Positions 1 to 64,000 of a stretch of 64,000 nucleotides of DNA are shown here, one piece after another; the stretch's first letter is position 1, and each line of letters begins with the position of its first letter. The translations under genes were made by a program, and so were the position numbers. Source of the stretch: an uncultured Paracoccaceae bacterium (lineage in GTDB: Bacteria; Pseudomonadota; Alphaproteobacteria; Rhodobacterales; Rhodobacteraceae); contig CALAXT010000072.1 of assembly GCA_937895435.1 (NCBI GenBank), forward strand, positions 62,001 to 126,000, read 5' to 3'. Below the pieces are notes generated by a model. That model was not told where the DNA came from. It did no database searches and worked only from the letters and a program-made list of their open reading frames with translations.

Positions 1-407
1 TCGGTCAGCCTGCTCATTTCAAGCTGCGATCGGGGCAGCCGTTCAAGCCCGCGCAGTTCTTGAAAAGCGGTGTTCAGTGCATCCCAAACCTGCGAAGTCA
101 GGGCTGTGCGCACAATGCGGCCATTTTCACGCGCCGCTGTAATACATGACGCGATCGACGATGGGTTATCGCGGTCAAAAAACAAATAGCTCTCAATATT
201 GCGCTGCACAGGGTCATCATATTTGCGGGCAAAGCCCTCGGCCGTGCCACTGGCCTGCAAGATCGAATCCCATTCGCTGCGAAACCCAGCACCCGCACTG
301 GGCAACAGGGAAATACGCGCGCCCACATCCAAAAGCCGCGCGGCGGTTTCAGCGCGTTCCATGTAACGCGCAATCCAAAACAGGTGATCGGCTGTGCGAC
401 TTAACAT
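1..407 (-). CDS. Alpha-E domain protein (DUF403 family), N-terminal part, cut by window edge
   Basis: The minus-strand frame from the ATG at 405-407 stays open to base 1 (135 codons, no stop), so the 3' end lies outside. The start reads MLSRTADHLFWIARYMERAE, the usual opening of alpha-E proteins, which are all-helical and of unknown biochemical role. It begins 4 nt after the stop of the ATP-grasp gene at 412, so the two are cotranscribed. In the family this gene normally travels with a circularly permuted ATP-grasp enzyme and often with a transglutaminase-like protease and a proteasome-like peptidase. Those partners would lie to the left and cannot be seen here. A role in making or modifying a peptide is a published prediction for the gene set, not something this sequence shows. 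Confidence 0.88.
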   Translation of the reverse strand, partial: MLSRTADHLFWIARYMERAETAARLLDVGARISLLPSAGAGFRSEWDSILQASGTAEGFARKYDDPVQRNIESYLFFDRDNPSSIASCITAARENGRIVRTALTSQVWDALNTAFQELRGLERLPRSQLEMSRLT

Positions 408-411
408 ATCA

Positions 412-1827
412 TCACTCCGCCAAAACCCATGTGTCTTTGACACCGCCACCCTGCGACGAATTTACAACCAAACTTCCCTCGGTCAGGGCAACACGCGTCA
501 GCCCACCCGGCACCAGTTCAATGCGTTCGCCCACCAAACAAAAGGGCCGCAAATCGACATGACGCGGCGCGATACCCTGATCAACAAAGGTGGGTGTGGT
601 TGACAGTGCCAAGGTAGGCTGTGCGATATACTTGCCAGGATCTGCGCGCAACCTTTCGGCAAAGGATGCAAGTTGGTCACGGCTGGCCTTGGGGCCCACC
701 AACATGCCATAGCCCCCCGACCCATGCACCTCTTTGACGACCAATTCAGCCAGATTATCCAACACATAGCGCAGATCATCAGACTTGGCGCATTGCCACG
801 TCGGCACGTTTTGCAACACTGGCTCTTCGCCCAGATAAAACCTTATCATATCAGGGACATAGGTATAAACCGCCTTGTCATCGGCCACCCCCGCCCCCGG
901 CGCTGACGCAATGGCCACACCACCAGACCGATAGACATCCATCAACCCCGGCACGCCCAGCATGGAATCAGGGCGAAAACACAGCGGGTCAATAAATGCG
1001 TCATCCAAGCGGCGATAAATCACATCGACCTTCTTCGGGCCCTCTGTGGTGCGCATCCACACAAACGGCCCCTCTACAAACAAATCCGCACCTTCAACCA
1101 GTTCGATACCCATCAAATCGGCCAAAAAGCTGTGTTCGTAATAGGCCGAATTAAAATGGCCGGGTGTCAGCAACACCACGACCGGGTCGCTGCTGGTGCA
1201 TTTTTCCGGGGCGACTGAGGCCAGCGTGCGGCGCAACAGCGTAGAATACGAATCGATCGGCTCAATCCGGTTTTCGCGAAACAGGCCGGGAAACAGCCGC
1301 ATCATGATTTCGCGGTTTTCCAACATATAGCTGACACCAGAGGGCGTGCGGCAGTTGTCCTCTAACACATAAAATGTATCAGGCCCGGTGCGCACGATGT
1401 CGATGCCAACAATATGGCTGTAGACCCCCCGTGGTGGCACAATTCCGGCGGCGGCCTTTTCATAGGCGGCATTGCGATACACAAGCGCGGCTGGGATTTT
1501 ACCCGCCCGGACAATCTCGCCCCTGCCATAAATATCAACCAAAAACGCATTCAACGCGCGGGCACGCTGCTTCACGCCCCGCTCTAATTTGCGCCATTCG
1601 GCTTGGGTAAACACACGCGGAAACATATCAAACGGGATCAAGCGATCCGGGTCGCCGCCCTCACCATAAACGGCAAAGGTGATCCCAATTCTGCGAAAAA
1701 ACGCCTCTGCCTCGGCCTGTTTCAGGCAGCGCAGCTCATCAGGCATTTGCTGGGTCCAATCGGCCAGCCGGGCATAGGGCGGGCGAACCTGATCGGCGTG
1801 AAACATCTCATTAAAGGCTGTGCTCAC
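412..1827 (-). CDS. Circularly permuted type 2 ATP-grasp protein (DUF404/DUF407)
   Basis: 471 residues, the usual family length. Visible family blocks are EDNCRTPSGVSYMLENR (about 156-172) and the glycine-rich HGSGGYGMLVGP near residue 370. The fold predicts ATP-dependent carboxylate-amine ligation, probably forming a peptide or isopeptide bond; the substrate is unknown. The start is GTG at 1825-1827 with GGGGAAAGA just upstream. An internal ATG eight codons in is the alternative. The alpha-E gene follows after 4 nt. The upstream region holds a perfect 12-bp palindrome (1901-1912) and the long hairpin at 1920-1990. Confidence 0.88.
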   Translation of the reverse strand: MSTAFNEMFHADQVRPPYARLADWTQQMPDELRCLKQAEAEAFFRRIGITFAVYGEGGDPDRLIPFDMFPRVFTQAEWRKLERGVKQRARALNAFLVDIYGRGEIVRAGKIPAALVYRNAAYEKAAAGIVPPRGVYSHIVGIDIVRTGPDTFYVLEDNCRTPSGVSYMLENREIMMRLFPGLFRENRIEPIDSYSTLLRRTLASVAPEKCTSSDPVVVLLTPGHFNSAYYEHSFLADLMGIELVEGADLFVEGPFVWMRTTEGPKKVDVIYRRLDDAFIDPLCFRPDSMLGVPGLMDVYRSGGVAIASAPGAGVADDKAVYTYVPDMIRFYLGEEPVLQNVPTWQCAKSDDLRYVLDNLAELVVKEVHGSGGYGMLVGPKASRDQLASFAERLRADPGKYIAQPTLALSTTPTFVDQGIAPRHVDLRPFCLVGERIELVPGGLTRVALTEGSLVVNSSQGGGVKDTWVLAE

Positions 1828-1900
1828 TCTTTCCCCGCATTGCTAAACGGCCGCTGTTGCTTGCGCAAACACTACGCCCAGCCACCAACCCAAGGAAAGC

Positions 1901-1912
1901 AATCACGTGATT
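1901..1912. promoter_or_regulatory. Perfect 12-bp palindrome upstream of the ATP-grasp gene
   Basis: AATCACGTGATT is its own reverse complement and lies about 75 bp upstream of the GTG start of the ATP-grasp/alpha-E operon. This is a plausible dimeric regulator site. No regulator gene lies beside it and I cannot name the family. Confidence 0.4.
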
Positions 1913-1919
1913 TAACGAA

Positions 1920-1990
1920 CAGGCCCCGGGATGATTTGCCCAAAATTAAAGCATTTCGCCTAATTTTATAGCAAATAAACCCGGGGCCTG
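1920..1990 (-). terminator. Long segmented hairpin downstream of the TRAP operon
   Basis: CAGGCCCCGGG (1920-1930) pairs perfectly with CCCGGGGCCTG (1980-1990). Inside, ATTTGC (1934-1939) pairs with GCAAAT (1971-1976), and AAAATTA (1942-1948) pairs with TAATTTT (1961-1967), leaving a 12-nt loop. The element starts 16 nt past the dctM-like stop, so it probably ends the TRAP transcript. It has no clean U-run and is much longer and more layered than a normal terminator. A palindromic repeat element is the other reading. Confidence 0.6.
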
Positions 1991-2006
1991 CCCCAAATTC
2001 AGCGTT

Positions 2007-3383
2007 TTACAACAGGCTTGGCAGCCACAAGACGATACCGGGGAAAGCAATCAACACGGCCACTGTCGCCAAATCGGCAATGAAAAACGGGCTGGCACCG
2101 CGAAAAACGTCTTGGGCGGAAATATCAGGCCGCACCCCAGCCACCACAAAACAGTTCAATCCGATCGGTGGGGTAATCAGACAAAGCTCTGCCATTTTCA
2201 CCACGATAATCCCAAACCAAATCGCACATTCTTCACCCGACATACCCAAGGCGCTTGCCTCACGCGTGACATCCACACCACCATTCAGCGCAATCACCGC
2301 CGGAAAGGTCACCGGCAACGTCAAGATCAGCATGCCAATCGCATCCATGAACATGCCCAAAATCACATAGGCACCCAGAATGATCAAAAGCGTGAGAATC
2401 GCTGGCTGATGCAGCCCTGAAATAAAGGCTGCAAAGGTGTTGGGCAGATCAGCAAACCCAAGATAGCGCACAAAGATCAGCACGCCCCAAATCATCGTAA
2501 AGATCATCGTGGTCAACTTGGCCGATTCAATCAGCGCCCCAGACAGATCTTTCCAACGCGTGCCTTTGTAAAGCGCCATCAACAGCACCACAAACGCGCC
2601 CAGCGCCCCCGCCTCTGTCGGGGTGCCCCAGCCGCCGTAGATGCAATACATGATGATGGCCACAACGAAAAAAATCGGCGCAGCAGGCGGCAGCGCGGCA
2701 AAGCGCTGCGCCCAAGTAAAGCCCGTCACCGGTGGCCCAAGCTTTGGGTTGCGCTTGGCCATACCAATAATCATCACGGCATAAATCACCGCCGACACCG
2801 CACCCGGCAAAAACCCTGCCAACAGCAATTTGCCGACCGAGCTTTCCGTGATGATCGCGTAAATCACCAAAATCGCCGATGGCGGAATAAGCGACGCAAG
2901 CGTGCCACCCGCGGCAACAACCCCCGCCGCAAAGCGTTTGTCATAACCCACCCGCAACATTTCAGGGATCGCAATGCGCGCAAACACAGCCGACGTGGCA
3001 ACCGAAGCCCCAGACACCGCCGCAAAGCCTGCTGTGGCAAACACTGTGGCCACGCCCATTCCACCCGGCAACCAGCCAAGCCAGCGTTTCGCTGCCTCAA
3101 AGATTGCGGTGGTCAGACCCGCGAAATAGGCCAGATAACCGATCAAAACAAAAACAGGGATCAGCCCCAAAACATGGCTGGCAGTTTTGGAATGTGGAAT
3201 CTGACCGGACAGTTTTAATGTGACAGTGATGGCCCGCATCGGGTCCATCCCCTTGTCGATGGTATAAAAAAGAAACATCCCCAAAATGCCAATCAGCGCC
3301 GTAGCAAAGGCCACACGCACCCCGATCAGCACCAATATCAGCAAAACACCCGATAAGAGGATTGCGGTTTCAATGGTGGTCAT
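2007..3383 (-). CDS. TRAP transporter large permease (DctM family)
   Basis: 458 residues with a dozen or so hydrophobic segments. This is the usual size for the 12-TM membrane subunit that drives sodium- or proton-coupled uptake in tripartite ATP-independent periplasmic (TRAP) transporters. Typical stretches are the GGTLASLIPPSAILVIYAI region in the middle and the C-terminal ITPPIGLN motif. It overlaps the small-permease gene by 4 nt (ATGA at 3380-3383), so the two are translationally coupled, and it is last in the binding protein-small permease-large permease operon. Substrate cannot be read from sequence; organic acids are typical. Confidence 0.93.
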   Translation of the reverse strand: MTTIETAILLSGVLLILVLIGVRVAFATALIGILGMFLFYTIDKGMDPMRAITVTLKLSGQIPHSKTASHVLGLIPVFVLIGYLAYFAGLTTAIFEAAKRWLGWLPGGMGVATVFATAGFAAVSGASVATSAVFARIAIPEMLRVGYDKRFAAGVVAAGGTLASLIPPSAILVIYAIITESSVGKLLLAGFLPGAVSAVIYAVMIIGMAKRNPKLGPPVTGFTWAQRFAALPPAAPIFFVVAIIMYCIYGGWGTPTEAGALGAFVVLLMALYKGTRWKDLSGALIESAKLTTMIFTMIWGVLIFVRYLGFADLPNTFAAFISGLHQPAILTLLIILGAYVILGMFMDAIGMLILTLPVTFPAVIALNGGVDVTREASALGMSGEECAIWFGIIVVKMAELCLITPPIGLNCFVVAGVRPDISAQDVFRGASPFFIADLATVAVLIAFPGIVLWLPSLL

Positions 3384-4009
3384 AGCTGATCCTCGGATTT
3401 TTCACGGGTGGAAACGGTGCGCGCCTCAGCCAAAGCTTGGGCGGCGGCATCTTCGATCAAAGGCACGGCCACCGGCTCATCCTCGCCGGTGCGCATGGCG
3501 CGGGCATACCCCCACAGCTGCAGCACAAGCCGGGCAATCAAAAAGGCAAACATCACAGCCACGACCATTTTCACTGGCCATGTTGGGATGTTGAGATCAT
3601 CGGTGGTATCGCCCAGTGTCAGCGCGCGCGACGCGTGATCAAATGCGCCATAAAACAGCGCAACCGACAAGATCAGCATCACCAAAATACCAATCGCCTC
3701 AGTCAGCCAAAGCACACGCCCCCTGAGCTTGCCGGCAACCAGATCCATCCGGATGTGTCCGCCCAAACGCTGGCAGTAGGCCACCCCCAAAAAGGCCATC
3801 AACGGCACCATCTGCTGCATGATCGCAACATAGCCCGGCACGGGCATGTTAAAAATCTTGCGGCCCAGAATATTGGCAACTGAGATCAGCATGGCCAGCA
3901 AAATGGCCAAACCGCCCAACAGCGTCAGCTTGCCCTCAATATAAAAAAGTGCGCGGTCGGCACGGCTAAGCCATGTCGCATCCTCGCGCACGTTGTGTGC
4001 AGACGCCAT
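3380..4009 (-). CDS. TRAP transporter small permease (DctQ family)
   Basis: Taking the ATG at 4009, the protein is 209 residues (MASAHNVRED...) with four hydrophobic segments, as expected for the 4-TM small subunit that pairs with DctM. The reading frame is open further upstream, but the ATG at 4009 is preceded by GAGGTG at good spacing. The longer start would run through the terminator-like hairpin at 4037-4061 and into the binding-protein gene. The N-terminal 25 residues and the acidic, alanine-rich tail are longer than the membrane core needs. Confidence 0.88.
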   Translation of the reverse strand: MASAHNVREDATWLSRADRALFYIEGKLTLLGGLAILLAMLISVANILGRKIFNMPVPGYVAIMQQMVPLMAFLGVAYCQRLGGHIRMDLVAGKLRGRVLWLTEAIGILVMLILSVALFYGAFDHASRALTLGDTTDDLNIPTWPVKMVVAVMFAFLIARLVLQLWGYARAMRTGEDEPVAVPLIEDAAAQALAEARTVSTREKSEDQL

Positions 4010-4036
4010 CAAACACCTCAATTTTGCAAAAAATAA

Positions 4037-4061
4037 CCCCCGCTGCATCGCACAGCGGGGG
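4037..4061 (-). terminator. Intercistronic terminator-type hairpin between binding protein and permease genes
   Basis: On the minus strand a 9-bp GC-rich stem, CCCCCGCTG (pairing 4053-4061 with 4037-4045) around a 7-nt loop, is followed by TTATTTTTT. It lies between the TRAP binding-protein stop and the small-permease start. It probably stops part of the transcription so that binding protein exceeds permease. Confidence 0.75.
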
Positions 4062-4079
4062 CCAGAGATTGGGAACAGA

Positions 4080-5093
4080 TTAGCCTTTGAGTTCGGCCAG
4101 CTTGGCGACGGTAAAGTCGTAAAGCTCTTGACCGGGCAGACCCTTGGCATTCATCTCTTGCAGCCATTCATCACGCACGGGTCCCGCGGCAGCAGCACGC
4201 ATGGCATCCATCATCTCGTCTGACATGCTGACAACTTCAATGTTGTTGTCTTTGAGAATCTTGGCCCACTTAACATAAGTCTCGTCATACGCTTCGTAAT
4301 AGCGATCCATCGAGGCATCAATTGACGACATCAGCGCCTCGCGGTGGCTGTCACTGAGTGAGGCCAGCGCATCGCTATTTACCACGACCGGGCAATTAAC
4401 CGAACCGGGGTTCATGTTGTCGATCCACCATTTCGCAATATCAATTGTGCGGAACGACAAATGCGCATGTGGTGCAAAGGCCACCGAATCAACCACGCCG
4501 TTTTCAAGCGCGGTGTAAGCTTCGGCAGAGGTGACCGATGTCGGAACACCGCCAATTTTGGTAAACGCTTGGCCAATGCCACCGGTAGCGCGCACGCGGT
4601 GACCCTTGAAATCTTCCAGCGTTTTCGGCGCGGGGCCCACACCTGCCAGATTATACTGCGGCAAAGGTGATGCCATCAGGATCGTTGCGTTCCAACGCGC
4701 CAAATCTTTGATGGCGGCGGGATGCTGATAGAGCGCCAGATCCAGATCACCCTCTTGCTTGAGCGTTTCCACGCCCAAAAACGGCAGGTCAAGCACCATC
4801 AAGGTCGGGTTTTTATCTGGGTGATAAGATGAGCAGAACTGCGCCATTTCAAACGCACCAATCGAAATCCCATCCAAGTTTTCCGTGTTTTTCGACAGAC
4901 CACCATAGCTGATGTTCAGCGTAAATTCGCCATTTGTTTTAGCCGATACCAGTTCGGCCAGCTTTTCGACATGTTCGGTAAACGCCCGACGCTTGCCCCA
5001 AAGCGACACGTTCCATTCGGTCGCAAAGGCCGTGCCAGCAAAAGACACAGCCACAGCCGCCAGTGCGGCTTTTGTCATAATTTTTTTCATCAT
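4080..5093 (-). CDS. TRAP transporter solute-binding protein (DctP family)
   Basis: 337 residues from the ATG at 5093 (MMKKIMTKA...), with GGGGGA upstream. The second ATG at 5090 is almost as likely. A Sec signal peptide ends at AFA after about residue 24. The mature protein has the DctP pattern, including a conserved arginine in HRVRATGG that in this family grips the substrate carboxylate. It captures solute in the periplasm for the DctQ/DctM pair encoded downstream. The ligand is not predictable here. Confidence 0.92.
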   Translation of the reverse strand: MMKKIMTKAALAAVAVSFAGTAFATEWNVSLWGKRRAFTEHVEKLAELVSAKTNGEFTLNISYGGLSKNTENLDGISIGAFEMAQFCSSYHPDKNPTLMVLDLPFLGVETLKQEGDLDLALYQHPAAIKDLARWNATILMASPLPQYNLAGVGPAPKTLEDFKGHRVRATGGIGQAFTKIGGVPTSVTSAEAYTALENGVVDSVAFAPHAHLSFRTIDIAKWWIDNMNPGSVNCPVVVNSDALASLSDSHREALMSSIDASMDRYYEAYDETYVKWAKILKDNNIEVVSMSDEMMDAMRAAAAGPVRDEWLQEMNAKGLPGQELYDFTVAKLAELKG

Positions 5094-5307
5094 AAGTCCC
5101 CCAAGTATTGATGTCACCGCGCCAAATTACCCACACGACAGCTAAGGTCCAGCATAAAATATCATATGCGCCCGATCAAAATGATCAGCGCCAGGGTTGG
5201 TGGCGGCGGCGGGATTTGGATATTTGTGAACGGATGAGGGGCAGACGCTTGTGCTTGGCGGCCCGGCAGGCCACTTTAGGCAAGAGAAATGCAAGGGAGT
5301 TTTGGCG
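5094..5307. promoter_or_regulatory. Divergent control region between the TRAP operon and pepF
   Basis: This 214-bp stretch must hold promoters for both directions. Visible items are an inverted repeat GATCA-AAA-TGATC at 5174-5186 and an AT-rich stretch at 5155-5168 that could be the -10 region of the TRAP promoter. No strong match to a known operator was seen. Confidence 0.35.
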
Positions 5308-7149
5308 ATGCGCATGACACCAATAACACGGCGGCAAGATGGTGGTGAGGCCACGGCGCGCGGTCCTCAGGGACTGCCCGAGTGGGATCTGAGTGATCTT
5401 TATAAAGCGCCAGATGCCCCCGAGATTGCGCAAGATCTGGACTGGTTGCAGAGCGCGGCCACGGCGTTTTGTACCGATTATCAAGGCAAGCTTGCCGGCT
5501 TGGATGCCGCGGCTATGCTTGTATGTGTGCAGCGCTATGAGCGGATTGAGCAGGTTGGTGGGCGGCTGATGTCCTATGCCGGATTGCGCTATTACCAAGA
5601 CACGCTGGACAGTGAGCGGGCCAAATTCATGGCTGATATGCAAGATCGCATGACCGCCCTGACGACGCCGCTGGTGTTTTTTACGCTGGAGATCAATCGG
5701 ATTGATGATTCCGTTATCAATGGGCATTTTGTCGCAGATGGGGCACTGGCCCGGTATGCGCCCGTGTTTGAACGAATGCGAAAGATGCGTCCCTATCAGT
5801 TGTCGGATGAATTAGAGACGTTTTTACACGACCAATCCAGCGTTGGGGCAGCTGCGTGGAACCGGCTGTTTGATGAAACCATCGCGGGGATGCGCTTTAC
5901 CCCGCACGGAGTGTCTGATGGCGAGAATCTGAGCCTGGAGGCCACACTGAACCTTTTGACTGACCCGGTTCGGGCGCACCGCGAGGCTGCAGCGCATGCA
6001 CTGGCCGACGGTTTTGGCAGCCAGATCCGATTATTTTCGCGCATTCACAACACATTGGCAAAAGAAAAAGAAATCACAGATCGCTGGCGCAAGATGCCCA
6101 GCCCACAAATGGGGCGGCATTTGTCAAATGATGTCGAGGCCGAGGTGGTTGCTGCACTGCGCGATGCGGTTGTCGCGGCTTATCCGCGATTGTCACACCG
6201 ATATTATGCATTGAAAGCCCGCTGGTTGGGCTTGGAGCGGCTGCAGGTTTGGGATCGCAATGCTCCGCTGCCATTTGAAACGCCACGATTGGTGCCCTGG
6301 GATGAGGCGCGCGCACTGGTGTTGGATGCCTACGGGGCGTTTGACCCGGCATTGGCCGATTTGGCGCGGCCATTCTTTTCAAATGGCTGGATTGATGCAG
6401 GGGTCAAACCCGGCAAGGCACCCGGGGCATTTGCTCACCCGACGGTGACCGATGTGCATCCCTATGTTATGCTTAATTATATGGGCAAGCCACGCGATGT
6501 TATGACGCTTGCGCATGAATTGGGCCACGGTGTGCATCAGGTTTTGGCTGCTGCGCAGGGTGAGTTGTTGTCTGCCACGCCGCTGACTTTGGCCGAAACC
6601 GCATCAGTTTTTGGCGAGATGCTTACCTTTCGGCAACTGCTCGAGCGCGCGCAAACCCCGGCTGAGCGCAAGACGCTTTTGGCCGGCAAGGTCGAGGATA
6701 TGATCAACACTGTTGTGCGGCAAATTGCGTTTTATGATTTCGAATGTAAGTTGCACGCCGCGCGGGCTGAGGGCGAGCTGACACCTGAGGATATCAATGC
6801 GCTGTGGATGTCGGTTCAGGCCGAAAGCTTGGGGCCAGTGTTTGATTTTATGCCCGGATATGAGACCTTTTGGGCCTATATTCCGCATTTCGTCCATTCG
6901 CCGTTTTATGTTTATGCCTATGCCTTTGGTGACGGTCTTGTGAACGCACTTTACGCCGCTTTTGACGAGGGGTTGCCAGACTTCCGCTCAAAATACTTTG
7001 ATATGCTAAAGGCAGGCGGATCGCGCCATCACAGTGATCTTTTGGCACCCTTTGCGTTGGATGCCCGCGACCCTCAATTTTGGGATAAGGGACTGGCGAT
7101 GATCGCGGGCTTTATTGATGAGTTAGAGGCGATGGAGCAGCAGGGTTAG
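5308..7149 (+). CDS. pepF: Oligoendopeptidase F (M3 metallopeptidase)
   Basis: 613 residues from the ATG at 5308, chosen because AAGGGAGT sits 7 nt upstream; the frame is open for another 19 codons 5'. The zinc site is HELGH at residues 403-407, with the third ligand in SVFGEML around residue 437. The N-terminal helical domain is typical of PepF. The enzyme degrades short peptides in the cytoplasm. Its stop overlaps the stop of the convergent gene at 7146 by 4 nt (TTAG). Confidence 0.93.
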   Translation: MRMTPITRRQDGGEATARGPQGLPEWDLSDLYKAPDAPEIAQDLDWLQSAATAFCTDYQGKLAGLDAAAMLVCVQRYERIEQVGGRLMSYAGLRYYQDTLDSERAKFMADMQDRMTALTTPLVFFTLEINRIDDSVINGHFVADGALARYAPVFERMRKMRPYQLSDELETFLHDQSSVGAAAWNRLFDETIAGMRFTPHGVSDGENLSLEATLNLLTDPVRAHREAAAHALADGFGSQIRLFSRIHNTLAKEKEITDRWRKMPSPQMGRHLSNDVEAEVVAALRDAVVAAYPRLSHRYYALKARWLGLERLQVWDRNAPLPFETPRLVPWDEARALVLDAYGAFDPALADLARPFFSNGWIDAGVKPGKAPGAFAHPTVTDVHPYVMLNYMGKPRDVMTLAHELGHGVHQVLAAAQGELLSATPLTLAETASVFGEMLTFRQLLERAQTPAERKTLLAGKVEDMINTVVRQIAFYDFECKLHAARAEGELTPEDINALWMSVQAESLGPVFDFMPGYETFWAYIPHFVHSPFYVYAYAFGDGLVNALYAAFDEGLPDFRSKYFDMLKAGGSRHHSDLLAPFALDARDPQFWDKGLAMIAGFIDELEAMEQQG

Positions 7150-7592
7150 ACCCGCACCAAATCGCTAAAGTGGCTTGGCAGATCATGGATCGGGATCTTT
7201 ACCAGATCTTTGTCCATATCTGCCAATTGATGCGGGGCCAGGGCTGCGGGCATATCGTGGCGCAGCACTGCCAGCATCTTGTCAGGTGCCGACAGGATAA
7301 AGCGGTCATAACCGCCTTTGTCCCATGTTTGTTGCAAGGCGGCCATAATGTGATGGGCCATGCGATGTCGGGCCTTTTCTTGCGCAGTTGCCCGAGCATC
7401 GTAGCCGTGATGGGCACCACCCGGACGGGTCTCGCCCCGGCCGGGCCGGTCATCAAAGCTGACGGCAACATCGGGAAAATCGTCCGCCAGACGAGTTTCA
7501 ACTTCGGTCAGGCCAGACTCAAGGGCCGTGCTTGACAGCAGCCGATACCCACCATCAGAGGCAAGCATAACAAGGGTGCAGATCGGTTTCAT
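7146..7592 (-). CDS. Host attachment protein family (baeRF-like), function unclear
   Basis: 148 residues from the ATG at 7592 (MKPICTLVMLAS...), with AAGGAG at good spacing. It matches the small family annotated as required for attachment to host cells, described in Agrobacterium and common in free-living alphaproteobacteria. Recognisable parts are the N-terminal strand with ASDGGYRLL and the C-terminal ILSAPDKMLAVLR stretch, which recalls eRF1/baeRF-type folds. The family name is historical and does not establish a role here. It stands alone, tail to tail with pepF. Confidence 0.75.
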   Translation of the reverse strand: MKPICTLVMLASDGGYRLLSSTALESGLTEVETRLADDFPDVAVSFDDRPGRGETRPGGAHHGYDARATAQEKARHRMAHHIMAALQQTWDKGGYDRFILSAPDKMLAVLRHDMPAALAPHQLADMDKDLVKIPIHDLPSHFSDLVRV

Positions 7593-7718
7593 GGCGGTCT
7601 CCTTTGCAGCGCGGACAAGGCAGTATCGCAAGGTGCGCATGTGCCAGACTGTCAGACTGCGACAGGGGCGCCTTGATCCAGCGCAATTTTTGGAGGCCGT
7701 TTGTTTGCCGCCGCTTGC

Positions 7719-8123
7719 TTATTGTGCGAATTGCTCGCTCAGGGCGCGGATTGTGTTGCGCATGCGGTCTGGCGTGCCACAATCGGCCACCATCCGTGTT
7801 TCCGGCATCGCACGCACCGTGCCACCAGCAAACGACGCATCCGGAAACGACGCTGAAATTTCTAATTTAACCCGCGTGCCCTCAGTCACCATCATTTTAG
7901 CGACACCATTTGAAAAGGGCGCAGTGCGATGCGTTGTGGGATTTTTGACCACAAAAGCACTGTCAGCCAACGGACATTCATTGACCAGCGTGAATGTCGC
8001 CAAAAACATCTTGGGCTCTCTCGGGCCGAACAGACCATCAAGATCGCCCCGAAAAAACAGCACGCCCACAATCATGACAAAAACGGCACCAATTCCAGCA
8101 GCAATAACATTACGGTTTGACAT
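7719..8123 (-). CDS. Unrecognised 134-residue protein with one N-terminal membrane segment
   Basis: I do not recognise the family. The protein opens with a membrane helix at residues 7-24 and then a soluble domain of about 105 residues with two cysteines (in NECPLA and ADCGTP). This suggests an anchored protein with its domain outside the cytoplasm and a possible disulfide. AGGGTC precedes the ATG. It lies between the host-attachment-like gene and a lipobox protein, all on the minus strand but 126-131 bp apart, so cotranscription is uncertain. Confidence 0.65.
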   Translation of the reverse strand: MSNRNVIAAGIGAVFVMIVGVLFFRGDLDGLFGPREPKMFLATFTLVNECPLADSAFVVKNPTTHRTAPFSNGVAKMMVTEGTRVKLEISASFPDASFAGGTVRAMPETRMVADCGTPDRMRNTIRALSEQFAQ

Positions 8124-8254
8124 TTAGACCCTACTTCTAAGCTCAAAAACAAAAGATGATGCGAATTTTAACCCATTATGCTTTCATTTGCTATTGATCT
8201 GGCGCAATTCAATAAGGAACAAGCAAAGTATAAGCCTGTCACATTATAAATCTT

Positions 8255-8935
8255 TCAGTACGGCTTGGGCCCACGCATCAATGGCAGCTGGTAGTTGGCG
8301 CGAAAGCCAACAGATTGGGCGTCTTGAACCACGCTTTCAAACTGAAGCGAACCTGGCAGGTTCTTGGTGCTGAAATCGACGGCAAAGCTGGCATACCCAA
8401 GGCCACTGCTCATGTGCTCAGACAGATCCAAACTGCCCGAGCGCATTTGTGTATGCGTCGCACTCAGCCGATAGCCCAAGCCCGCAGAAATCGTGGCCTG
8501 AAGACTTTGGGTTGGCCCCAGTACCGGAACCCTAAAGCCTATTTCTGGTGTTAAGCTACTGGTTCTAAAGTCTATATCTGTTGGAGATGTCAAAACAGAC
8601 AGACCTTGGGGCAAGTGATATCTGCTGTACCCTTGGCTCAGCTCAATCTGGGTATAGCGCTGCAACCTTGGCGTGATTTCTTGCGTTTTCTCCAAACGCA
8701 CCGCAGCATAGCGGTTGCGTGACGTCTGATAAGCGACGCCTCCATCAAGCAAAGCGCGCGACGAAACGGGCACCCCCAACGCCTGCTCCAGCACCCCATC
8801 AAGCGCTGGCACCATTGGCCCACGCGGCGATGGCCCAAGCTCAACCACAGGCCGCCAACCCTGCAGGTCGGCCTGCGCACCGCACGCCGACAGGGTCGTT
8901 AAAAAGACAAGGAAGAATTTAAGCCTTGCGCGCAT
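8255..8935 (-). CDS. Putative outer-membrane lipoprotein with beta-rich domain, unrecognised
   Basis: 226 residues. The start MRARLKFFLVFLTTLSACG has a lipobox LSAC with the cysteine at residue 18, so signal peptidase II processing is likely. From about residue 60 the chain shows alternating polar and hydrophobic strands ending in aromatic or hydrophobic residues, plus repeated GYR/GLGY turns. That fits a small beta-barrel or beta-sandwich, but the fold is my inference. AGGTAA precedes the ATG. No neighbour points to a function. Confidence 0.6.
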   Translation of the reverse strand: MRARLKFFLVFLTTLSACGAQADLQGWRPVVELGPSPRGPMVPALDGVLEQALGVPVSSRALLDGGVAYQTSRNRYAAVRLEKTQEITPRLQRYTQIELSQGYSRYHLPQGLSVLTSPTDIDFRTSSLTPEIGFRVPVLGPTQSLQATISAGLGYRLSATHTQMRSGSLDLSEHMSSGLGYASFAVDFSTKNLPGSLQFESVVQDAQSVGFRANYQLPLMRGPKPY

Positions 8936-9132
8936 TTTTCGGTTACCTGAGTCTATAAAGTTCTTATTTCACATTTTGACTGTTTTTCAATGATGATTCC
9001 CGCAACAGAAAATTATTGCACTTGACCAATCTTAAAATAAATATTTACCTTTACGCAGACCTGCCAACATATCCCCCCGGACGTCCGACACAGTCTTGGC
9101 CACGCACCACATACAGACATTGGCCGGGGCCA

Positions 9133-9161
9133 TTGTGAAACGGCGATTTCGCGTATATAAA
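9133..9161 (+). promoter_or_regulatory. Sigma-70-like promoter for the DEAD-box helicase gene
   Basis: TTGTGA (9133-9138), a 17-bp spacer, then TATAAA (9156-9161). Transcription would start near 9168, leaving a leader of roughly 85-90 nt. Such a leader is common for cold-regulated helicase genes. Confidence 0.55.
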
Positions 9162-9178
9162 GGCGTGTGATCCGCCCG

Positions 9179-9193
9179 CTGTGCGCAGCACAG
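9179..9193 (+). other. Short hairpin in the helicase leader
   Basis: CTGTGC, a GCA loop, then GCACAG: a perfect 6-bp stem about 12 nt after the predicted transcription start. It could stabilise or regulate the leader. Confidence 0.35.
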
Positions 9194-9255
9194 ACGCTAT
9201 ACAACGCCCAGATGGCGCTGTATGGGCAGGGCGCAGCTAATCTTAGAAAGACATC

Positions 9256-11505
9256 ATGACTGAATTTGAAGGAATCGTTCCGGCCCTTGCACAAGCGTTG
9301 GAAAAGCGCGGCTTTGCAGGGCTGACCCCGGTGCAACAAGCGATGATCGACCCCGATCTGGCCGAATTGGATGCGCTGGTGTCGGCTCAGACCGGATCGG
9401 GCAAGACTGTGGCGTTTGGCCTGGCCCTTGCGCCCACACTTTTGGGCGATGCCCAAAAATTCGAACCAGCTTTTGCCCCCACAGCACTGGTGGTGACCCC
9501 CACGCGCGAATTGGCCATGCAGGTCATGCGCGAATTGGAATGGCTTTATGCCGAAACTGGGGCGCAAGTCACATCTTGCGTTGGCGGCATGGATTTCCGC
9601 ACCGAACGGCGCGCCCTAGAGCGTGGCGCGCACATTGTTGTGGGCACGCCAGGCCGTTTGCGCGACCATATTGAACGAAAATCGCTTGATCTGGCCGGCC
9701 TGCGCGCCGTGGTGTTGGATGAAGCCGATGAAATGCTTGATCTGGGCTTTCGCGAAGATCTTGAATTTATTTTGCAGGCCGCACCCACTGATCGGCGCAC
9801 GTTGCTGTTTTCGGCAACAGTCAGCAAACCAATCGCAGCATTGGCCCAAAGCTATCAGCGCAATGCCCGTCGCATTTCGGTGGCGGGTGAAAAACGCCAG
9901 CATGTTGATATCGAATATCGTGCACTTCAGGTCGCGTCAGGTGATCGCGAAAACGCGATTATTAACTTGCTGCGGTTTTATGAGGCCCAAAACGCGCTGG
10001 TTTTTTGTTCAACGCGCGCAGCCGTAAACCATTTGATGGCGCGGTTTCACAACCGTGGTTTTGCCGTGGTGGCACTGTCAGGGGAATTATCTCAGACCGA
10101 GCGCAGCCATGCCTTGCAGGCGATGCGCGATGGACGTGCACGGGTGTGTATTGCCACCGATGTGGCGGCACGTGGCATTGATTTGCCTGGGCTTGAATTG
10201 GTTATTCATGCCGATCTTCCAGGTAACCGCGAAACGCTTCTGCACCGCTCGGGCCGCACCGGTCGGGCGGGTCAAAAGGGTGTGTCAGCGCTGATCGTCG
10301 CCCCCTCTGACCGCAAAAAAGCCGAACGTCTGCTGTCATCAGCCGCTATTCAGGCCACTTGGGCCCGGCCGCCTTCGGCTGATGAGGTGATGGCGCGTGA
10401 CAATGACCGCCTGATGGCGCTTTTGGCCGAACCCGAGGCGGGCGCCGAGGGCGACGCAGATTTGATCGCACAGATCACAGCAACATTTCCAGCCGAACGG
10501 CTGGCCGCAGGTTTTCTGGGGCTTTGGCGGGCCGGGCGTTCTGCACCTGAAGAGCTGCGCGATGGCCCCGCCGAAGGGCCACGCCGCGACCATGCAACCT
10601 TTGGCGAAAGCGTCTGGCTGACGCTGAGCGTTGGTCGGCATCAAAATGCCGAACCACGGTGGCTGCTGCCCATGCTGTGCACCGCCGGACAGATCACCAA
10701 ATCTGAAATTGGTGCCATCCGCATGATGGATGATGAAACCCATGTGCAAATTCTTGCCAGCTGCGCTGAGGGATTTTTGACCGCAATTGGGCCTGATATG
10801 ATGCTGGAAAAAGGCATCACCCTGCGGATGCTGGATCATGCGCCCGACACCACCTTTACCCCACGCGCCCCACGCCCACAAAGCGATCGGGCCTTTGGCG
10901 ACAGGGGGCGTTCATCAGATCGGGGGACTTCCGAGCGGGGCCACTCAGAGCGCCCCGCCGCTCCGCGCAAACCTCGCCATGAGGGCGGCGCACCCAAGCC
11001 GCGCTTTGACGACGATCGGCCCAGACCACCGCGCCCAGATCGGCCAGAACGGGCCGAACGTGCCCCCCGCGCCGCACGCGCACCACGCGAAGATTTCACC
11101 CGCGATGGGGCTGTTTCAAAATACGAAGCCAAACCCAAAGACAGCTGGCCGGCCAAGCCACGCCCGTCTGCCCATGCATCACCCGAACGGGGCGCCGCGC
11201 AGAGTTACAATGACAGTAAGCCGCGCACAGCCCCCACAGGCAAGCCAGCAGGCAAACCCTATGGCAAGGCCAAAGACGATTCAGGCTTCCGTGATGCAGG
11301 GCCCAAACCCAGCGGCAAACCGGCAGCCCCGCGCGCACCCAGCTTTGATCCGTCAGACCCTTCTGCTTCGCGTCGCAAACCCGGCGCTAAACCGGGTGCC
11401 AAGCCCAGCTTTAAACCAGGCGCAAAGGCTGGCGCAAAGCCAGCCGGCCGAAGCTTTAGCCGTAGCGCATCTGACACCCCAAAACGCCCAAAACCAAAGG
11501 GTTAA
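9256..11505 (+). CDS. DEAD-box RNA helicase with DbpA-type domain and long basic tail
   Basis: 749 residues. The helicase core is complete: Q motif near 22-30, AQTGSGKT (44-51), PTRELA, TPGRL, DEAD in VLDEADEML (about 152-160), SAT, and HRSGRTGR (about 329-336). A DbpA-like RNA-binding domain lies at about 450-530. The last 210 residues are low-complexity, rich in Arg, Pro, Lys and Gly, with RG/RP repeats and then KPGAK-type repeats, so probably disordered and RNA-binding. The closest roles are DeaD/CsdA-like ribosome assembly and cold-shock RNA unwinding. The product is longer than DbpA or RhlE because of the tail. Confidence 0.92.
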   Translation: MTEFEGIVPALAQALEKRGFAGLTPVQQAMIDPDLAELDALVSAQTGSGKTVAFGLALAPTLLGDAQKFEPAFAPTALVVTPTRELAMQVMRELEWLYAETGAQVTSCVGGMDFRTERRALERGAHIVVGTPGRLRDHIERKSLDLAGLRAVVLDEADEMLDLGFREDLEFILQAAPTDRRTLLFSATVSKPIAALAQSYQRNARRISVAGEKRQHVDIEYRALQVASGDRENAIINLLRFYEAQNALVFCSTRAAVNHLMARFHNRGFAVVALSGELSQTERSHALQAMRDGRARVCIATDVAARGIDLPGLELVIHADLPGNRETLLHRSGRTGRAGQKGVSALIVAPSDRKKAERLLSSAAIQATWARPPSADEVMARDNDRLMALLAEPEAGAEGDADLIAQITATFPAERLAAGFLGLWRAGRSAPEELRDGPAEGPRRDHATFGESVWLTLSVGRHQNAEPRWLLPMLCTAGQITKSEIGAIRMMDDETHVQILASCAEGFLTAIGPDMMLEKGITLRMLDHAPDTTFTPRAPRPQSDRAFGDRGRSSDRGTSERGHSERPAAPRKPRHEGGAPKPRFDDDRPRPPRPDRPERAERAPRAARAPREDFTRDGAVSKYEAKPKDSWPAKPRPSAHASPERGAAQSYNDSKPRTAPTGKPAGKPYGKAKDDSGFRDAGPKPSGKPAAPRAPSFDPSDPSASRRKPGAKPGAKPSFKPGAKAGAKPAGRSFSRSASDTPKRPKPKG

Positions 11506-11534
11506 AGACAAACCCGTTGCGCAGATCATTGCAA

Positions 11535-11566
11535 GCCCAGCTGTTTTACAGCTGGGCGCTGTAAAA
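11535..11566 (+). terminator. Two mutually exclusive hairpins after the helicase gene
   Basis: Stem 1: GCCCAGCTGT (11535-11544) pairs with ACAGCTGGGC (11548-11557), 10 bp with a 3-nt loop. Stem 2: TTTTACAGC (11544-11552) pairs with GCTGTAAAA (11558-11566), 9 bp with a 5-nt loop. They share 11544 and 11548-11557, so only one can form at a time. Located 30 nt after the helicase stop, stem 1 may end transcription, although no strong U-run follows. Confidence 0.55.
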
Positions 11567-11691
11567 TTTGGGATTTGCGCGGTGGGTGTTGCATCGCCAA
11601 CGATCGATGCGCTGCGCGCCAACAGAACTTGACGCGCAGCCCCGCCACAGCCACCTTGGCCGCACCAGCTCTTATGTGAAAGCGCGCAGCC

Positions 11692-12105
11692 ATGGCCACC
11701 ATCCCTCTGCCCCCAAACCCCGAAGCTGATGCCCGCGTTGCGGCCGTCTTTGCGGATATTCGCACCACGCGAAATTCGGATTTCATCAACAATTTCTGGC
11801 GCTATCTTGCGTTTGATCCGCAGTTGCTTGAAGAAACATGGCACGATGTCAAAAACGTCATGGCCCGCGAGACGCTGATTGACGCAAAAACCAAGGAAAT
11901 GATTTATGCCGCCGTGTCGATTGCCAATGCCTGCGATTATTGCACTCATTCGCATCTGGCTGCCGCGCGTGCCAAGGGGATGACACCCGCCGAACACGCC
12001 GAATTGCTTCGAATAGTTGCCACTGCCGCACGCACAAATCATTTGCTTAACGCGATCCGCCCACCAATTGATCCCGAATTCCTGGCCGACCAGCCACGGC
12101 CATAA
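11692..12105 (+). CDS. AhpD-like / carboxymuconolactone decarboxylase family protein
   Basis: 137 residues. The family signature CDYCTHSH gives Cys81, Cys84 and His88, the redox CxxC plus proton-relay histidine of AhpD-type alkylhydroperoxidase domains. The all-helical fold and length fit. A role in peroxide or thiol redox chemistry is likely; a true decarboxylase is not. The start at 11692 lacks a strong ribosome site. A quinone oxidoreductase gene follows 31 bp downstream on the same strand and may be cotranscribed. Confidence 0.85.
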   Translation: MATIPLPPNPEADARVAAVFADIRTTRNSDFINNFWRYLAFDPQLLEETWHDVKNVMARETLIDAKTKEMIYAAVSIANACDYCTHSHLAAARAKGMTPAEHAELLRIVATAARTNHLLNAIRPPIDPEFLADQPRP

Positions 12106-12136
12106 CCACCTCTTCTCTGCAAACAAAGGATTTTCC

Positions 12137-13111
12137 ATGCCCTATGCGATATTTGCCGGCCAACCCGGCGGCCCCGAGGTTCTTACACGCCGCGACATCA
12201 CGCCCCCCACACCTGGCCCAGGCGAGGTCTGCATTGCCCAAAACGCCATTGGGCTGAATTTTATTGATATCTACATTCGCCAAGGTCTCTACCCGTGGCC
12301 CGCACCCACCGACCTGATCTTGGGCTCGGAAGGGGCTGGTGTCATTGCAGCCTTGGGCGAGGGCGTCAGCGGCTTTCAGATTGGCCAGCGCGTGGCCTAT
12401 ACCCTGCCAAATGGTGCCTATGCCACGCATCGGGTTATCAGTGCGGCGCACGTGGTGGCGCTGCCAGATGACATATCTGATGAAGTCGCAGCAGCAGCCA
12501 TGCTGAAAGGTCTGACCGCCTATTACCTGATGACCAACAGCTATGCCGCGCAACCCGGCGATACGGTTTTGGTACATGCCGCAGCCGGGGCGGTTGGGCT
12601 GATTTTGGGCCAATGGCTGGCCGCCCGCGGGGTGCGCGCCATTGGGACCGCGGGGGGCGCTGAGAAATGCGCGCTGGCCACCCAGCGCGGCTATTCGCAT
12701 GTCATCGATTACAAATCTGACGATTTTGTGGCCCGCGTGAAAGAACTGACATCGAGTGCAGGCGTGCAAGCGGTCTATGACTCGGTCGGGCATGACACCA
12801 TCATGGGCTCGCTTGAGTGTTTGGCAAATTTCGGCACGTTGGTCAGCTTTGGCCAATCATCCGGCGTGCCCGACCAACTGCGGATCGCGCATCTGGCGCG
12901 CGGCTCACTGCGGTTGACGCGGCCATCGCTGTTTCACCACACAGCCAAGCGGGCATGGTTGGAACAGTCCAGCCAGGCCATGTTCGCGGCAATCCGCAGC
13001 GGTGAAATAGAAATGCCGATCTCAGCGAAATTTCCGCTGGATCAGGCCGGCCAAGCGCACAGCGCGCTGGCCGGGCGGCAAACGACCGGCTGCACGCTGC
13101 TCATCCCATAA
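12137..13111 (+). CDS. NADPH:quinone oxidoreductase, zinc-free MDR family
   Basis: 324 residues from the ATG at 12137, with AAAGGA upstream; the frame is open earlier but overlaps the AhpD-like gene. Family landmarks are the N-terminal GroES-like domain (IGLNFIDIYIRQGLYP), the Rossmann motif VHAAAGAVGLILGQWL around residues 147-162, and YDSVG. The zinc-ligand cysteines of alcohol dehydrogenases are absent, which is typical of QorA/zeta-crystallin. It reduces quinones or enones with NADPH in the cytoplasm. Pairing with an AhpD-like gene suggests an oxidative or electrophile stress role. Confidence 0.9.
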   Translation: MPYAIFAGQPGGPEVLTRRDITPPTPGPGEVCIAQNAIGLNFIDIYIRQGLYPWPAPTDLILGSEGAGVIAALGEGVSGFQIGQRVAYTLPNGAYATHRVISAAHVVALPDDISDEVAAAAMLKGLTAYYLMTNSYAAQPGDTVLVHAAAGAVGLILGQWLAARGVRAIGTAGGAEKCALATQRGYSHVIDYKSDDFVARVKELTSSAGVQAVYDSVGHDTIMGSLECLANFGTLVSFGQSSGVPDQLRIAHLARGSLRLTRPSLFHHTAKRAWLEQSSQAMFAAIRSGEIEMPISAKFPLDQAGQAHSALAGRQTTGCTLLIP

Positions 13112-13119
13112 AAAGATCG

Positions 13120-14415
<1,296 letters not shown>

Positions 14416-14463
14416 CTAAGGGCGCGGCCGCCCTGGCCCGCCCACATCCCAAAGGAGCCCCGC

Positions 14464-14811
14464 ATGAGCATCACACGTCTTGAAACCGGCCCCCGCATGA
14501 GCCAGGCGGTCATTCACAACAAAACCGTCTATCTGGCCGGTCAGGTCGGCACCCCTGGCGACAGCGTCGCTGATCAAACCCGCACGATTTTGGCAAACAT
14601 TGATCGGCTTTTGGCAGATGCCGGGTCAAACAAAACCCACATTCTGGCAGCACAAATCTGGATGGCCGATATGGCACATTTTGCCGAGATGAACGCAGTT
14701 TGGGATGCATGGGTGCCACAGGGCCACACGCCCGCACGCGCCACCGGTGAATCGGCGCTGGCCACCCCGGCGCATTTGGTGGAAATTATCGTGACTGCTG
14801 CTCAGGCTTAA
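14464..14811 (+). CDS. RidA family protein (enamine/imine deaminase)
   Basis: 115 residues from the ATG at 14464, with AAAGGAG upstream. The family pattern is clear: [11 protein letters not shown], then [18 protein letters not shown], and the C-terminal [14 protein letters not shown]. RidA proteins hydrolyse reactive enamines released by PLP enzymes. This sequence fits the subgroup often annotated as UK114-like rather than classic RidA. Its TAA stop overlaps that of the convergent pgi gene in a shared TTAA. Confidence 0.85.
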
Positions 14812-16508
14812 TCGGCAGAATTTCGCATTGCGGTTTGGGCCATCTGCGACAGATGGCCCAACAGCATCTGGGTTGACCCGTCATGGCCCGTGGCATCATT
14901 AGAGCCTTGCACAACAGGCAACAAACGCATCGCCAACACCTTGCCCAGTTCAACCCCCCATTGGTCGAAACTGTTGATGCCCAACACCACCCCCTCAACA
15001 AACACCCGGTGTTCGTAAAGCGCGATAATTTGGCCAAGCATATGCGGCGTCAGTTGCGGATAGATCAACGTCGTTGAGGGCCGATTACCCGGAAAAACCC
15101 GGTGTTTGGCCTGCCATTCCAATGTATCCGGCGCCCAACCCTGCCCCATCAGCATCGCGCGCGCTTCGGCCAAATTGCGACCGCACATCAGCGCTTCTGA
15201 CTGTGCAAGACAATTGGCAACCAGAATCTGATGATGATGGGCCAGCGCGGGTTCATGCCCGTTTGCAGCCAGCAAAAATTCGCAAGGAACAACCCGCGTG
15301 CCTTGGTGGATCAGCTGATAAAACGCGTGCTGGCCGTTGGTGCCCGGCTCTCCCCAAACAATCGGGCCTGAATGTCGGGTCAGATCTTGGCCATCCATTG
15401 CCACGCGCTTGCCGTTGCTTTCCATTTCCAACTGCTGAAGATAGGCGGGCAAACGCGCCAAACGCTGATCATAGGGCAGCACCGCGCGGCTAGAATACCC
15501 ACAAATCTGATTGTGCCAAATCCCAACCATCGCCAGCAAAACCGGCAGGTTTTGCATCAAGGGCGCATGACGAAAATGCGCATCCATCGCAGCGGCCCCA
15601 GCCAGAAAATCATCAAACCGCTTTGGCCCAACAGCCAGCATCAGCCCCAGCCCAATCGGCCCCCAAACTGAATAGCGCCCCCCCACCCAATCTGCAAAGC
15701 CAAAGACCCGCTCGGGTGCTATTCCAAAGGCTGTGGTGCGATCCATTGCGGTGGAAATCGCCACGCATTGCGCCATGGGATCAGCCACACCGCCCTGCCG
15801 CATCCACGCACAAAGCGTTTCGGCATTCGTCATGGTTTCAATGGTGGTGAAGGTTTTTGATGCGATAATTGCCAGCGTTGTGCCCGGATCAAGCCCACGC
15901 AATGTGTCAGACAAATGCGCGCCGTCAATGTTTGATACGTAATGCACCCTTGGGCCATCATGATAGGGCGCCAGCGCAAGCGTGGCCATCGCCGAGCCCA
16001 AATCAGACCCGCCAATGCCGATATTCACCACATCACGGATCACCCCCCCCTGCCCCACAAAGCTCCCCGCCCGCAGGTCATCAGCAAACGCCGCCATGCG
16101 CGCGCGGGTCTGACGCACAGGCCCCAGCACATCGACCCCATCCACCATTAAGACGGGCGCATCACTGCGCAAAGCAGTGTGCAAAACCGCACGTCCCTCG
16201 GTTTCATTTATTTTTTCGCCCGCAAACATCGCGTCCCGACGCGCATCAACCCCCGCACATTCAGCCAATGCCAGCAAAAGCGCGCGGCTTTCGAAATCAA
16301 TGTTCGTTTTGGAGTAATCCAACACCATATCGCCGAAGCGCGCTGAAAAGTCTGACGCGCGGCCAAACGAATGGTCGTGTGCCCCACCCCCCAAATCTGC
16401 GTCAAACAGCGACAAAATGCTGCGGTCTTTGACCGCATCATGTCTTCGTGCCAAACCTTGCCACAGCGTGTCCAGGCGCTTGGCGCGTGTTTGATCTGGC
16501 GGCATCAT
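14808..16508 (-). CDS. pgi: Glucose-6-phosphate isomerase
   Basis: 566 residues starting at the ATG whose A (16508) is also the last base of the pgl stop (TGATG); the next ATG, 16505, is equally possible. Signatures are [36 protein letters not shown] and [14 protein letters not shown], which carry the catalytic glutamate, histidine and lysine. It interconverts glucose-6-phosphate and fructose-6-phosphate. It is last in the zwf-pgl-pgi operon, so the set can return fructose-6-phosphate into the oxidative branch. Confidence 0.95.
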
Positions 16509-17179
16509 CACGCCGCCCAATGCACACAAGCATGGCCCAAAACGCAGCGCACCGGCGCATGCGACGGGTCAAGATGCTGCGCACGATCTAATGCCGCACG
16601 CTTATCTGCGCCGGTCAGCAACAAATGTGTGCTCATCGCACCGGCAAACACTGGGGCTGTAAGGGTCACACGCGGTTCTGGCGCGCCCGGTGCGCGCATG
16701 GCCATCAGGGGGGGCGCATCTGCGGCCAATGCCCCAACCAATTGATCTGCACCGGGGAAAAGTGACGCAATGTGCATATCATCGCCCATCCCCAACAACA
16801 GCAGGGACAGTGGCAAATGCGGCAAAAGTCCGGCGGTTAGTTCCGCCAAACGGTCCTCGGGCCGCAGCCCGGCGGCATAAAGTGGCACCAAAGTCGCTGC
16901 AGATGCGCGGCCCCGCAACAAGCGCTGGCGCACCAACCGCGTGTTCGATCGCACCGAGCCTTCATCCACCCAACGCTCATCGCTGAGCACCACCGACACC
17001 CGCGCCCAATCCAGATCAAGATCGCACAGCACATCAAACACCGGGCCCGGCGTGCTGCCCCCCGGCACGCAAAAAGTCACCCGGTCTTGGGTGCGCAAAA
17101 ACCCCGACAACTCGGATGCGATTTGATCGGCAACATCCAAAAACATCATGTCGCGGTCAGGATAGGTGAGCAGTTTCAT
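16508..17179 (-). CDS. pgl: 6-phosphogluconolactonase
   Basis: 223 residues, DevB/SOL type. The opening [16 protein letters not shown] block and [24 protein letters not shown] are diagnostic. It hydrolyses the lactone made by Zwf. Start and stop codons overlap both neighbours: 4 nt with zwf (17176-17179) and 1 nt with pgi, indicating coupled translation. Confidence 0.94.
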
Positions 17180-18630
17180 GTCTTGATCTCTCGCCAGCGG
17201 CGGCCATCGCGGTGCATTAACATTAAAGCGTTCTCGGGGCCACTGGATCCGGCATCATAGGGGCTGGGCTTGTCACCGCGGGCCTCCCAGCCCTCAATAA
17301 TCGGGTCTGTCCAGGCCCAAGCGGCCTCGACTTCGTCGCCCCGCATGAACAGGGTCTGATTGCCACGGATCACATCCATAATCAGCCGCTCATACGCGTC
17401 GGGCACATCATCGGCATCATCGCCCAATGCCTCGGCAAAAGACATATTCAGCGGCACTTCTGACAGGCGCATACCACCCGGCCCGGGCTCTTTGATCATC
17501 ACACTCAGCGTCATGCCTTCATTGGGTTGCAGCCGGATGACCAACACATTTTCGTGCCAACCGTCGCTTTGTTCAAAAATTGAATGCGGCGGCGCCTTGA
17601 ATACGATGGCAATTTCCGAAGTGCGCGCCCGAAGCCGTTTGCCGGTGCGCAAATAAAACGGCGTGCCTTTCCAGCGCCAATTCGAAATCGCCACCTTAAG
17701 CGCTACATAACTTTCGCTGCGGCTGGCGGGGTTTTCAACATCTTGTACATAACCGGGTTGCTGTGGCGTGGCGCTATATTGCCCACGCACAATCTGATCA
17801 GGCATCACCGCATCAAGGGCACGAATGACTTTGAGCTTTTCATCACGCACAGCATCCGCTTCGAACCGAAACGGCGCCTCCATCGCGATCAGGCACAGCA
17901 ACTGCATCATATGGTTTTGCACCATATCACGCATAGCACCCGCCTTGTCATAATAGCTGCCCCGCCCCGCAACACCCACGGTTTCAGCCACCGTGATTTG
18001 CACGTGATCGACATGGCGCGCATTCCACAGCGGTTCAAACAGACTGTTGGCAAAACGCACAGCCATCAGATTTTGTACAGTTTCCTTGCCCAGATAATGG
18101 TCAATGCGGTAAATCTGTTCTTCTGAAAAATGCAGCGCCAACGCCCGGTTCAGCGCCCGCGCTGACTGCAGATCACGGCCAAACGGCTTTTCAACCACGA
18201 TCCGGCTTTGTGCCCCCGCGATGGCATAGCTGTGTAGCTTTTCAGCCAAATCCCCAAAAAGCGCTGGCGCCACCGAGAAATAGAAGGCCCGAACCACATT
18301 ACTGCGCATCATGTCGGCCAAGACCTGCCAGCCCGCACTGCCCTTGGCGTCGATGGCGACATAAAACACCCGCCCCAGAAACGCCGCAACAAAATCGCGA
18401 TCATACCGCGCCGCAGGAACGAATTCTTGCAACGCCTCAGCCACCATATCGCGATACCGGGGCACATCCATTTCACTGCGTGCCGCACCAATAATCCGCG
18501 CGCCATCAGGAATTTGGCCAGCCACAAACCGCAGATAGAGCCCGGGCAAAATCTTGCGCCGCGCCAAATCACCGGTGCCCCCAAAGATCACCAGATCAAA
18601 ATCATCCACGGGTATTACGCGCGAAACCAT
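17176..18630 (-). CDS. zwf: Glucose-6-phosphate dehydrogenase
   Basis: 484 residues from the ATG at 18630, preceded by GAGGG; an upstream in-frame start would run through the operator cluster. The N-terminal GGTGDLARRK (about 17-26) binds NAD(P), and RIDHYLGKE holds the catalytic histidine. First enzyme of the oxidative pentose phosphate or Entner-Doudoroff route. Leads the zwf-pgl-pgi operon. edd/eda are not in this window. Confidence 0.95.
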   Translation of the reverse strand: MVSRVIPVDDFDLVIFGGTGDLARRKILPGLYLRFVAGQIPDGARIIGAARSEMDVPRYRDMVAEALQEFVPAARYDRDFVAAFLGRVFYVAIDAKGSAGWQVLADMMRSNVVRAFYFSVAPALFGDLAEKLHSYAIAGAQSRIVVEKPFGRDLQSARALNRALALHFSEEQIYRIDHYLGKETVQNLMAVRFANSLFEPLWNARHVDHVQITVAETVGVAGRGSYYDKAGAMRDMVQNHMMQLLCLIAMEAPFRFEADAVRDEKLKVIRALDAVMPDQIVRGQYSATPQQPGYVQDVENPASRSESYVALKVAISNWRWKGTPFYLRTGKRLRARTSEIAIVFKAPPHSIFEQSDGWHENVLVIRLQPNEGMTLSVMIKEPGPGGMRLSEVPLNMSFAEALGDDADDVPDAYERLIMDVIRGNQTLFMRGDEVEAAWAWTDPIIEGWEARGDKPSPYDAGSSGPENALMLMHRDGRRWREIKT

Positions 18631-18645
18631 CAGGGCCCTCAAGAT

Positions 18646-18693
18646 CAACAGCGCTATGTTAGCGCTAACGCTCATTGCTAGCGCAACAGCGCT
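18646..18693 (-). promoter_or_regulatory. Operator cluster upstream of zwf, LacI-family style
   Basis: A perfect 12-bp palindrome GTTAGCGCTAAC (18658-18669) is flanked by two copies of CAACAGCGCT (18646-18655 and 18684-18693). A further GCTAGCGCAA lies at 18677-18686. The centre lies about 33 bp before the zwf start, where a repressor would block transcription. A symmetric site with a central CG is typical of LacI-family regulators of sugar genes; the protein is not encoded nearby. Confidence 0.55.
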
Positions 18694-18757
18694 TTCAAGT
18701 CCAGACTGTCAGAAATTGTTCAAAAGGCAAAGCCCCAAAGGCGGCAACTAGACCGGT

Positions 18758-19342
18758 TCAGGCATCAAGCTCTGCATCCCAATAAAGGAAATCCATCCAG
18801 CTTTCATGCAAATGGTTGGGTGGAAATTTGCGGCCCATGTTCTGCATCATTTCCGCACTAGGGGCGGTGGGCTTGTTGCGCAGATGATAGCCCACTTGTT
18901 TTAAAGATTTTGACCCTTTGCGCAGGTTACAAGGCCCGCAGGCCGCAACCACGTTTTCCCATGACGTCACACCCCCGCGCGCCCGCGGGATCACATGATC
19001 AAACGTCAGATCGCCACGCCCACCGCAATATTGGCAACAAAATTCATCACGCAAAAAAAGATTAAAGCGCGTGAAGGCCACGCGCTTTTGGGGTTTTACA
19101 AATTCCTTCAAGACCACAACCGACGGTATCCTGATCTCGGTCCTGGGGCTGCGCACCACACGATCATATTCAGCGACAATGGTCACACGATCTAAAAATG
19201 CAGCCTTCACAGCATCTTGCCAAGGCCAGAGCGACAGCGGGTAATAGGAAAGGGGGCGGAAATCAGCATTCAACACAAGCGCTGGATAGTTGCGCAACGC
19301 CGCTGGTTCACGCACGAAATTGGTTCTGAAATCACCATCCAT
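18758..19342 (-). CDS. HNH endonuclease family protein
   Basis: 194 residues from the ATG at 19342 (MDGDFRTNF...), with GGGAG 11 nt upstream; an in-frame start at 19396 is possible. The HNH module spans about 100-145: zinc pairs CQYC (103/106) and CGPC (135/138), DHVIPRARGG, and Asn130. Cellular target unknown. Close relatives are single-copy chromosomal genes in the Rhodobacterales, so a housekeeping DNA role is more likely than a restriction system. There is no methylase beside it. Confidence 0.88.
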   Translation of the reverse strand: MDGDFRTNFVREPAALRNYPALVLNADFRPLSYYPLSLWPWQDAVKAAFLDRVTIVAEYDRVVRSPRTEIRIPSVVVLKEFVKPQKRVAFTRFNLFLRDEFCCQYCGGRGDLTFDHVIPRARGGVTSWENVVAACGPCNLRKGSKSLKQVGYHLRNKPTAPSAEMMQNMGRKFPPNHLHESWMDFLYWDAELDA

Positions 19343-19487
19343 GGTACAAGACACTCCCGTGCTCTTAGCCCCCTGATGATCAACGCCAAGCGGCACATGT
19401 CAATATATATGTCGTTGTGTCCCGCACAAAAGACCCAAGATCATGTATTCACCCAAGTTATTATCTGATCACGACAGGTTCGTGACA

Positions 19488-20783
19488 TCACAAGTCGCGA
19501 AAGCGTTTTTCTTGCCGCGGCGTCCACAGAACGGATATTTGATGCCCCGTTTCATCGGCCTCTTCCTCGGTCACCACACCTTGGGCATGCAGCCAAGCAC
19601 GTTTGCGCCCTTGGGCAAAGGGCAGATGCAACTGGCGGGCTGATTTTTCTTCGCCCAACCGTTGCGACATCGCATCAAACAACGTGTCTAACCCCGCGCC
19701 AGTCAGCGCGGAAATAGCAAAAATGTTTTCGCTGCGGGCGGCCTGCGCGCTCAGTGCAGCGCTGTCAGTGTCGGGCAGCAGATCAAGTTTGTTCCATGCC
19801 TCAATCATTGGCACATCAGCACGCACGCCCAAGCTTGTCAGAATATCGCGCACATCTTGTGCCTGACCTTCGGTTTCAGGGTGTGAAATATCGCGCACAT
19901 GGCAAATCAGATCGGCCTCGAGCACCTCTTCCAGCGTGGCGCGAAACGCTGCCACCAACTGGGTTGGCAGGTCTGAGATAAACCCCACCGTGTCCGACAA
20001 GATCACCTTGCGCCCCGACGGCAGCTGCACCCCTCGCATGGTTGGGTCAAGCGTGGCAAACAGCATGTCTTTGGCCAAAACCTCGGCGCCGGTCATGCGG
20101 TTAAACAGCGTCGATTTGCCCGCATTCGTATAACCCACCAGCGCCACCACCGGAAACGGCACGCGGCGGCGCGCTGCACGATGCAATTCACGGGTTTTGA
20201 CCACTTTGGCCAATTGCCGACGAATGCGCAAAACCGCCTCATCAATCGCGCGGCGGTCGCTTTCAATCTGTGTCTCGCCCGGCCCCCCCATAAAGCCCAT
20301 GCCGCCACGCTGGCGTTCCAAATGGGTCCAAGCCCGCACCAAACGCGTGCGCTGATAGTTCAGCGCCGCCAATTCAACCTGCAACACACCTTCACGCGTG
20401 CGGGCGCGGTCGGCAAAAATCTCTAAAATAAGGCCCGTGCGATCCAACAACTTGACGCCCCATTCGCGTTCCAAATTGCGCTGTTGCACCGGTGTAACTG
20501 GCCCATCGACCAACACCAAGCCCACCTCAGCTTCCGTCACGCGGGTTTTCAGTTCGGCAACTTTACCGCTGCCAAACAGCAATCCAGGCTGCATTTTGGG
20601 CAAGCGCACGACCTCGGCGCCGATAATATCCAAATTGGGCAAAGCCCCAGCCAGCGCAACCGCTTCGGCCAGCGCATGTTCGGGCAAACGGCGTGACCGC
20701 TCAGAGGTGATGTCAGGATGCAGCACAAAGGCCCGCATCTTGACCGCCCCATGATCGACAAAGGGCGGGCCAGAGCCTGCCAT
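19488..20783 (-). CDS. hflX: GTPase HflX
   Basis: 431 residues. An N-terminal HflX domain is followed by the G domain with GYTNAGKST (G1), DTVGFISDLP (G3) and NKLD (G4). HflX binds the 50S subunit and splits stalled ribosomes, for example after heat stress. Its ATG lies 2 nt after the hfq stop, so hfq-hflX form an operon, as in many proteobacteria. Confidence 0.95.
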   Translation of the reverse strand: MAGSGPPFVDHGAVKMRAFVLHPDITSERSRRLPEHALAEAVALAGALPNLDIIGAEVVRLPKMQPGLLFGSGKVAELKTRVTEAEVGLVLVDGPVTPVQQRNLEREWGVKLLDRTGLILEIFADRARTREGVLQVELAALNYQRTRLVRAWTHLERQRGGMGFMGGPGETQIESDRRAIDEAVLRIRRQLAKVVKTRELHRAARRRVPFPVVALVGYTNAGKSTLFNRMTGAEVLAKDMLFATLDPTMRGVQLPSGRKVILSDTVGFISDLPTQLVAAFRATLEEVLEADLICHVRDISHPETEGQAQDVRDILTSLGVRADVPMIEAWNKLDLLPDTDSAALSAQAARSENIFAISALTGAGLDTLFDAMSQRLGEEKSARQLHLPFAQGRKRAWLHAQGVVTEEEADETGHQISVLWTPRQEKRFRDL

Positions 20784-20785
20784 GA

Positions 20786-21019
20786 TCAGTCTTCGCCCTC
20801 ATAAAGGCTGATGGGCTGTCCAGGCATGATGGTTGAAATCGCATGTTTATAAACCAGCTGCGACTGGCCGTCGCGGCGCAACAACACGCAGAAATTATCA
20901 AACCAAGTGATCACACCCTGCAGCTTGACCCCATTGATCAAAAAGATCGTCACCGGGATTTTGGATTTGCGCACCGTATTCAGGAACGCATCTTGCAAAT
21001 TCTGTTTATCGGCTGCCAT
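20786..21019 (-). CDS. hfq: RNA chaperone Hfq
   Basis: 77 residues. The Sm1 motif ([21 protein letters not shown]) and the Sm2 motif YKHAIST are intact, with the short acidic C-terminus (LYEGED) typical of alphaproteobacteria. It is a hexameric ring that pairs small RNAs with mRNAs. It precedes hflX and lies 153 bp after the trkH stop, in space that must contain its own promoter. Confidence 0.97.
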
Positions 21020-21172
21020 TTGGTCTTTGCCCTTGTTGTATTTTTGTCCGGCTAAGGTCCCGCATCTTGCAGCACCCTCCGAAATGGTAAATTTTCACGC
21101 AATATGAATATGAAGCCCTCTGCGCCGAGTTTCCAGCCCCCTCAGCGACATTTTCGCATGATTTGTCGCAGA

Positions 21173-22702
21173 TCAGTTGCGCCAACCATCCGGGGCAAGA
21201 AGCGTGATCAGCGCAAAAAGCTCTACCCGGCCCAAAACCATCGCCACGCCCAGCAGAAATTTCACTGAATCTGATTGTGCGCCATAAAAAATTGGCGTCG
21301 CCCCACCCCACTCGGCCAAGGGCCCGGTTGTGGTAAGCGCTGCGACAGACAAAACCATCGCGGGTTCAAACTCTAACCCCGCCAATGTCAAACCAGCCAT
21401 CAAAACGGCAATCGACAGCAAAAACAGCATGACAAACACCCATGCCAGCTGCGCCCCCTTGCGCCGTAAAAACCGCCCCATCCGGCCTGCGCCCGCCACT
21501 GATGACGGATGGATCAACCGCTCAACCTCGCGCGTGCCATGACGATAGAGCGCATAAACCCGCATTAACTTGACGCCGCCCGCGGTGGTGGCAAGCCCCC
21601 CCCCCACCAAACACAGCCCAATCAAAATGACCCCTGGCGCGTGAAACCCCGACCACAGCATCCCCTGCCCCCAGTCGGCAGATACAAAGCCCGTTGTCGT
21701 TAAAAAAGACGTGGCTGTGAACAAACCAGCCCAAAGCGCCGCCAGTGCTGCCAAAGGCCCACCTGGGGCATCGATGGCCCAAGCGTGCGCCACCTCCAAC
21801 AGCCAAAGCCCCAGCCCAACCGCCCCCACCAGCCCCAGCCCCAGCCGCAATTCTGGATCTTGACGCAGGCTGCTGATGGGTGATCTGGCGCCATGCATGC
21901 CGGGCATGATCATTCGCGAAAATGCCAGCAACAAAAAAAGCACAACCAGCGCCTCACCCACACGACCAGAGGCCGCACGTTCCAAGCCACCGATGGGCGA
22001 AATACCACTGGTAGAAAGCGTCGCCATCGCGTGGCACAGCGCCACAATCGCGCTGTCACCAGCCACCAGCAACGCCCCCCACAGCGCCACCGTCAGCGCA
22101 AAATATGGCGCAAACAGCACAGACGCAAACCGCATAATCCGTTCTGACGGGTCAATCTGGCGGCCAAAGGCGCCCCCGCGACGTTCCCAAGGCTCACCCG
22201 ATATCACTTCAAACCCACCAAGGTTGAGCGGTGCCAAGATGGCCATCGCAGACAGCAGAACAAAAAAACCGCCCCCCCATCCGATCAAGGCACGCCACAA
22301 ATGCACAGACATGGGCACAGGGCCCCCAAATGGCCCCGCAGCACCCTCGCTGAAAACGGACGCGCCGGTTGTGGTAAAGCTTGAAACCATTTCAAACCAC
22401 GCATCCACAAAGCCAAACCCCGGCATCGCTTCCGTCACCGGCAGGGCCAAAAAAAGCGGCAACAGCGAAAACGCACCAACCTGCTGCAACAAATGCGATC
22501 GCGCACCATGGGCCGGGCGATAATTCGACAGTGTCAGCGCCAAAAACCCCACCAAAACCATGGTGGCCGTTCCAGAATAGAAAAAGGCGCGTGCCACGAA
22601 ATATTCGCGCGATATCATCGCATGCAGCGCCGGCACATACATCGCCAGCCCCGAAAGGCCCAGCAGCACAACCAAAAGCGGCAGGCCCGAAAACCGTGCC
22701 AT
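21173..22702 (-). CDS. trkH: Potassium uptake protein TrkH
   Basis: 509 residues from the ATG at 22702; the longer open frame overlaps trkA. Four pore-loop repeats can be seen (TTTGASVF, TLSTSGISPIGG, TTTGFVSADW, TTTGPLAEWGG), the selectivity-filter pattern of the Trk/Ktr/HKT family. Inner-membrane potassium channel subunit working with TrkA, whose stop lies 1 nt upstream. Confidence 0.93.
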   Translation of the reverse strand: MARFSGLPLLVVLLGLSGLAMYVPALHAMISREYFVARAFFYSGTATMVLVGFLALTLSNYRPAHGARSHLLQQVGAFSLLPLFLALPVTEAMPGFGFVDAWFEMVSSFTTTGASVFSEGAAGPFGGPVPMSVHLWRALIGWGGGFFVLLSAMAILAPLNLGGFEVISGEPWERRGGAFGRQIDPSERIMRFASVLFAPYFALTVALWGALLVAGDSAIVALCHAMATLSTSGISPIGGLERAASGRVGEALVVLFLLLAFSRMIMPGMHGARSPISSLRQDPELRLGLGLVGAVGLGLWLLEVAHAWAIDAPGGPLAALAALWAGLFTATSFLTTTGFVSADWGQGMLWSGFHAPGVILIGLCLVGGGLATTAGGVKLMRVYALYRHGTREVERLIHPSSVAGAGRMGRFLRRKGAQLAWVFVMLFLLSIAVLMAGLTLAGLEFEPAMVLSVAALTTTGPLAEWGGATPIFYGAQSDSVKFLLGVAMVLGRVELFALITLLAPDGWRN

Positions 22703-22703
22703 A

Positions 22704-24080
22704 TCAGAAGAAATCCACAGAAACCTGCAACAGCCGCTCAACCTCTGGCACATCAGCGGCCATTGTGAACAGCGCAATCACATCGCCCTCATCCACCCGC
22801 ACATCACCAGTTGGCTTGATCAGCCGCTCGCCCTTCATCAACCCGCCAACCAATACGCCTTCGGGAAATGCGATATCACGGATCAGCTGGCCCGCAATCG
22901 GCGAGGTGCGCAGCACTTGCGCCTCAATCACCTCAGCCTCGGCATCTCCGATCGAATAAATCGCGCGGACCTTGCCGTGGCGAATATGGCGCAAAATCGA
23001 TGAAACGGTTGTGGCGCGCGGATTGATATAGGCATCAATATTCAATGGCCCCATCAGCGGCAAAAGCGAGGGGTCATTGACCAGCGCGATGACCATATGA
23101 CACCCAGCAGATTTTGCACGAACGGCTGCCAACAGGTTGGTTTTGTCATCATCTGTCACGGCCAAAAACGCATCTGCACGTTCAACATTGGCCTCGGCCT
23201 GCAAATCGCCATCCATTCCATCACCGTTCAAAACGATGGTGCGTTCCAAACGGTCGGCGGCGCGTTCAGCAATGGCGCGATTCTTTTCGATTATCTTGAC
23301 CCGCGGTCGCCCCGGCTGCGCCTCAAGCGCGCGCGCAACTGACAGGCCAACATTACCACCACCAATAATCACAACCCGATCTTGTTTTTGGGCGTGCTTA
23401 CCAAAAATCTCCAGTGTCCTGTTCAGATCTTCGGTATGGGCAAAAACATAGATCTGATCTTGGCTAAAAAGCTGATCACCCGGCTCTGGCGCAAACAATC
23501 GCCCCTCGCGGCGAACGCCCACCACAATTGCGCGCAGAGTTGAAAACAAATCCGTCAGCTGCCGCAGCGGTGTGTTCAGCACCGGGCACTCATCATCCAA
23601 CGCTATGCCCAGCAATTGCGCACGGCCATCAAAGAAGCTTTCCGTGTCAAAGGCCGATGGCGCCGCCAGCCGCTGCAGCGCCGCCTCGGCCACCTCACGT
23701 TCTGGGCTGATCACAACATCAATCGGCAAATGCCCGCGCCGATAAAGATCCGAGCTCATGGCATCCAGATAGCTTTGTGCACGCAGCCGCGCGATCTTGC
23801 GCGGGATGGCAAACATGGCATCGGCCACCTGACAGGTAACCATGTTTACCTCATCAGAATGGGTGGCCGCGATGATCAGATCGGCGTCACGCGCACCGGC
23901 ACGTTCCAGCACATCAGGGTGCGAGGCATGGCCCACAACGCCCTGCAAATCCAATGTCTCAGAGGCACGACGCACCAGATCAGCGCTTAGGTCCACGATG
24001 GTCACATCGTTTTTTTCGCCTGCCAGATGGCGGGCAATCTGCCAGCCAACCTGCCCTGCTCCGCAGATGATCACTTTCAT
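22704..24080 (-). CDS. trkA: Trk system potassium transporter TrkA
   Basis: 458 residues from the ATG at 24080, with AAGGT upstream. Two RCK (Rossmann) halves open with GAGQVGWQIARHL and GGGNVGLSVARAL, each followed by a TrkA-C domain. Cytoplasmic nucleotide-binding regulator of TrkH. Downstream of ntrX by 97 bp, in the ntr-trk order typical of alphaproteobacteria, so it may share readthrough from the ntrYX operon. Confidence 0.94.
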   Translation of the reverse strand: MKVIICGAGQVGWQIARHLAGEKNDVTIVDLSADLVRRASETLDLQGVVGHASHPDVLERAGARDADLIIAATHSDEVNMVTCQVADAMFAIPRKIARLRAQSYLDAMSSDLYRRGHLPIDVVISPEREVAEAALQRLAAPSAFDTESFFDGRAQLLGIALDDECPVLNTPLRQLTDLFSTLRAIVVGVRREGRLFAPEPGDQLFSQDQIYVFAHTEDLNRTLEIFGKHAQKQDRVVIIGGGNVGLSVARALEAQPGRPRVKIIEKNRAIAERAADRLERTIVLNGDGMDGDLQAEANVERADAFLAVTDDDKTNLLAAVRAKSAGCHMVIALVNDPSLLPLMGPLNIDAYINPRATTVSSILRHIRHGKVRAIYSIGDAEAEVIEAQVLRTSPIAGQLIRDIAFPEGVLVGGLMKGERLIKPTGDVRVDEGDVIALFTMAADVPEVERLLQVSVDFF

Positions 24081-24177
24081 GGGCTTACCTTTTTCGCGCG
24101 CGCACACAGACGAAACGCGCCCTTTCTTAGGCGCAAACCGGGGCGCGGGTCAATTGGGGGCAGGGATCAGCGTTCGA

Positions 24178-25599
24178 TCAACCCTCAAGACTTTCGTCGT
24201 CATCTTCATCATCAAGATGTGCGATCCGGCCGCCAGATTTGGTGGTGGTGACAACGCCCAAAGATTTCAATTTTCGGTGCAGAGCAGAGCGCTCCATACT
24301 GACAAAGGCTGCAGTGCGGCTGATGTTGCCGCCAAAGCGGTTGATCTGGGTCAGCAAATATTCCCGTTCAAACAACTCGCGCGCCTCGCGCAGCGGCAGG
24401 GTCGCCAGCTCACCTGACAAAATGCTGCGGCCATCCGATGTCTCGGGCCCCTCTTGTCCCGGCAAGTCGCGTGGCTCAATCAGATCAGAACTGTCACCTA
24501 AAATCAGCGCACGCTCAATCACGTTGCGCAATTGCCGCAGATTGCCCGGCCAGCGCATCGTTTGCAAAACCGCCAGCGCATCTGGCGACAATTGGCGCAG
24601 CGGCAAGCCTTGGGTCTTGTTGAGCGTTTCAACAAAATGCTGCGCCAGCAGTGCGATATCTTCGCGGCGCTCTTCAAGACTTGGAACAGAAATTGGCACA
24701 ACATTCAGCCGGTCATACAATTCTTGACGAAAGCGGCCCGCGACAATTTCGGCCTTTAGATCGCGGTTGGTCGATGACATCACCCGCAGATCGACGCGCA
24801 CTTTATCGCCCCCACCCACACGCAAAAATTGCTGCTCGACCAGAACCCGCAGAATTTTTGATTGCGTGCCCAGCGGCATATCCGCAACCTCATCGAAATA
24901 GATCACCCCGCCACTGGCCTGTTCCAACAGCCCCGGCTCTATCCCGCGCTCTGTCGCTTCTCTGCCAAACAGCACCTCTTCCATCCGCTCCGGCGCGATA
25001 GAGGCCGAACTGACCGTCACAAAGGGGGCAGATGCCCGGGCTGACTGGCTGTGAATATAGCGCGCAGCCACCTCTTTGCCGGAGCCCGAAGGGCCACTCA
25101 GCATGATGCGGGCGTTTGATTTGGTAACCTTGTCAAGCTGCGCCACAAGCGTGCGAAAACTTGGTGACGCGCCAACCATTTCGGCCACACCACCGTCACG
25201 GCGGCGCAGGGTCGCATTTTCCCGCCGCAGCCGCGATGTTTCCATTGCGCGGGTAATCACAACCATCAACTGGTCAATATTAAAGGGCTTTTCGATAAAA
25301 TCATAAGCCCCCTGTTTGATCGCAGCCACCGCAATTTCAATATTGCCATGGCCCGAAATAATCACGATAGGAATATCGGGGTTGTCACGCCGCACAGCTT
25401 TCAGAATGTCGATCCCATCCATCGCACTGTCTTTAAGCCAGATATCCAAAATCATCAGACCCGGCGCGGCATCAGCGATGGCGGCCATGCAGTCATCTGA
25501 ATTCCCTGCCTGACGTGTCTCAAACCCCTCATCTTGCAAGATATCAGCGATCAAGGTGCGAATATCGGCCTCATCATCGACAATCAAGATATCACTCAT
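24178..25599 (-). CDS. ntrX: NtrX response regulator (AAA+ type)
   Basis: 473 residues from the ATG at 25599. The receiver domain has its phosphoacceptor at Asp52 (LDIWLKDS). The AAA+ domain has Walker A GPSGSGKE (169-176) and Walker B IYFDEV. The C-terminal Fis-type helix-turn-helix lies at about 425-455. The sigma-54 loop GAFTGA is absent: the region at 208-226 reads EVLFGREATERGIEPGLLE. This fits NtrX biology, where sigma-54 activation is not the usual mode. The start overlaps the ntrY end by 8 nt. Partner of NtrY; affects nitrogen metabolism, respiration and envelope in relatives. Confidence 0.95.
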   Translation of the reverse strand: MSDILIVDDEADIRTLIADILQDEGFETRQAGNSDDCMAAIADAAPGLMILDIWLKDSAMDGIDILKAVRRDNPDIPIVIISGHGNIEIAVAAIKQGAYDFIEKPFNIDQLMVVITRAMETSRLRRENATLRRRDGGVAEMVGASPSFRTLVAQLDKVTKSNARIMLSGPSGSGKEVAARYIHSQSARASAPFVTVSSASIAPERMEEVLFGREATERGIEPGLLEQASGGVIYFDEVADMPLGTQSKILRVLVEQQFLRVGGGDKVRVDLRVMSSTNRDLKAEIVAGRFRQELYDRLNVVPISVPSLEERREDIALLAQHFVETLNKTQGLPLRQLSPDALAVLQTMRWPGNLRQLRNVIERALILGDSSDLIEPRDLPGQEGPETSDGRSILSGELATLPLREARELFEREYLLTQINRFGGNISRTAAFVSMERSALHRKLKSLGVVTTTKSGGRIAHLDDEDDDESLEG

Positions 25600-27883
25600 A
25601 GGCAACCTCTGGTCCAATCTCAGTCTCTGGTTCGTTCTTTTTCAGGCGGGTGCGCAGGGCACGCGTGCCGCGCGGCAGCCGAATTTCGGCCATCGCACCG
25701 GGGTGATCTGTGCGCCCAAAAAGTGGCGCCGTTTCCAGCGAAAGTGTGCCGCCATGTTCTTCGATAATTTTTTTAACGATGGGCAAACCAAGACCTGTGC
25801 CCTTTTCGCGCGTGGTCACATAGGGTTCGAAAAGCCGGGCACGATCGGGCGGCAGACCAACGCCATTGTCGCAAATGGTCAGCGTCACCTGATCATCCCC
25901 CACCACCAGCGCAAGACGAATTTCGGGCAAATAGCAATCGGGCGCGCCACGTTCGATCTGGGTCTCGACCGCCTCACCTGCGTTTTTGATCAGATTGGTC
26001 AGCGCCTGTGACATCAAGGTCGGATCACATTCAACCATCACCGGGCCTTCGGGTAGATCTGAGGATATCTGCAAATGCACCAAAGCACTTTCTTGCAACA
26101 CCACAGCATCCCGCACCAAAACGGCAAAATCGGTCAGCCGGCGTTCGGGTTCGGGCATGCGCGCAAAGCGGGAAAACTCATCCACGATCCGGCGCAAATC
26201 GCCCGTTTGGCGCACAATCACATCGGTATATTGATCAAGCAGCCCAGCCTCATCCCCAACCAAGCCGCGAAACTTGCGTTTGATACGCTCTGCCGACAGC
26301 TGAATGGGGGTCAGCGGATTTTTGATTTCATGCGCAATCCGGCGCGCCACATCGCCCCACGCAGCCAGTCGCTGGGCCGACACCAGTTCTGTCACGTCAT
26401 CAAACGCCACCACATAGCCATCCAACTGCCCCCCGTCTGTGCGCCGTTCCGACAGCCGCACCAACAGGTTTTCCAACCGCCCACGCCGACTTAGACGCAC
26501 TTCTTCTTGGGCAAACTCTGCCGCATTCAGAACAATTTGATCAAACAGCTTTTGAAATTCGGGGGCCACATCAGCCAGGCGCGCGCCCTGAACGGCATCG
26601 GGGGGCACATCTAACAGACGTTGGGCGGCACGGTTTACAAAATCAACCCGCCCATCGGCATCTAACCCGATAACCCCAGCCGTGACCGAACCCAGAACAG
26701 AATCAAACAAGCGGCGGCGGACTTCGATTTGACGCGTGTTTTCCAGCAACGCATCGCGCTGGCCTTTCAGCTGACGGGTCATGCGGTTAAACATTTGGCC
26801 CAGCACCGCAATTTCATCATCGCCAGATTCTTCAAGAACCTGCACATCCAAATCGCCCATCCCCACCCGTTCCGCGGCCCCAGCCAGTCGCCCCACCGGA
26901 CGGGCCAAACGCTCGGCAAACCACAGGCCAAACCAGATCGCGGCCAAAAGCAAAATCACAGCAAACCCCAAATAGAGCAGCCCAAATTCAAAGAGCAGTC
27001 GCCCCCTATCCGCCTCAAGCTGGTTATAAAGCCGCACAGTTTCGCGGGTGTCATCCAACAAACTGAGGATCTGCCCATCGACATCACGCGATACATAAAG
27101 AAACCGATCGGGAAAGGCCGCCAAGACCACCAGCGCGCGGAATTCGTTGTTTGGCCAATCGGCCATAATCACCGTCTCGCCCGCCCGCGCGGCCTCTAAG
27201 TCATCGGCACTGGGGCGCTCATAATCAAACAGATACGACCGCTCGCCGCGCGCACGCAGATCGCCCGTGCCATCAATCACATAAGCCTCGCGCAGCCCGC
27301 GCTGCACCTGTGCCTGACCTTGGGTTAAGATTTGGCGCAATGTGCCATCATCAACCGCCGCGCCCGTGCGCCGTGCGCCATCAAGAAAAACCGCCAAGGC
27401 CTGCGCATCACGGGTCAGATCGCGGCGGTGTTCGCCCTCATAGGCCTCAGCCGCAGCCAGTGAACTGCCAACGACCTGACGCACCCGTTCTGAAAACCAT
27501 CCCTCAAGCCCGACATTCAGCGTCAGCCCTGCAAAAATCGCGACCAAAACCGTGGGAACCAACGCCAGCAAGGTAAAGGCCGTCGTCAAACGCAAATGCA
27601 GCCGTGATCCGGCCGATCGCGCGCGCCTGTCGGCCACCATGCGCGCCACCCGCGCCAGAACCAACGCGGCCACAACCAGCACATAAACCAGATCGCCCAA
27701 CAGCACGACCCGCAGCGCGGGCGAACTGGCACCTTGGTTCATTGGGCCCAAAATCCAAAATGTCAGGGCAGCAAGCACCGGGCCCAAAATGACCAGCGCA
27801 AATGTCGCCCCGTTTTGGATGCGCCGCTGCCGCCGCAACCGGTCAAACCGTTGCCAAGCGGCGCTGCCCAAGCTGCGCTTCAC
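25592..27883 (-). CDS. ntrY: NtrY membrane sensor histidine kinase
   Basis: 763 residues starting at GTG (27881-27883). The order is two N-terminal membrane helices (about 30-100), a periplasmic or extracytoplasmic region, a further membrane helix near 295-320, HAMP, PAS, the H-box [13 protein letters not shown] and the ATPase with DNGVGLPP and GTGLGLPIVKKI. It phosphorylates NtrX. The gap to ntrC (121 bp) allows a separate promoter. Confidence 0.94.
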   Translation of the reverse strand: MKRSLGSAAWQRFDRLRRQRRIQNGATFALVILGPVLAALTFWILGPMNQGASSPALRVVLLGDLVYVLVVAALVLARVARMVADRRARSAGSRLHLRLTTAFTLLALVPTVLVAIFAGLTLNVGLEGWFSERVRQVVGSSLAAAEAYEGEHRRDLTRDAQALAVFLDGARRTGAAVDDGTLRQILTQGQAQVQRGLREAYVIDGTGDLRARGERSYLFDYERPSADDLEAARAGETVIMADWPNNEFRALVVLAAFPDRFLYVSRDVDGQILSLLDDTRETVRLYNQLEADRGRLLFEFGLLYLGFAVILLLAAIWFGLWFAERLARPVGRLAGAAERVGMGDLDVQVLEESGDDEIAVLGQMFNRMTRQLKGQRDALLENTRQIEVRRRLFDSVLGSVTAGVIGLDADGRVDFVNRAAQRLLDVPPDAVQGARLADVAPEFQKLFDQIVLNAAEFAQEEVRLSRRGRLENLLVRLSERRTDGGQLDGYVVAFDDVTELVSAQRLAAWGDVARRIAHEIKNPLTPIQLSAERIKRKFRGLVGDEAGLLDQYTDVIVRQTGDLRRIVDEFSRFARMPEPERRLTDFAVLVRDAVVLQESALVHLQISSDLPEGPVMVECDPTLMSQALTNLIKNAGEAVETQIERGAPDCYLPEIRLALVVGDDQVTLTICDNGVGLPPDRARLFEPYVTTREKGTGLGLPIVKKIIEEHGGTLSLETAPLFGRTDHPGAMAEIRLPRGTRALRTRLKKNEPETEIGPEVAYE

Positions 27884-28004
27884 GTCCCGCTCTCACTTCT
27901 GCCGCGCGGGTCAAACCGGGCGCGACCTTACCACCTATCGCGGCCTTCTTTGGGCAGACCACATATTGGCACTGTTACCCCTGGGCCACGCTTCTGTTGC
28001 CTAA

Positions 28005-29384
28005 TTACATCAACTTACGGCGGCGTGTCACGCGAATATCAAGTTCAGTGATCTTTTTACGCAATGTATTGCGATTGATGCCCAGCAGATCGGCGCATTT
28101 CGCCTGATTGCCAGCGGTGGCTTCCAAAGCGATTTCAATCAGCGGGCCCTCAACCTCACGCAGGATGCGCTGATGCAGGCCAGGCGGGGGCAACATGCCC
28201 CCATGCAGGTCGAAATAGCGCCGCAAATGTCGTTCAACCGACCCAGATAGCCGCTCACTATCGGTGCCGCTGCGTGCAGGCTCTATGCCCGGCTGATTTC
28301 CCAAAACCTGTTCAACCTCGGCGCGCGTCACAACCTCTTCGGTGCTGGTGGCCACCAAACGGCGCACGGTATTGGCAAGCTGGCGCACGTTGCCCGGCCA
28401 GTTGTGGGCACGAACAACATCCATTGCATCGGCGGCCAAACGGCGTGGGGCAGCGCCTTCACGTTCAGCGCGGGCCAAAAAGTGTTCGGCCAAAAGTGGA
28501 ATATCATCGACCCTTTCGCGCAGAGCCGGCACATGGATCGTTACACCCCCCAACCGATAAAACAGATCTTGGCGGAACTGCCCGGCTTGCATCCGCTGCG
28601 AAAGATCGGCTTGGCTGGTGGCCATGATGCGCGGCGCACCCTCGCCCAGACTGTCAAGCATCCGCACAATCCGCGCCTGCGATTCAGCATCATAATCTGA
28701 CACTTCTTCAAACAAGATCGACCCACCCCGCGCGCGCGCCAGCAAACTGGCAGCCGCCTCCGCGCCTGACAGATCAACGCCCATCAGATCAGCCCCCGAT
28801 GCCACCACGAACGGTTCAGCCCGACGGTCCGAAAAATCATGGATAGCCCTTGCAATCAGTGATTTTCCAGTGCCTGATTCGCCTGTGACCAAAACTGGCA
28901 ATTCGGTGTTCATCACCCGCGCAACCAGCCGATAGAGCGCCTGCATCACCGCAGTGCTTCCCACCAGCGGCAGATCGTCCCCCTCTTGCCGCGGGACGGC
29001 AATCGGCGGCGCCAAGCGGCGTTTGGTGGCCAGCGCGCGCGCGGCGCGCTTCATCAGATCGGGCAGATCAAACGGTTTTGGCAGATAATCAAACGCTGCG
29101 GCTTCGGTCGCCTGAATTGCGGTTTTGATCGTGTTTTGGGCTGAAATAATGATGACAGGCAGGCCGGGCCGCTCTTTTGATATTCGCGGCAGCGCCTCTA
29201 GCCCATTGCCATCTGGCATCATCACATCTGAAATTACCAGATCGCCCTTGCCCTCTTCCACCCAACGCATCAGCGTCAAAAGGCTTGAGGTCGCATGCAC
29301 TTTGCAACCCGCCCGCGTCAACGCCTGCGTCAGAACTGTGCGGATTGTCCGATCATCATCGGCCACCAAAACCGTTCCATCCAT
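28005..29384 (-). CDS. ntrC: NtrC nitrogen response regulator, Rhodobacter type
   Basis: 459 residues. Receiver with Asp53; Walker A GESGTGKS (168-175); Fis-type DNA-binding helix pair near the C-terminus ([20 protein letters not shown]). The GAFTGA loop that contacts sigma-54 is missing, the chain there being shortened to [15 protein letters not shown]. The Walker B is ILFEEVSD in place of the usual LFLDE. This is the known form in Rhodobacter capsulatus, whose NtrC activates sigma-70 RNA polymerase. Start and ntrB stop overlap in TGATG. Confidence 0.95.
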
Positions 29385-30466
29385 CAGTTATCCTCCACTT
29401 CCTTGGGGGCGACCGGCAATGAGATCCGAAATACCGTGCGTCCAGGCACGGAATCCACGTTGATCCAACTGTCATGATCCGAAATGATCCGCGACACCAA
29501 GGCCAAGCCAAGCCCAGTGCCATTCTCGCGCCCGCTCACAAAGGGCTCAAAAATCTCGGCCGCGATTTCGGGTTTGATACCGGGGCCGTCATCAATGATT
29601 TCGATCTGAAGCGGCAGCGGTGTGCCAGTGCCATCTTTGCGCCGCAAGCGCAGCGACAGATCGTAAAATGTACGAATGCGGATGGTGCCGCCCTTGGGTC
29701 CCGCTGCCTCTGACGCGTTTTTCAACAGGTTCAAAAACACCTGTAAAAGCTGATCGCCATCGGCCAGCGTTTCGGGCAACGATGGGTCATAATCGGCAAT
29801 CACCTGCATACGCGCCGCAACCCCAACCAAGGCCGAGCGACGCGCGCGATCCAGCAGGTCGTGAATATTCACCACCTTGCGCTCAGGCGGGCGCATGTTG
29901 CCGAATTGCTCAACCTGTTCCAGAAGTTTCACAATACGGCGGGTTTCGGCCACAATCAGATCGGTCAGCTCCTGATCTTCTGGCGAGGCATTCATCGAAA
30001 TCAGCTGCGCCGCGCCAGAAATGCCCGCCAGAGGGTTCTTGATTTCATGCGCCAACATATCAGCCATGCCAATCGCTGAGCGCGCCGACACCGCAGACGA
30101 TTGCGCCCGCCCCAACCGGTCGGCCATTTCTCGGGGCGAGACCAGCATCAAAATACCCTGTGACAGATCCCCCAAAGGGGCAATTTGAATATTGCATTGC
30201 ACCGGCGCACGACCCGCCACCGTGACATCAACGTCATTGACAAAAATCGGTGCTGTATTGGTACGCACCCGTGCCAGCGCATCAGCCATTGGCATGTTCA
30301 CGCGCAGGCGGCTGAGAACGGATTGCCCTCTCAGTGCGCGCTCTGAAATGTTCAAAAAGCTTTCAGCCGCGGGGTTCGCGGCCTCAATCCGGTCAGAGGC
30401 ATCTATAACAAAAGCTGGCACCGGCAGAGCTATCCAGATCGCAATTGGGGCAGGGTTTTGACTCAT
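29384..30466 (-). CDS. ntrB: NtrB nitrogen sensor histidine kinase
   Basis: 360 residues, no membrane segment. PAS domain at about 10-110, H-box [11 protein letters not shown] near 133-143, N-box [11 protein letters not shown], and GTGLGLAL in the ATPase. The cytosolic kinase/phosphatase of NtrC, controlled by PII proteins in relatives. Overlaps dusB by 4 nt upstream and ntrC by 1 nt downstream. Confidence 0.95.
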
Positions 30467-31491
30467 GCAACAAGACCTGTTTCAGGGGCAAAGGCATCGC
30501 GCAACATGTGCAGAACCCGCACAGGGTCTGTCTCTGTCATAATCGCGCGGTGCAGTGGCGCGGGGGTATTGGCGGCAGACATATACCAGCCCAGATGTTT
30601 GCGCGCGACGCGGCGCCCCAAATCACGGCCATAAAAGGCCAGCATCGCATCATAGTGGCCCGCGACCAGATCAGCCAGTTCTGCCCCCTTGGGCACCTTT
30701 GGGGCCGGCGTTCCGTAAAGGGTGGCTGCGATTTGTGCAGGCACCCAAGGCCTGCCCTGCGCGCCCCGCCCCACCATCACCCCCGCTGCACCAGACAGCG
30801 CGCGTGCGCGCTGGGCTGTCGCCGCGTCAACGATATCGCCATTGGCAATGACTGGGATCGTCACCGCCTGCTGCACCGCCGCAATCGCGGCCCAATCGGC
30901 ATGGCCTTTGTAAAACTGACACCGAGTGCGGCCATGGATGGTGATCATCGCCACCCCGGCAGCCTCGGCGCGACGGGCAAGGATTGCGGCGTTGTGGCTG
31001 TCATCATCCCAGCCCAGCCGGGTCTTTAACGTGACAGGCACCTGCACCGCGCCCACCACAGCATCAATCAGGCGCAATGCCAAATCAAGATCGCGCATCA
31101 ACGCCGAACCGGCATAGCCATTCACCACCTTTTTCGCAGGACAGCCCATGTTTATATCAATAATCTTTGCGCCACCCGCCTCAACGATCTTGGCAGCTTC
31201 AGCCAACCAATGCGGATCACGCCCCGCCAACTGCACCGAAGTTGCCGCCTCACCCAGGCCTAATTCCATCTTCGCCCGCGCCCGCTCTGAGGGACGTGAC
31301 GTAACGATTTCGGCAGTCGCAACCATTTCCGATACAACCAGCCCCGCACCGAATCCCGCAACAACCCGCCGAAAAGGCAGATCGGTTATGCCCGCCATAG
31401 GTGCCAAAAGCACCGGCGGCGTCAGCGTGTGTTCAGCCAATGTGATTGGCAAATGCCCAATCCTTGTGCGGTTGACATCGTCAGGTTGCAA
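30463..31491 (-). CDS. dusB: tRNA-dihydrouridine synthase DusB (NifR3)
   Basis: 342 residues. The flavin TIM-barrel family is clear: [14 protein letters not shown] at the start, the catalytic-cysteine motif [10 protein letters not shown] near 100, and [10 protein letters not shown]. It reduces uridines in tRNA. First gene of nifR3-ntrB-ntrC, the order described in Rhodobacter, coupled to ntrB by a 4-nt overlap. Confidence 0.95.
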
Positions 31492-31531
31492 TTTCTGCTA
31501 GCGCTCTTGAGGCTTTACAGCAAACTGCAAG

Positions 31532-31574
31532 GCACAAAAAAGGCTGTTTTTCAGCAAATGCCTATTTTTTGTGC
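31532..31574. promoter_or_regulatory. Long inverted repeat in the dusB-ispDF divergent region
   Basis: GCACAAAAAA (31532-31541) is the exact reverse complement of TTTTTTGTGC (31565-31574). The stem continues with GGC/GCC (31542-31544 with 31560-31562) after a TA bulge, and an inner GCTG-TTTTT-CAGC is present. It lies 41 bp before dusB and 99 bp before ispDF. It could be an operator (outer arms GCAC/GTGC recall NtrC half-sites but the spacing is far too wide) or a leader hairpin of the dusB-ntrBC transcript. Confidence 0.5.
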
Positions 31575-31673
31575 AATAATTTCGACCTCAAGCCGCCCCA
31601 TTGCCCCGCATGCGGGCATCCACTAAGTTTCTCACCAGACGTTTTCGTGCCCCAAACCCGTGCAGGCCCACCC

Positions 31674-32822
31674 ATGACCATTGCCGCCATCATTGTCGCC
31701 GCCGGACGTGGCACACGTGCAGGCGGCGATCTGCCCAAGCAATGGCAGCCCCTGCGTGGCCAAGCCGTGGTCATGCACAGCCTGCAAACCTTCGCCACCC
31801 TGCCACAGATCAAGCGCATTGTTTTGGTGCTGCATCCCGATGATCTTGAGCGCGCCCGCGCGCTTGTGCCCGCGAGTGTGACATTGGTGACGGGTGGCGC
31901 CAGCCGCGATCAATCGGTGCGGAACGCATTAGAGGCGCTGACAGATCAAGCGATCAGCCGCGTGCTGATCCATGATGGTGCACGCCCTTTGGTAACCCAT
32001 GATCTGATCACCCGGGTGATTGACGCGCTCAGCACGGCCCAAGCCGCGGCCCCAGCGCTGCCAATAACTGATGCGCTGTGGCGGGGTGAAAACATGGCCG
32101 TTACAGGCACCGCCCCACGCGACGGGCTGTGGCGCGCACAAACTCCCCAAGGTTTTGATTTTGAAACAATCCTGCAAGCACACCGCAGCCACCACACCAC
32201 AGACGGCCAAGCCGCCGATGATGTCGAGGTGGCCCGCGCCGCAGGGGTTGACGTGCGCATTGTCCAAGGGGATGAGCGCAATATAAAGGTGACATGGCCC
32301 GGTGATTTTGCCCGTGCCGCCGAAGTTTTGCAAAGGGACGCCATGGATATTCGGACGGGAAACGGCTTTGATGTGCACCGCTTTTGCGCGGGTGATCATG
32401 TGTGGCTTTGCGGCGTAAAAATCCCCTATGCACGCGGGCTTGATGGCCATTCTGATGCCGATGTCGGCATGCATGCGCTAACGGATGCCATTTATGGTGC
32501 GCTGGCCGAGGGCGATATTGGCCGCCACTTCCCGCCCAGCGACCCACAGTGGAAAGGCGCCGATAGCCAGATTTTTCTTAAACACGCGGTGGACCGCGTC
32601 GCCGCGCGTGGCTTTGTGATCAGCAATGTTGATGTCACCCTGATCTGCGAACAGCCAAAAATTGGCCCGCATGCCGCCGCGATGTGTGCTGCACTTGCGC
32701 AGATCATGGGGCTAGAAATCGGGCGGATCAGTGTCAAGGCGACCACGTCAGAAAGGCTTGGCTTTACCGGCCGAGAAGAGGGGATCGCCGCACTCGCAAC
32801 TGCCACGATCGTGTCCGCATGA
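31674..32822 (+). CDS. ispDF: Bifunctional IspD/IspF enzyme of the MEP isoprenoid pathway
   Basis: 382 residues from the ATG at 31674. The IspD half (1 to about 222) has the CTP-binding [19 protein letters not shown]. The IspF half (from about 224) has [25 protein letters not shown] and GDIGRHFP. The fusion makes 4-diphosphocytidyl-methylerythritol and then the cyclodiphosphate. Fused forms are usual in alphaproteobacteria. The stop overlaps the pgpA start by 4 nt (ATGA). Confidence 0.96.
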
Positions 32823-33313
32823 CCCGGCTTTGGGCTATTTTCTTTGGCTTGGGCCTGCTGCGCCCGGCACCCGGCACTTGGGCGTCGGCCGGTGCTGTGG
32901 TGCTGGGGCTGGGGCTCCACCGGCTGGGGCATTTCCCGCTGTTGTTGGGGGCGACACTGGCTGTCACAGCGATTGGCTTTTGGGCGGTTGGGGCACAGCT
33001 TGCAAACCGCCCCGGCGAAGACCCATCAGAATTTGTGATTGATGAGGTGGCCGGGCAATGGTTGGCGCTTTTGTTTCCATCAGCAGGCTTTTGGTTGATG
33101 GGGCTGGAGGCAAGCCGCTTTCCCTGGCCGGGCTGGGTTGCGGCCTTTGTTTTCTTTCGGCTGTTTGATATCTGGAAACCCAGCATCATTGGGCGTGCCG
33201 ATCGCCGCCATGACGCAGCCGGCGTTATGCTTGATGATCTGTGGGCCGGGGCTTTTGCTGGCATTGCCACACTGTTGGCGGCAGGACTTTATCACGGGAT
33301 CATGCTGAAATGA
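32819..33313 (+). CDS. pgpA: Phosphatidylglycerophosphatase A
   Basis: 164 residues from the ATG at 32819. Typical PgpA features are [12 protein letters not shown] near the N-terminus, [10 protein letters not shown] and [10 protein letters not shown]. Integral inner-membrane enzyme that dephosphorylates phosphatidylglycerophosphate. It overlaps ispDF and cinA by 4 nt each, so all three are coupled. Confidence 0.9.
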
Positions 33314-33786
33314 CGGATCTTGCCGCTGACATCTTGGCCCGCGCCCAAGCTGCGGGCGTCAAGATCGCAACCGCCGAAAGCTGCACCGGCGGACTGCTTT
33401 CGGCCGCACTGACCGCTGTTGCGGGATCATCAGCCGTGTTTGATCGCGGATTTATAACGTATTCCAACGCGGCGAAATGCGCGATGCTTGGGGTGCAGAG
33501 TGCCACACTTGATCAATTTGGCGCAGTATCCCCAGAAACGGCCTGCGAAATGGCCCAAGGCGCGCTGGAGCAAAGCGATGCAGGGCTTGCGGTGGCAATC
33601 ACCGGCATTGCCGGGCCGGGCGGCAGCGCGCACAAACCCGAAGGCCGGGTGTGCTTTGGCTTGGCACAAACCGGCGCGCAAGCTTGGGCCGAAACGGTTG
33701 AATTTGGCGCGATTGGACGGGCCGAGGTGCGCGCAGAATCGGTGGATCATGCCTTGGCGCTGTTACGTGCCGCACTCACCGCCTAG
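33310..33786 (+). CDS. CinA C-terminal family amidase (nicotinamide-nucleotide amidase)
   Basis: 158 residues, only the CinA amidase domain (no N-terminal MoaB-like half), as in stand-alone PncC. The family motif ESCTGG lies at about residues 23-28, and GIAGPGG follows at about residue 99. It deamidates nicotinamide mononucleotide. Start by ATGA overlap with pgpA. The TAG stop overlaps the stop of the convergent RatA-like gene in a shared CTAG. Confidence 0.9.
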   Translation: MTDLAADILARAQAAGVKIATAESCTGGLLSAALTAVAGSSAVFDRGFITYSNAAKCAMLGVQSATLDQFGAVSPETACEMAQGALEQSDAGLAVAITGIAGPGGSAHKPEGRVCFGLAQTGAQAWAETVEFGAIGRAEVRAESVDHALALLRAALTA

Positions 33787-34244
33787 CGCGCGGCCCCGTT
33801 GCCATAAAGCGCCACGGCCCGGCGTTCAAAGGCCGCAACCACCCGCTGCATCGCCTCATTAAACACAACACCGATCAACCGCTGCAAAATCGCATTGCGA
33901 AATTCAAAATCCACAAAAAACGCCACATCACAGCCACCCTCAGCCCGGTCGGTGAACTGCCAATACGACTTTAGATATCGAAACGGGCCATCAAGATATT
34001 CGGTATCGATCCGCATCTGATCAGGGCGCAGGGTAACGCGGCTGCCAAAGCGTTCGCGAAACACCTTAAACGAAATCACCAAATCGGCCTCAAGCACCTC
34101 GCCCTCCTCAACAGGGGTGCGCGATCGAATGCGGGCCGCCGCCGTCCAAGGCAAAAACTGCGGATAGGCGGCCACGTCGGCCACCAAATCATACATCTGC
34201 CGCGCGCTGTAAGGCAGGGTTTGCTGTTCAGAATGCGTTGTCAT
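33783..34244 (-). CDS. RatA/Coq10-like START domain protein
   Basis: 153 residues of the polyketide cyclase/START fold: [25 protein letters not shown] and the C-terminal [19 protein letters not shown]. Homologs are annotated as RatA toxin or ubiquinone-binding Coq10. In alphaproteobacteria there is no linked antitoxin and the gene is usually next to core metabolism, so a ubiquinone chaperone role is the better guess. No RatB-like gene is next to it. Confidence 0.85.
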
Positions 34245-34323
34245 GGGCGCGCCGGGCTCCAGTTGGGGCTGTAAATCAGCACGGCCTTTTCGTAGACTGG
34301 GCCTGAAAAATCAAGAGGCCCAC

Positions 34324-34863
34324 ATGGTAATCGCACCCCATACCATCGAACCCATGATCTCTGCGCAAGATATTGCCGCACGTGTTGCGCAATTGGCCAC
34401 CGAAATCACCACGTATTTCCATGACACTCGGGGGCTTGTTGTGGTGGGGTTGTTGCGCGGGTCTTTCATCTTTGTGGCCGATTTGGTGCGCGCACTTGAT
34501 CTGCCAATTGAGATCGATTTTCTTGAAGCCTCCAGCTATGGTGACATGACAAACTCAAACCGTAATGTGCGCATTCTCAAAGATCTGCGTGGTGATATTG
34601 CCGGACGTGACGTGCTGATTGTCGAAGATATTGTCGATACCGGGTTCACGCTGAACCATGTTTTGGCGCTGTTGCGCACACGCAGCCCCAACCGGCTTGA
34701 GGTCTGCGCGCTGCTCGACAAACCCGCACGCCGCGAAGTGGACATCACCGCAAAGTGGACCGGCTTTACAATTCCAGATGCCTTTGTTGTCGGATATGGG
34801 ATTGATTTTGCCCAAGCTAATCGCAATCTTCCTTATATTGGGCAGGTGAGGTTTGTGCCATGA
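34324..34863 (+). CDS. hpt: Hypoxanthine phosphoribosyltransferase
   Basis: 179 residues from the ATG at 34324, with AAGAGG upstream; the frame is open 27 codons earlier but into the divergent RatA-like start. The PRPP loop [14 protein letters not shown] lies at about 96-109 and GLLRGSFIF near 41. Purine salvage (hypoxanthine/guanine). The last codons overlap the start of a 62-residue gene (ATGA). Confidence 0.94.
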
Positions 34864-35048
34864 ACTATCTCATGTGGCTGATGCGGGCCAAACGCTGGGC
34901 CCATCGCCCGCCCTCAATGCGGCGGGTTTTGATGGTTGGCGGTGTTGTGGCGCTGTCGCTGACCCTTGCAGGGATTGAACATTTTTGGGGCTGGCCCGAT
35001 GCGCTAAGCGTCAACCATAAAAATGGGCCGAAACTGCCGCGATTTTAA
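34860..35048 (+). CDS. Small membrane protein of 62 residues, unrecognised
   Basis: The start overlaps the hpt stop by 4 nt, a strong hint that it is a real, coupled gene. One hydrophobic segment (about 21-38, in [19 protein letters not shown]) is preceded by positive charges, so it should be a single-pass protein with its N-terminus inside. The tail holds WGWPDAL and ends in KLPRF. I do not know the family. The cytochrome c gene begins 27 bp downstream. Confidence 0.7.
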
Positions 35049-35075
35049 ACACACGTCCAACCAAGGAGCGTCAGG

Positions 35076-36005
35076 ATGCACGATCAAGATCATGGCAAAA
35101 TGGCGCGGACACAAAGCCGATTGTGGATTTGGGCACTGGCTGTCGTGTTGGTCGGAGCGGGGGCGGCTGTTTGGGTGATCCGGCCCCAAACCCTGCCCCA
35201 CGATGCGCTGGATGGGTTAACCGGCGTGGCCATGCGCGGTGAACAGGTATTTTGGGCGGGGGGATGTGCCAGCTGTCACGCCGCCGAAGGTGCCACAGGT
35301 GATGCGCGGCTGGCGCTGGGGGGGGGGCGGCGGTTTGAAACCGACTTTGGCACTTTTGTCGTGCCGAATATATCCACAGATCCAACGCATGGAATTGGCA
35401 GTTGGAGCGCGCTTGATCTGGCCAATGCGTTGCATTTTGGCACCAGCCCAAAAGGCCAGCATTACTATCCGGCATTTCCCTATACCGCCTATTCCCACAT
35501 GACCTTGGATGACATTGTTGATTTAAAAGCCTTTTTGGAAACGTTGCCAGCCGTAACAATTCCAAACAGCCCCCATGATCTGCGCTTTCCCTTTACGCTG
35601 CGGGCGGGGCTTGGCGCTTGGAAATGGCTCTACAGCGGGCAAGCGTGGGCGGTGCCCGACCCCCTGAACGGGCCAGCTGAGCGTGGCCGCTATTTGGCCG
35701 AAGCGCTGGCCCATTGCGGCGAATGCCACACCCCACGCGATGCTTTGGGCGGGATGCAGAGCGCCGGCTGGCTGACTGGTGCGCCGAACCCAACCGGAAA
35801 GGGGCGCACCCCCAACATCACCCCCAGCGCGCTGAGTTGGAGCGAGGATGAGATTGTCGAATATCTTACGACCGGTTTCACACCCGATTACGATTCCGTG
35901 GGCGGCCATATGACCGAGGTTGTGGAAAACATGGCCAAACTGCCACCCCAAGACCGCGCCGCCATCGCCGCCTATCTTAAAGCGGTTCCACCCGCGGCAC
36001 CCTAA
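35076..36005 (+). CDS. Membrane-anchored diheme c-type cytochrome
   Basis: 309 residues, AAGGAG before the ATG. An uncleaved-looking N-terminal helix (about 16-35) is followed by two class-I cytochrome domains with heme motifs CASCH (64-68) and CGECH (214-218). The arrangement resembles the cytochrome subunits of membrane-bound alcohol, aldehyde or fructose dehydrogenases, but no catalytic subunit is next to it. A run of ten G (35318-35327) in the first heme domain is slippage-prone. Heme attachment takes place in the periplasm. Confidence 0.88.
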   Translation: MHDQDHGKMARTQSRLWIWALAVVLVGAGAAVWVIRPQTLPHDALDGLTGVAMRGEQVFWAGGCASCHAAEGATGDARLALGGGRRFETDFGTFVVPNISTDPTHGIGSWSALDLANALHFGTSPKGQHYYPAFPYTAYSHMTLDDIVDLKAFLETLPAVTIPNSPHDLRFPFTLRAGLGAWKWLYSGQAWAVPDPLNGPAERGRYLAEALAHCGECHTPRDALGGMQSAGWLTGAPNPTGKGRTPNITPSALSWSEDEIVEYLTTGFTPDYDSVGGHMTEVVENMAKLPPQDRAAIAAYLKAVPPAAP

Positions 36006-36038
36006 GCCCTCAGGGCTGCAACATTATTCTGATGCACC

Positions 36039-36989
36039 TTAGGCTTGACCCAGCCGGGCCAATCGGGCCGCGCGCAACCGCGCAAAATCATCGCCCGCGT
36101 GATAGGATGATCGGGTGAGAGGGCTGGCTGACACCATCGCAAACCCCTTGCCATAGGCTGCCGTTTCATAGGCCGCAAACTCATCAGGTGTCACAAAGCG
36201 ATCAACGGCATGATGTTTCGGGGTTGGCTGCAAATATTGGCCAATCGTCAGAAAATCGACATCCGCCGCGCGCAGATCATCCATCACCTGCCCCACCGCC
36301 ACGCGGTCTTCACCCAAGCCCACCATGATGCCTGATTTGGTAAACAAGGTCGGATCAAGTTCTTTGGCACGTTGCAGCAACCGCAGGCTGGCAAAATAGC
36401 GCGCGCCGGGCCGCACGTCTGGGTAGAGGCCAGGAACGGTTTCAAGGTTGTGGTTGAACACATCCGGGCGGGCTTGCACCACAGTTTCCAGCGCCTCGGG
36501 GCCACAGCGCAGAAAATCAGGGGTCAAAACCTCAATCGTGGTTGTTGGGGCACGATGACGAATGGCGCGGATGGTTTGGGCGAAATGCTCTGCACCCCCA
36601 TCCGCCAAATCATCCCGATCCACCGATGTGATGACAACATGGTTCAGCCCCAGCGTTTCAACCGCATGCGCCACGCGCCCGGGTTCAAACGTATCCAGAC
36701 TTTGCGGCTTGCCGGTCGCGACATTGCAAAAGCTGCACCCCCGGGTGCAGATTTCGCCCATGATCATCATGGTGGCATGACCCTGCGACCAGCATTCCCC
36801 GACATTCGGGCATCCCGCCTCTTCGCACACGGTGACCAGATTGTTGCTGCGCAAAATATCACGGGTCTGTTTATACCCAGATGAGGTCGGAGCTTTGACC
36901 CTGATCCAATCAGGTTTGCGCATCCGTTCGGTTTCAGCGCGCTTGGCTTTTTCAGGGTGCCGCTCTTCGGGAATTTTCAGATCGCGCAT
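36039..36989 (-). CDS. lipA: Lipoyl synthase
   Basis: 316 residues from the ATG at 36989. Both iron-sulfur clusters are in place: the auxiliary cluster [12 protein letters not shown] and the radical-SAM CTRGCSFC. The C-terminal RSSYHAGDD is intact. It inserts sulfur into protein-bound octanoyl groups. The upstream in-frame extension runs into a GC-rich hairpin and is not credible. Confidence 0.95.
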
Positions 36990-37032
36990 GGTTTTGCCCC
37001 AATCACTTTGTCCCTGCTTTACGCCCCGAGGC

Positions 37033-37054
37033 GCGGCTTGGCAACCAAAGCCGC
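37033..37054 (-). terminator. GC-rich hairpin between the DUF6456 gene and lipA
   Basis: GCGGCTT (37033-37039) pairs with AAGCCGC (37048-37054) around an 8-nt loop. It lies 34 nt past the DUF6456 stop. It may end that transcript, but no U-run follows. Confidence 0.35.
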
Positions 37055-37088
37055 ACCCCGAAACCACTATGCAACGCAGCTATGCACG

Positions 37089-38219
37089 CTAGCCGATCAA
37101 CCGGGCCGAAGTGTTCCCAGTTTCTTCATAATGGCGGCGCAGGCGCATCAACGCGATGCGCAACACGATCTTGCCCGAACGGGCCGACCAGCCCATACGC
37201 TGTTCGGCCTGTTCCATCCCTTCCAGAAAGCAGCAACACCGTAAAACCATATCGCCCAAACCCGGCCCCAAATCACGCAGCGCCGCCGCCACCCGGTCAC
37301 GCGCCGCACGCGGGCCCTCGGCAATGCCGTTATCGCTCGAAAAGCTGCCCCGATCACCCGCTGTCAAAAACCGATCCCAGTTTTGTGCAACGCGAGGCCC
37401 CATCTGTGCCAGCTCAAAGTCTTCGCGCAGCCGTTCTGCAGCGGCAACCATTTCAGCAGAAAGAAACGGTGTGCCATCTTTGTCTTTGCGCCGCGCCAAC
37501 AGTGCAATGGGCGATTCGGCCAGATTACAACGCAAACGCCGCCGTTCGGCATCTGACCCCTCTGATATTTCGCGTGCGCCCCAAATCCGATGTTGATCAC
37601 CAAAGTGGCTGGGGCTTTCCGCAAAGCCATCACGCTGATCGGTCAACATGCGCTTAAGCATGGCACGCCCGGCGGTGGTAATATCATACATCGAAACCCG
37701 CCCCGTGTGGCGGCAACTGATCCAATCTTTCAGCGCAAATGCCTGCGCAACTGGGCGGGCCAACACAGCCACACGCAGCGTCCGACCATCGGGCAAATTG
37801 CGCATAATAGCTGCCTTTTCCATGTCGGGGGCAATCACGAGAACCGAGCCCGGTTCCGCCAAACGCCGCAAGACACGCAGCGCCTCAGACAGAATAGTCT
37901 TTTCATCGGGAACAAGGTTTTTGGGGCGCAGAGGTGCAGACATGTGGGTGCTTTCCTTTTCATCATGCAGGGCGGTTGTTGGGCTGACATCACCGGTATC
38001 ACCGGGTTCAAGGCGGCTGAGCGCCTCATCAATCAGCGGATCCTCACGGCGATTTTCGAACCGGCGCACCTGTCGCAAGATGGTCGAGGCATGGCAGCCC
38101 TCGCGGCGCGCAAGCGCACGCAGCGATTGGCCCTGCAGGGTATAAGACAGGTAAAGCCGGGCGGCATCTGGCAGCCACGCAGGCAAACTGTCTGGACTGG
38201 TTAAAAGGGTGGCATTCAT
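37089..38219 (-). CDS. Helix-turn-helix protein with DUF6456-type C-terminal domain
   Basis: 376 residues. The N-terminus has a helix-turn-helix-like stretch (SLRALARREGCHASTILRQV, about 33-52). The middle part, near 130-200, has winged-helix character (ISCRHTGRVSMYDITTAGRAMLKRML). The C-terminal 150 residues match the DUF6456 pattern (ERLREDFELAQMGPRVAQNW and GPRAARDRV). This is a Rhodobacterales-type regulator of unknown target. GGAGG lies 13 nt before the ATG. It is divergent from the DUF6477 gene across a 217-bp region rich in symmetric sites. Confidence 0.8.
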   Translation of the reverse strand: MNATLLTSPDSLPAWLPDAARLYLSYTLQGQSLRALARREGCHASTILRQVRRFENRREDPLIDEALSRLEPGDTGDVSPTTALHDEKESTHMSAPLRPKNLVPDEKTILSEALRVLRRLAEPGSVLVIAPDMEKAAIMRNLPDGRTLRVAVLARPVAQAFALKDWISCRHTGRVSMYDITTAGRAMLKRMLTDQRDGFAESPSHFGDQHRIWGAREISEGSDAERRRLRCNLAESPIALLARRKDKDGTPFLSAEMVAAAERLREDFELAQMGPRVAQNWDRFLTAGDRGSFSSDNGIAEGPRAARDRVAAALRDLGPGLGDMVLRCCCFLEGMEQAEQRMGWSARSGKIVLRIALMRLRRHYEETGNTSARLIG

Positions 38220-38291
38220 TCACCACACGCCTCCTTGCGCATCGCAACCCTTCATGATCGCCTGGGCGTCATGCAACCTTTGGCGGTTATG

Positions 38292-38338
38292 GTTACCCGT
38301 TCGTTAAAATAAGCCGTTTGGAAACAATGCTTTCCAAA
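38292..38338. promoter_or_regulatory. CtrA-like box and 22-bp inverted repeat between DUF6456 and DUF6477 genes
   Basis: GTTAC-N6-GTTAA (38292-38307) is one base from the CtrA half-site pair TTAA-N7-TTAA. Ten bp on, TTTGGAAA-CAATGC-TTTCCAAA (38317-38338) is a perfect 8-bp inverted repeat, a typical dimer-binding site. Both lie in the divergent control region. Confidence 0.5.
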
Positions 38339-38436
38339 TCCTAAACGCGCCTCAACCCTGCGAACGCCGCGATGCAGCTTTCGGCAACACCCGTTTTGGT
38401 TGTGCAAGTATGGCGTGTCCCAGAATGGAGTGTGAC

Positions 38437-38730
38437 ATGCAAAACCCGATTGTTTCATTGCGCCAAATGCGCCGCCCAACACTTTTGATAAAGGCCGCAC
38501 GCCATGGCATCAGCACCTATCGCCGTGAAAAAGATCTGCGCCGCCTGACCCAATGCGACACCCCCCCAAAATCGGCCGAACACGCGCTGCAATTGCTGTT
38601 ATTGAAAGAAGAGGTGATCGAAGATATCCGCCGCGCCGGGGATGCGGGATATAGCGTGCGCCAACATGTCGCGATCATGATCGCCCTGATGGCTGAGGCG
38701 CGGCATATGCTGCGCGCAACACTGGTCTAG
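38437..38730 (+). CDS. DUF6477 family protein
   Basis: 97 residues from the ATG at 38437, preceded by GGAG; longer starts have no good ribosome site. The pattern ARHGISTYRREKDLRRL and the helical LLLLKEEVIEDIRRAGDAGYSVRQHVAIMIALMAEAR match a small family found mainly in the Rhodobacterales. Function unknown. A bidirectional-looking terminator follows at 38780. Confidence 0.75.
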   Translation: MQNPIVSLRQMRRPTLLIKAARHGISTYRREKDLRRLTQCDTPPKSAEHALQLLLLKEEVIEDIRRAGDAGYSVRQHVAIMIALMAEARHMLRATLV

Positions 38731-38779
38731 CCCCATGGCAAATAGCTGGGTCACACAGCCAAAGCCCTCAGCAAATGAA

Positions 38780-38808
38780 CAAGGCCGCAAAACATCGCTG
38801 CGGCCTTG
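38780..38808. terminator. Bidirectional-type hairpin between convergent DUF6477 and mttB-like genes
   Basis: CAAGGCCGCA (38780-38789) pairs with TGCGGCCTTG (38799-38808), a perfect 10-bp stem with a 9-nt loop, placed between two converging genes. Confidence 0.7.
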
Positions 38809-38834
38809 CCCCTGAACCTAAATCACTGAGAAAA

Positions 38835-40376
38835 TCAGATAAACGCGTCAGGCAAAGCGGCCTTTTTGCGGGCCACATAATCGTTTAGCGCATCAGAAAT
38901 CGCTGGATCCATCGGGGGCTGCTGATAATCGGCCAATTGACGGGCCACCCGGGCGCTGGCCAGCGCTTGGGTATCCCGCGCGCCCTCTTCATCCCATGTT
39001 TCAAAGGGTTTGTAATCCAGCAAATCACTGCGCCAGAACGCGTCTTTGAAATTGGCCTGCGTATGGGCGCAGCCAAGATAGTGCCCACCCGGCCCAACCT
39101 CACGGATGGCGCCCATGGCTTGGGCATCAGCCGACATATCAATGCCGCGTGCCAGGTGATGCAACGCACCCAACTGATCGGCATCCATGACGAATTTCTC
39201 ATAAGATGAAACCAAACCACCTTCCAGCCAGCCGCAGGCGTGCAACATAAAGTTCACGCCCGCCAACAGCGCCATATTCAAGCTGTTGGCCGTTTCATAA
39301 GCGGCCTGCGCGTCGGGCAATTTTGAGCCACAAAACGCCCCCCCCGACCGATAGGGCAGCCCCATGCGCCGGGCCAACTGCCCCGCACCATAGGTGATAT
39401 GCGCGGCCTCTGGCGTGCCAAAGGTTGGCGCGCCCGAATTCATATCGATTGATGTCACAAACGCGCCAAAAATCACCGGTGCTCCCTTACGCACCAGTTG
39501 GCTATAGGCAACGCCGGCCAAAACCTCGGCCATCACCTGCGTAAGCGTCCCGGCGACCGACACAGGCGCCATCGCCCCCCCCACGATAAAAGGCGAGATG
39601 ATACAGGCCTGATTAGCCTTGGCGTAGACCTCCAGCGCGCCCATCATCACGTTGTCAAATGTCAGCGGCGAGTTGATATTGATCAACGAGGTCATCACTG
39701 TGTTCTGATCAACGAAATCGCTGCCAAACAAAAGCTTCGACATTTCGACCGAATCTTGTGCCCTGCTGGGTTCGGTGACGGAACCCATATAGGGTTTATC
39801 CGACAGCGTCATATGCGCCAGCAACATGTCCAGATGGCGCTTGTTTACAGGCACATCGGTCGGTTCACAGACAGTGCCCCCCGAATGATGCAGCCATTTC
39901 GACATATAGCCCAGTTTTACAAAATTCTGAAAATCAGCAATGGTTGCATAGCGCCGCCCACCGGCAGCATCACGCACAAAGGGGGGACCATAGACCGGGG
40001 CCAGCACCAGCGACCGGCCACCAATTTCAACATTGCGCTGCGGGTTGCGGGCGTGTTGAATGATACGACCGGGGGCCGTTGCGCACAATTGGCGGGCCAA
40101 TCCACGCGGAATACGCACCCGGTCCCCATGTACATCCGCGCCCGCTTCGCGCCACAGCGCAAGCGCGTCCGGATTTTCCGGGAAATTCACCCCGATTTCT
40201 TCCAAAACCGTATCGGCATTCCATTCAATGATGGAAAGCGCCTCATCGTTCAAAATCTCAAAGTTCGGAATGTTGCGCTCAATAAAACGTGCGCTTTCCA
40301 GACTGACGGCCGACCGTTCGGCCCGACGTGCCGCACCGCCACCGCCCCGTGCCCGACGCCCTGCTGCCTGATCCAT
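38835..40376 (-). CDS. Trimethylamine methyltransferase (MttB) superfamily protein, non-pyrrolysine type
   Basis: 513 residues from the ATG at 40376, with GGAG 9 nt upstream; a TTG start five codons earlier is possible. It matches MttB over its length (TVLEEIGVNF near 61-70, RNVEIGGRSLVLAPVYGPPF, SGGTVCEPTDVP). There is no in-frame amber codon, so it belongs to the non-pyrrolysine branch, in which a characterised member demethylates glycine betaine using a corrinoid protein. The N-terminal 30 residues are arginine/glycine-rich. No corrinoid protein or methyltransferase partner is adjacent, and the true substrate cannot be read here. Confidence 0.88.
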   Translation of the reverse strand: MDQAAGRRARGGGGAARRAERSAVSLESARFIERNIPNFEILNDEALSIIEWNADTVLEEIGVNFPENPDALALWREAGADVHGDRVRIPRGLARQLCATAPGRIIQHARNPQRNVEIGGRSLVLAPVYGPPFVRDAAGGRRYATIADFQNFVKLGYMSKWLHHSGGTVCEPTDVPVNKRHLDMLLAHMTLSDKPYMGSVTEPSRAQDSVEMSKLLFGSDFVDQNTVMTSLININSPLTFDNVMMGALEVYAKANQACIISPFIVGGAMAPVSVAGTLTQVMAEVLAGVAYSQLVRKGAPVIFGAFVTSIDMNSGAPTFGTPEAAHITYGAGQLARRMGLPYRSGGAFCGSKLPDAQAAYETANSLNMALLAGVNFMLHACGWLEGGLVSSYEKFVMDADQLGALHHLARGIDMSADAQAMGAIREVGPGGHYLGCAHTQANFKDAFWRSDLLDYKPFETWDEEGARDTQALASARVARQLADYQQPPMDPAISDALNDYVARKKAALPDAFI

Positions 40377-40401
40377 GGTTTCTTGCTCCAAATTTCACCT
40401 G

Positions 40402-40490
40402 AGATTGCGCATGTCATAGGCCCTGTGTGCGCCAGACCCGGTGCAGATTGCGCCCTCTGACGGCGCAAAACGACATCTTTGCGCAAAGAT
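40402..40490 (-). promoter_or_regulatory. Cluster of TTGCGC half-sites upstream of the mttB-like gene
   Basis: ATCTTTGCGCAAAGAT (40475-40490) is a perfect 16-bp palindrome. TTGCGCC-N7-GGCGCAA (40448-40468) is a second inverted repeat, and AGATTGCGC occurs at 40402-40410 and again at 40445-40453. All share the TTGCGC core. The cluster begins 26 bp before the ATG. It may also act as the lpxB terminator, because the palindrome can form a 6-bp stem with a 4-nt loop. Confidence 0.55.
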
Positions 40491-40528
40491 CGCAGCCACC
40501 GCCCAATCCGCTCAGCTTTGCCCTGTGA

Positions 40529-41698
40529 TCAACCCCGTTTTGCCAGATAGCGCAGCACCGATTGCGCCGCCCGCAAGCCCGGTGGCGGACCGCCCCGGCC
40601 AAGACGTTCCATCGTCAGCGCCATCGCCCGCAATTGCGCACCCCGCCCTTCCCCACCCGGCAGCACCGCCATCAGCGCATCAGCCATCGGCCCCGGTCTG
40701 CAGGCAGCGCCAATAAACTCGGGCACAGCTGTCGTTTGTGACACCAAATTGACCAGCGTCACACTGGGCACCCGGATCATCCGTGCCATGATCTGGCGGC
40801 TGAGCCACGCCATATCATATCCAATAACCATCGGCACATCATTGGCCGCCAATTCTAACGACACCGTCCCCGATGCAGCCAAAGCCACATCTGCAGCCGC
40901 AAAGGCCGCGCGCTTAGCCCACGCATCATTTGGGTCCAACAAAACCGGCTGGCCCGGCCAATCGCGACACAGCTCCGCCACCAACCCTGCCTGTGCCAGC
41001 ACCCGAGGCACCACCACCCGCATCTGCGGCACCCGTTCAGCCACCTGCGCCAAGGTCTGGCCAAATCGGGGCGACAGCCGCGTCACCTCGCCCCGGCGCG
41101 ATCCGGGCAATGCCATGACCAAGGGCGCATCAAGTGCAATTCCATGGCTGGCGCGAAACTCTTGGGCCGCAGCAATATTGGCGCGAGGTTCCGCCACCAC
41201 GGGGTGGCCAACAAAATCGCAGCTCATGCCTGCGCCTGTCATAAAGGGCGGCTCAAACGGCAAAAGCGCCAGCACATGGTCAATCACCCGCGCCATCCGC
41301 TGCGCCCGTTTTGGCCGCCATGCCCAGACACTTGGAGCAACATAATGGATGAACGCGGGCCGCAGCGCCGCAGGCATGCGTGCTTTGACACCAGCCGATA
41401 CCCGCAAACAAAAATCAGGGCTGTCTATCGTGATCAGCGCATCTGGCGCGGCTTGGGAGACATCTGCCACCGCCGTGGCCAGTCTGCGGCGCAGCATCGC
41501 ATAGCGCGGCACCACCTCAGCCAGCCCCATTACTGACAAATCTGCCATGTCAAACAGGCTGTGCAAGCCCTCAGCCTGCATAGCTGGGCCACCAATCCCT
41601 TGAAAGGTTACATCTGGGCATAGGCTGCGCAGCCCCACCATCAGCGCGGCCCCAAGCTTGTCGCCAGACGGCTCACCAGCAATCAGATAGATCTTCAT
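40529..41698 (-). CDS. lpxB: Lipid-A-disaccharide synthase
   Basis: 389 residues from the ATG at 41698, overlapping the lpxI stop by 4 nt. GT-B family signatures are AGEPSGDKLGAALM at the N-terminus, YVAPSVWAW in the middle and LPGSRRGEV. It joins UDP-2,3-diacylglucosamine and lipid X. Last gene of the envelope run; the TTGCGC cluster lies downstream. Confidence 0.95.
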   Translation of the reverse strand: MKIYLIAGEPSGDKLGAALMVGLRSLCPDVTFQGIGGPAMQAEGLHSLFDMADLSVMGLAEVVPRYAMLRRRLATAVADVSQAAPDALITIDSPDFCLRVSAGVKARMPAALRPAFIHYVAPSVWAWRPKRAQRMARVIDHVLALLPFEPPFMTGAGMSCDFVGHPVVAEPRANIAAAQEFRASHGIALDAPLVMALPGSRRGEVTRLSPRFGQTLAQVAERVPQMRVVVPRVLAQAGLVAELCRDWPGQPVLLDPNDAWAKRAAFAAADVALAASGTVSLELAANDVPMVIGYDMAWLSRQIMARMIRVPSVTLVNLVSQTTAVPEFIGAACRPGPMADALMAVLPGGEGRGAQLRAMALTMERLGRGGPPPGLRAAQSVLRYLAKRG

Positions 41699-42603
41699 TC
41701 GGGGGACAAAGCGTCCGACCATGACCACAGGAACAGCCCCAGATCATCGGCCAGCGCAATCATTTCAGCCCGGTCCAACAGCATGACCGACCCCGCCCGA
41801 AACGCCAATCCGCCCAAGCCAGCCACAGCCACCTCACGCAGGGTTTGCGGCCCAAGCGCTGGCAGATCAATCCTGCGATCTTGACCAGGCTTGGCTGCTT
41901 TAAAACAGACGCCACGCGCGCCATTTGGGTCAGGGCGCGGATCGGGCATCTGGCCAAGCTGGCGCCCTGCCTCGGCCAACATCGCATCCGTGCCACCAAT
42001 TGTTTCTACCGCCAAACAGAGGCCCTGCGCCACAACCGCACCTTGCCCCACATCAACCGCCCCAAGGGCGGCCACAATCTGTGCCGCACGCGCCACATCA
42101 GCCGCGTCTTGGTCCAGTGGCTGCACCCGCCCCAGCACCTCGGGTGCGGGCACCAGATCAGGGGCGATTTGATCGGCTCCCACCACAGCAAACCCGTCTT
42201 CTTCAAAAATTGCGATCACTTCGCGCAACGTGGCATCATCGCCGCTTTGCATCGCACGCAACAAACGTGGCACCATCGTGGCTGTGAGTGGGTCAAAACG
42301 CTCTGGGTCCAGACGCGGGCGGCGCACAGCACCTGCAAAAACGATCTGGGTCACACCCAGATCATGCAGACGGTCCATAAAAAGTGCCAGCCGTTCCACC
42401 TGAAACCGCTGCACTGTGCGCCCCTCTGCGGCAACGGGAAAGCCCTCCATTTCGGCTAGAAGATACGGCTGGTCCTCGGCCTCTAACGCGCGCACCAGCA
42501 GCATGGGCAATCGGCCCGTTCCTGCGATAATGCCAATCTTTCCCGGGTCTTGATCTGATGCGGCTGTGCTTTGATCTTGACCGGCCATCTGGTCACCGTT
42601 CAT
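41695..42603 (-). CDS. lpxI: UDP-2,3-diacylglucosamine pyrophosphatase LpxI
   Basis: 302 residues of the DUF1009/LpxI family (IGIIAGTGRLPMLL, TQIVFAGAVRRP, GTDAML). LpxI replaces LpxH in alphaproteobacteria and gives lipid X for LpxB. Overlaps lpxA and lpxB by 4 nt each, which fixes the start. Confidence 0.94.
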   Translation of the reverse strand: MNGDQMAGQDQSTAASDQDPGKIGIIAGTGRLPMLLVRALEAEDQPYLLAEMEGFPVAAEGRTVQRFQVERLALFMDRLHDLGVTQIVFAGAVRRPRLDPERFDPLTATMVPRLLRAMQSGDDATLREVIAIFEEDGFAVVGADQIAPDLVPAPEVLGRVQPLDQDAADVARAAQIVAALGAVDVGQGAVVAQGLCLAVETIGGTDAMLAEAGRQLGQMPDPRPDPNGARGVCFKAAKPGQDRRIDLPALGPQTLREVAVAGLGGLAFRAGSVMLLDRAEMIALADDLGLFLWSWSDALSPE

Positions 42604-43397
42604 TTTGGGGTCAAAAAACTGCGCTCGGATGCAGCGGTGACAAACCCCGCCATCTCACGCACAAAGGGGCTTTGGCTGTCGCGGGCAAGATCAGCCGCGC
42701 GCTCGACAAAAGAGCCTGGGCCATCTTGCAAATGGGCATAGGCCGCGCGCAACTGCGATATTTCTGCACGCGACACGCCGCGCCGCTTTAACCCAACAAG
42801 GTTCAACCCATCCAATACACCGCGCGGCCCCTGAACCAGACCAAAGGGGATCACATCATTGGTCACCATCGTCACAGCGCCAATAATAGCCCCACGCCCA
42901 ATCCGCACAAATTGATGCACGCCAGACAGACCACCGATGATCACATCATCTTCCACCACACAATGGCCAGCCAAGGCGGCTTGGTTGGCCAGAATAACCC
43001 GGTCGCCCACCCGCACATCATGGCCCACATGTGCACCGGTCATGAACAAACAGTCATCACCCACCTGCGTCACACCGCCACCGCCAACGGTTCCCAGATT
43101 AAGCGTGGCACCTTCGCGGATCTTGCAGCGCGCGCCGACCACCAACCGCGTCGGCTCGCCTTGGTATTTCAGATCTTGCGGCACTTCGCCCACGCAGGCA
43201 AAGGGAAAGATAACTGTTTGCGGGCCTATTTCAGTGCAGCCTGTGACCACGGCATGTGATTTCACCTCGACACCAGCGCCCAAAACAACGTTTTCGCCAA
43301 TCACGCAAAACGGGCCGATCTGGCAACCGGGCCCAAGCTGTGCCCCCGGCGCGACACTGGCAGAGGGATGAATAAGGGTTGTGGGCGGCTGGGTCAT
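42600..43397 (-). CDS. lpxA: UDP-N-acetylglucosamine acyltransferase
   Basis: 265 residues with the hexapeptide left-handed beta-helix from about 6-190 and the helical C-terminus. The region around GAHVGHDVRVGD carries the catalytic histidine. First step of lipid A synthesis. Four nt after fabZ and overlapping lpxI. Confidence 0.95.
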   Translation of the reverse strand: MTQPPTTLIHPSASVAPGAQLGPGCQIGPFCVIGENVVLGAGVEVKSHAVVTGCTEIGPQTVIFPFACVGEVPQDLKYQGEPTRLVVGARCKIREGATLNLGTVGGGGVTQVGDDCLFMTGAHVGHDVRVGDRVILANQAALAGHCVVEDDVIIGGLSGVHQFVRIGRGAIIGAVTMVTNDVIPFGLVQGPRGVLDGLNLVGLKRRGVSRAEISQLRAAYAHLQDGPGSFVERAADLARDSQSPFVREMAGFVTAASERSFLTPK

Positions 43398-43401
43398 GGG
43401 G

Positions 43402-43929
43402 TCAGCGTTTCGGCAGATCGATCATGGCGGTAAAATCAGCCTCGGCGGCGATTTCCCCGTTGACCTTACCCGTGCCATGGAATTTCCAGACCCGCGATCC
43501 CCCGCGCAGCACATCAACATGCAATTCCAAAACATCGCCCGGCACAACCTTGCGGCGGAACTTGCAGCCATCGATATTCATGAAGTAGACCAGCGGTTCT
43601 TTATCCACCAAATCCAGTGTAATCCCCACCAAAACAGCTGCGGTTTGGGCCAGCGCCTCAATGATCATAACGCCGGGCATCACCGGGGTTTTAGGAAAAT
43701 GCCCCTGAAAATGTGGCTCGTTAAAGGTAACGTTTTTCACGCCGACAGCTTGGGCCGAGGGCACAATATTGTGCACCTTATCAACCAGCAGGAACGGATA
43801 GCGATGCGGGATAATACGCTGAATCAAATGAATATCAGCCTCTTGCGCCGGATAAGGCACGGGCGGTGTTGCGGCAGGCTTAGCGGCAGGCTTGGCAGCA
43901 GCCTGGGCTGCGGAAGGGGCCTCGGTCAT
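43402..43929 (-). CDS. fabZ: 3-hydroxyacyl-ACP dehydratase FabZ with Ala/Pro-rich N-terminus
   Basis: 175 residues, about 20 more than usual because of an Ala/Lys/Pro-rich leader (roughly 1-24). The hot-dog core has [13 protein letters not shown] and [20 protein letters not shown], with catalytic His and Glu. It makes trans-2-enoyl-ACP for fatty acid and lipid A chains. The leader is not removed by any visible signal and may be a linker. Next is lpxA, 4 nt downstream; lpxD is absent from the run. Confidence 0.94.
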
Positions 43930-44027
43930 GGGAACTCCTGAAAAACTTGAAATCTGACTAGCAACTCAGACAGACACTGGCAAGCCACGCGAGATTGGCC
44001 GGGTGACAACGGGCCAAAAGACGGGGG

Positions 44028-44669
44028 TTATGGCTTGGCGGTTTGGGGGTCTGCGGCCAGCGCGTTCAGCGCCGCGCTGTCGGGGAATAATCCAGCATCA
44101 GAAAGGCGGGCGTCAATGCGGGCAATTGCCCGATCCGTGACATCAATACGTTCAGAATACAGAAAAACCGACTGTTTATCTAAAATCGCATCAGCCCCAT
44201 TCTCTTGCAACAGTTCGCCCAACACCGGCACAATCGCCTGTAAGAAAATCTGCTGCTCGCGTTCACGCCATGCGGTCAATCCGCGTTCGGTGCGATCACT
44301 TTCTTGGCGCAGCGCTGTCACGCGGGCATCAAAATCGTCAGCCAGCACCCGAAACGCATCAGGGGCCAAAGTTGTGCGCTTGCGGGTCAGGGCCTGTTCT
44401 TCGGCGGCCAAGGCCTGTTCGGTCTTGCGGTTTTGCGCAGAAATGAGGGCCGATGCCCGGTCAAGATCAGCCTTTACCTGCCCACCATAGCGCGATTCAG
44501 AAAACAGCCGTTCTTGATCAATGATCAATACCCCACTGATTACCGCAGGGCTTGGGGTGGGCAAGCTTGGCGCAGGGGTTTGAGGGGTGGGCGCTGTTTG
44601 GGCTTGGCCACAAGCCACCAGCCCCAACCACAGCCCCACCGCACAAAAAGCTCTGAGCCACGGCGCCAT
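44028..44669 (-). CDS. OmpH/Skp-like periplasmic chaperone with possible lipobox
   Basis: 213 residues. The export signal ends in LVACGQAQ, so a lipoprotein cysteine at residue 20 is possible; the alternative is ordinary signal-peptidase-I cleavage. A Pro/Thr-rich linker (about 25-42) precedes the charged helical Skp-type arm (about 65-150). It carries outer-membrane proteins to BamA, encoded 1 nt upstream. A 98-bp gap separates it from fabZ. Confidence 0.82.
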   Translation of the reverse strand: MAPWLRAFCAVGLWLGLVACGQAQTAPTPQTPAPSLPTPSPAVISGVLIIDQERLFSESRYGGQVKADLDRASALISAQNRKTEQALAAEEQALTRKRTTLAPDAFRVLADDFDARVTALRQESDRTERGLTAWREREQQIFLQAIVPVLGELLQENGADAILDKQSVFLYSERIDVTDRAIARIDARLSDAGLFPDSAALNALAADPQTAKP

Positions 44670-44670
44670 T

Positions 44671-47055
44671 TTAGAACCGTGTTGAAATGGTCAGATCAAA
44701 ATTCTGCGTCTTGTCATAGCTTTCTTTAAGAACCGCACGGGAAAAATTGAACCTGAGCGGCCCGATCGCCGTGTCCCAATAGATTGACACGCCCAAAGCC
44801 GAGCGCAGCTTGAACCCATCATCAACCACCGATGTGCCATCAGTGCCGCCGGCTGTGCTGTCCAAGCTCCAGACTGAGCCAAGATCCCAAAAGACGCCAC
44901 CGTTCAGGCCATATTCTTCGGGCAGGCCCAATGGAAAATCAGCCTCAAACCGGGCAACGGCAAAAAGGTTTCCACCCAAAGCGTCTTCGTTATCCACATT
45001 CATATCGCGCGGGCCAATTCCGTTGGGTTCAAACCCGCGCATCTGGTTTTTCAAAAAGAACCGGTCTGTGACACGACTGTTGCCCGAAATCGAGACAAGG
45101 GCCCCCCCTTCGACTTCGGCGCGCAAAGTGACATCTTCGTTCATCACACGGCGTTGCACCGTCACAAGCCCAGTGCTGGACAAAGATTTCGTGTCACCAC
45201 CAAGCCCCGTCAAATCCTGACCAAACCGCAACAAAATATCCTGAGACGGATCAAGCGCCAACCTGCGCGTGTCGTAGGTATAGGTATACCCAACCGAATT
45301 TGCGACCAGTGCGCCCTCTTCCTGACGCAACACATAAGACGACCCGGTTTCGGTGCCCGACCCACTATCAACATTCAAGATTTCGTCTTTGCCAACGCGC
45401 ATCCGCACCTCAAGCGAACCACTGGGCCCAACTGGGAATTCCAACGACGGGCTCAAACTCATTTTATTGGTGTCGTAATCGGCATAGTCACTGGTGGTTT
45501 TTTTATAGCGCGCCAGCATGCGGAATTTCAGATCACGGTCGCCCACCGCAGGCTCGGTAAAGCCAAAAGTAAAGCCGCGTGTATCCGTGGTCGTATCAAA
45601 ACTGAATGACAGGGCCTGACCTCGGCCCAAAAAGTTCTGTTCGCTAAAGCTGATGTTACCCCCTGCCCCGGCGCTGACACCATAGCTTAGGCCAAATGCC
45701 AAAGATCCCGTGGGCTTTTCGGTAACATTCACATCGACAATCACCTGATCATCCGCTGTACCCGGCTTGGGTTTTACATCGGCCTCAGAGAAAAACCCCA
45801 AAGCGCGGATTCGCTTGGCGCTGTCGGTGATTTCACGCGGGTTGAAGGGGTCGCCCTCGGCCGTGCGGAATTGCCGACGGATGACACGGTCAACCGTGGT
45901 GGCATTGCCCTCAATATCAATCCGCTCAACAAAGCGGCGCGGGCTACGCACCAGCACAAAGGCCACATCCAGCGTCTGTGCCCGGGCATCGCGGGTCACG
46001 CGCGGCTCAATATTCACGAAATCCAAGCCCTGTTTCAACGCCAACGCTTCAAGCCGTGAAATGGTATTATCAATTAAAACAGGCGAATAGACCGCGCCCG
46101 GTTTGATCTTGATCGCGGCCTGATAGGCGGCGGCATCCACCCCAGGTACTTCCGACACGGCTGTGATCTGCCCCATGGAAAACCGCTGCCCCTCGCGCAG
46201 GACATAGGTGACAAAATTCCCATCACGACCACGCACGAATTCCGTATTGGCTGACAGCACTTGAAAATCGATATAGCCTCTGGCGCGATAAAAATCGCTC
46301 AGCAACGTTTTATCGGTTTCAACCCGCTCGGGGATGAATGTATCGGTTTTGATAATTTGACGCAGCAGGCCAGCCTGTTTGGTGCCCAAAACCTGACGCA
46401 AGCGTCGATCAGAAAAAGCGCGGTTGCCCAGAATGGTGATCCGCTCGACCTCAATCACCTTACCCTCGGTCACCTCAAACACCAAGTCTACCCGGTCATC
46501 TGAGCGGCGGATCACCCTTGGCGTTACTGTGGCCGAAAAGCGCGCCAAATTGGCATAACCTTCGGTCAAAGCGGCGGCATCTTGTTCGGCTTGTGCGGGT
46601 GAATAAATCCGGTTGGGTTTTGATTTGATGATTTCGGTCATCAGCTCATCAGCGACGCGGTTGTTGCCCTCAAAACTGATGCGGTTGATCGTGGAAAATT
46701 CCGTGACAGCGATCACCAGCCGACCACCCTCGGGGCGCAGTTCAACATCGCGAAACAGCCGTGCCCCCATGATCCGTTGATAGGCAGCGTTCAGCTCTGC
46801 CTCTGACAAGGGCTGGCCCGGGCGCAGATTGGCATAGCTAAGAACAGTTTCGGTATCGATGCGGGTGTTGCCCTGAACCACGATCTTATCAAAAGCAATA
46901 TCTTGCGCAGGCGCTGCCAGGGGACCAATCAGCCCCAAACCAAGGCTCAGCGCAACCACCAAAGGCGCACGGCGCAACGCAGCCGCCGGTCGCACGCTCA
47001 CAGCCGCACCCAAGGCCCGGATCGCCTGTGGCACTTCGCTTGTCGTCACCCGCAT
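44671..47055 (-). CDS. bamA: Outer-membrane assembly factor BamA
   Basis: 794 residues from the ATG at 47055; the N-terminal signal ends near LAAPAQ (about 52). Five POTRA repeats (about 55-390) and the C-terminal 16-strand barrel with VRGFEPNGIGPRD-like and terminal FDLTISTRF are intact, the last Phe being the usual barrel signal. Core of the Bam complex. It sits between rseP and ompH, as in most proteobacteria. Confidence 0.96.
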   Translation of the reverse strand: MRVTTSEVPQAIRALGAAVSVRPAAALRRAPLVVALSLGLGLIGPLAAPAQDIAFDKIVVQGNTRIDTETVLSYANLRPGQPLSEAELNAAYQRIMGARLFRDVELRPEGGRLVIAVTEFSTINRISFEGNNRVADELMTEIIKSKPNRIYSPAQAEQDAAALTEGYANLARFSATVTPRVIRRSDDRVDLVFEVTEGKVIEVERITILGNRAFSDRRLRQVLGTKQAGLLRQIIKTDTFIPERVETDKTLLSDFYRARGYIDFQVLSANTEFVRGRDGNFVTYVLREGQRFSMGQITAVSEVPGVDAAAYQAAIKIKPGAVYSPVLIDNTISRLEALALKQGLDFVNIEPRVTRDARAQTLDVAFVLVRSPRRFVERIDIEGNATTVDRVIRRQFRTAEGDPFNPREITDSAKRIRALGFFSEADVKPKPGTADDQVIVDVNVTEKPTGSLAFGLSYGVSAGAGGNISFSEQNFLGRGQALSFSFDTTTDTRGFTFGFTEPAVGDRDLKFRMLARYKKTTSDYADYDTNKMSLSPSLEFPVGPSGSLEVRMRVGKDEILNVDSGSGTETGSSYVLRQEEGALVANSVGYTYTYDTRRLALDPSQDILLRFGQDLTGLGGDTKSLSSTGLVTVQRRVMNEDVTLRAEVEGGALVSISGNSRVTDRFFLKNQMRGFEPNGIGPRDMNVDNEDALGGNLFAVARFEADFPLGLPEEYGLNGGVFWDLGSVWSLDSTAGGTDGTSVVDDGFKLRSALGVSIYWDTAIGPLRFNFSRAVLKESYDKTQNFDLTISTRF

Positions 47056-47140
47056 GAACCTGCCCCACATTTCTTGCCCTAAGACTTTTGACTAGCCGCT
47101 TGTGGGGGGCTTGTCAAAAGCCATGCAGCCCCAGCCACGC

Positions 47141-48478
47141 CTAGGGGCAAAAGATGTCATTTGTCAGCGCAAACACCATCAAAGAAACCAAAACAACCAG
47201 CCCCACCATCATCATCGCATTTAGCACGCGCGGGCTGGGGGGGCGGCGAAATGCTGCCTCATAGACATGAAACACCAGATGCCCCCCATCCAAGACCGGA
47301 ATCGGAAAGAGGTTCATCAAACCAACCGCGGTGGAAAGCGTGGCAATGAACCACACAAAACTCACAGCCCCCGCACTGGCGGCGGCGGCCGATGTTTCGG
47401 CAATCCCCAGCGGCCCCGACAGGTTACACGAACTGATCGCCCCGCTCAGCATATGCCACAGCCCCGACAGCGATGTGCGGATGATAACCAAGGTTTGGCC
47501 CAACCCCAAGTCCAGCGATTCTACCACGCCGGGCATGCGGGTTTGTGGCGAAAAGGCCAACCCACCATTCACGCCGATCAACCAACGCGTTTCAAACCCT
47601 CCATCCGCTGTGGGCAAATCCATCCGGCGCGGGGTGAGCGTGACATCAAGCTCTGTGCCATCCCGCCAGATCCGCATCAACAGCGCCCGCCCCTCGGACG
47701 CCCCCACCACATCGCGCAAGGCTTCAAATGCCGCAACAGGCTGCCCATCAACTGCCAGCACAACATCTCCGGGCAACATCCCCGACTGTTGCGCCGCAGA
47801 ACCCGGCTGCACCGCATCCACCACCGCTGGAAGTGGAAACGGCCCAACGATGGTCTGCTCTAATCCATCGCGCAGAATGCGGTATTGGGTGCTTTGATCT
47901 GGGCGCAGCGCCTGTAGTGCCAACGACAGACCGGCCGTGTCAGGGGTGTCTATTCCATCCAGCCCCAAGATACGGTCGCCCGGCCGTAGCGCATCATCAA
48001 AGCCCGGCAGTGAGCGCACATCGCCCACAACTGGTGCCTCAAGCGGCACACCGCGCAGCGCAATTAACGTGGCAAAGAGCATAATTGCCATCAAAAAATT
48101 AAACATTGGCCCGGCGAGAACCGTAGCCGAGCGCGCCCAAAGAGGCGCACCATGCATAGTGCGCCGCTTTTGCGCCGCGCTCAGCCCATCAAGCGTCGCC
48201 GTGTCTTGCCCCGAGGCGGGATCAGAATCACCCAAGAATTTAACATAGCCGCCAAAAGGCAGGGCAGCCACTTGCCAGCGCGTTCCACGTTTATCAACCC
48301 AGCTGCAAATGCGCGGGCCAAAACCCAAACTAAACACCTCGGCGTGGATACCAGACCAGCGCCCAACGATGTAATGGCCATATTCATGAACTGCCACAAT
48401 GATTGAAAGCGCCACCACAAAGGCAATGGCTGTGTAAAGAAAGCCCCCAAAACTTGGGATCAGACCAAAAATTTCCAC
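47141..48478 (-). CDS. rseP: Site-2 zinc metalloprotease RseP
   Basis: 445 residues. HEYGH (31-35) in the first membrane helix and LDGGHL in the last one form the zinc site. One or two PDZ segments lie between them (about 125-310). It cuts anti-sigma factors within the membrane. 3 nt after dxr and 85 bp before bamA. Confidence 0.95.
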   Translation of the reverse strand: MEIFGLIPSFGGFLYTAIAFVVALSIIVAVHEYGHYIVGRWSGIHAEVFSLGFGPRICSWVDKRGTRWQVAALPFGGYVKFLGDSDPASGQDTATLDGLSAAQKRRTMHGAPLWARSATVLAGPMFNFLMAIMLFATLIALRGVPLEAPVVGDVRSLPGFDDALRPGDRILGLDGIDTPDTAGLSLALQALRPDQSTQYRILRDGLEQTIVGPFPLPAVVDAVQPGSAAQQSGMLPGDVVLAVDGQPVAAFEALRDVVGASEGRALLMRIWRDGTELDVTLTPRRMDLPTADGGFETRWLIGVNGGLAFSPQTRMPGVVESLDLGLGQTLVIIRTSLSGLWHMLSGAISSCNLSGPLGIAETSAAAASAGAVSFVWFIATLSTAVGLMNLFPIPVLDGGHLVFHVYEAAFRRPPSPRVLNAMMMVGLVVLVSLMVFALTNDIFCP

Positions 48479-48481
48479 AAA

Positions 48482-49660
48482 TTACCCCTGTTTGCCCTGC
48501 CACGCAGCCACGATATCGTTGGCCGTCCTGCGTGCCAGATGGTCCATCGCCAGCACAGTATCAAGACTGTCGGGCAATTTTGTCAAAACACCCGCCCCAG
48601 AGAGCTGGCACAACGTGTCTTCCACAATTCCCGCCATCGCGACAAAAGACAGACCACCCACGATGAAATGATCGAGTGCTATTTCTTTGGCCGCGTTAAA
48701 CGCAGCCCCCGCCAAACCGCCAGTGGCCATCACATCCCGCGCCAGGCGCAGCGCAGGATAGCGCGCCAGATCGGGGGCCTGAAAACTCAGCGTGCCAATC
48801 GCGGCCAAATCAAGTCGCGCAACGGGCAGCGCGCGGCGATCGGGCCAGTTCAAGGCATAGCCGATGGCATGGCGCATATCAGGCGGGCCCAAATGTGCCA
48901 TCAACGCCCCATCACAAAACCCAACCAACGCATGAATCATCGACTGTGGGTGAATGACCACCTCAATCTGATTGGGTGAGATGCCGAAATATTCACGCGC
49001 TTCGATGATTTCGAGCGATTTGTTAAACATTGAGGCGGAATCAATCGTGATCCGTTGCCCCATCGCCCAATTGGGATGCGCCGAGGCCTGTGCCAGCGTC
49101 GCACTTGCCAGTTTTTCCAGCGGCCAATCCCGAAATGCCCCCCCCGATGCGGTGATAATCACCCGCTCTACGGCCGCCATATCTTCGCCCACCAAGGCCT
49201 GAAAAACGGCAGAATGTTCGCTGTCGACCGGCAAGATGGTCGCATTATGACGTGCAGCTTCGGCCATTAACAGCGGGCCTGCGGTGACCAGACTTTCTTT
49301 ATTTGCCAAGGCAAGCGTGCGGCCCTGCGCCAGCGCACGAAACCCCGGCGCCAACCCCGCTGCCCCCACGATGGCAGACATTGTCCAATCTGCGGGCCGG
49401 TCAGCGGCTTCAAGCAAGGCTTGGGTACCCGCGGCAACCTCAATCCCGCTACCGGCCAAGGCGTCTTGCAACTCAGCCCTGCACTCTTCATGGGCTGTGA
49501 CGGCCAACCGCGCACGAACGCGCCGCGCTTGGGCCGCCAAAAGCGCCACATTGCGCCCCCCCGTCAGAACCTCAACCGCAAAGCCGTCACCATCAGCGAT
49601 CAAATCAATGGTATTTTGCCCGATTGAACCTGTTGCGCCAAAGATGGAAATTCGCCGCAT
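48482..49660 (-). CDS. dxr: 1-deoxy-D-xylulose-5-phosphate reductoisomerase
   Basis: 392 residues. NADPH motif ATGSIGQNTIDL at the start; metal and substrate residues in LPVDSEHSA (about 145-153) and in ITIDSASMFNKSLE. Second enzyme of the MEP pathway and a partner in flux to ispDF (31674) and uppS in this same run. 3 nt from cdsA and rseP on either side. Confidence 0.96.
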   Translation of the reverse strand: MRRISIFGATGSIGQNTIDLIADGDGFAVEVLTGGRNVALLAAQARRVRARLAVTAHEECRAELQDALAGSGIEVAAGTQALLEAADRPADWTMSAIVGAAGLAPGFRALAQGRTLALANKESLVTAGPLLMAEAARHNATILPVDSEHSAVFQALVGEDMAAVERVIITASGGAFRDWPLEKLASATLAQASAHPNWAMGQRITIDSASMFNKSLEIIEAREYFGISPNQIEVVIHPQSMIHALVGFCDGALMAHLGPPDMRHAIGYALNWPDRRALPVARLDLAAIGTLSFQAPDLARYPALRLARDVMATGGLAGAAFNAAKEIALDHFIVGGLSFVAMAGIVEDTLCQLSGAGVLTKLPDSLDTVLAMDHLARRTANDIVAAWQGKQG

Positions 49661-49663
49661 GCG

Positions 49664-50446
49664 TCACATCCTGATTTCGGGAACAACGACAACCAAAGCC
49701 ACGACAAGCATCATGAGCGATGCCCCAAGCAGCCCGTCAAACCGGTCCAGCAAGCCACCATGGCCCGGAATCAGATGCGAGCTGTCTTTGACGCCGGCAT
49801 GTCGTTTGATGGCGCTTTCGGCAATATCCCCCATCTGCGAGGCCAGCGCGATGCCCGCGCTGATCCAAGGCAGATCCGGACCTGCCGTGGTAAATTCCAA
49901 AAAGACATACCCCACACCCGCCGCAGCACCCCAGCCCGCAAGCGTACCAGACCACGTTTTTTTAGGGCTGATGGCCGGCCAAAATTTGGGGCCCCCAAAA
50001 AAGCGGCCCGAAAAATACCCAGCGACATCGGTCACAACCACCACAAGAACCAGCCAGATCAACCACACCATGCCATAGTCGGCCCGAAAAACGATCAAAC
50101 CATAACTGGCCAGCATGATCGCCAGCGCGTAAAGCCCAGATGCCAGTCGCGCACTGCGTGCCATCACCACCAAGGCCAACCCAGGCACCGCCAAAAGCCC
50201 GGCCCAAAATCCACCCAGCAGCACAGCCAGACACACCAGCGCGGCGGCACTTGCCCCCAAACCAAGCGCCCGGATACGCGCATCAGGCGCGCTCATCACA
50301 GCCAATTCCCATATCATGGTGCCCGCAGCAGCAACGGCCAGCGCAGCAAACCAAAGCCCGCCAGCCCAAATTGCCGCCACCCCCAGCGCCGCCATCACAA
50401 GGCTTGAAAAAAACCGCGCCGACAGGTCAGACCAATTTCCCGCCAT
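49664..50446 (-). CDS. cdsA: Phosphatidate cytidylyltransferase
   Basis: 260 residues with several membrane helices. The family signature with KHAGVKDSSHLIPGHGGLLDRFD is near the C-terminus (about 218-240). Makes CDP-diacylglycerol from phosphatidate. The first codon overlaps the uppS stop by one base. Confidence 0.94.
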   Translation of the reverse strand: MAGNWSDLSARFFSSLVMAALGVAAIWAGGLWFAALAVAAAGTMIWELAVMSAPDARIRALGLGASAAALVCLAVLLGGFWAGLLAVPGLALVVMARSARLASGLYALAIMLASYGLIVFRADYGMVWLIWLVLVVVVTDVAGYFSGRFFGGPKFWPAISPKKTWSGTLAGWGAAAGVGYVFLEFTTAGPDLPWISAGIALASQMGDIAESAIKRHAGVKDSSHLIPGHGGLLDRFDGLLGASLMMLVVALVVVVPEIRM

Positions 50447-51231
50447 TAAGCCCCCCCGACCGCGCCAAACCGGCGATCGCGCTTTGAAAATCGCTGCAAA
50501 ATACTGGCAAGCTCGGCTGGAGTGAAATCAGGCCACAGCGTTGGCGTGAATTCATATTCAGCATAAGCCGATTGCCATGGCAGAAAATTCGACACCCGCG
50601 CCTCGCCCGACGTACGGATGACCAAATCAGGGTCTGGAAGGGCCGCAGTGTCAAGTTCGGCCGCCAGCCTGTCTTCGGTGATATCTTGCGGCGAAATCCG
50701 GCCTTGGTGCACGGCCAGAGCAAGCGCCTGCGCGGCGCGGGTAATTTCATTGCGCCCACCATAGTTGATGGCCACAGTAAAATTCAAACGCCGGTTTTCA
50801 GCGGTGCGCTGTTCAATATCTGCCATCAAGGCGCTGAGCTTTGGATCAAGCCGTGATCTATCCCCGATAAAGCGCATACGCACGCCCTCAATCCCCATCC
50901 GCTCAGCCTCATTGCGGATGTAGCGACTGAAAATGCTCATAAGTCCCAGAACTTCGCGGGTGCTGCGCTTCCAATTTTCGGTGGAAAACGCATAGACAGT
51001 CAAATGCGTCACCCCCATGTCGGGGCAAGCGGTCACAATTTCCTTGACGCGCTCGGCCCCGCGGCGATGGCCCACCAAACGCGGCCAACCGCGCTGCGTG
51101 GCCCAGCGCCCGTTACCATCCATGATAATGGCAACATGCACCCCACCACAGAGGCCACGTTCTGGCACCGCACCCTCGGGCAAGGCACGGCCCGACAGAG
51201 AACCACCAGACAAGGGATCAATCGCGGCCAA
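50446..51231 (-). CDS. uppS: Undecaprenyl diphosphate synthase (isoprenyl transferase)
   Basis: The catalytic core IIMDGNGRWATQRGWPR and later ELDTAALPDPDLVIRTSGE are typical of cis-prenyltransferases. The start is uncertain. I chose TTG at 51231, because AAAGGG lies 6 nt upstream, giving 261 residues. A GTG at 51246 or a much longer frame that would overlap frr are alternatives. The enzyme makes the C55 carrier lipid for peptidoglycan and LPS. Confidence 0.88.
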   Translation of the reverse strand: MAAIDPLSGGSLSGRALPEGAVPERGLCGGVHVAIIMDGNGRWATQRGWPRLVGHRRGAERVKEIVTACPDMGVTHLTVYAFSTENWKRSTREVLGLMSIFSRYIRNEAERMGIEGVRMRFIGDRSRLDPKLSALMADIEQRTAENRRLNFTVAINYGGRNEITRAAQALALAVHQGRISPQDITEDRLAAELDTAALPDPDLVIRTSGEARVSNFLPWQSAYAEYEFTPTLWPDFTPAELASILQRFSKRDRRFGAVGGA

Positions 51232-51259
51232 ATGCGGCCCTTTCACAGGCAATGCAGGC

Positions 51260-51823
51260 TTAAACCTGCATAATTTCTTGTTGTTTGGTTTCCAGCAACT
51301 TGTCAATTGCGGCAATCTGGCGATCAGTCATGTCTTGAATTTCGTCAGCCCAGATCTTTTGATCATCTTCGGCCATGCCAGCGGATTTGGCTTTTTTCAC
51401 CTTATCCATCCCATCGCGGCGGACGTTGCGCACCGAAACGCGGGCCTGTTCGGAATACTGTGCAGCCACTTTTGCCAATTGGGCCCGACGCTCTTCGTTA
51501 AGTTCCGGGATCGGCAGACGGATCAACGGGCCATCAACCACAGGGTTGATCCCAATTCCCGAATCACGAATCGCACGCTCAACTTTGGAAATCATCGCCT
51601 TGTCCCAAACGTTGATCGTGACCATCCGCGGCTCGGGTACGTTGACGGTTCCCACCTGGTTGATCGGGGTCATTTGCCCATAGCTTTCGACCATGATCGG
51701 CTCAAGAATAGCTGCCGATGCACGGCCAGTGCGCAGCGATGCAAATTCTTGCCGCAGGGACGCAATGGCCCCATCCATCCGGCGTTGCAGATCATCAATG
51801 TCGATCTCGATATCGTCAGACAT
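51260..51823 (-). CDS. frr: Ribosome recycling factor
   Basis: 187 residues with the standard RRF start ([20 protein letters not shown]) and the C-terminal helix [20 protein letters not shown]. Splits post-termination ribosomes with EF-G. 59 bp after pyrH, 28 bp before the uppS start. Confidence 0.97.
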
Positions 51824-51882
51824 CGCGGTACTCCTTCGTCAATGTGCCCTTATAGCAAGGCCATTTCGCTTTGGGTATGGGC

Positions 51883-52635
51883 TCAGCCCTCTACCAATGT
51901 ATAGGTGCCTTCGCCGCGTAAAATTCCCCGGAAGCCTCCCGGCTCATCCAGACTAAACACGATGATCGGCAGATCGTTGTCACGCGCCAGCGCAATCGCC
52001 GAAGCATCCATGACACCCAAATGCTTTTGCAACACTTCGTCATAGCTTACACGGTCATAGCGTTTGGCATCATCAAATTTCTTTGGGTCTTTGTCGTAGA
52101 CGCCGTCAACCTTGGTGCCTTTGAAAATCGCCTCGCAGCTCATTTCGTTGGCGCGCAGGGTGGCTGCGGTATCAGTTGTGAAATAAGGGTTGCCAGTCCC
52201 AGCTGCAAAAATGCACACCCGCTTTTTTTCCAAATGGCGCACGGCGCGGCGACGGATATAGGGTTCACAAACTTGATCCATCGGGATGGCACTGATGACG
52301 CGGGTATGAATGCCCAATGCTTCCAGGCTGGCCTGCATGGCAAGCGCGTTCATCACAGTGGCCAGCATCCCCATGTAATCAGCCGTTGTGCGTTCCATCC
52401 CTTGGGCGCTGCCTTGCAGCCCACGAAAGATATTGCCGCCACCGATCACCATACAAATCTCAACGCCCAAATCATGGACTGATTTCACCTCTTCGGCGAT
52501 GCGCTGAACAGTGGGCGGATGTAAACCAAAGCCCTGATCCCCCATCAGCGCCTCACCCGAAATTTTCAGCATGACGCGTTTATAGGCCGTTCGGGCCTGC
52601 CGATTTTCCGGCCGATCCTGTGACTGTGTGCTCAT
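51883..52635 (-). CDS. pyrH: UMP kinase
   Basis: 250 residues from the ATG at 52635, after GAGGCAGGG; the track of earlier codons overlaps the miaA leader and is not credible. Family parts: [37 protein letters not shown]. Makes UDP. First of the twelve-gene minus-strand run; the promoter lies in the 117-bp divergent gap to miaA. Confidence 0.96.
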
Positions 52636-52752
52636 ACCCTGCCTCGAATTGTGATGATGCCATTTGCGGCCCCGCGCAAAATGGTCGAAAACGGCGGCAG
52701 GTTCAACGCCCAACCCGCACCAGATGCTAAAGACTGCCCAAAGGATGCCCTG

Positions 52753-53706
52753 ATGCCGATCGATGTCTTGCCAACCGACCCCCAAATTCCCAAGTGGCTC
52801 CACGCGGTGCCACCCACCCGCCCGGTGCTGATTGCCGGGCCAACAGCATCAGGAAAATCGGGGTTGGCGCTGGCACTGGCCCGCGCACAGGGGCGGGCTG
52901 TGGTGAATGCGGATGCGCTGCAGGTCTACAGCAATTGGCGTATTTTAACCGCCCGTCCAAGCATCGAGGAAACGGCACAAGCCCCGCATTTTCTGTATGG
53001 CCATCTTGCCGCGACACAAAGTTATTCAGTCGGGCAATGGTTGCGCGATCTGGCCGATATTTTGGCAAGCAAACAGCCAGTGGTGATTGTGGGCGGCACG
53101 GGGCTTTATTTCTCAGCCCTGACCCAAGGTTTGGTGAATATTCCAGCCATATCGCCCGAACTGCGCGCCCAAAGCACGGCCCGGCATGCCGAAATTGGGT
53201 TGGCAGGCATGGTTGCAGATCTTGATGCGCCCACGGCCGCGCAGATTGACACCGCTAACCCGGCCCGCGTTTTGCGCGCGTGGGAGGTGCTGCAGGCCAC
53301 CGGGCGCGGTCTTGCCGCCTGGCAGGCTGATACAGGCGCGCCGCTTTTGGCGCTTGCGGCCAGTTGCGCGCTGGTCTTGCAACCCCGGCCTGATTGGCTG
53401 GCCGCGCGAATTGACGCCAGATTTGATCACATGATCACGAACGGCGCATTGGATGAGGCCCGCGCTGCCCTGCACAATTGGGATCCGAGCCAACCCTCTG
53501 CCAAAGCAATCGGCGCACCAGAACTGGTGGCGCATCTGCGCGGCGACATCTCATTGCCAGAGGCCATCACCCGCGCAAAACTGGCGTCACGCCAATACGC
53601 CAAACGCCAACGCACATGGTTTCGCAGCCGTATGAAGGCCTGGCACCCCTTGGACCCAGAGACGCTGACTTGGCCGCAGTTTTGCCCTCAAAATTCTGCG
53701 CCATGA
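52753..53706 (+). CDS. miaA: tRNA dimethylallyltransferase
   Basis: 317 residues from the ATG at 52753 (MPIDVLPTD), with AAAGGA upstream; the longer frame would reach into the pyrH promoter. P-loop AGPTASGKS (about 27-35), SADA-like NADALQVY and GGTGLYF are diagnostic. Adds isopentenyl groups to A37 of tRNA, using DMAPP from the MEP pathway. Confidence 0.94.
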
Positions 53707-53939
53707 CATCCTGACAATAGGGCGCCAGCATCGAGGCAGGTCGCAGTTCATTCAAGAAGTGCCGAATGTAGACATTGACCTTTGGGCCGAATCTGTGTGG
53801 AATAAGGGTACAGAAATTGGCCTGCACGCACATCAGAGGGCCCAAGCGGAGTAATGCGCGACCCCAGCAGGACCTTTTGTCCACAATCCAAGCACAAGCC
53901 AATTGCTCACAAACAAAAACAAACGACAGGGAGAAAAAT

Positions 53940-55583
53940 ATGAGCCTTTCACCAAATAATGGCACCGGCGTTCATGCAGCCATTGGCATGTATGCTGCGG
54001 AATGCAAAGCGGGGCTGATGAGCCGGCGTGAGTTTATGACACGCGCCTCAGCGCTTGGTGCCAGTGCAGCCGTAGCTTATGGCGCGCTTGGTCTTGCAGC
54101 GCCGCAAGCTGTGGCCGCAGAAACACCCGTAATGGGCGGTACGCTGCGCATGAACATGGAAACCCGCCCAGGCAAAGACCCACGGACGTGGGATTGGTCA
54201 GAGCTTGCGAATTTCTCGCGTGGCTGGCTGGAATATATGGTTGAATATAACTCGGATGGATCGCTGGTTGGCCGCCTGATCGAAAGCTGGAGTTTGAACG
54301 AAGCGGCCACCGAAATTACCATGAATGTCCGCAAGGGTGTGACTTGGAACAACGGCGATGCCTTTACGGCCGATGACGTGGTGCATAACATCACGCGCTG
54401 GTGCGATGCCAACGTTGAAGGCAACTCGATGGCGGCGCGTATGGGCGGCTTGGTTGACGCTGAGACAAAACAGGCAAAAGCTGGTGCCATCACAAAAATA
54501 GATGATCACACCGTTAAATTGACCCTGCCCGCCCCAGATATCACCATCATTGTGGGCATGGCCGATTACCCAGCCGCCGTTGTGCACCAAAGCTATGACA
54601 ATGGTGATACCGCGCTCAACCCAATCGGAACTGGCCCCTATCTGCCCGAAGTGGACGAAGTGGGCGTAAAGCAGGTGCTGGTAAAAAATACCGCGCACAA
54701 ATGGTGGGGCGAAGGTGCCTATCTGGACCGGATCGAATATATTGATCTGGGCACCGATCCGGCCGCAGTTGTGGCAGCAGCTGAATCCGATGAAATTGAT
54801 GCGACCTATCGCACCGAGGGCGATTTTGTGCCGATTTTCCAAAGCATCGGCTGGGCCTCATCCGAGGCGGTGACCTCGGCCACACTGGCGGTGCGCTTTC
54901 ACCATGCAGCCGCGCCTTTTGATAATGTCAAAGTGCGCCGTGCCATGCAGATGGCCGTTGATAACAATGTGGTCTTGGAACTGGGTTATGGCGGAATGGG
55001 CCAGGTGGCTGAAAACCACCACGTCTGCCCGATCCATCCCGAATATGCCAAACTGCCGCCCTTGGTGGTTGACCCTGCAGGTGCCAAAGCAGCCGTGGCC
55101 GAAGCTGGCCATGCCGATACCGAATTTGAACTGATTTCACTGGATGATGGCTGGCAGGCCGCAACCTGTGATGCGGTCGCAGCCCAAATTCGTGACGCTG
55201 GTATCAACATCAAGCGGACCATTCTTCCAGGCTCAACCTTTTGGAATGATTGGCTGAAATACCCATTTTCAGCCACCGAATGGAACATGCGGCCCTTGGG
55301 TGTTCAGGTTTTGGCGCTGGCCTATAAATCTGGTGTGGCTTGGAACGAAACCGCCTTTAACAATGCGGAATTCGATGAAAAGCTGACAGCCGCTATGGCG
55401 ATTGCCGATGCTGACAAGCGCCGCGTGTTGATGGAGCGGATTGAGCAGATCATGCAAGAAGAGGGCGTGCTGATCCAGCCTTACTGGCGCTCACTCTTCC
55501 GCTTTACCAACCCAAAAGTCCGCGGTGCCGAAATGCACCCGACGTTTGAGCATCACCACTACAAGTGGTGGATGGCTGCCTGA
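53940..55583 (+). CDS. ABC transporter substrate-binding protein, family 5 (peptide/nickel type), Tat signal
   Basis: 547 residues from the ATG at 53940, with GGGAG. A twin-arginine signal SRREFMT (28-34) and cleavage after AVAA (about 60) indicate export folded through Tat. The long N-terminal stretch before the arginines (27 residues) is unusual. The mature part has the SBP_bac_5 pattern, including WNNGDAFTADDVVHNI. It feeds the permeases and fused ATPase encoded next. Ligand unknown (peptides or a related oligomer). Confidence 0.93.
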   Translation: MSLSPNNGTGVHAAIGMYAAECKAGLMSRREFMTRASALGASAAVAYGALGLAAPQAVAAETPVMGGTLRMNMETRPGKDPRTWDWSELANFSRGWLEYMVEYNSDGSLVGRLIESWSLNEAATEITMNVRKGVTWNNGDAFTADDVVHNITRWCDANVEGNSMAARMGGLVDAETKQAKAGAITKIDDHTVKLTLPAPDITIIVGMADYPAAVVHQSYDNGDTALNPIGTGPYLPEVDEVGVKQVLVKNTAHKWWGEGAYLDRIEYIDLGTDPAAVVAAAESDEIDATYRTEGDFVPIFQSIGWASSEAVTSATLAVRFHHAAAPFDNVKVRRAMQMAVDNNVVLELGYGGMGQVAENHHVCPIHPEYAKLPPLVVDPAGAKAAVAEAGHADTEFELISLDDGWQAATCDAVAAQIRDAGINIKRTILPGSTFWNDWLKYPFSATEWNMRPLGVQVLALAYKSGVAWNETAFNNAEFDEKLTAAMAIADADKRRVLMERIEQIMQEEGVLIQPYWRSLFRFTNPKVRGAEMHPTFEHHHYKWWMAA

Positions 55584-55597
55584 GCCATGTAACAATG

Positions 55598-55624
55598 GGG
55601 GCGTGCGGCCTGTTCGTGCGCCCC
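55598..55624 (+). terminator. Hairpin after the ABC binding-protein gene
   Basis: GGGGCG (55598-55603) pairs with CGCCCC (55619-55624), and a T-rich stretch (TTTGTTTC) follows. A partial terminator here would raise binding protein over permease. Confidence 0.5.
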
Positions 55625-55704
55625 TTTGTTTCTTGCCGGGCCTCATTTTGCGTGTTTGGCCATAAATCATGGGCCATTGACCCGGCAAGAGGGAGGATGA
55701 TTTT

Positions 55705-56751
55705 TTGTTTAAATTCCTGTTGCGCCGTTTTGCCACGATGGTCGTGATGGCGCTGTGCCTGACCTATGCGGTGTTTTATTTTACCAACCTGCCGCCCAAC
55801 TTAGAAAAAATTGCTAAATCTGAGGCGGGCAGCCGGATCACCGATGCTGAGGTTGACAGCTGGCTGGCCAAAAACGGCTATGCCAGCAGCACGCCGCAAC
55901 GCTATGGCGAATGGCTGGGCGTTGTGCCCGGTTGGCGCAACACCACCCCTGACGGCAAGGTTACGGGGCGCTGCATAGCACGCGGCACCGATCCAGCTGT
56001 GGCCCCCAGATTTTGCGGTGTAGCGCAAGGCAATATGGGGTTTTCCAATGTGTTCAAACAGCCTGTCAGCAGTATCATCGGACTGCGGCTGGGGCTGACC
56101 GGCTGGCTGATGCTTTGCGTGGTTTGTGTGATGGTGCCAGTGTCGTTATTAATCGGCATTCTGGCCGGCATGCGCGAGGGCAACAGGCTAGACCGCAGCC
56201 TGTCTGCAGTTTCAATCGCAACGACGGCGACACCTGAATATGTGTCTGGGGTCATTTTGATCACGCTTTTTGCATCGTCGGTGACTGGCCTTAAATGGTT
56301 CAAAGGCACCGCGACATCTGCGATGGATAATATCACCTTTGAAAACTTTACCCTGCCCGTGATGACGATCTCACTTTACGCCATTGGCTATATCGCACGG
56401 ATGACACGGGCCAGCATGGCCGAGGTGATGACCGCGCAATATATCCGCACCGCCCGACTAAAAGGGGTGCGGTTTCGGGATGTTGTGCTGAAACACGCGC
56501 TGCGCAATGCACTGATTGCACCCTTTACCGTGATCATGTTGCAAATCCCGTGGTTGCTGAATGGTGTGGTGATTGTCGAGACCCTGTTTAACTATAAGGG
56601 CTTTGGCTGGACACTGGTGGAAGCAGCCGGAAACAATGATGTTGAGCTTTTATTGGGCTGCTCGGTCGTGGCGGTGATTGTGGTGCTGGTCACCCAACTG
56701 CTGTCTGATCTTGGCTATGCCCTGCTAAACCCCCGCATTCGCTTGGCCTGA
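55705..56751 (+). CDS. ABC peptide-type permease (DppB family)
   Basis: 348 residues from TTG at 55705, 8 nt after GGGAGG. The first membrane helix (about 9-27) is followed by a long outside loop (28-125) with GFSNVFKQPV and two cysteines (Cys90, Cys104); the core and the EAA-type coupling loop then match DppB. It forms the channel with the DppC-type partner. The loop is longer than I expect for the family. Confidence 0.88.
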   Translation: MFKFLLRRFATMVVMALCLTYAVFYFTNLPPNLEKIAKSEAGSRITDAEVDSWLAKNGYASSTPQRYGEWLGVVPGWRNTTPDGKVTGRCIARGTDPAVAPRFCGVAQGNMGFSNVFKQPVSSIIGLRLGLTGWLMLCVVCVMVPVSLLIGILAGMREGNRLDRSLSAVSIATTATPEYVSGVILITLFASSVTGLKWFKGTATSAMDNITFENFTLPVMTISLYAIGYIARMTRASMAEVMTAQYIRTARLKGVRFRDVVLKHALRNALIAPFTVIMLQIPWLLNGVVIVETLFNYKGFGWTLVEAAGNNDVELLLGCSVVAVIVVLVTQLLSDLGYALLNPRIRLA

Positions 56752-56761
56752 GGAGACAGGA

Positions 56762-57913
56762 ATGGACCCGCTCAGCTGGCCCGAAATCACAATAGCCATT
56801 GCCGGCCGCCTTGTGCCGGTTTGGATTGCCTTGGTGGTGACATTTGCACTCTCCATGCGCTTCAAACGCAGGCTTGGGCTTTATGGCAAGCTGTTTGACA
56901 GCCCCATTGGTATGCTGGGCTTTGGCATTGTGATGTTTTGGGTGTTTACAGCCATTTTTGCCGATCAAGTCATCACCTTTGACCCGTTGAGCCAAGTATC
57001 ACGGATGAAAAATGCGTTGCCCGGCATGCCACACCCCAGCGGTGAGGGGTACTATTTGCTGGGCGGCGACAATTTGGCACGCGATGTGTTTTCGCGCGTC
57101 GTGATCGGTGCGCGCCGGGTCTTGGCGATTGCCCCCGCCGCCACGGCATTTGCGTTTATAATGGGCATTACGCTTGGCCTGCCGGCTGGGTATTTCGGCG
57201 GTAAGTTTGACATGGCGCTGTCATTTCTGGCCAATTTGGTTTTGTCATTTCCAGTGATTTTGCTGTTTTATCTGCTGGTGACACCAGAAATTCGGGTGAC
57301 GGGCATCCCCACGATGATGGCGGCGGTGTTGTTTCTGTTCCCTGTGATCTTTTTGGTGATTTTGTGGAACAGTCGTTATTTCATCAACCCGATGCAGCGT
57401 AATATTTATGTTGGCGTAACACTCGTGTTTGGGCTTTGGGCGTATTCGGGGCTTGCCTTTAATGCAGATCCACTGGGTGTGTGGTCGATGGATCCAAACC
57501 TGTTGAACGTGTTTGTATCGGTGGTCTTTGTCAACGCACCCACTGTGTTTCGGATCGTGCGTGGGATCGTGCTGGATATCAAAACCCGTGACTATGTCGC
57601 CGCCGCTCAGACCCGTGGAGAAGGCCCATGGTATATCATGTTGTGGGAGGTGCTGCCCAATGCGCGCGGCCCGCTGATTGTCGATTTTTGTCTGCGGATT
57701 GGCTATACAACCATTTTGCTTGGCACATTGGGTTTCTTTGGGCTGGGGGTATCACCCGAAAGCCCCAACTGGGGTTCAACCATCAATGATGGTCGTAAAC
57801 TTCTGTCGCTCTACCCCCACCCAGCTTTGGTGCCTGCTATTGCTCTGATGAGCTTGGTTCTGGGGTTGAACCTGCTGGCCGATGGGTTGCGCGAAGAAAG
57901 CATGAAAGACTGA
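56762..57913 (+). CDS. ABC peptide-type permease (DppC family)
   Basis: 383 residues. Two N-terminal helices (about 12-30 and 48-65) come before the usual DppC core, so it is longer than classic members. The core has the DNLARDVFSRV start motif, the coupling loop AAQTRGEGPWYIMLWEVLPN (about 280-299), and GFFGLGVSPESPNWG near the end. Starts 10 bp after the first permease gene. Confidence 0.9.
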   Translation: MDPLSWPEITIAIAGRLVPVWIALVVTFALSMRFKRRLGLYGKLFDSPIGMLGFGIVMFWVFTAIFADQVITFDPLSQVSRMKNALPGMPHPSGEGYYLLGGDNLARDVFSRVVIGARRVLAIAPAATAFAFIMGITLGLPAGYFGGKFDMALSFLANLVLSFPVILLFYLLVTPEIRVTGIPTMMAAVLFLFPVIFLVILWNSRYFINPMQRNIYVGVTLVFGLWAYSGLAFNADPLGVWSMDPNLLNVFVSVVFVNAPTVFRIVRGIVLDIKTRDYVAAAQTRGEGPWYIMLWEVLPNARGPLIVDFCLRIGYTTILLGTLGFFGLGVSPESPNWGSTINDGRKLLSLYPHPALVPAIALMSLVLGLNLLADGLREESMKD

Positions 57914-57923
57914 TCTCATATCT

Positions 57924-57940
57924 CTGTGCGTATCGCACAG
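57924..57940 (+). other. Intercistronic hairpin between permease and ATPase genes
   Basis: CTGTGCG (57924-57930), loop TAT, CGCACAG (57934-57940): a perfect 7-bp stem without a U-run, so more likely an mRNA-processing or stability element than a terminator. Confidence 0.45.
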
Positions 57941-57964
57941 CCTATGAAACGGAGGCCAAGCGCC

Positions 57965-60058
57965 ATGACCAATACCACCGCCACCACAACCGACCAGCCG
58001 ATCCTTGAAATAGAAAATCTGTCGATTTCGTTTTTCACGCGGCTGCGTGAAATTCCGGCAGTGATGGATTTTTCGTGCAAGGTGATGCCCGGTGAGGCGA
58101 TGGGGTTGGTCGGCGAATCTGGGTGTGGCAAGTCAACCGTGGCGCTGGCCGTGATGCGCGATTTAGGGCGGAATGGTGCGATTGTGGGGGGGCGCATCAA
58201 ATTCAAGGGCCGTGATCTGACCGAAATGTCCGAGGACGGGCTGCGCAAAATACGCGGCAGCGAAATTGCAATGATCTATCAAGAACCAATGGCCAGCCTG
58301 AATCCAGCCATGAAAATTGGTGCACAATTAGCCGAAGTGCCGATGATTCACCAAAATATGAACCGGGACGCCGCAATGGCCTTGGCGCGCACCGTGGTCG
58401 AGGATGTGCGGCTGCCCGACCCTGACCGGATATTGAATGCCTATCCGCATCAATTGTCAGGCGGGCAACAGCAGCGCATCGTCATTGCAATGGCGCTGAT
58501 GAGCAAACCGGCGCTGCTTATTTTGGATGAACCCACCACTGCGCTTGATGTGACGGTTGAGGCGGGGATTGTCGATTTGGTCAAAGAACTTGGCCGTAAA
58601 TATGGGACGTCTTTGCTGTTTATCAGCCATAATCTGGGGCTGATCTTGGATGTCTGCGACCGTATTTGCGTGATGTATTCAGGTGAAGCGGTGGAAACCG
58701 GCGCGGTGACCGAGGTGTTTGACTCGATGCGTCATCCCTATGCACAGGCGCTGTTTCGCTCAATCCCGCTGCCGGGCGCCGATAAAAATACCCGGCCACT
58801 GGTATCTATTCCAGGCAATTTTCCACTGCCGCATGAACGCCCACAGGGCTGCAATTTTGGGCCACGTTGCGACTATTTCGTGGCTGGGCGTTGCGATTTG
58901 TGTGATCTGCCGATGATCCGCCTGGACGGCAGCGATCGGCATGCAACCCGATGCCTGCGCCACGATGAGATAGATTGGGCAGCCAAAGAAACGCTGGCAG
59001 AAACCATCGCACCGCTGCCACCGGGGCCGATTGTGCTGAACTGTGTTGATTTGAAAAAATACTATGAGGTCTCAGCCAACGCAATTTTGGGAGGTGGCGA
59101 AAAGCGTGTGGTGAAAGCCAATGAAACGCTGACCTTTCACGCGCGTGAGGGGGAAACTCTGGCAATCGTGGGCGAATCTGGTTGTGGAAAGTCAACACTT
59201 GCCAAGGTTCTGCTGGGCTTGGAAACCGCAACCGAGGGCAAGATCACGCTTTTTGGTGAAGATATCCAAGACACGCCAATAGAAAATCGCAAAACCCGCA
59301 CAGTGGCTGATGTGCAGATGGTGTTTCAAAATCCGTTTGACACGCTGAACCCATCGATGTCGGTCGGACGGCAGATTATTCGAGCGCTGGAGGTGTTTGG
59401 CCAAGGCGCAGATGGGGTAGAACGCCACGCCCGGATGTTAGAGCTGTTGGATCTGGTGAAACTGCCGCGCAGTTTCGCCGAACGTATGCCCCGGCAACTG
59501 TCAGGCGGACAAAAACAGCGTGTGGGCATTGCGCGGGCCTTTGCGGGGGGGGCCAAGGTTGTGGTGGCCGATGAACCGGTATCGGCGCTTGACGTGTCCG
59601 TGCAGGCGGCGGTTACGGATTTGCTGATGGAAATTCAGCGCAAAAACCGCACCACGCTTTTATTCATCAGCCATGATTTGTCGATCGTGCGCTATCTCAG
59701 TGACCGGGTTATGGTGATGTATCTGGGCCATGTCGTTGAAATGGGCACAACAGATCAGGTGTTTGCCCCCCCCTATCACCCGTATACCGAGGCGCTGCTA
59801 TCGGCGGTGCCGGTGGCAGATACCCGTGTTGTGAAAAAACGGATCGTGCTTGAGGGGGATATTCCATCCGCGATGAACCCACCCAGTGGCTGCCCGTTTC
59901 AAACGCGCTGCCGCTGGAAATCAGAAGTAGAGGGACATCTGTGCGATACGGCACTGCCACCGTTGCAGGAATTGGCGGACGGGCATCAGATACGCTGCCA
60001 TTTGACGCGCGACATTTTGGAAAAAATGGACCCAGTCTTTACCATCGCCGCTGAATAA
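57965..60058 (+). CDS. ABC ATPase with two nucleotide-binding domains (DppD-DppF fusion)
   Basis: 697 residues from the ATG at 57965, with GGAGG. NBD1: Walker A GESGCGKST (about 50-58), LSGGQQQR, LLILDEPTTALDV. NBD2: GESGCGKST (about 403-411), LSGGQKQR, VVADEPVSALDV. Each ends with an oligopeptide-type tail holding cysteine pairs (CNFGPRCDYF..., CPFQTRCRWK). Peptide importers usually have two separate ATPases; here one chain supplies both. Confidence 0.93.
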   Translation: MTNTTATTTDQPILEIENLSISFFTRLREIPAVMDFSCKVMPGEAMGLVGESGCGKSTVALAVMRDLGRNGAIVGGRIKFKGRDLTEMSEDGLRKIRGSEIAMIYQEPMASLNPAMKIGAQLAEVPMIHQNMNRDAAMALARTVVEDVRLPDPDRILNAYPHQLSGGQQQRIVIAMALMSKPALLILDEPTTALDVTVEAGIVDLVKELGRKYGTSLLFISHNLGLILDVCDRICVMYSGEAVETGAVTEVFDSMRHPYAQALFRSIPLPGADKNTRPLVSIPGNFPLPHERPQGCNFGPRCDYFVAGRCDLCDLPMIRLDGSDRHATRCLRHDEIDWAAKETLAETIAPLPPGPIVLNCVDLKKYYEVSANAILGGGEKRVVKANETLTFHAREGETLAIVGESGCGKSTLAKVLLGLETATEGKITLFGEDIQDTPIENRKTRTVADVQMVFQNPFDTLNPSMSVGRQIIRALEVFGQGADGVERHARMLELLDLVKLPRSFAERMPRQLSGGQKQRVGIARAFAGGAKVVVADEPVSALDVSVQAAVTDLLMEIQRKNRTTLLFISHDLSIVRYLSDRVMVMYLGHVVEMGTTDQVFAPPYHPYTEALLSAVPVADTRVVKKRIVLEGDIPSAMNPPSGCPFQTRCRWKSEVEGHLCDTALPPLQELADGHQIRCHLTRDILEKMDPVFTIAAE

Positions 60059-60077
60059 AACGCACGACGCGGTTTGA

Positions 60078-60692
60078 TCAACTGCCCAGAATGGCGCGAA
60101 TATACCCTTGGGTTTCGGCAAAGGGCGGCACGCCACCATGCGTTTCAACCGCCCCCGGACCAGCATTATAGGCCGCCAACGCCAGCCGCCACGAGCCGAA
60201 TCGGTCATACATCTGGCGCAGATACCGCGCGCCACCATCCAGATTTTCTTGCGGATCTTGGGGGTTTACAGCCAGCCCCTGCGCTGTTTCAGGCATCAAC
60301 TGCGCCAGCCCCACCGCCCCTTTGACCGAAAGCGCCGCCGCATCCCAACCACTTTCCTGCTGGACCAATCGTACAAAAATATCTTGTGGCACACCATGGC
60401 GGCGCGCGGCTTGTTGGGCCCATGCCAGATAGGGGCCACGATAACTCGATCGGCGCGCGCTGCCATCCGTTGGCAACAACGCAGAGCCCGTGACCGGTGC
60501 CAGGCGCGATGAAAAATCATATTTGGCGCTGTGCCGATTCAGCGTGGCAAAGCTGCTTTGAATACGCAGCGGTCCAGCCGTTTTTTTGCGCGACAGCGAC
60601 AACCCTTCGGCCATGGCTGCGCCAACACCGCCACCAAGTGTCAAAGACACCACCAAGAGAATACGAAAGACCCATCCTGCCATGGGCGGCAT
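60078..60692 (-). CDS. Lytic transglycosylase (SLT family), exported
   Basis: 204 residues from the ATG at 60692 (60683 is also possible). A signal peptide ends near AAMA. The SLT domain occupies about 85-200, with catalytic Glu113 in QQESGW, then GAVGLAQLMPETA, and AAYNAGPGAVE. It cleaves peptidoglycan glycan strands in the periplasm. Converges with the ABC operon, 19 bp away, and is divergent from ssb. Confidence 0.9.
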   Translation of the reverse strand: MPPMAGWVFRILLVVSLTLGGGVGAAMAEGLSLSRKKTAGPLRIQSSFATLNRHSAKYDFSSRLAPVTGSALLPTDGSARRSSYRGPYLAWAQQAARRHGVPQDIFVRLVQQESGWDAAALSVKGAVGLAQLMPETAQGLAVNPQDPQENLDGGARYLRQMYDRFGSWRLALAAYNAGPGAVETHGGVPPFAETQGYIRAILGS

Positions 60693-60863
60693 TCTGCGCC
60701 AAATATAGCCACAGCGGCAAGACCCTATGGCAACGATGCACGACGTCTGTTCGATTGAGGCACATTGGCAAAAACTTGGTTCAGCCAATGCGATGATAAG
60801 GCTTCATTAACGATGCCCGACTGATGTAATGAATAAGAAACAAGATTCGGAAGGACAATCAGA

Positions 60864-61364
60864 ATGGCGGGCTCAGTCAACAAGGTGATCATTGTCGGCA
60901 ATCTGGGGCGTGACCCAGAAGTGCGGACGTTTCAGAATGGCGGCAAGGTCGTGAACCTTAACATCGCCACCTCAGAAACATGGCGCGACAAAGCCTCGGG
61001 CGAGCGGAAAGAGCGCACAGAATGGCACCGTGTGGCCATCCTGAATGAAAATCTGGCCACTATTGCCGAGAAATATCTGAAAAAGGGCTCAAAGGTTTAT
61101 TTGGAAGGCCAGCTGGAAACCCGTAAATGGCAAGACCAATCGGGCGCTGAGCGCTATTCCACCGAAGTGGTGCTGCGCCCCTATCGTGGTGAACTGACCC
61201 TGCTTGATGGCCGTAACGAAGGCGGCAGCGGCGGCGGTATGGGGGGGGGCTATGATGCGCCCGCCGTATCGGGTGGTGGCTATGACGGCGGCTTTGGTGG
61301 TGGCAATGCCGGCGGCGGCTCATCAGCCCCAAGCCGTGATATGGATGATGAAATTCCGTTCTAA
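60864..61364 (+). CDS. ssb: Single-stranded DNA-binding protein
   Basis: 166 residues. OB fold at 1-110 ([19 protein letters not shown]), Gly-rich linker, and the acidic tip DMDDEIPF that binds partner proteins. A run of nine G (61241-61249) in the linker is slippage-prone. A strong terminator follows at 61390. Confidence 0.96.
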
Positions 61365-61389
61365 GATTTTTGGGCATGATAAACTCAGA

Positions 61390-61415
61390 CGGGGGCCGCT
61401 TGGGCCCCCGTTTTT
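61390..61415 (+). terminator. Rho-independent terminator after ssb
   Basis: CGGGGGCC (61390-61397) pairs with GGCCCCCG (61403-61410), loop GCTTG, followed by TTTTT. A classic intrinsic terminator. Confidence 0.88.
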
Positions 61416-61452
61416 GTGCGCGCATCATCAGGTTCAGGTCCAGGTGCAGCGA

Positions 61453-62565
61453 TCAGCGCGCCAAGGCATCCTTAAGTAGGGTCCGCACAACCGTAGGATC
61501 GACCGCATCAGTGACAAACGCCTGACCAATGTCGTGGGCCAGAATAAACCGCAGTCTGCCATCCTGTACCTTTTTATCTTGGGCCATCAATGCCAGTAGT
61601 CCATCAGCATCCGGCAGATCGCCGGGGATGTCAGACAGATCGGCCTTCATGCCCATCTGCACCAAATGCGCACGCACGCGGCTGGGGGTTTCTTGCGGGC
61701 AAAGCCCCAGCCGTGCGCTGAGATCAAAGGCCAGCGCACAGCCAATCGCCACCCCCTCGCCATGCAGCAAACGCGCGCTGTAATCGGTGGCGGCTTCCAG
61801 CGCATGGCCAAAGGTGTGGCCAAGGTTCAAAAGCGCCCGCTCGCCCTCTTCGGTTTCATCGCGTGCGACGATGGCGGCCTTCATCGCTACAGAGTGGCGC
61901 ACAGCCTCTTGCAAGATGGCAGGGGTGCGCGCCGCCAATGCAGGGCCGTTTTGTTCTAACCAGCCAAAGAAATTCGCATCGCCCAACAGACCATATTTGA
62001 CGACCTCACCGTAGCCTGCCAGCAGATCGCGCGGCGGCAGGGTTTGCAGCACTTGGGTATCAGCCAAAACCAATACAGGTTGATGAAACGCCCCGATCAG
62101 ATTTTTGCCGTGAACGCTGTTAATCCCGGTTTTGCCCCCGACCGAGCTATCAACCTGCGCCAAAAGACTGGTTGGAATTTGGACAAACCGCACACCACGG
62201 CGCAAAACAGCCGCGGCAAAACCGACCAAATCGCCAATCACCCCACCGCCCAGGGCTACGATCAAATCGCGCCTTTCAACCTTTTCGGCCAAAAGCCACT
62301 CAACCGTGCGGGTGAACTGCGGCCAGCCCTTGGTGCTTTCACCCGCAGGTAAAACCAATGCCGAAACAGTAACACCTGCGGCCTGCAAACCCGCCTGAAA
62401 AGGGAGCAAATGCAGGGCTGCCACGTTTTCTTCTGTCACGACCCAAAGTTTTGGGCGGCGCAAAATCGGCACAATTTCTGCGCTGGCGGCCCCCAAAAGC
62501 CCAGCACCGATCCGCACGGCATAAGAGCGCGCGCCCAAATCGACATCGACCTGATCAATCATCAT
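61453..62565 (-). CDS. aroB: 3-dehydroquinate synthase
   Basis: 370 residues from the ATG at 62565, 1 nt after the aroK stop. GGGVIGDLVGFAAAVL (about 96-111), DSSVGGKTGIN and GEVVKYGLL are family signatures. Second step of the shikimate pathway; coupled to aroK. Confidence 0.95.
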   Translation of the reverse strand: MMIDQVDVDLGARSYAVRIGAGLLGAASAEIVPILRRPKLWVVTEENVAALHLLPFQAGLQAAGVTVSALVLPAGESTKGWPQFTRTVEWLLAEKVERRDLIVALGGGVIGDLVGFAAAVLRRGVRFVQIPTSLLAQVDSSVGGKTGINSVHGKNLIGAFHQPVLVLADTQVLQTLPPRDLLAGYGEVVKYGLLGDANFFGWLEQNGPALAARTPAILQEAVRHSVAMKAAIVARDETEEGERALLNLGHTFGHALEAATDYSARLLHGEGVAIGCALAFDLSARLGLCPQETPSRVRAHLVQMGMKADLSDIPGDLPDADGLLALMAQDKKVQDGRLRFILAHDIGQAFVTDAVDPTVVRTLLKDALAR

Positions 62566-62566
62566 T

Positions 62567-63133
62567 TCACTGCCCCGCTGCCTGGTCGGTTTCACCAGGC
62601 TCAACCAGCCCTGCGGCAATCAACCGATCAATCAATGTTTGGGCCGTATCTTCCACTGAAAACTGCGCTTGCGCCTGAACCCGCAGACTGGCCATTTCAT
62701 AGCAAGGGCGTCGTTGGTCGAGAAGTTTGCGCAGGGTTTCATAGGGGTTTTCTGTGCGCAAAAGGGGCCGATTGGCCTTTTGGCGCACGCGTTGCCACAA
62801 AAGATCAAGATCGGCATCCAGCCACAGGGACACACCATAATGCGCAATCATCGCCCGATTTTCCGCTGATACAAACGCCCCACCCCCCGTCGACAGCACA
62901 CAGGTTGGCCCCGACAGAAGCCGACGCAGAACTTGGGTTTCTTTTTGCCGAAAAAACGGCTCGCCGTCGCGTTCAAAAATTTCGGCAATAGACAAGCGTG
63001 CGGCTTTGACGATTTCATCATCACAATCGAGAAACGGCACCGCCAGACGGCGCGCCAAAGCGCCCCCCACCGCGGTCTTGCCCGCCCCCATCATGCCCAC
63101 CAGCACAACTGTCTTTTGTAAATGCAAAGCCAT
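62567..63133 (-). CDS. aroK: Shikimate kinase
   Basis: 188 residues from the ATG at 63133 (MALHLQKTVVLVG...). P-loop GMMGAGKT (about 13-20), DCDDEI, and STGGGAF. The frame is open 49 codons further 5', but that stretch lies in the AT-rich control region. Ribosome site weak. Upstream of aroB in the same operon. Confidence 0.94.
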   Translation of the reverse strand: MALHLQKTVVLVGMMGAGKTAVGGALARRLAVPFLDCDDEIVKAARLSIAEIFERDGEPFFRQKETQVLRRLLSGPTCVLSTGGGAFVSAENRAMIAHYGVSLWLDADLDLLWQRVRQKANRPLLRTENPYETLRKLLDQRRPCYEMASLRVQAQAQFSVEDTAQTLIDRLIAAGLVEPGETDQAAGQ

Positions 63134-63310
63134 TTGCTGCAAAACGATCCCAATTCCCGCGCCTAATCCACACCCGCCACGGCCAAAAACGGCAAGCTTG
63201 TATGTTTGTGATGACCAATTGGCGTGATCTTGCACAAAATGCCATATATAAAAACCAAAAGGTGGCGGATTGATACGCACTGTTCAAAGAAACGCAAAGG
63301 GGCCGATAAA

Positions 63311-63448
63311 ATGATGCGTCTGGTAAAGCTGATTGTTGTGCTGTCGGTTTTTGCATTTGCGGGTCTGGTGGGCTATGCCTATTTTGGCGATATGGCCCCG
63401 AACCGTACAGAAGTATCGCAGCCGGTCGTGCTCGATGTGCAAAACTAA
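63311..63448 (+). CDS. Small membrane protein of 45 residues, unrecognised
   Basis: MMRLVKLIVVLSVFAFAG starts after AAGGGG. One membrane helix (about 5-24) is followed by GYAYFGDMAPNRTE and a short outside tail. The final 14 nt overlap the start of the next gene, suggesting coupled translation. The family is not known to me. Confidence 0.65.
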   Translation: MMRLVKLIVVLSVFAFAGLVGYAYFGDMAPNRTEVSQPVVLDVQN

Positions 63449-64000
63449 CGCAAAACGCTTGTGGTGGATGCTGGCTGGACTGTGGCTGGCAGCTAACGCG
63501 GCTTTGGCCGCTGAACCGTCGGCCAGCCCTGCGCCCGTCGTGGGGCCATTGTCAGCAATTGAATGGCTTTCGCATTCGGTCAAATTACCGCTTGTGCGGC
63601 CAAGCCGAACGACACCCGATCTCGCCACCCAAGCGCTGCCCGATATTTCAGCCAAGGGTTCGGGCCAAGGTTTGGTTGAAACCACGCGGCTTGACGAAAG
63701 TATCGGCAGTGTTGTGGGGTTATTGTCCCCCGAGGTCACCGGCCTGCCCGCCGATCTTTGGGGGGCTATGCCCGCCCAAACCCCCAGCAATGAAACATTG
63801 CCCGCGCTGCTCTACCGCGCGCAAGAGACGTCATTGCCCGCATTGCGCGGGTTGTATCTGACACTGCTTTTGGCCGAGGCTCCTGCCCCTGTGGCCCATA
63901 TCAGCGCTGTCGATCTTTTTGCCGAACGGCTGGACCGATTGATTGATATTGGTGGGTTAGATCAGGCGGATGCGCTATTGAAAATAGCTGCGGGCGGGCA
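63435..64000 (+). CDS. Exported protein of unknown function, 5' part, cut by window edge
   Basis: Open from the ATG at 63435 to the window end (188 codons). The signal peptide reads MLAGLWLAANAALA, with likely cleavage at ALA before AEPSASPAPV, near residue 25. The mature part starts with a Pro/Ala/Ser-rich segment and then alpha-helical, leucine/alanine-rich sequence (LPALLYRAQETSLPALRGLY) that could be helical repeats. I do not recognise the family. Confidence 0.7.
   Translation, partial: MCKTNAKRLWWMLAGLWLAANAALAAEPSASPAPVVGPLSAIEWLSHSVKLPLVRPSRTTPDLATQALPDISAKGSGQGLVETTRLDESIGSVVGLLSPEVTGLPADLWGAMPAQTPSNETLPALLYRAQETSLPALRGLYLTLLLAEAPAPVAHISAVDLFAERLDRLIDIGGLDQADALLKIAAGG

Follow-up and report, generated by a model that had tools for sequence, protein, structure and literature searches.

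A conserved direct-repeat element before a probable glycine betaine methyltransferase gene of Rhodobacteraceae, and a candidate GbdR-like regulator

Glycine betaine is an abundant marine osmolyte. At araI1-I2 of Escherichia coli, AraC has two direct half-sites immediately upstream of the promoter, an arrangement from which the case described here differs in family branch, ligand and half-site.

Closer to our locus are CdhR, GbdR, SouR and ArgR of Pseudomonas aeruginosa, AraC-family regulators of carnitine and betaine catabolism (PMC5806209). The accessible text of that paper gives the CdhR half-site as GGTCGC with a 15-bp spacer, reports class I activation and calls the site 'very similar' to those of GbdR, SouR and ArgR (PMC5806209). 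These operators resemble ours in being direct repeats of GTCG-cored half-sites, spaced by some two helical turns and lying upstream of the promoter. Ours differ in their period, 20 bp at mtgB and 21 bp at mtgC, in an AT-rich tail after GTCGn, and in having corrinoid methyltransferase genes as targets.

On the enzyme side, the nearest described system is the glycine betaine demethylase/split methionine synthase MtgBCDE of Ruegeria pomeroyi, the MtgBCD route having been described in 2025 (PMC12478193). PF06253 proteins (MtgB, of which there are two, SPO2108 and SPO2134) and the corrinoid protein MtgC demethylate glycine betaine; methionine synthesis likewise draws on MtgC, together with MtgD, and the genes lie apart from one another in the genome (PMC12478193). 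Our case shares the PF06253 MtgB, the B12-binding MtgC and the unlinked genes. The R. pomeroyi study measured proteins, finding MtgB and MtgC more abundant on glycine betaine, and its accessible text names no regulator, operator or switch (PMC12478193). R. pomeroyi, which belongs to the same bacterial group, also has TmaR, an AraC-type protein that regulates genes for methylated amines and binds promoters directly (PMC13390433). It differs in that it activates trimethylamine catabolism, the tmm/tdm/dmm/gma/mgd cluster, and does not bind betB; the word "motif" is absent from the accessible main text of that paper (PMC13390433).

Here we analysed a stretch of 64,000 nucleotides from an uncultured Paracoccaceae bacterium (the window, along which positions are counted). 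As an array of TTGCGC sites, the aspect singled out by an earlier note, the locus is ordinary; as what appears to be a conserved GbdR-class operator of a corrinoid betaine-demethylation system, it is moderately interesting. Our best explanation, with a probability of about 0.7, is that the stretch is an activator-dependent mtgB promoter controlled by a GbdR-like regulator at two direct-repeat half-sites. Through the conserved site, an activator that senses betaine probably turns on the gene of a glycine-betaine-breakdown enzyme.

The methyltransferase gene and its neighbours

The features of the gene and its promoter are as follows.

38835..40376, minus strand: mttB-family gene, probably mtgB (glycine betaine:corrinoid methyltransferase); PF06253, E=2e-235
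40405..40407, minus strand: predicted start-site region CAA, with +1 at about 40406
40413..40418, minus strand: -10-like box TATGAC, at a conserved distance
40446..40476, minus strand: conserved 31-bp bipartite operator ATGTCGTTTTGCGCCGTCAGAGGGCGCAATC, from the alignment of the window with 80 relatives
40447..40454, minus strand: proximal half-site GGCGCAAT, 20 bp from the distal one
40467..40474, minus strand: distal half-site GTCGTTTT; TGTCG in 81/81, TTT nearly invariant
40529..41728, minus strand: lpxB (PF02684)

The gene starts at an ATG at 40376, with GGAG nine bases before it, or at an alternative TTG at 40391 (both on the minus strand), and encodes a 518-aa open frame with no in-frame amber. 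Its product scores 257 bits on TIGR02369, the pyrrolysine TMA equivalog, for which 525 are needed. The protein has the sequence features of MtgB, being a PF06253 member without an in-frame amber and outside the TMA equivalog, and we take the role of MtgB from PMC12478193. By association with an mtgC-like gene elsewhere in the genome and with a gene cluster in a genome of another family (G025, below), it is probably mtgB, the glycine-betaine methyltransferase gene; "glycine-betaine (MtgB-type)" describes it better than the "methylamine-type" of the earlier note. Of the 41 genomes searched, 27 encode relatives of the protein. A weak Rfam match to PYLIS_3 lies inside the gene at 39236-39335 (minus strand; 27.5 bits, gathering 38), in a frame without amber.

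In 69 of 80 relatives, guaA lies divergently upstream of mttB. The window has a synteny break at 40392-40528, where guaA is missing and lpxB, found near mttB in none of the 80 relatives, takes its place. Despite this replacement the operator, the -10 box and their distances to mttB are intact. Since the element stays with mttB when guaA is swapped for lpxB, it belongs to mttB and not to guaA.

Downstream of mttB, 68/80 relatives carry a gene for a DUF6456 protein with an HTH region; in the window (37089-38730), a DUF6477 gene on the other strand lies between it and mttB. We set the DUF6456 protein aside as a candidate for the regulator, as it was not found nearby in 12/80 relatives (some of them on cut contigs), whereas the site is present in all.

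The conserved bipartite element

Our alignment used the closest 80 of 594 confirmed stretches, all from named genomes, so the set is biased towards near relatives; some of these loci appear identical to whole-genome contigs (for example, L101 and G019, or L103 and G021). The window and all 80 named Rhodobacteraceae relatives have in common the element ATGTCG[CGT]TTT-N12-GnCGnWWW, and the consensus of the 81 promoters reads A-TGTCG-n-TTT, 12 free bases, G-n-CG-n-WWW-C. The architecture is that of direct-repeat half-sites 20 bp apart, followed at a fixed distance by a -10-like box and a +1-like CA. The search seed inflates the columns of the left half-site; the right half-site, a third site and the start region all lie outside it. 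At its fixed spacing, the right half has G in 79/81, C in 78/81 and G in 78/81 promoters. A seed score of at least 9 was reached by 76/80 promoters, compared with 0-1 in five control regions given the same procedure (72-80 loci), and GnCG stands at +20 in 77/80 promoters, compared with 0-16 in the five control regions (72-80 loci). The flanking columns are nearly random and carry little information, which argues that the conservation of the element reflects more than mere recent ancestry.

Towards the gene, alignment position 60, in the -10-like box, is A in 73/81 promoters, and in the predicted start-site region A stands at position 71 in 61/81 and at position 72 in 56/81. A sigma-70 site was not found in the window promoter, where the -10-like box is without the usual final T. 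Away from the gene, a third GTCG occurs exactly 22 bp further up in 21/81 promoters, compared with a total of four for 15 other spacings (15-30); it was not found in the window promoter.

The window operator scores 34.0 on the position weight matrix (33.2 when it is excluded from the matrix), and the next best site in the 64 kb scores 7.5. Among mttB promoters from whole genomes of the same family (21 with upstream DNA), 15 score at least 19 and six lower (L023, L029, L030, L034, L035 and L039). In L029, L030 and L034, ATGTCG is kept and the spacing to the right half-site seems altered, perhaps through operator drift. No such site precedes the four MttB paralogues of the home genome or the mtgB gene of G025. 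Across the home genome, the strict operator matches at mttB and at one further place, in an open frame, and with one mismatch it gives 7 hits versus 24 control hits; over both strands of 25 genomes there are 13 exact hits versus 8 control hits. No further member stands out at this stringency. We found no description of the operator in the open-licence literature, the partial coverage of which makes this weak evidence of absence.

Sites before mtgC and a candidate regulator

The search for mtgC was given 9 of the 41 genomes, each of which has one B12-binding_2 protein over the cut-off; for that of the home genome, the best NCBIfam match is an MtgC model, at 195.7 bits against a cut-off of 370. 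Upstream of mtgC, the pattern GnCG-N17-GTCG is present in 9/9 genomes and the strict GTCG-N17-GTCG in 8/9, the backgrounds being 0.08 and 0.017 per 220 nt, respectively. The half-sites are 21 bp apart and lie 91-117 bp before the start, and the nine promoters show no clear alignment of a -10 box.

The home genome encodes five HTH_18 proteins, and for four of them the match to the GbdR model covers most of the protein. The best of them (G000:C3:2804-3805) reaches 381.9 bits on NCBIfam NF052371 (GbdR) over residues 8-324, and its three paralogues 198-226 bits. Because it falls below the equivalog cut-off of 480 bits, we call it GbdR-like and do not file it as GbdR. Its domains are those of GbdR, a PF01965 (DJ-1/PfpI) sensor with PF12833 and PF00165 (AraC-type HTH), and the operators, with direct GTCG half-sites at 20 and 21 bp, agree with the roughly 21-bp arrangement of the GbdR/CdhR class. 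In G025, a homologue 45% identical to the candidate is flanked by dmgdh-mtgB, where dmgdh is a dimethylglycine-dehydrogenase-like gene, and by mtgC-DUF1638-metF-mtgD, where mtgD is a pterin-binding gene. Several TGTCG repeats, spaced by about two turns, lie there between the regulator gene and mtgC.

With minimum identities of 66% for mttB and 58% for the regulator, the two are either both present or both absent in 22 of the home family's 25 genomes (both in 21, neither in G023). The discordant genomes are G008 and G012, with mttB only, and G022, with the regulator and no close mttB. The neighbour of the regulator gene, aroF, is absent in G008 and G012 and present in G011 and G023. That G008 and G012 also lack aroF suggests that the regulator locus is unassembled in these two genomes; loss is possible as well.

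Regulators of the DJ-1/AraC type also occur within about 10 kb of MttB-superfamily genes at G025:C90 (L230), G008:C303, G007:C3, G001:C2 and G004:C727. A second such regulator of the home genome (L177, G000:C62) adjoins a 3-hydroxyacyl-CoA dehydrogenase-like gene, which may be carnitine dehydrogenase.

In the mechanism that we propose, the GbdR-like protein, with its DJ-1/PfpI sensor and AraC-type HTH, would bind GTCGTTTT and GGCGCAAT, most likely as a dimer, with the half-sites at about -68 and -48 relative to the predicted start. A betaine-pathway metabolite would be sensed, and the regulator would then bring RNA polymerase to the promoter, where a -10 can be recognised and a -35 box is absent; a -10 without a -35 gives the picture of an activator-dependent promoter. 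We infer that it is this regulator that binds here, that it has such an inducer and that it activates rather than represses. Given the similar half-sites before mtgC, the methyltransferase and the corrinoid protein would be co-induced even though their genes are scattered.

It is a tentative idea, to which we give slightly less than even odds, that Rhodobacteraceae have rewired a GbdR-like betaine sensor, which would now serve the corrinoid MtgBC system in place of the oxidative betaine route. If so, scattered promoters would be held together only by the GTCG direct-repeat operator. Part of the cell's methionine-synthase capacity would then be set by an activator that senses betaine, since the split methionine synthase has MtgC at its core as well. 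With a defined operator, two targets and a candidate regulator, it becomes possible to test directly how a major betaine-demethylation route is induced and how this connects with methionine synthesis.

Competing readings and the TTGCGC array

The same operator and activator-type promoter might serve another regulator, whether a different AraC-type protein or one of an unrelated direct-repeat family. This is unlikely, if well short of negligible. The candidate is assigned to the site from sequence, and G012 has a near-perfect site (34.8) and only two HTH_18 proteins, neither of them an orthologue of the candidate. Furthermore, no strong site was found at the regulator genes (35 loci scanned; best 14.2, at L184). 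Against this stand the fit of half-site and spacing to the GbdR/CdhR class, the GbdR score of 382 versus 198-226 for the paralogues, the G025 gene cluster, and the aroF neighbour missing in G012 and G008. The conserved stretch might instead be a short upstream ORF (ATG TCG..., about 20 codons) encoding a leader peptide, since ATG stands at its start in 72/81 promoters and in 34/81, the window included, a frame of 20 or 19 codons terminates at the TAA-like box. However, 20/81 frames meet a stop at codon 17 or earlier, and positions 6 and 9, which are third codon positions, are invariant or nearly so while position 7, a first codon position, varies, the reverse of coding constraint. We rejected the leader peptide on these two grounds and consider it very improbable.

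The remaining alternatives concern the repeats with which the earlier note had begun, namely five TTGCGC/GCGCAA cores forming a palindrome, an inverted repeat and a direct repeat, read as sites of a cooperative regulator. The repeats are all present, and all fall between the lpxB stop and the mttB start. The cores start at 40405(+), 40448(+), 40463(-), 40479(+) and 40481(-) and span 40405-40486 (82 bp), and the 9-bp direct repeat AGATTGCGC occupies 40402-40410 and 40445-40453. The two symmetric features are:

40448..40468, no strand assigned: 7-N7-7 inverted repeat TTGCGCC-N7-GGCGCAA (here TTGCGCC-CTCTGAC-GGCGCAA), an incidental overlap with the operator
40475..40490, no strand assigned: 16-bp palindrome ATCTTTGCGCAAAGAT, unconserved and probably due to chance

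A regulator binding TTGCGC and acting cooperatively on palindrome and array would draw on the density of cores in this single promoter. At least five cores within 86 bp occurred in 0, 4 and 1 of 100 Markov windows (order 2, 3 and 5), and only two hexamer families cluster as densely in the window, the other being a C-run. TTGCGC is slightly enriched in the window (158 versus 132 expected), and for a word picked after the cluster had been seen, the core density is mildly unusual. Perfect palindromes of at least 16 bp number one, against 1.09 expected from base composition. TTGCGC is missing from the 300 bp upstream of the gene in 43 of the 80 orthologous promoters; it occurs once in 23, twice in 12, three times in one and four times in one. 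TTGCGCAA is present in one of the 80 and absent in 79. Conservation in orthologous promoters was the test that the earlier note had set itself beforehand, and with the array not conserved in them its TTGCGC reading fails. Furthermore, 27 of the 29 copies of TTTGCGCAAA in the home genome lie inside long open frames, and after pattern searches and inspection of all 29 core sites we rejected a TTGCGC regulon. We regard such a regulator as extremely unlikely. The earlier note had also named, as a possibility counting against itself, that the palindrome serves as the lpxB terminator. The palindrome does lie 39-54 bp past the lpxB stop, but no terminator-like site was found, the fold is no better than that of shuffles (z 0.43), and the intergenic region has no Rfam match. 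We therefore rejected a terminator or a part of an RNA element, which has very little probability.

What holds of the earlier proposal is that a regulatory site for the MttB-family gene exists, is built of repeated half-sites and is deeply conserved; the unit recognised is not TTGCGC. Nor is it an inverted or palindromic one, the conserved unit being the direct repeat GTCGnTTT / GnCGnWWW of the proposed GbdR-class operator. The noted repeats are mostly chance, yet superimposed on a real control site, and the case illustrates that a motif array with the look of chance can point to a genuine site of another kind. The 7-N7-7 repeat overlaps the conserved operator by accident, and the core at 40405 coincides with the predicted start-site region.
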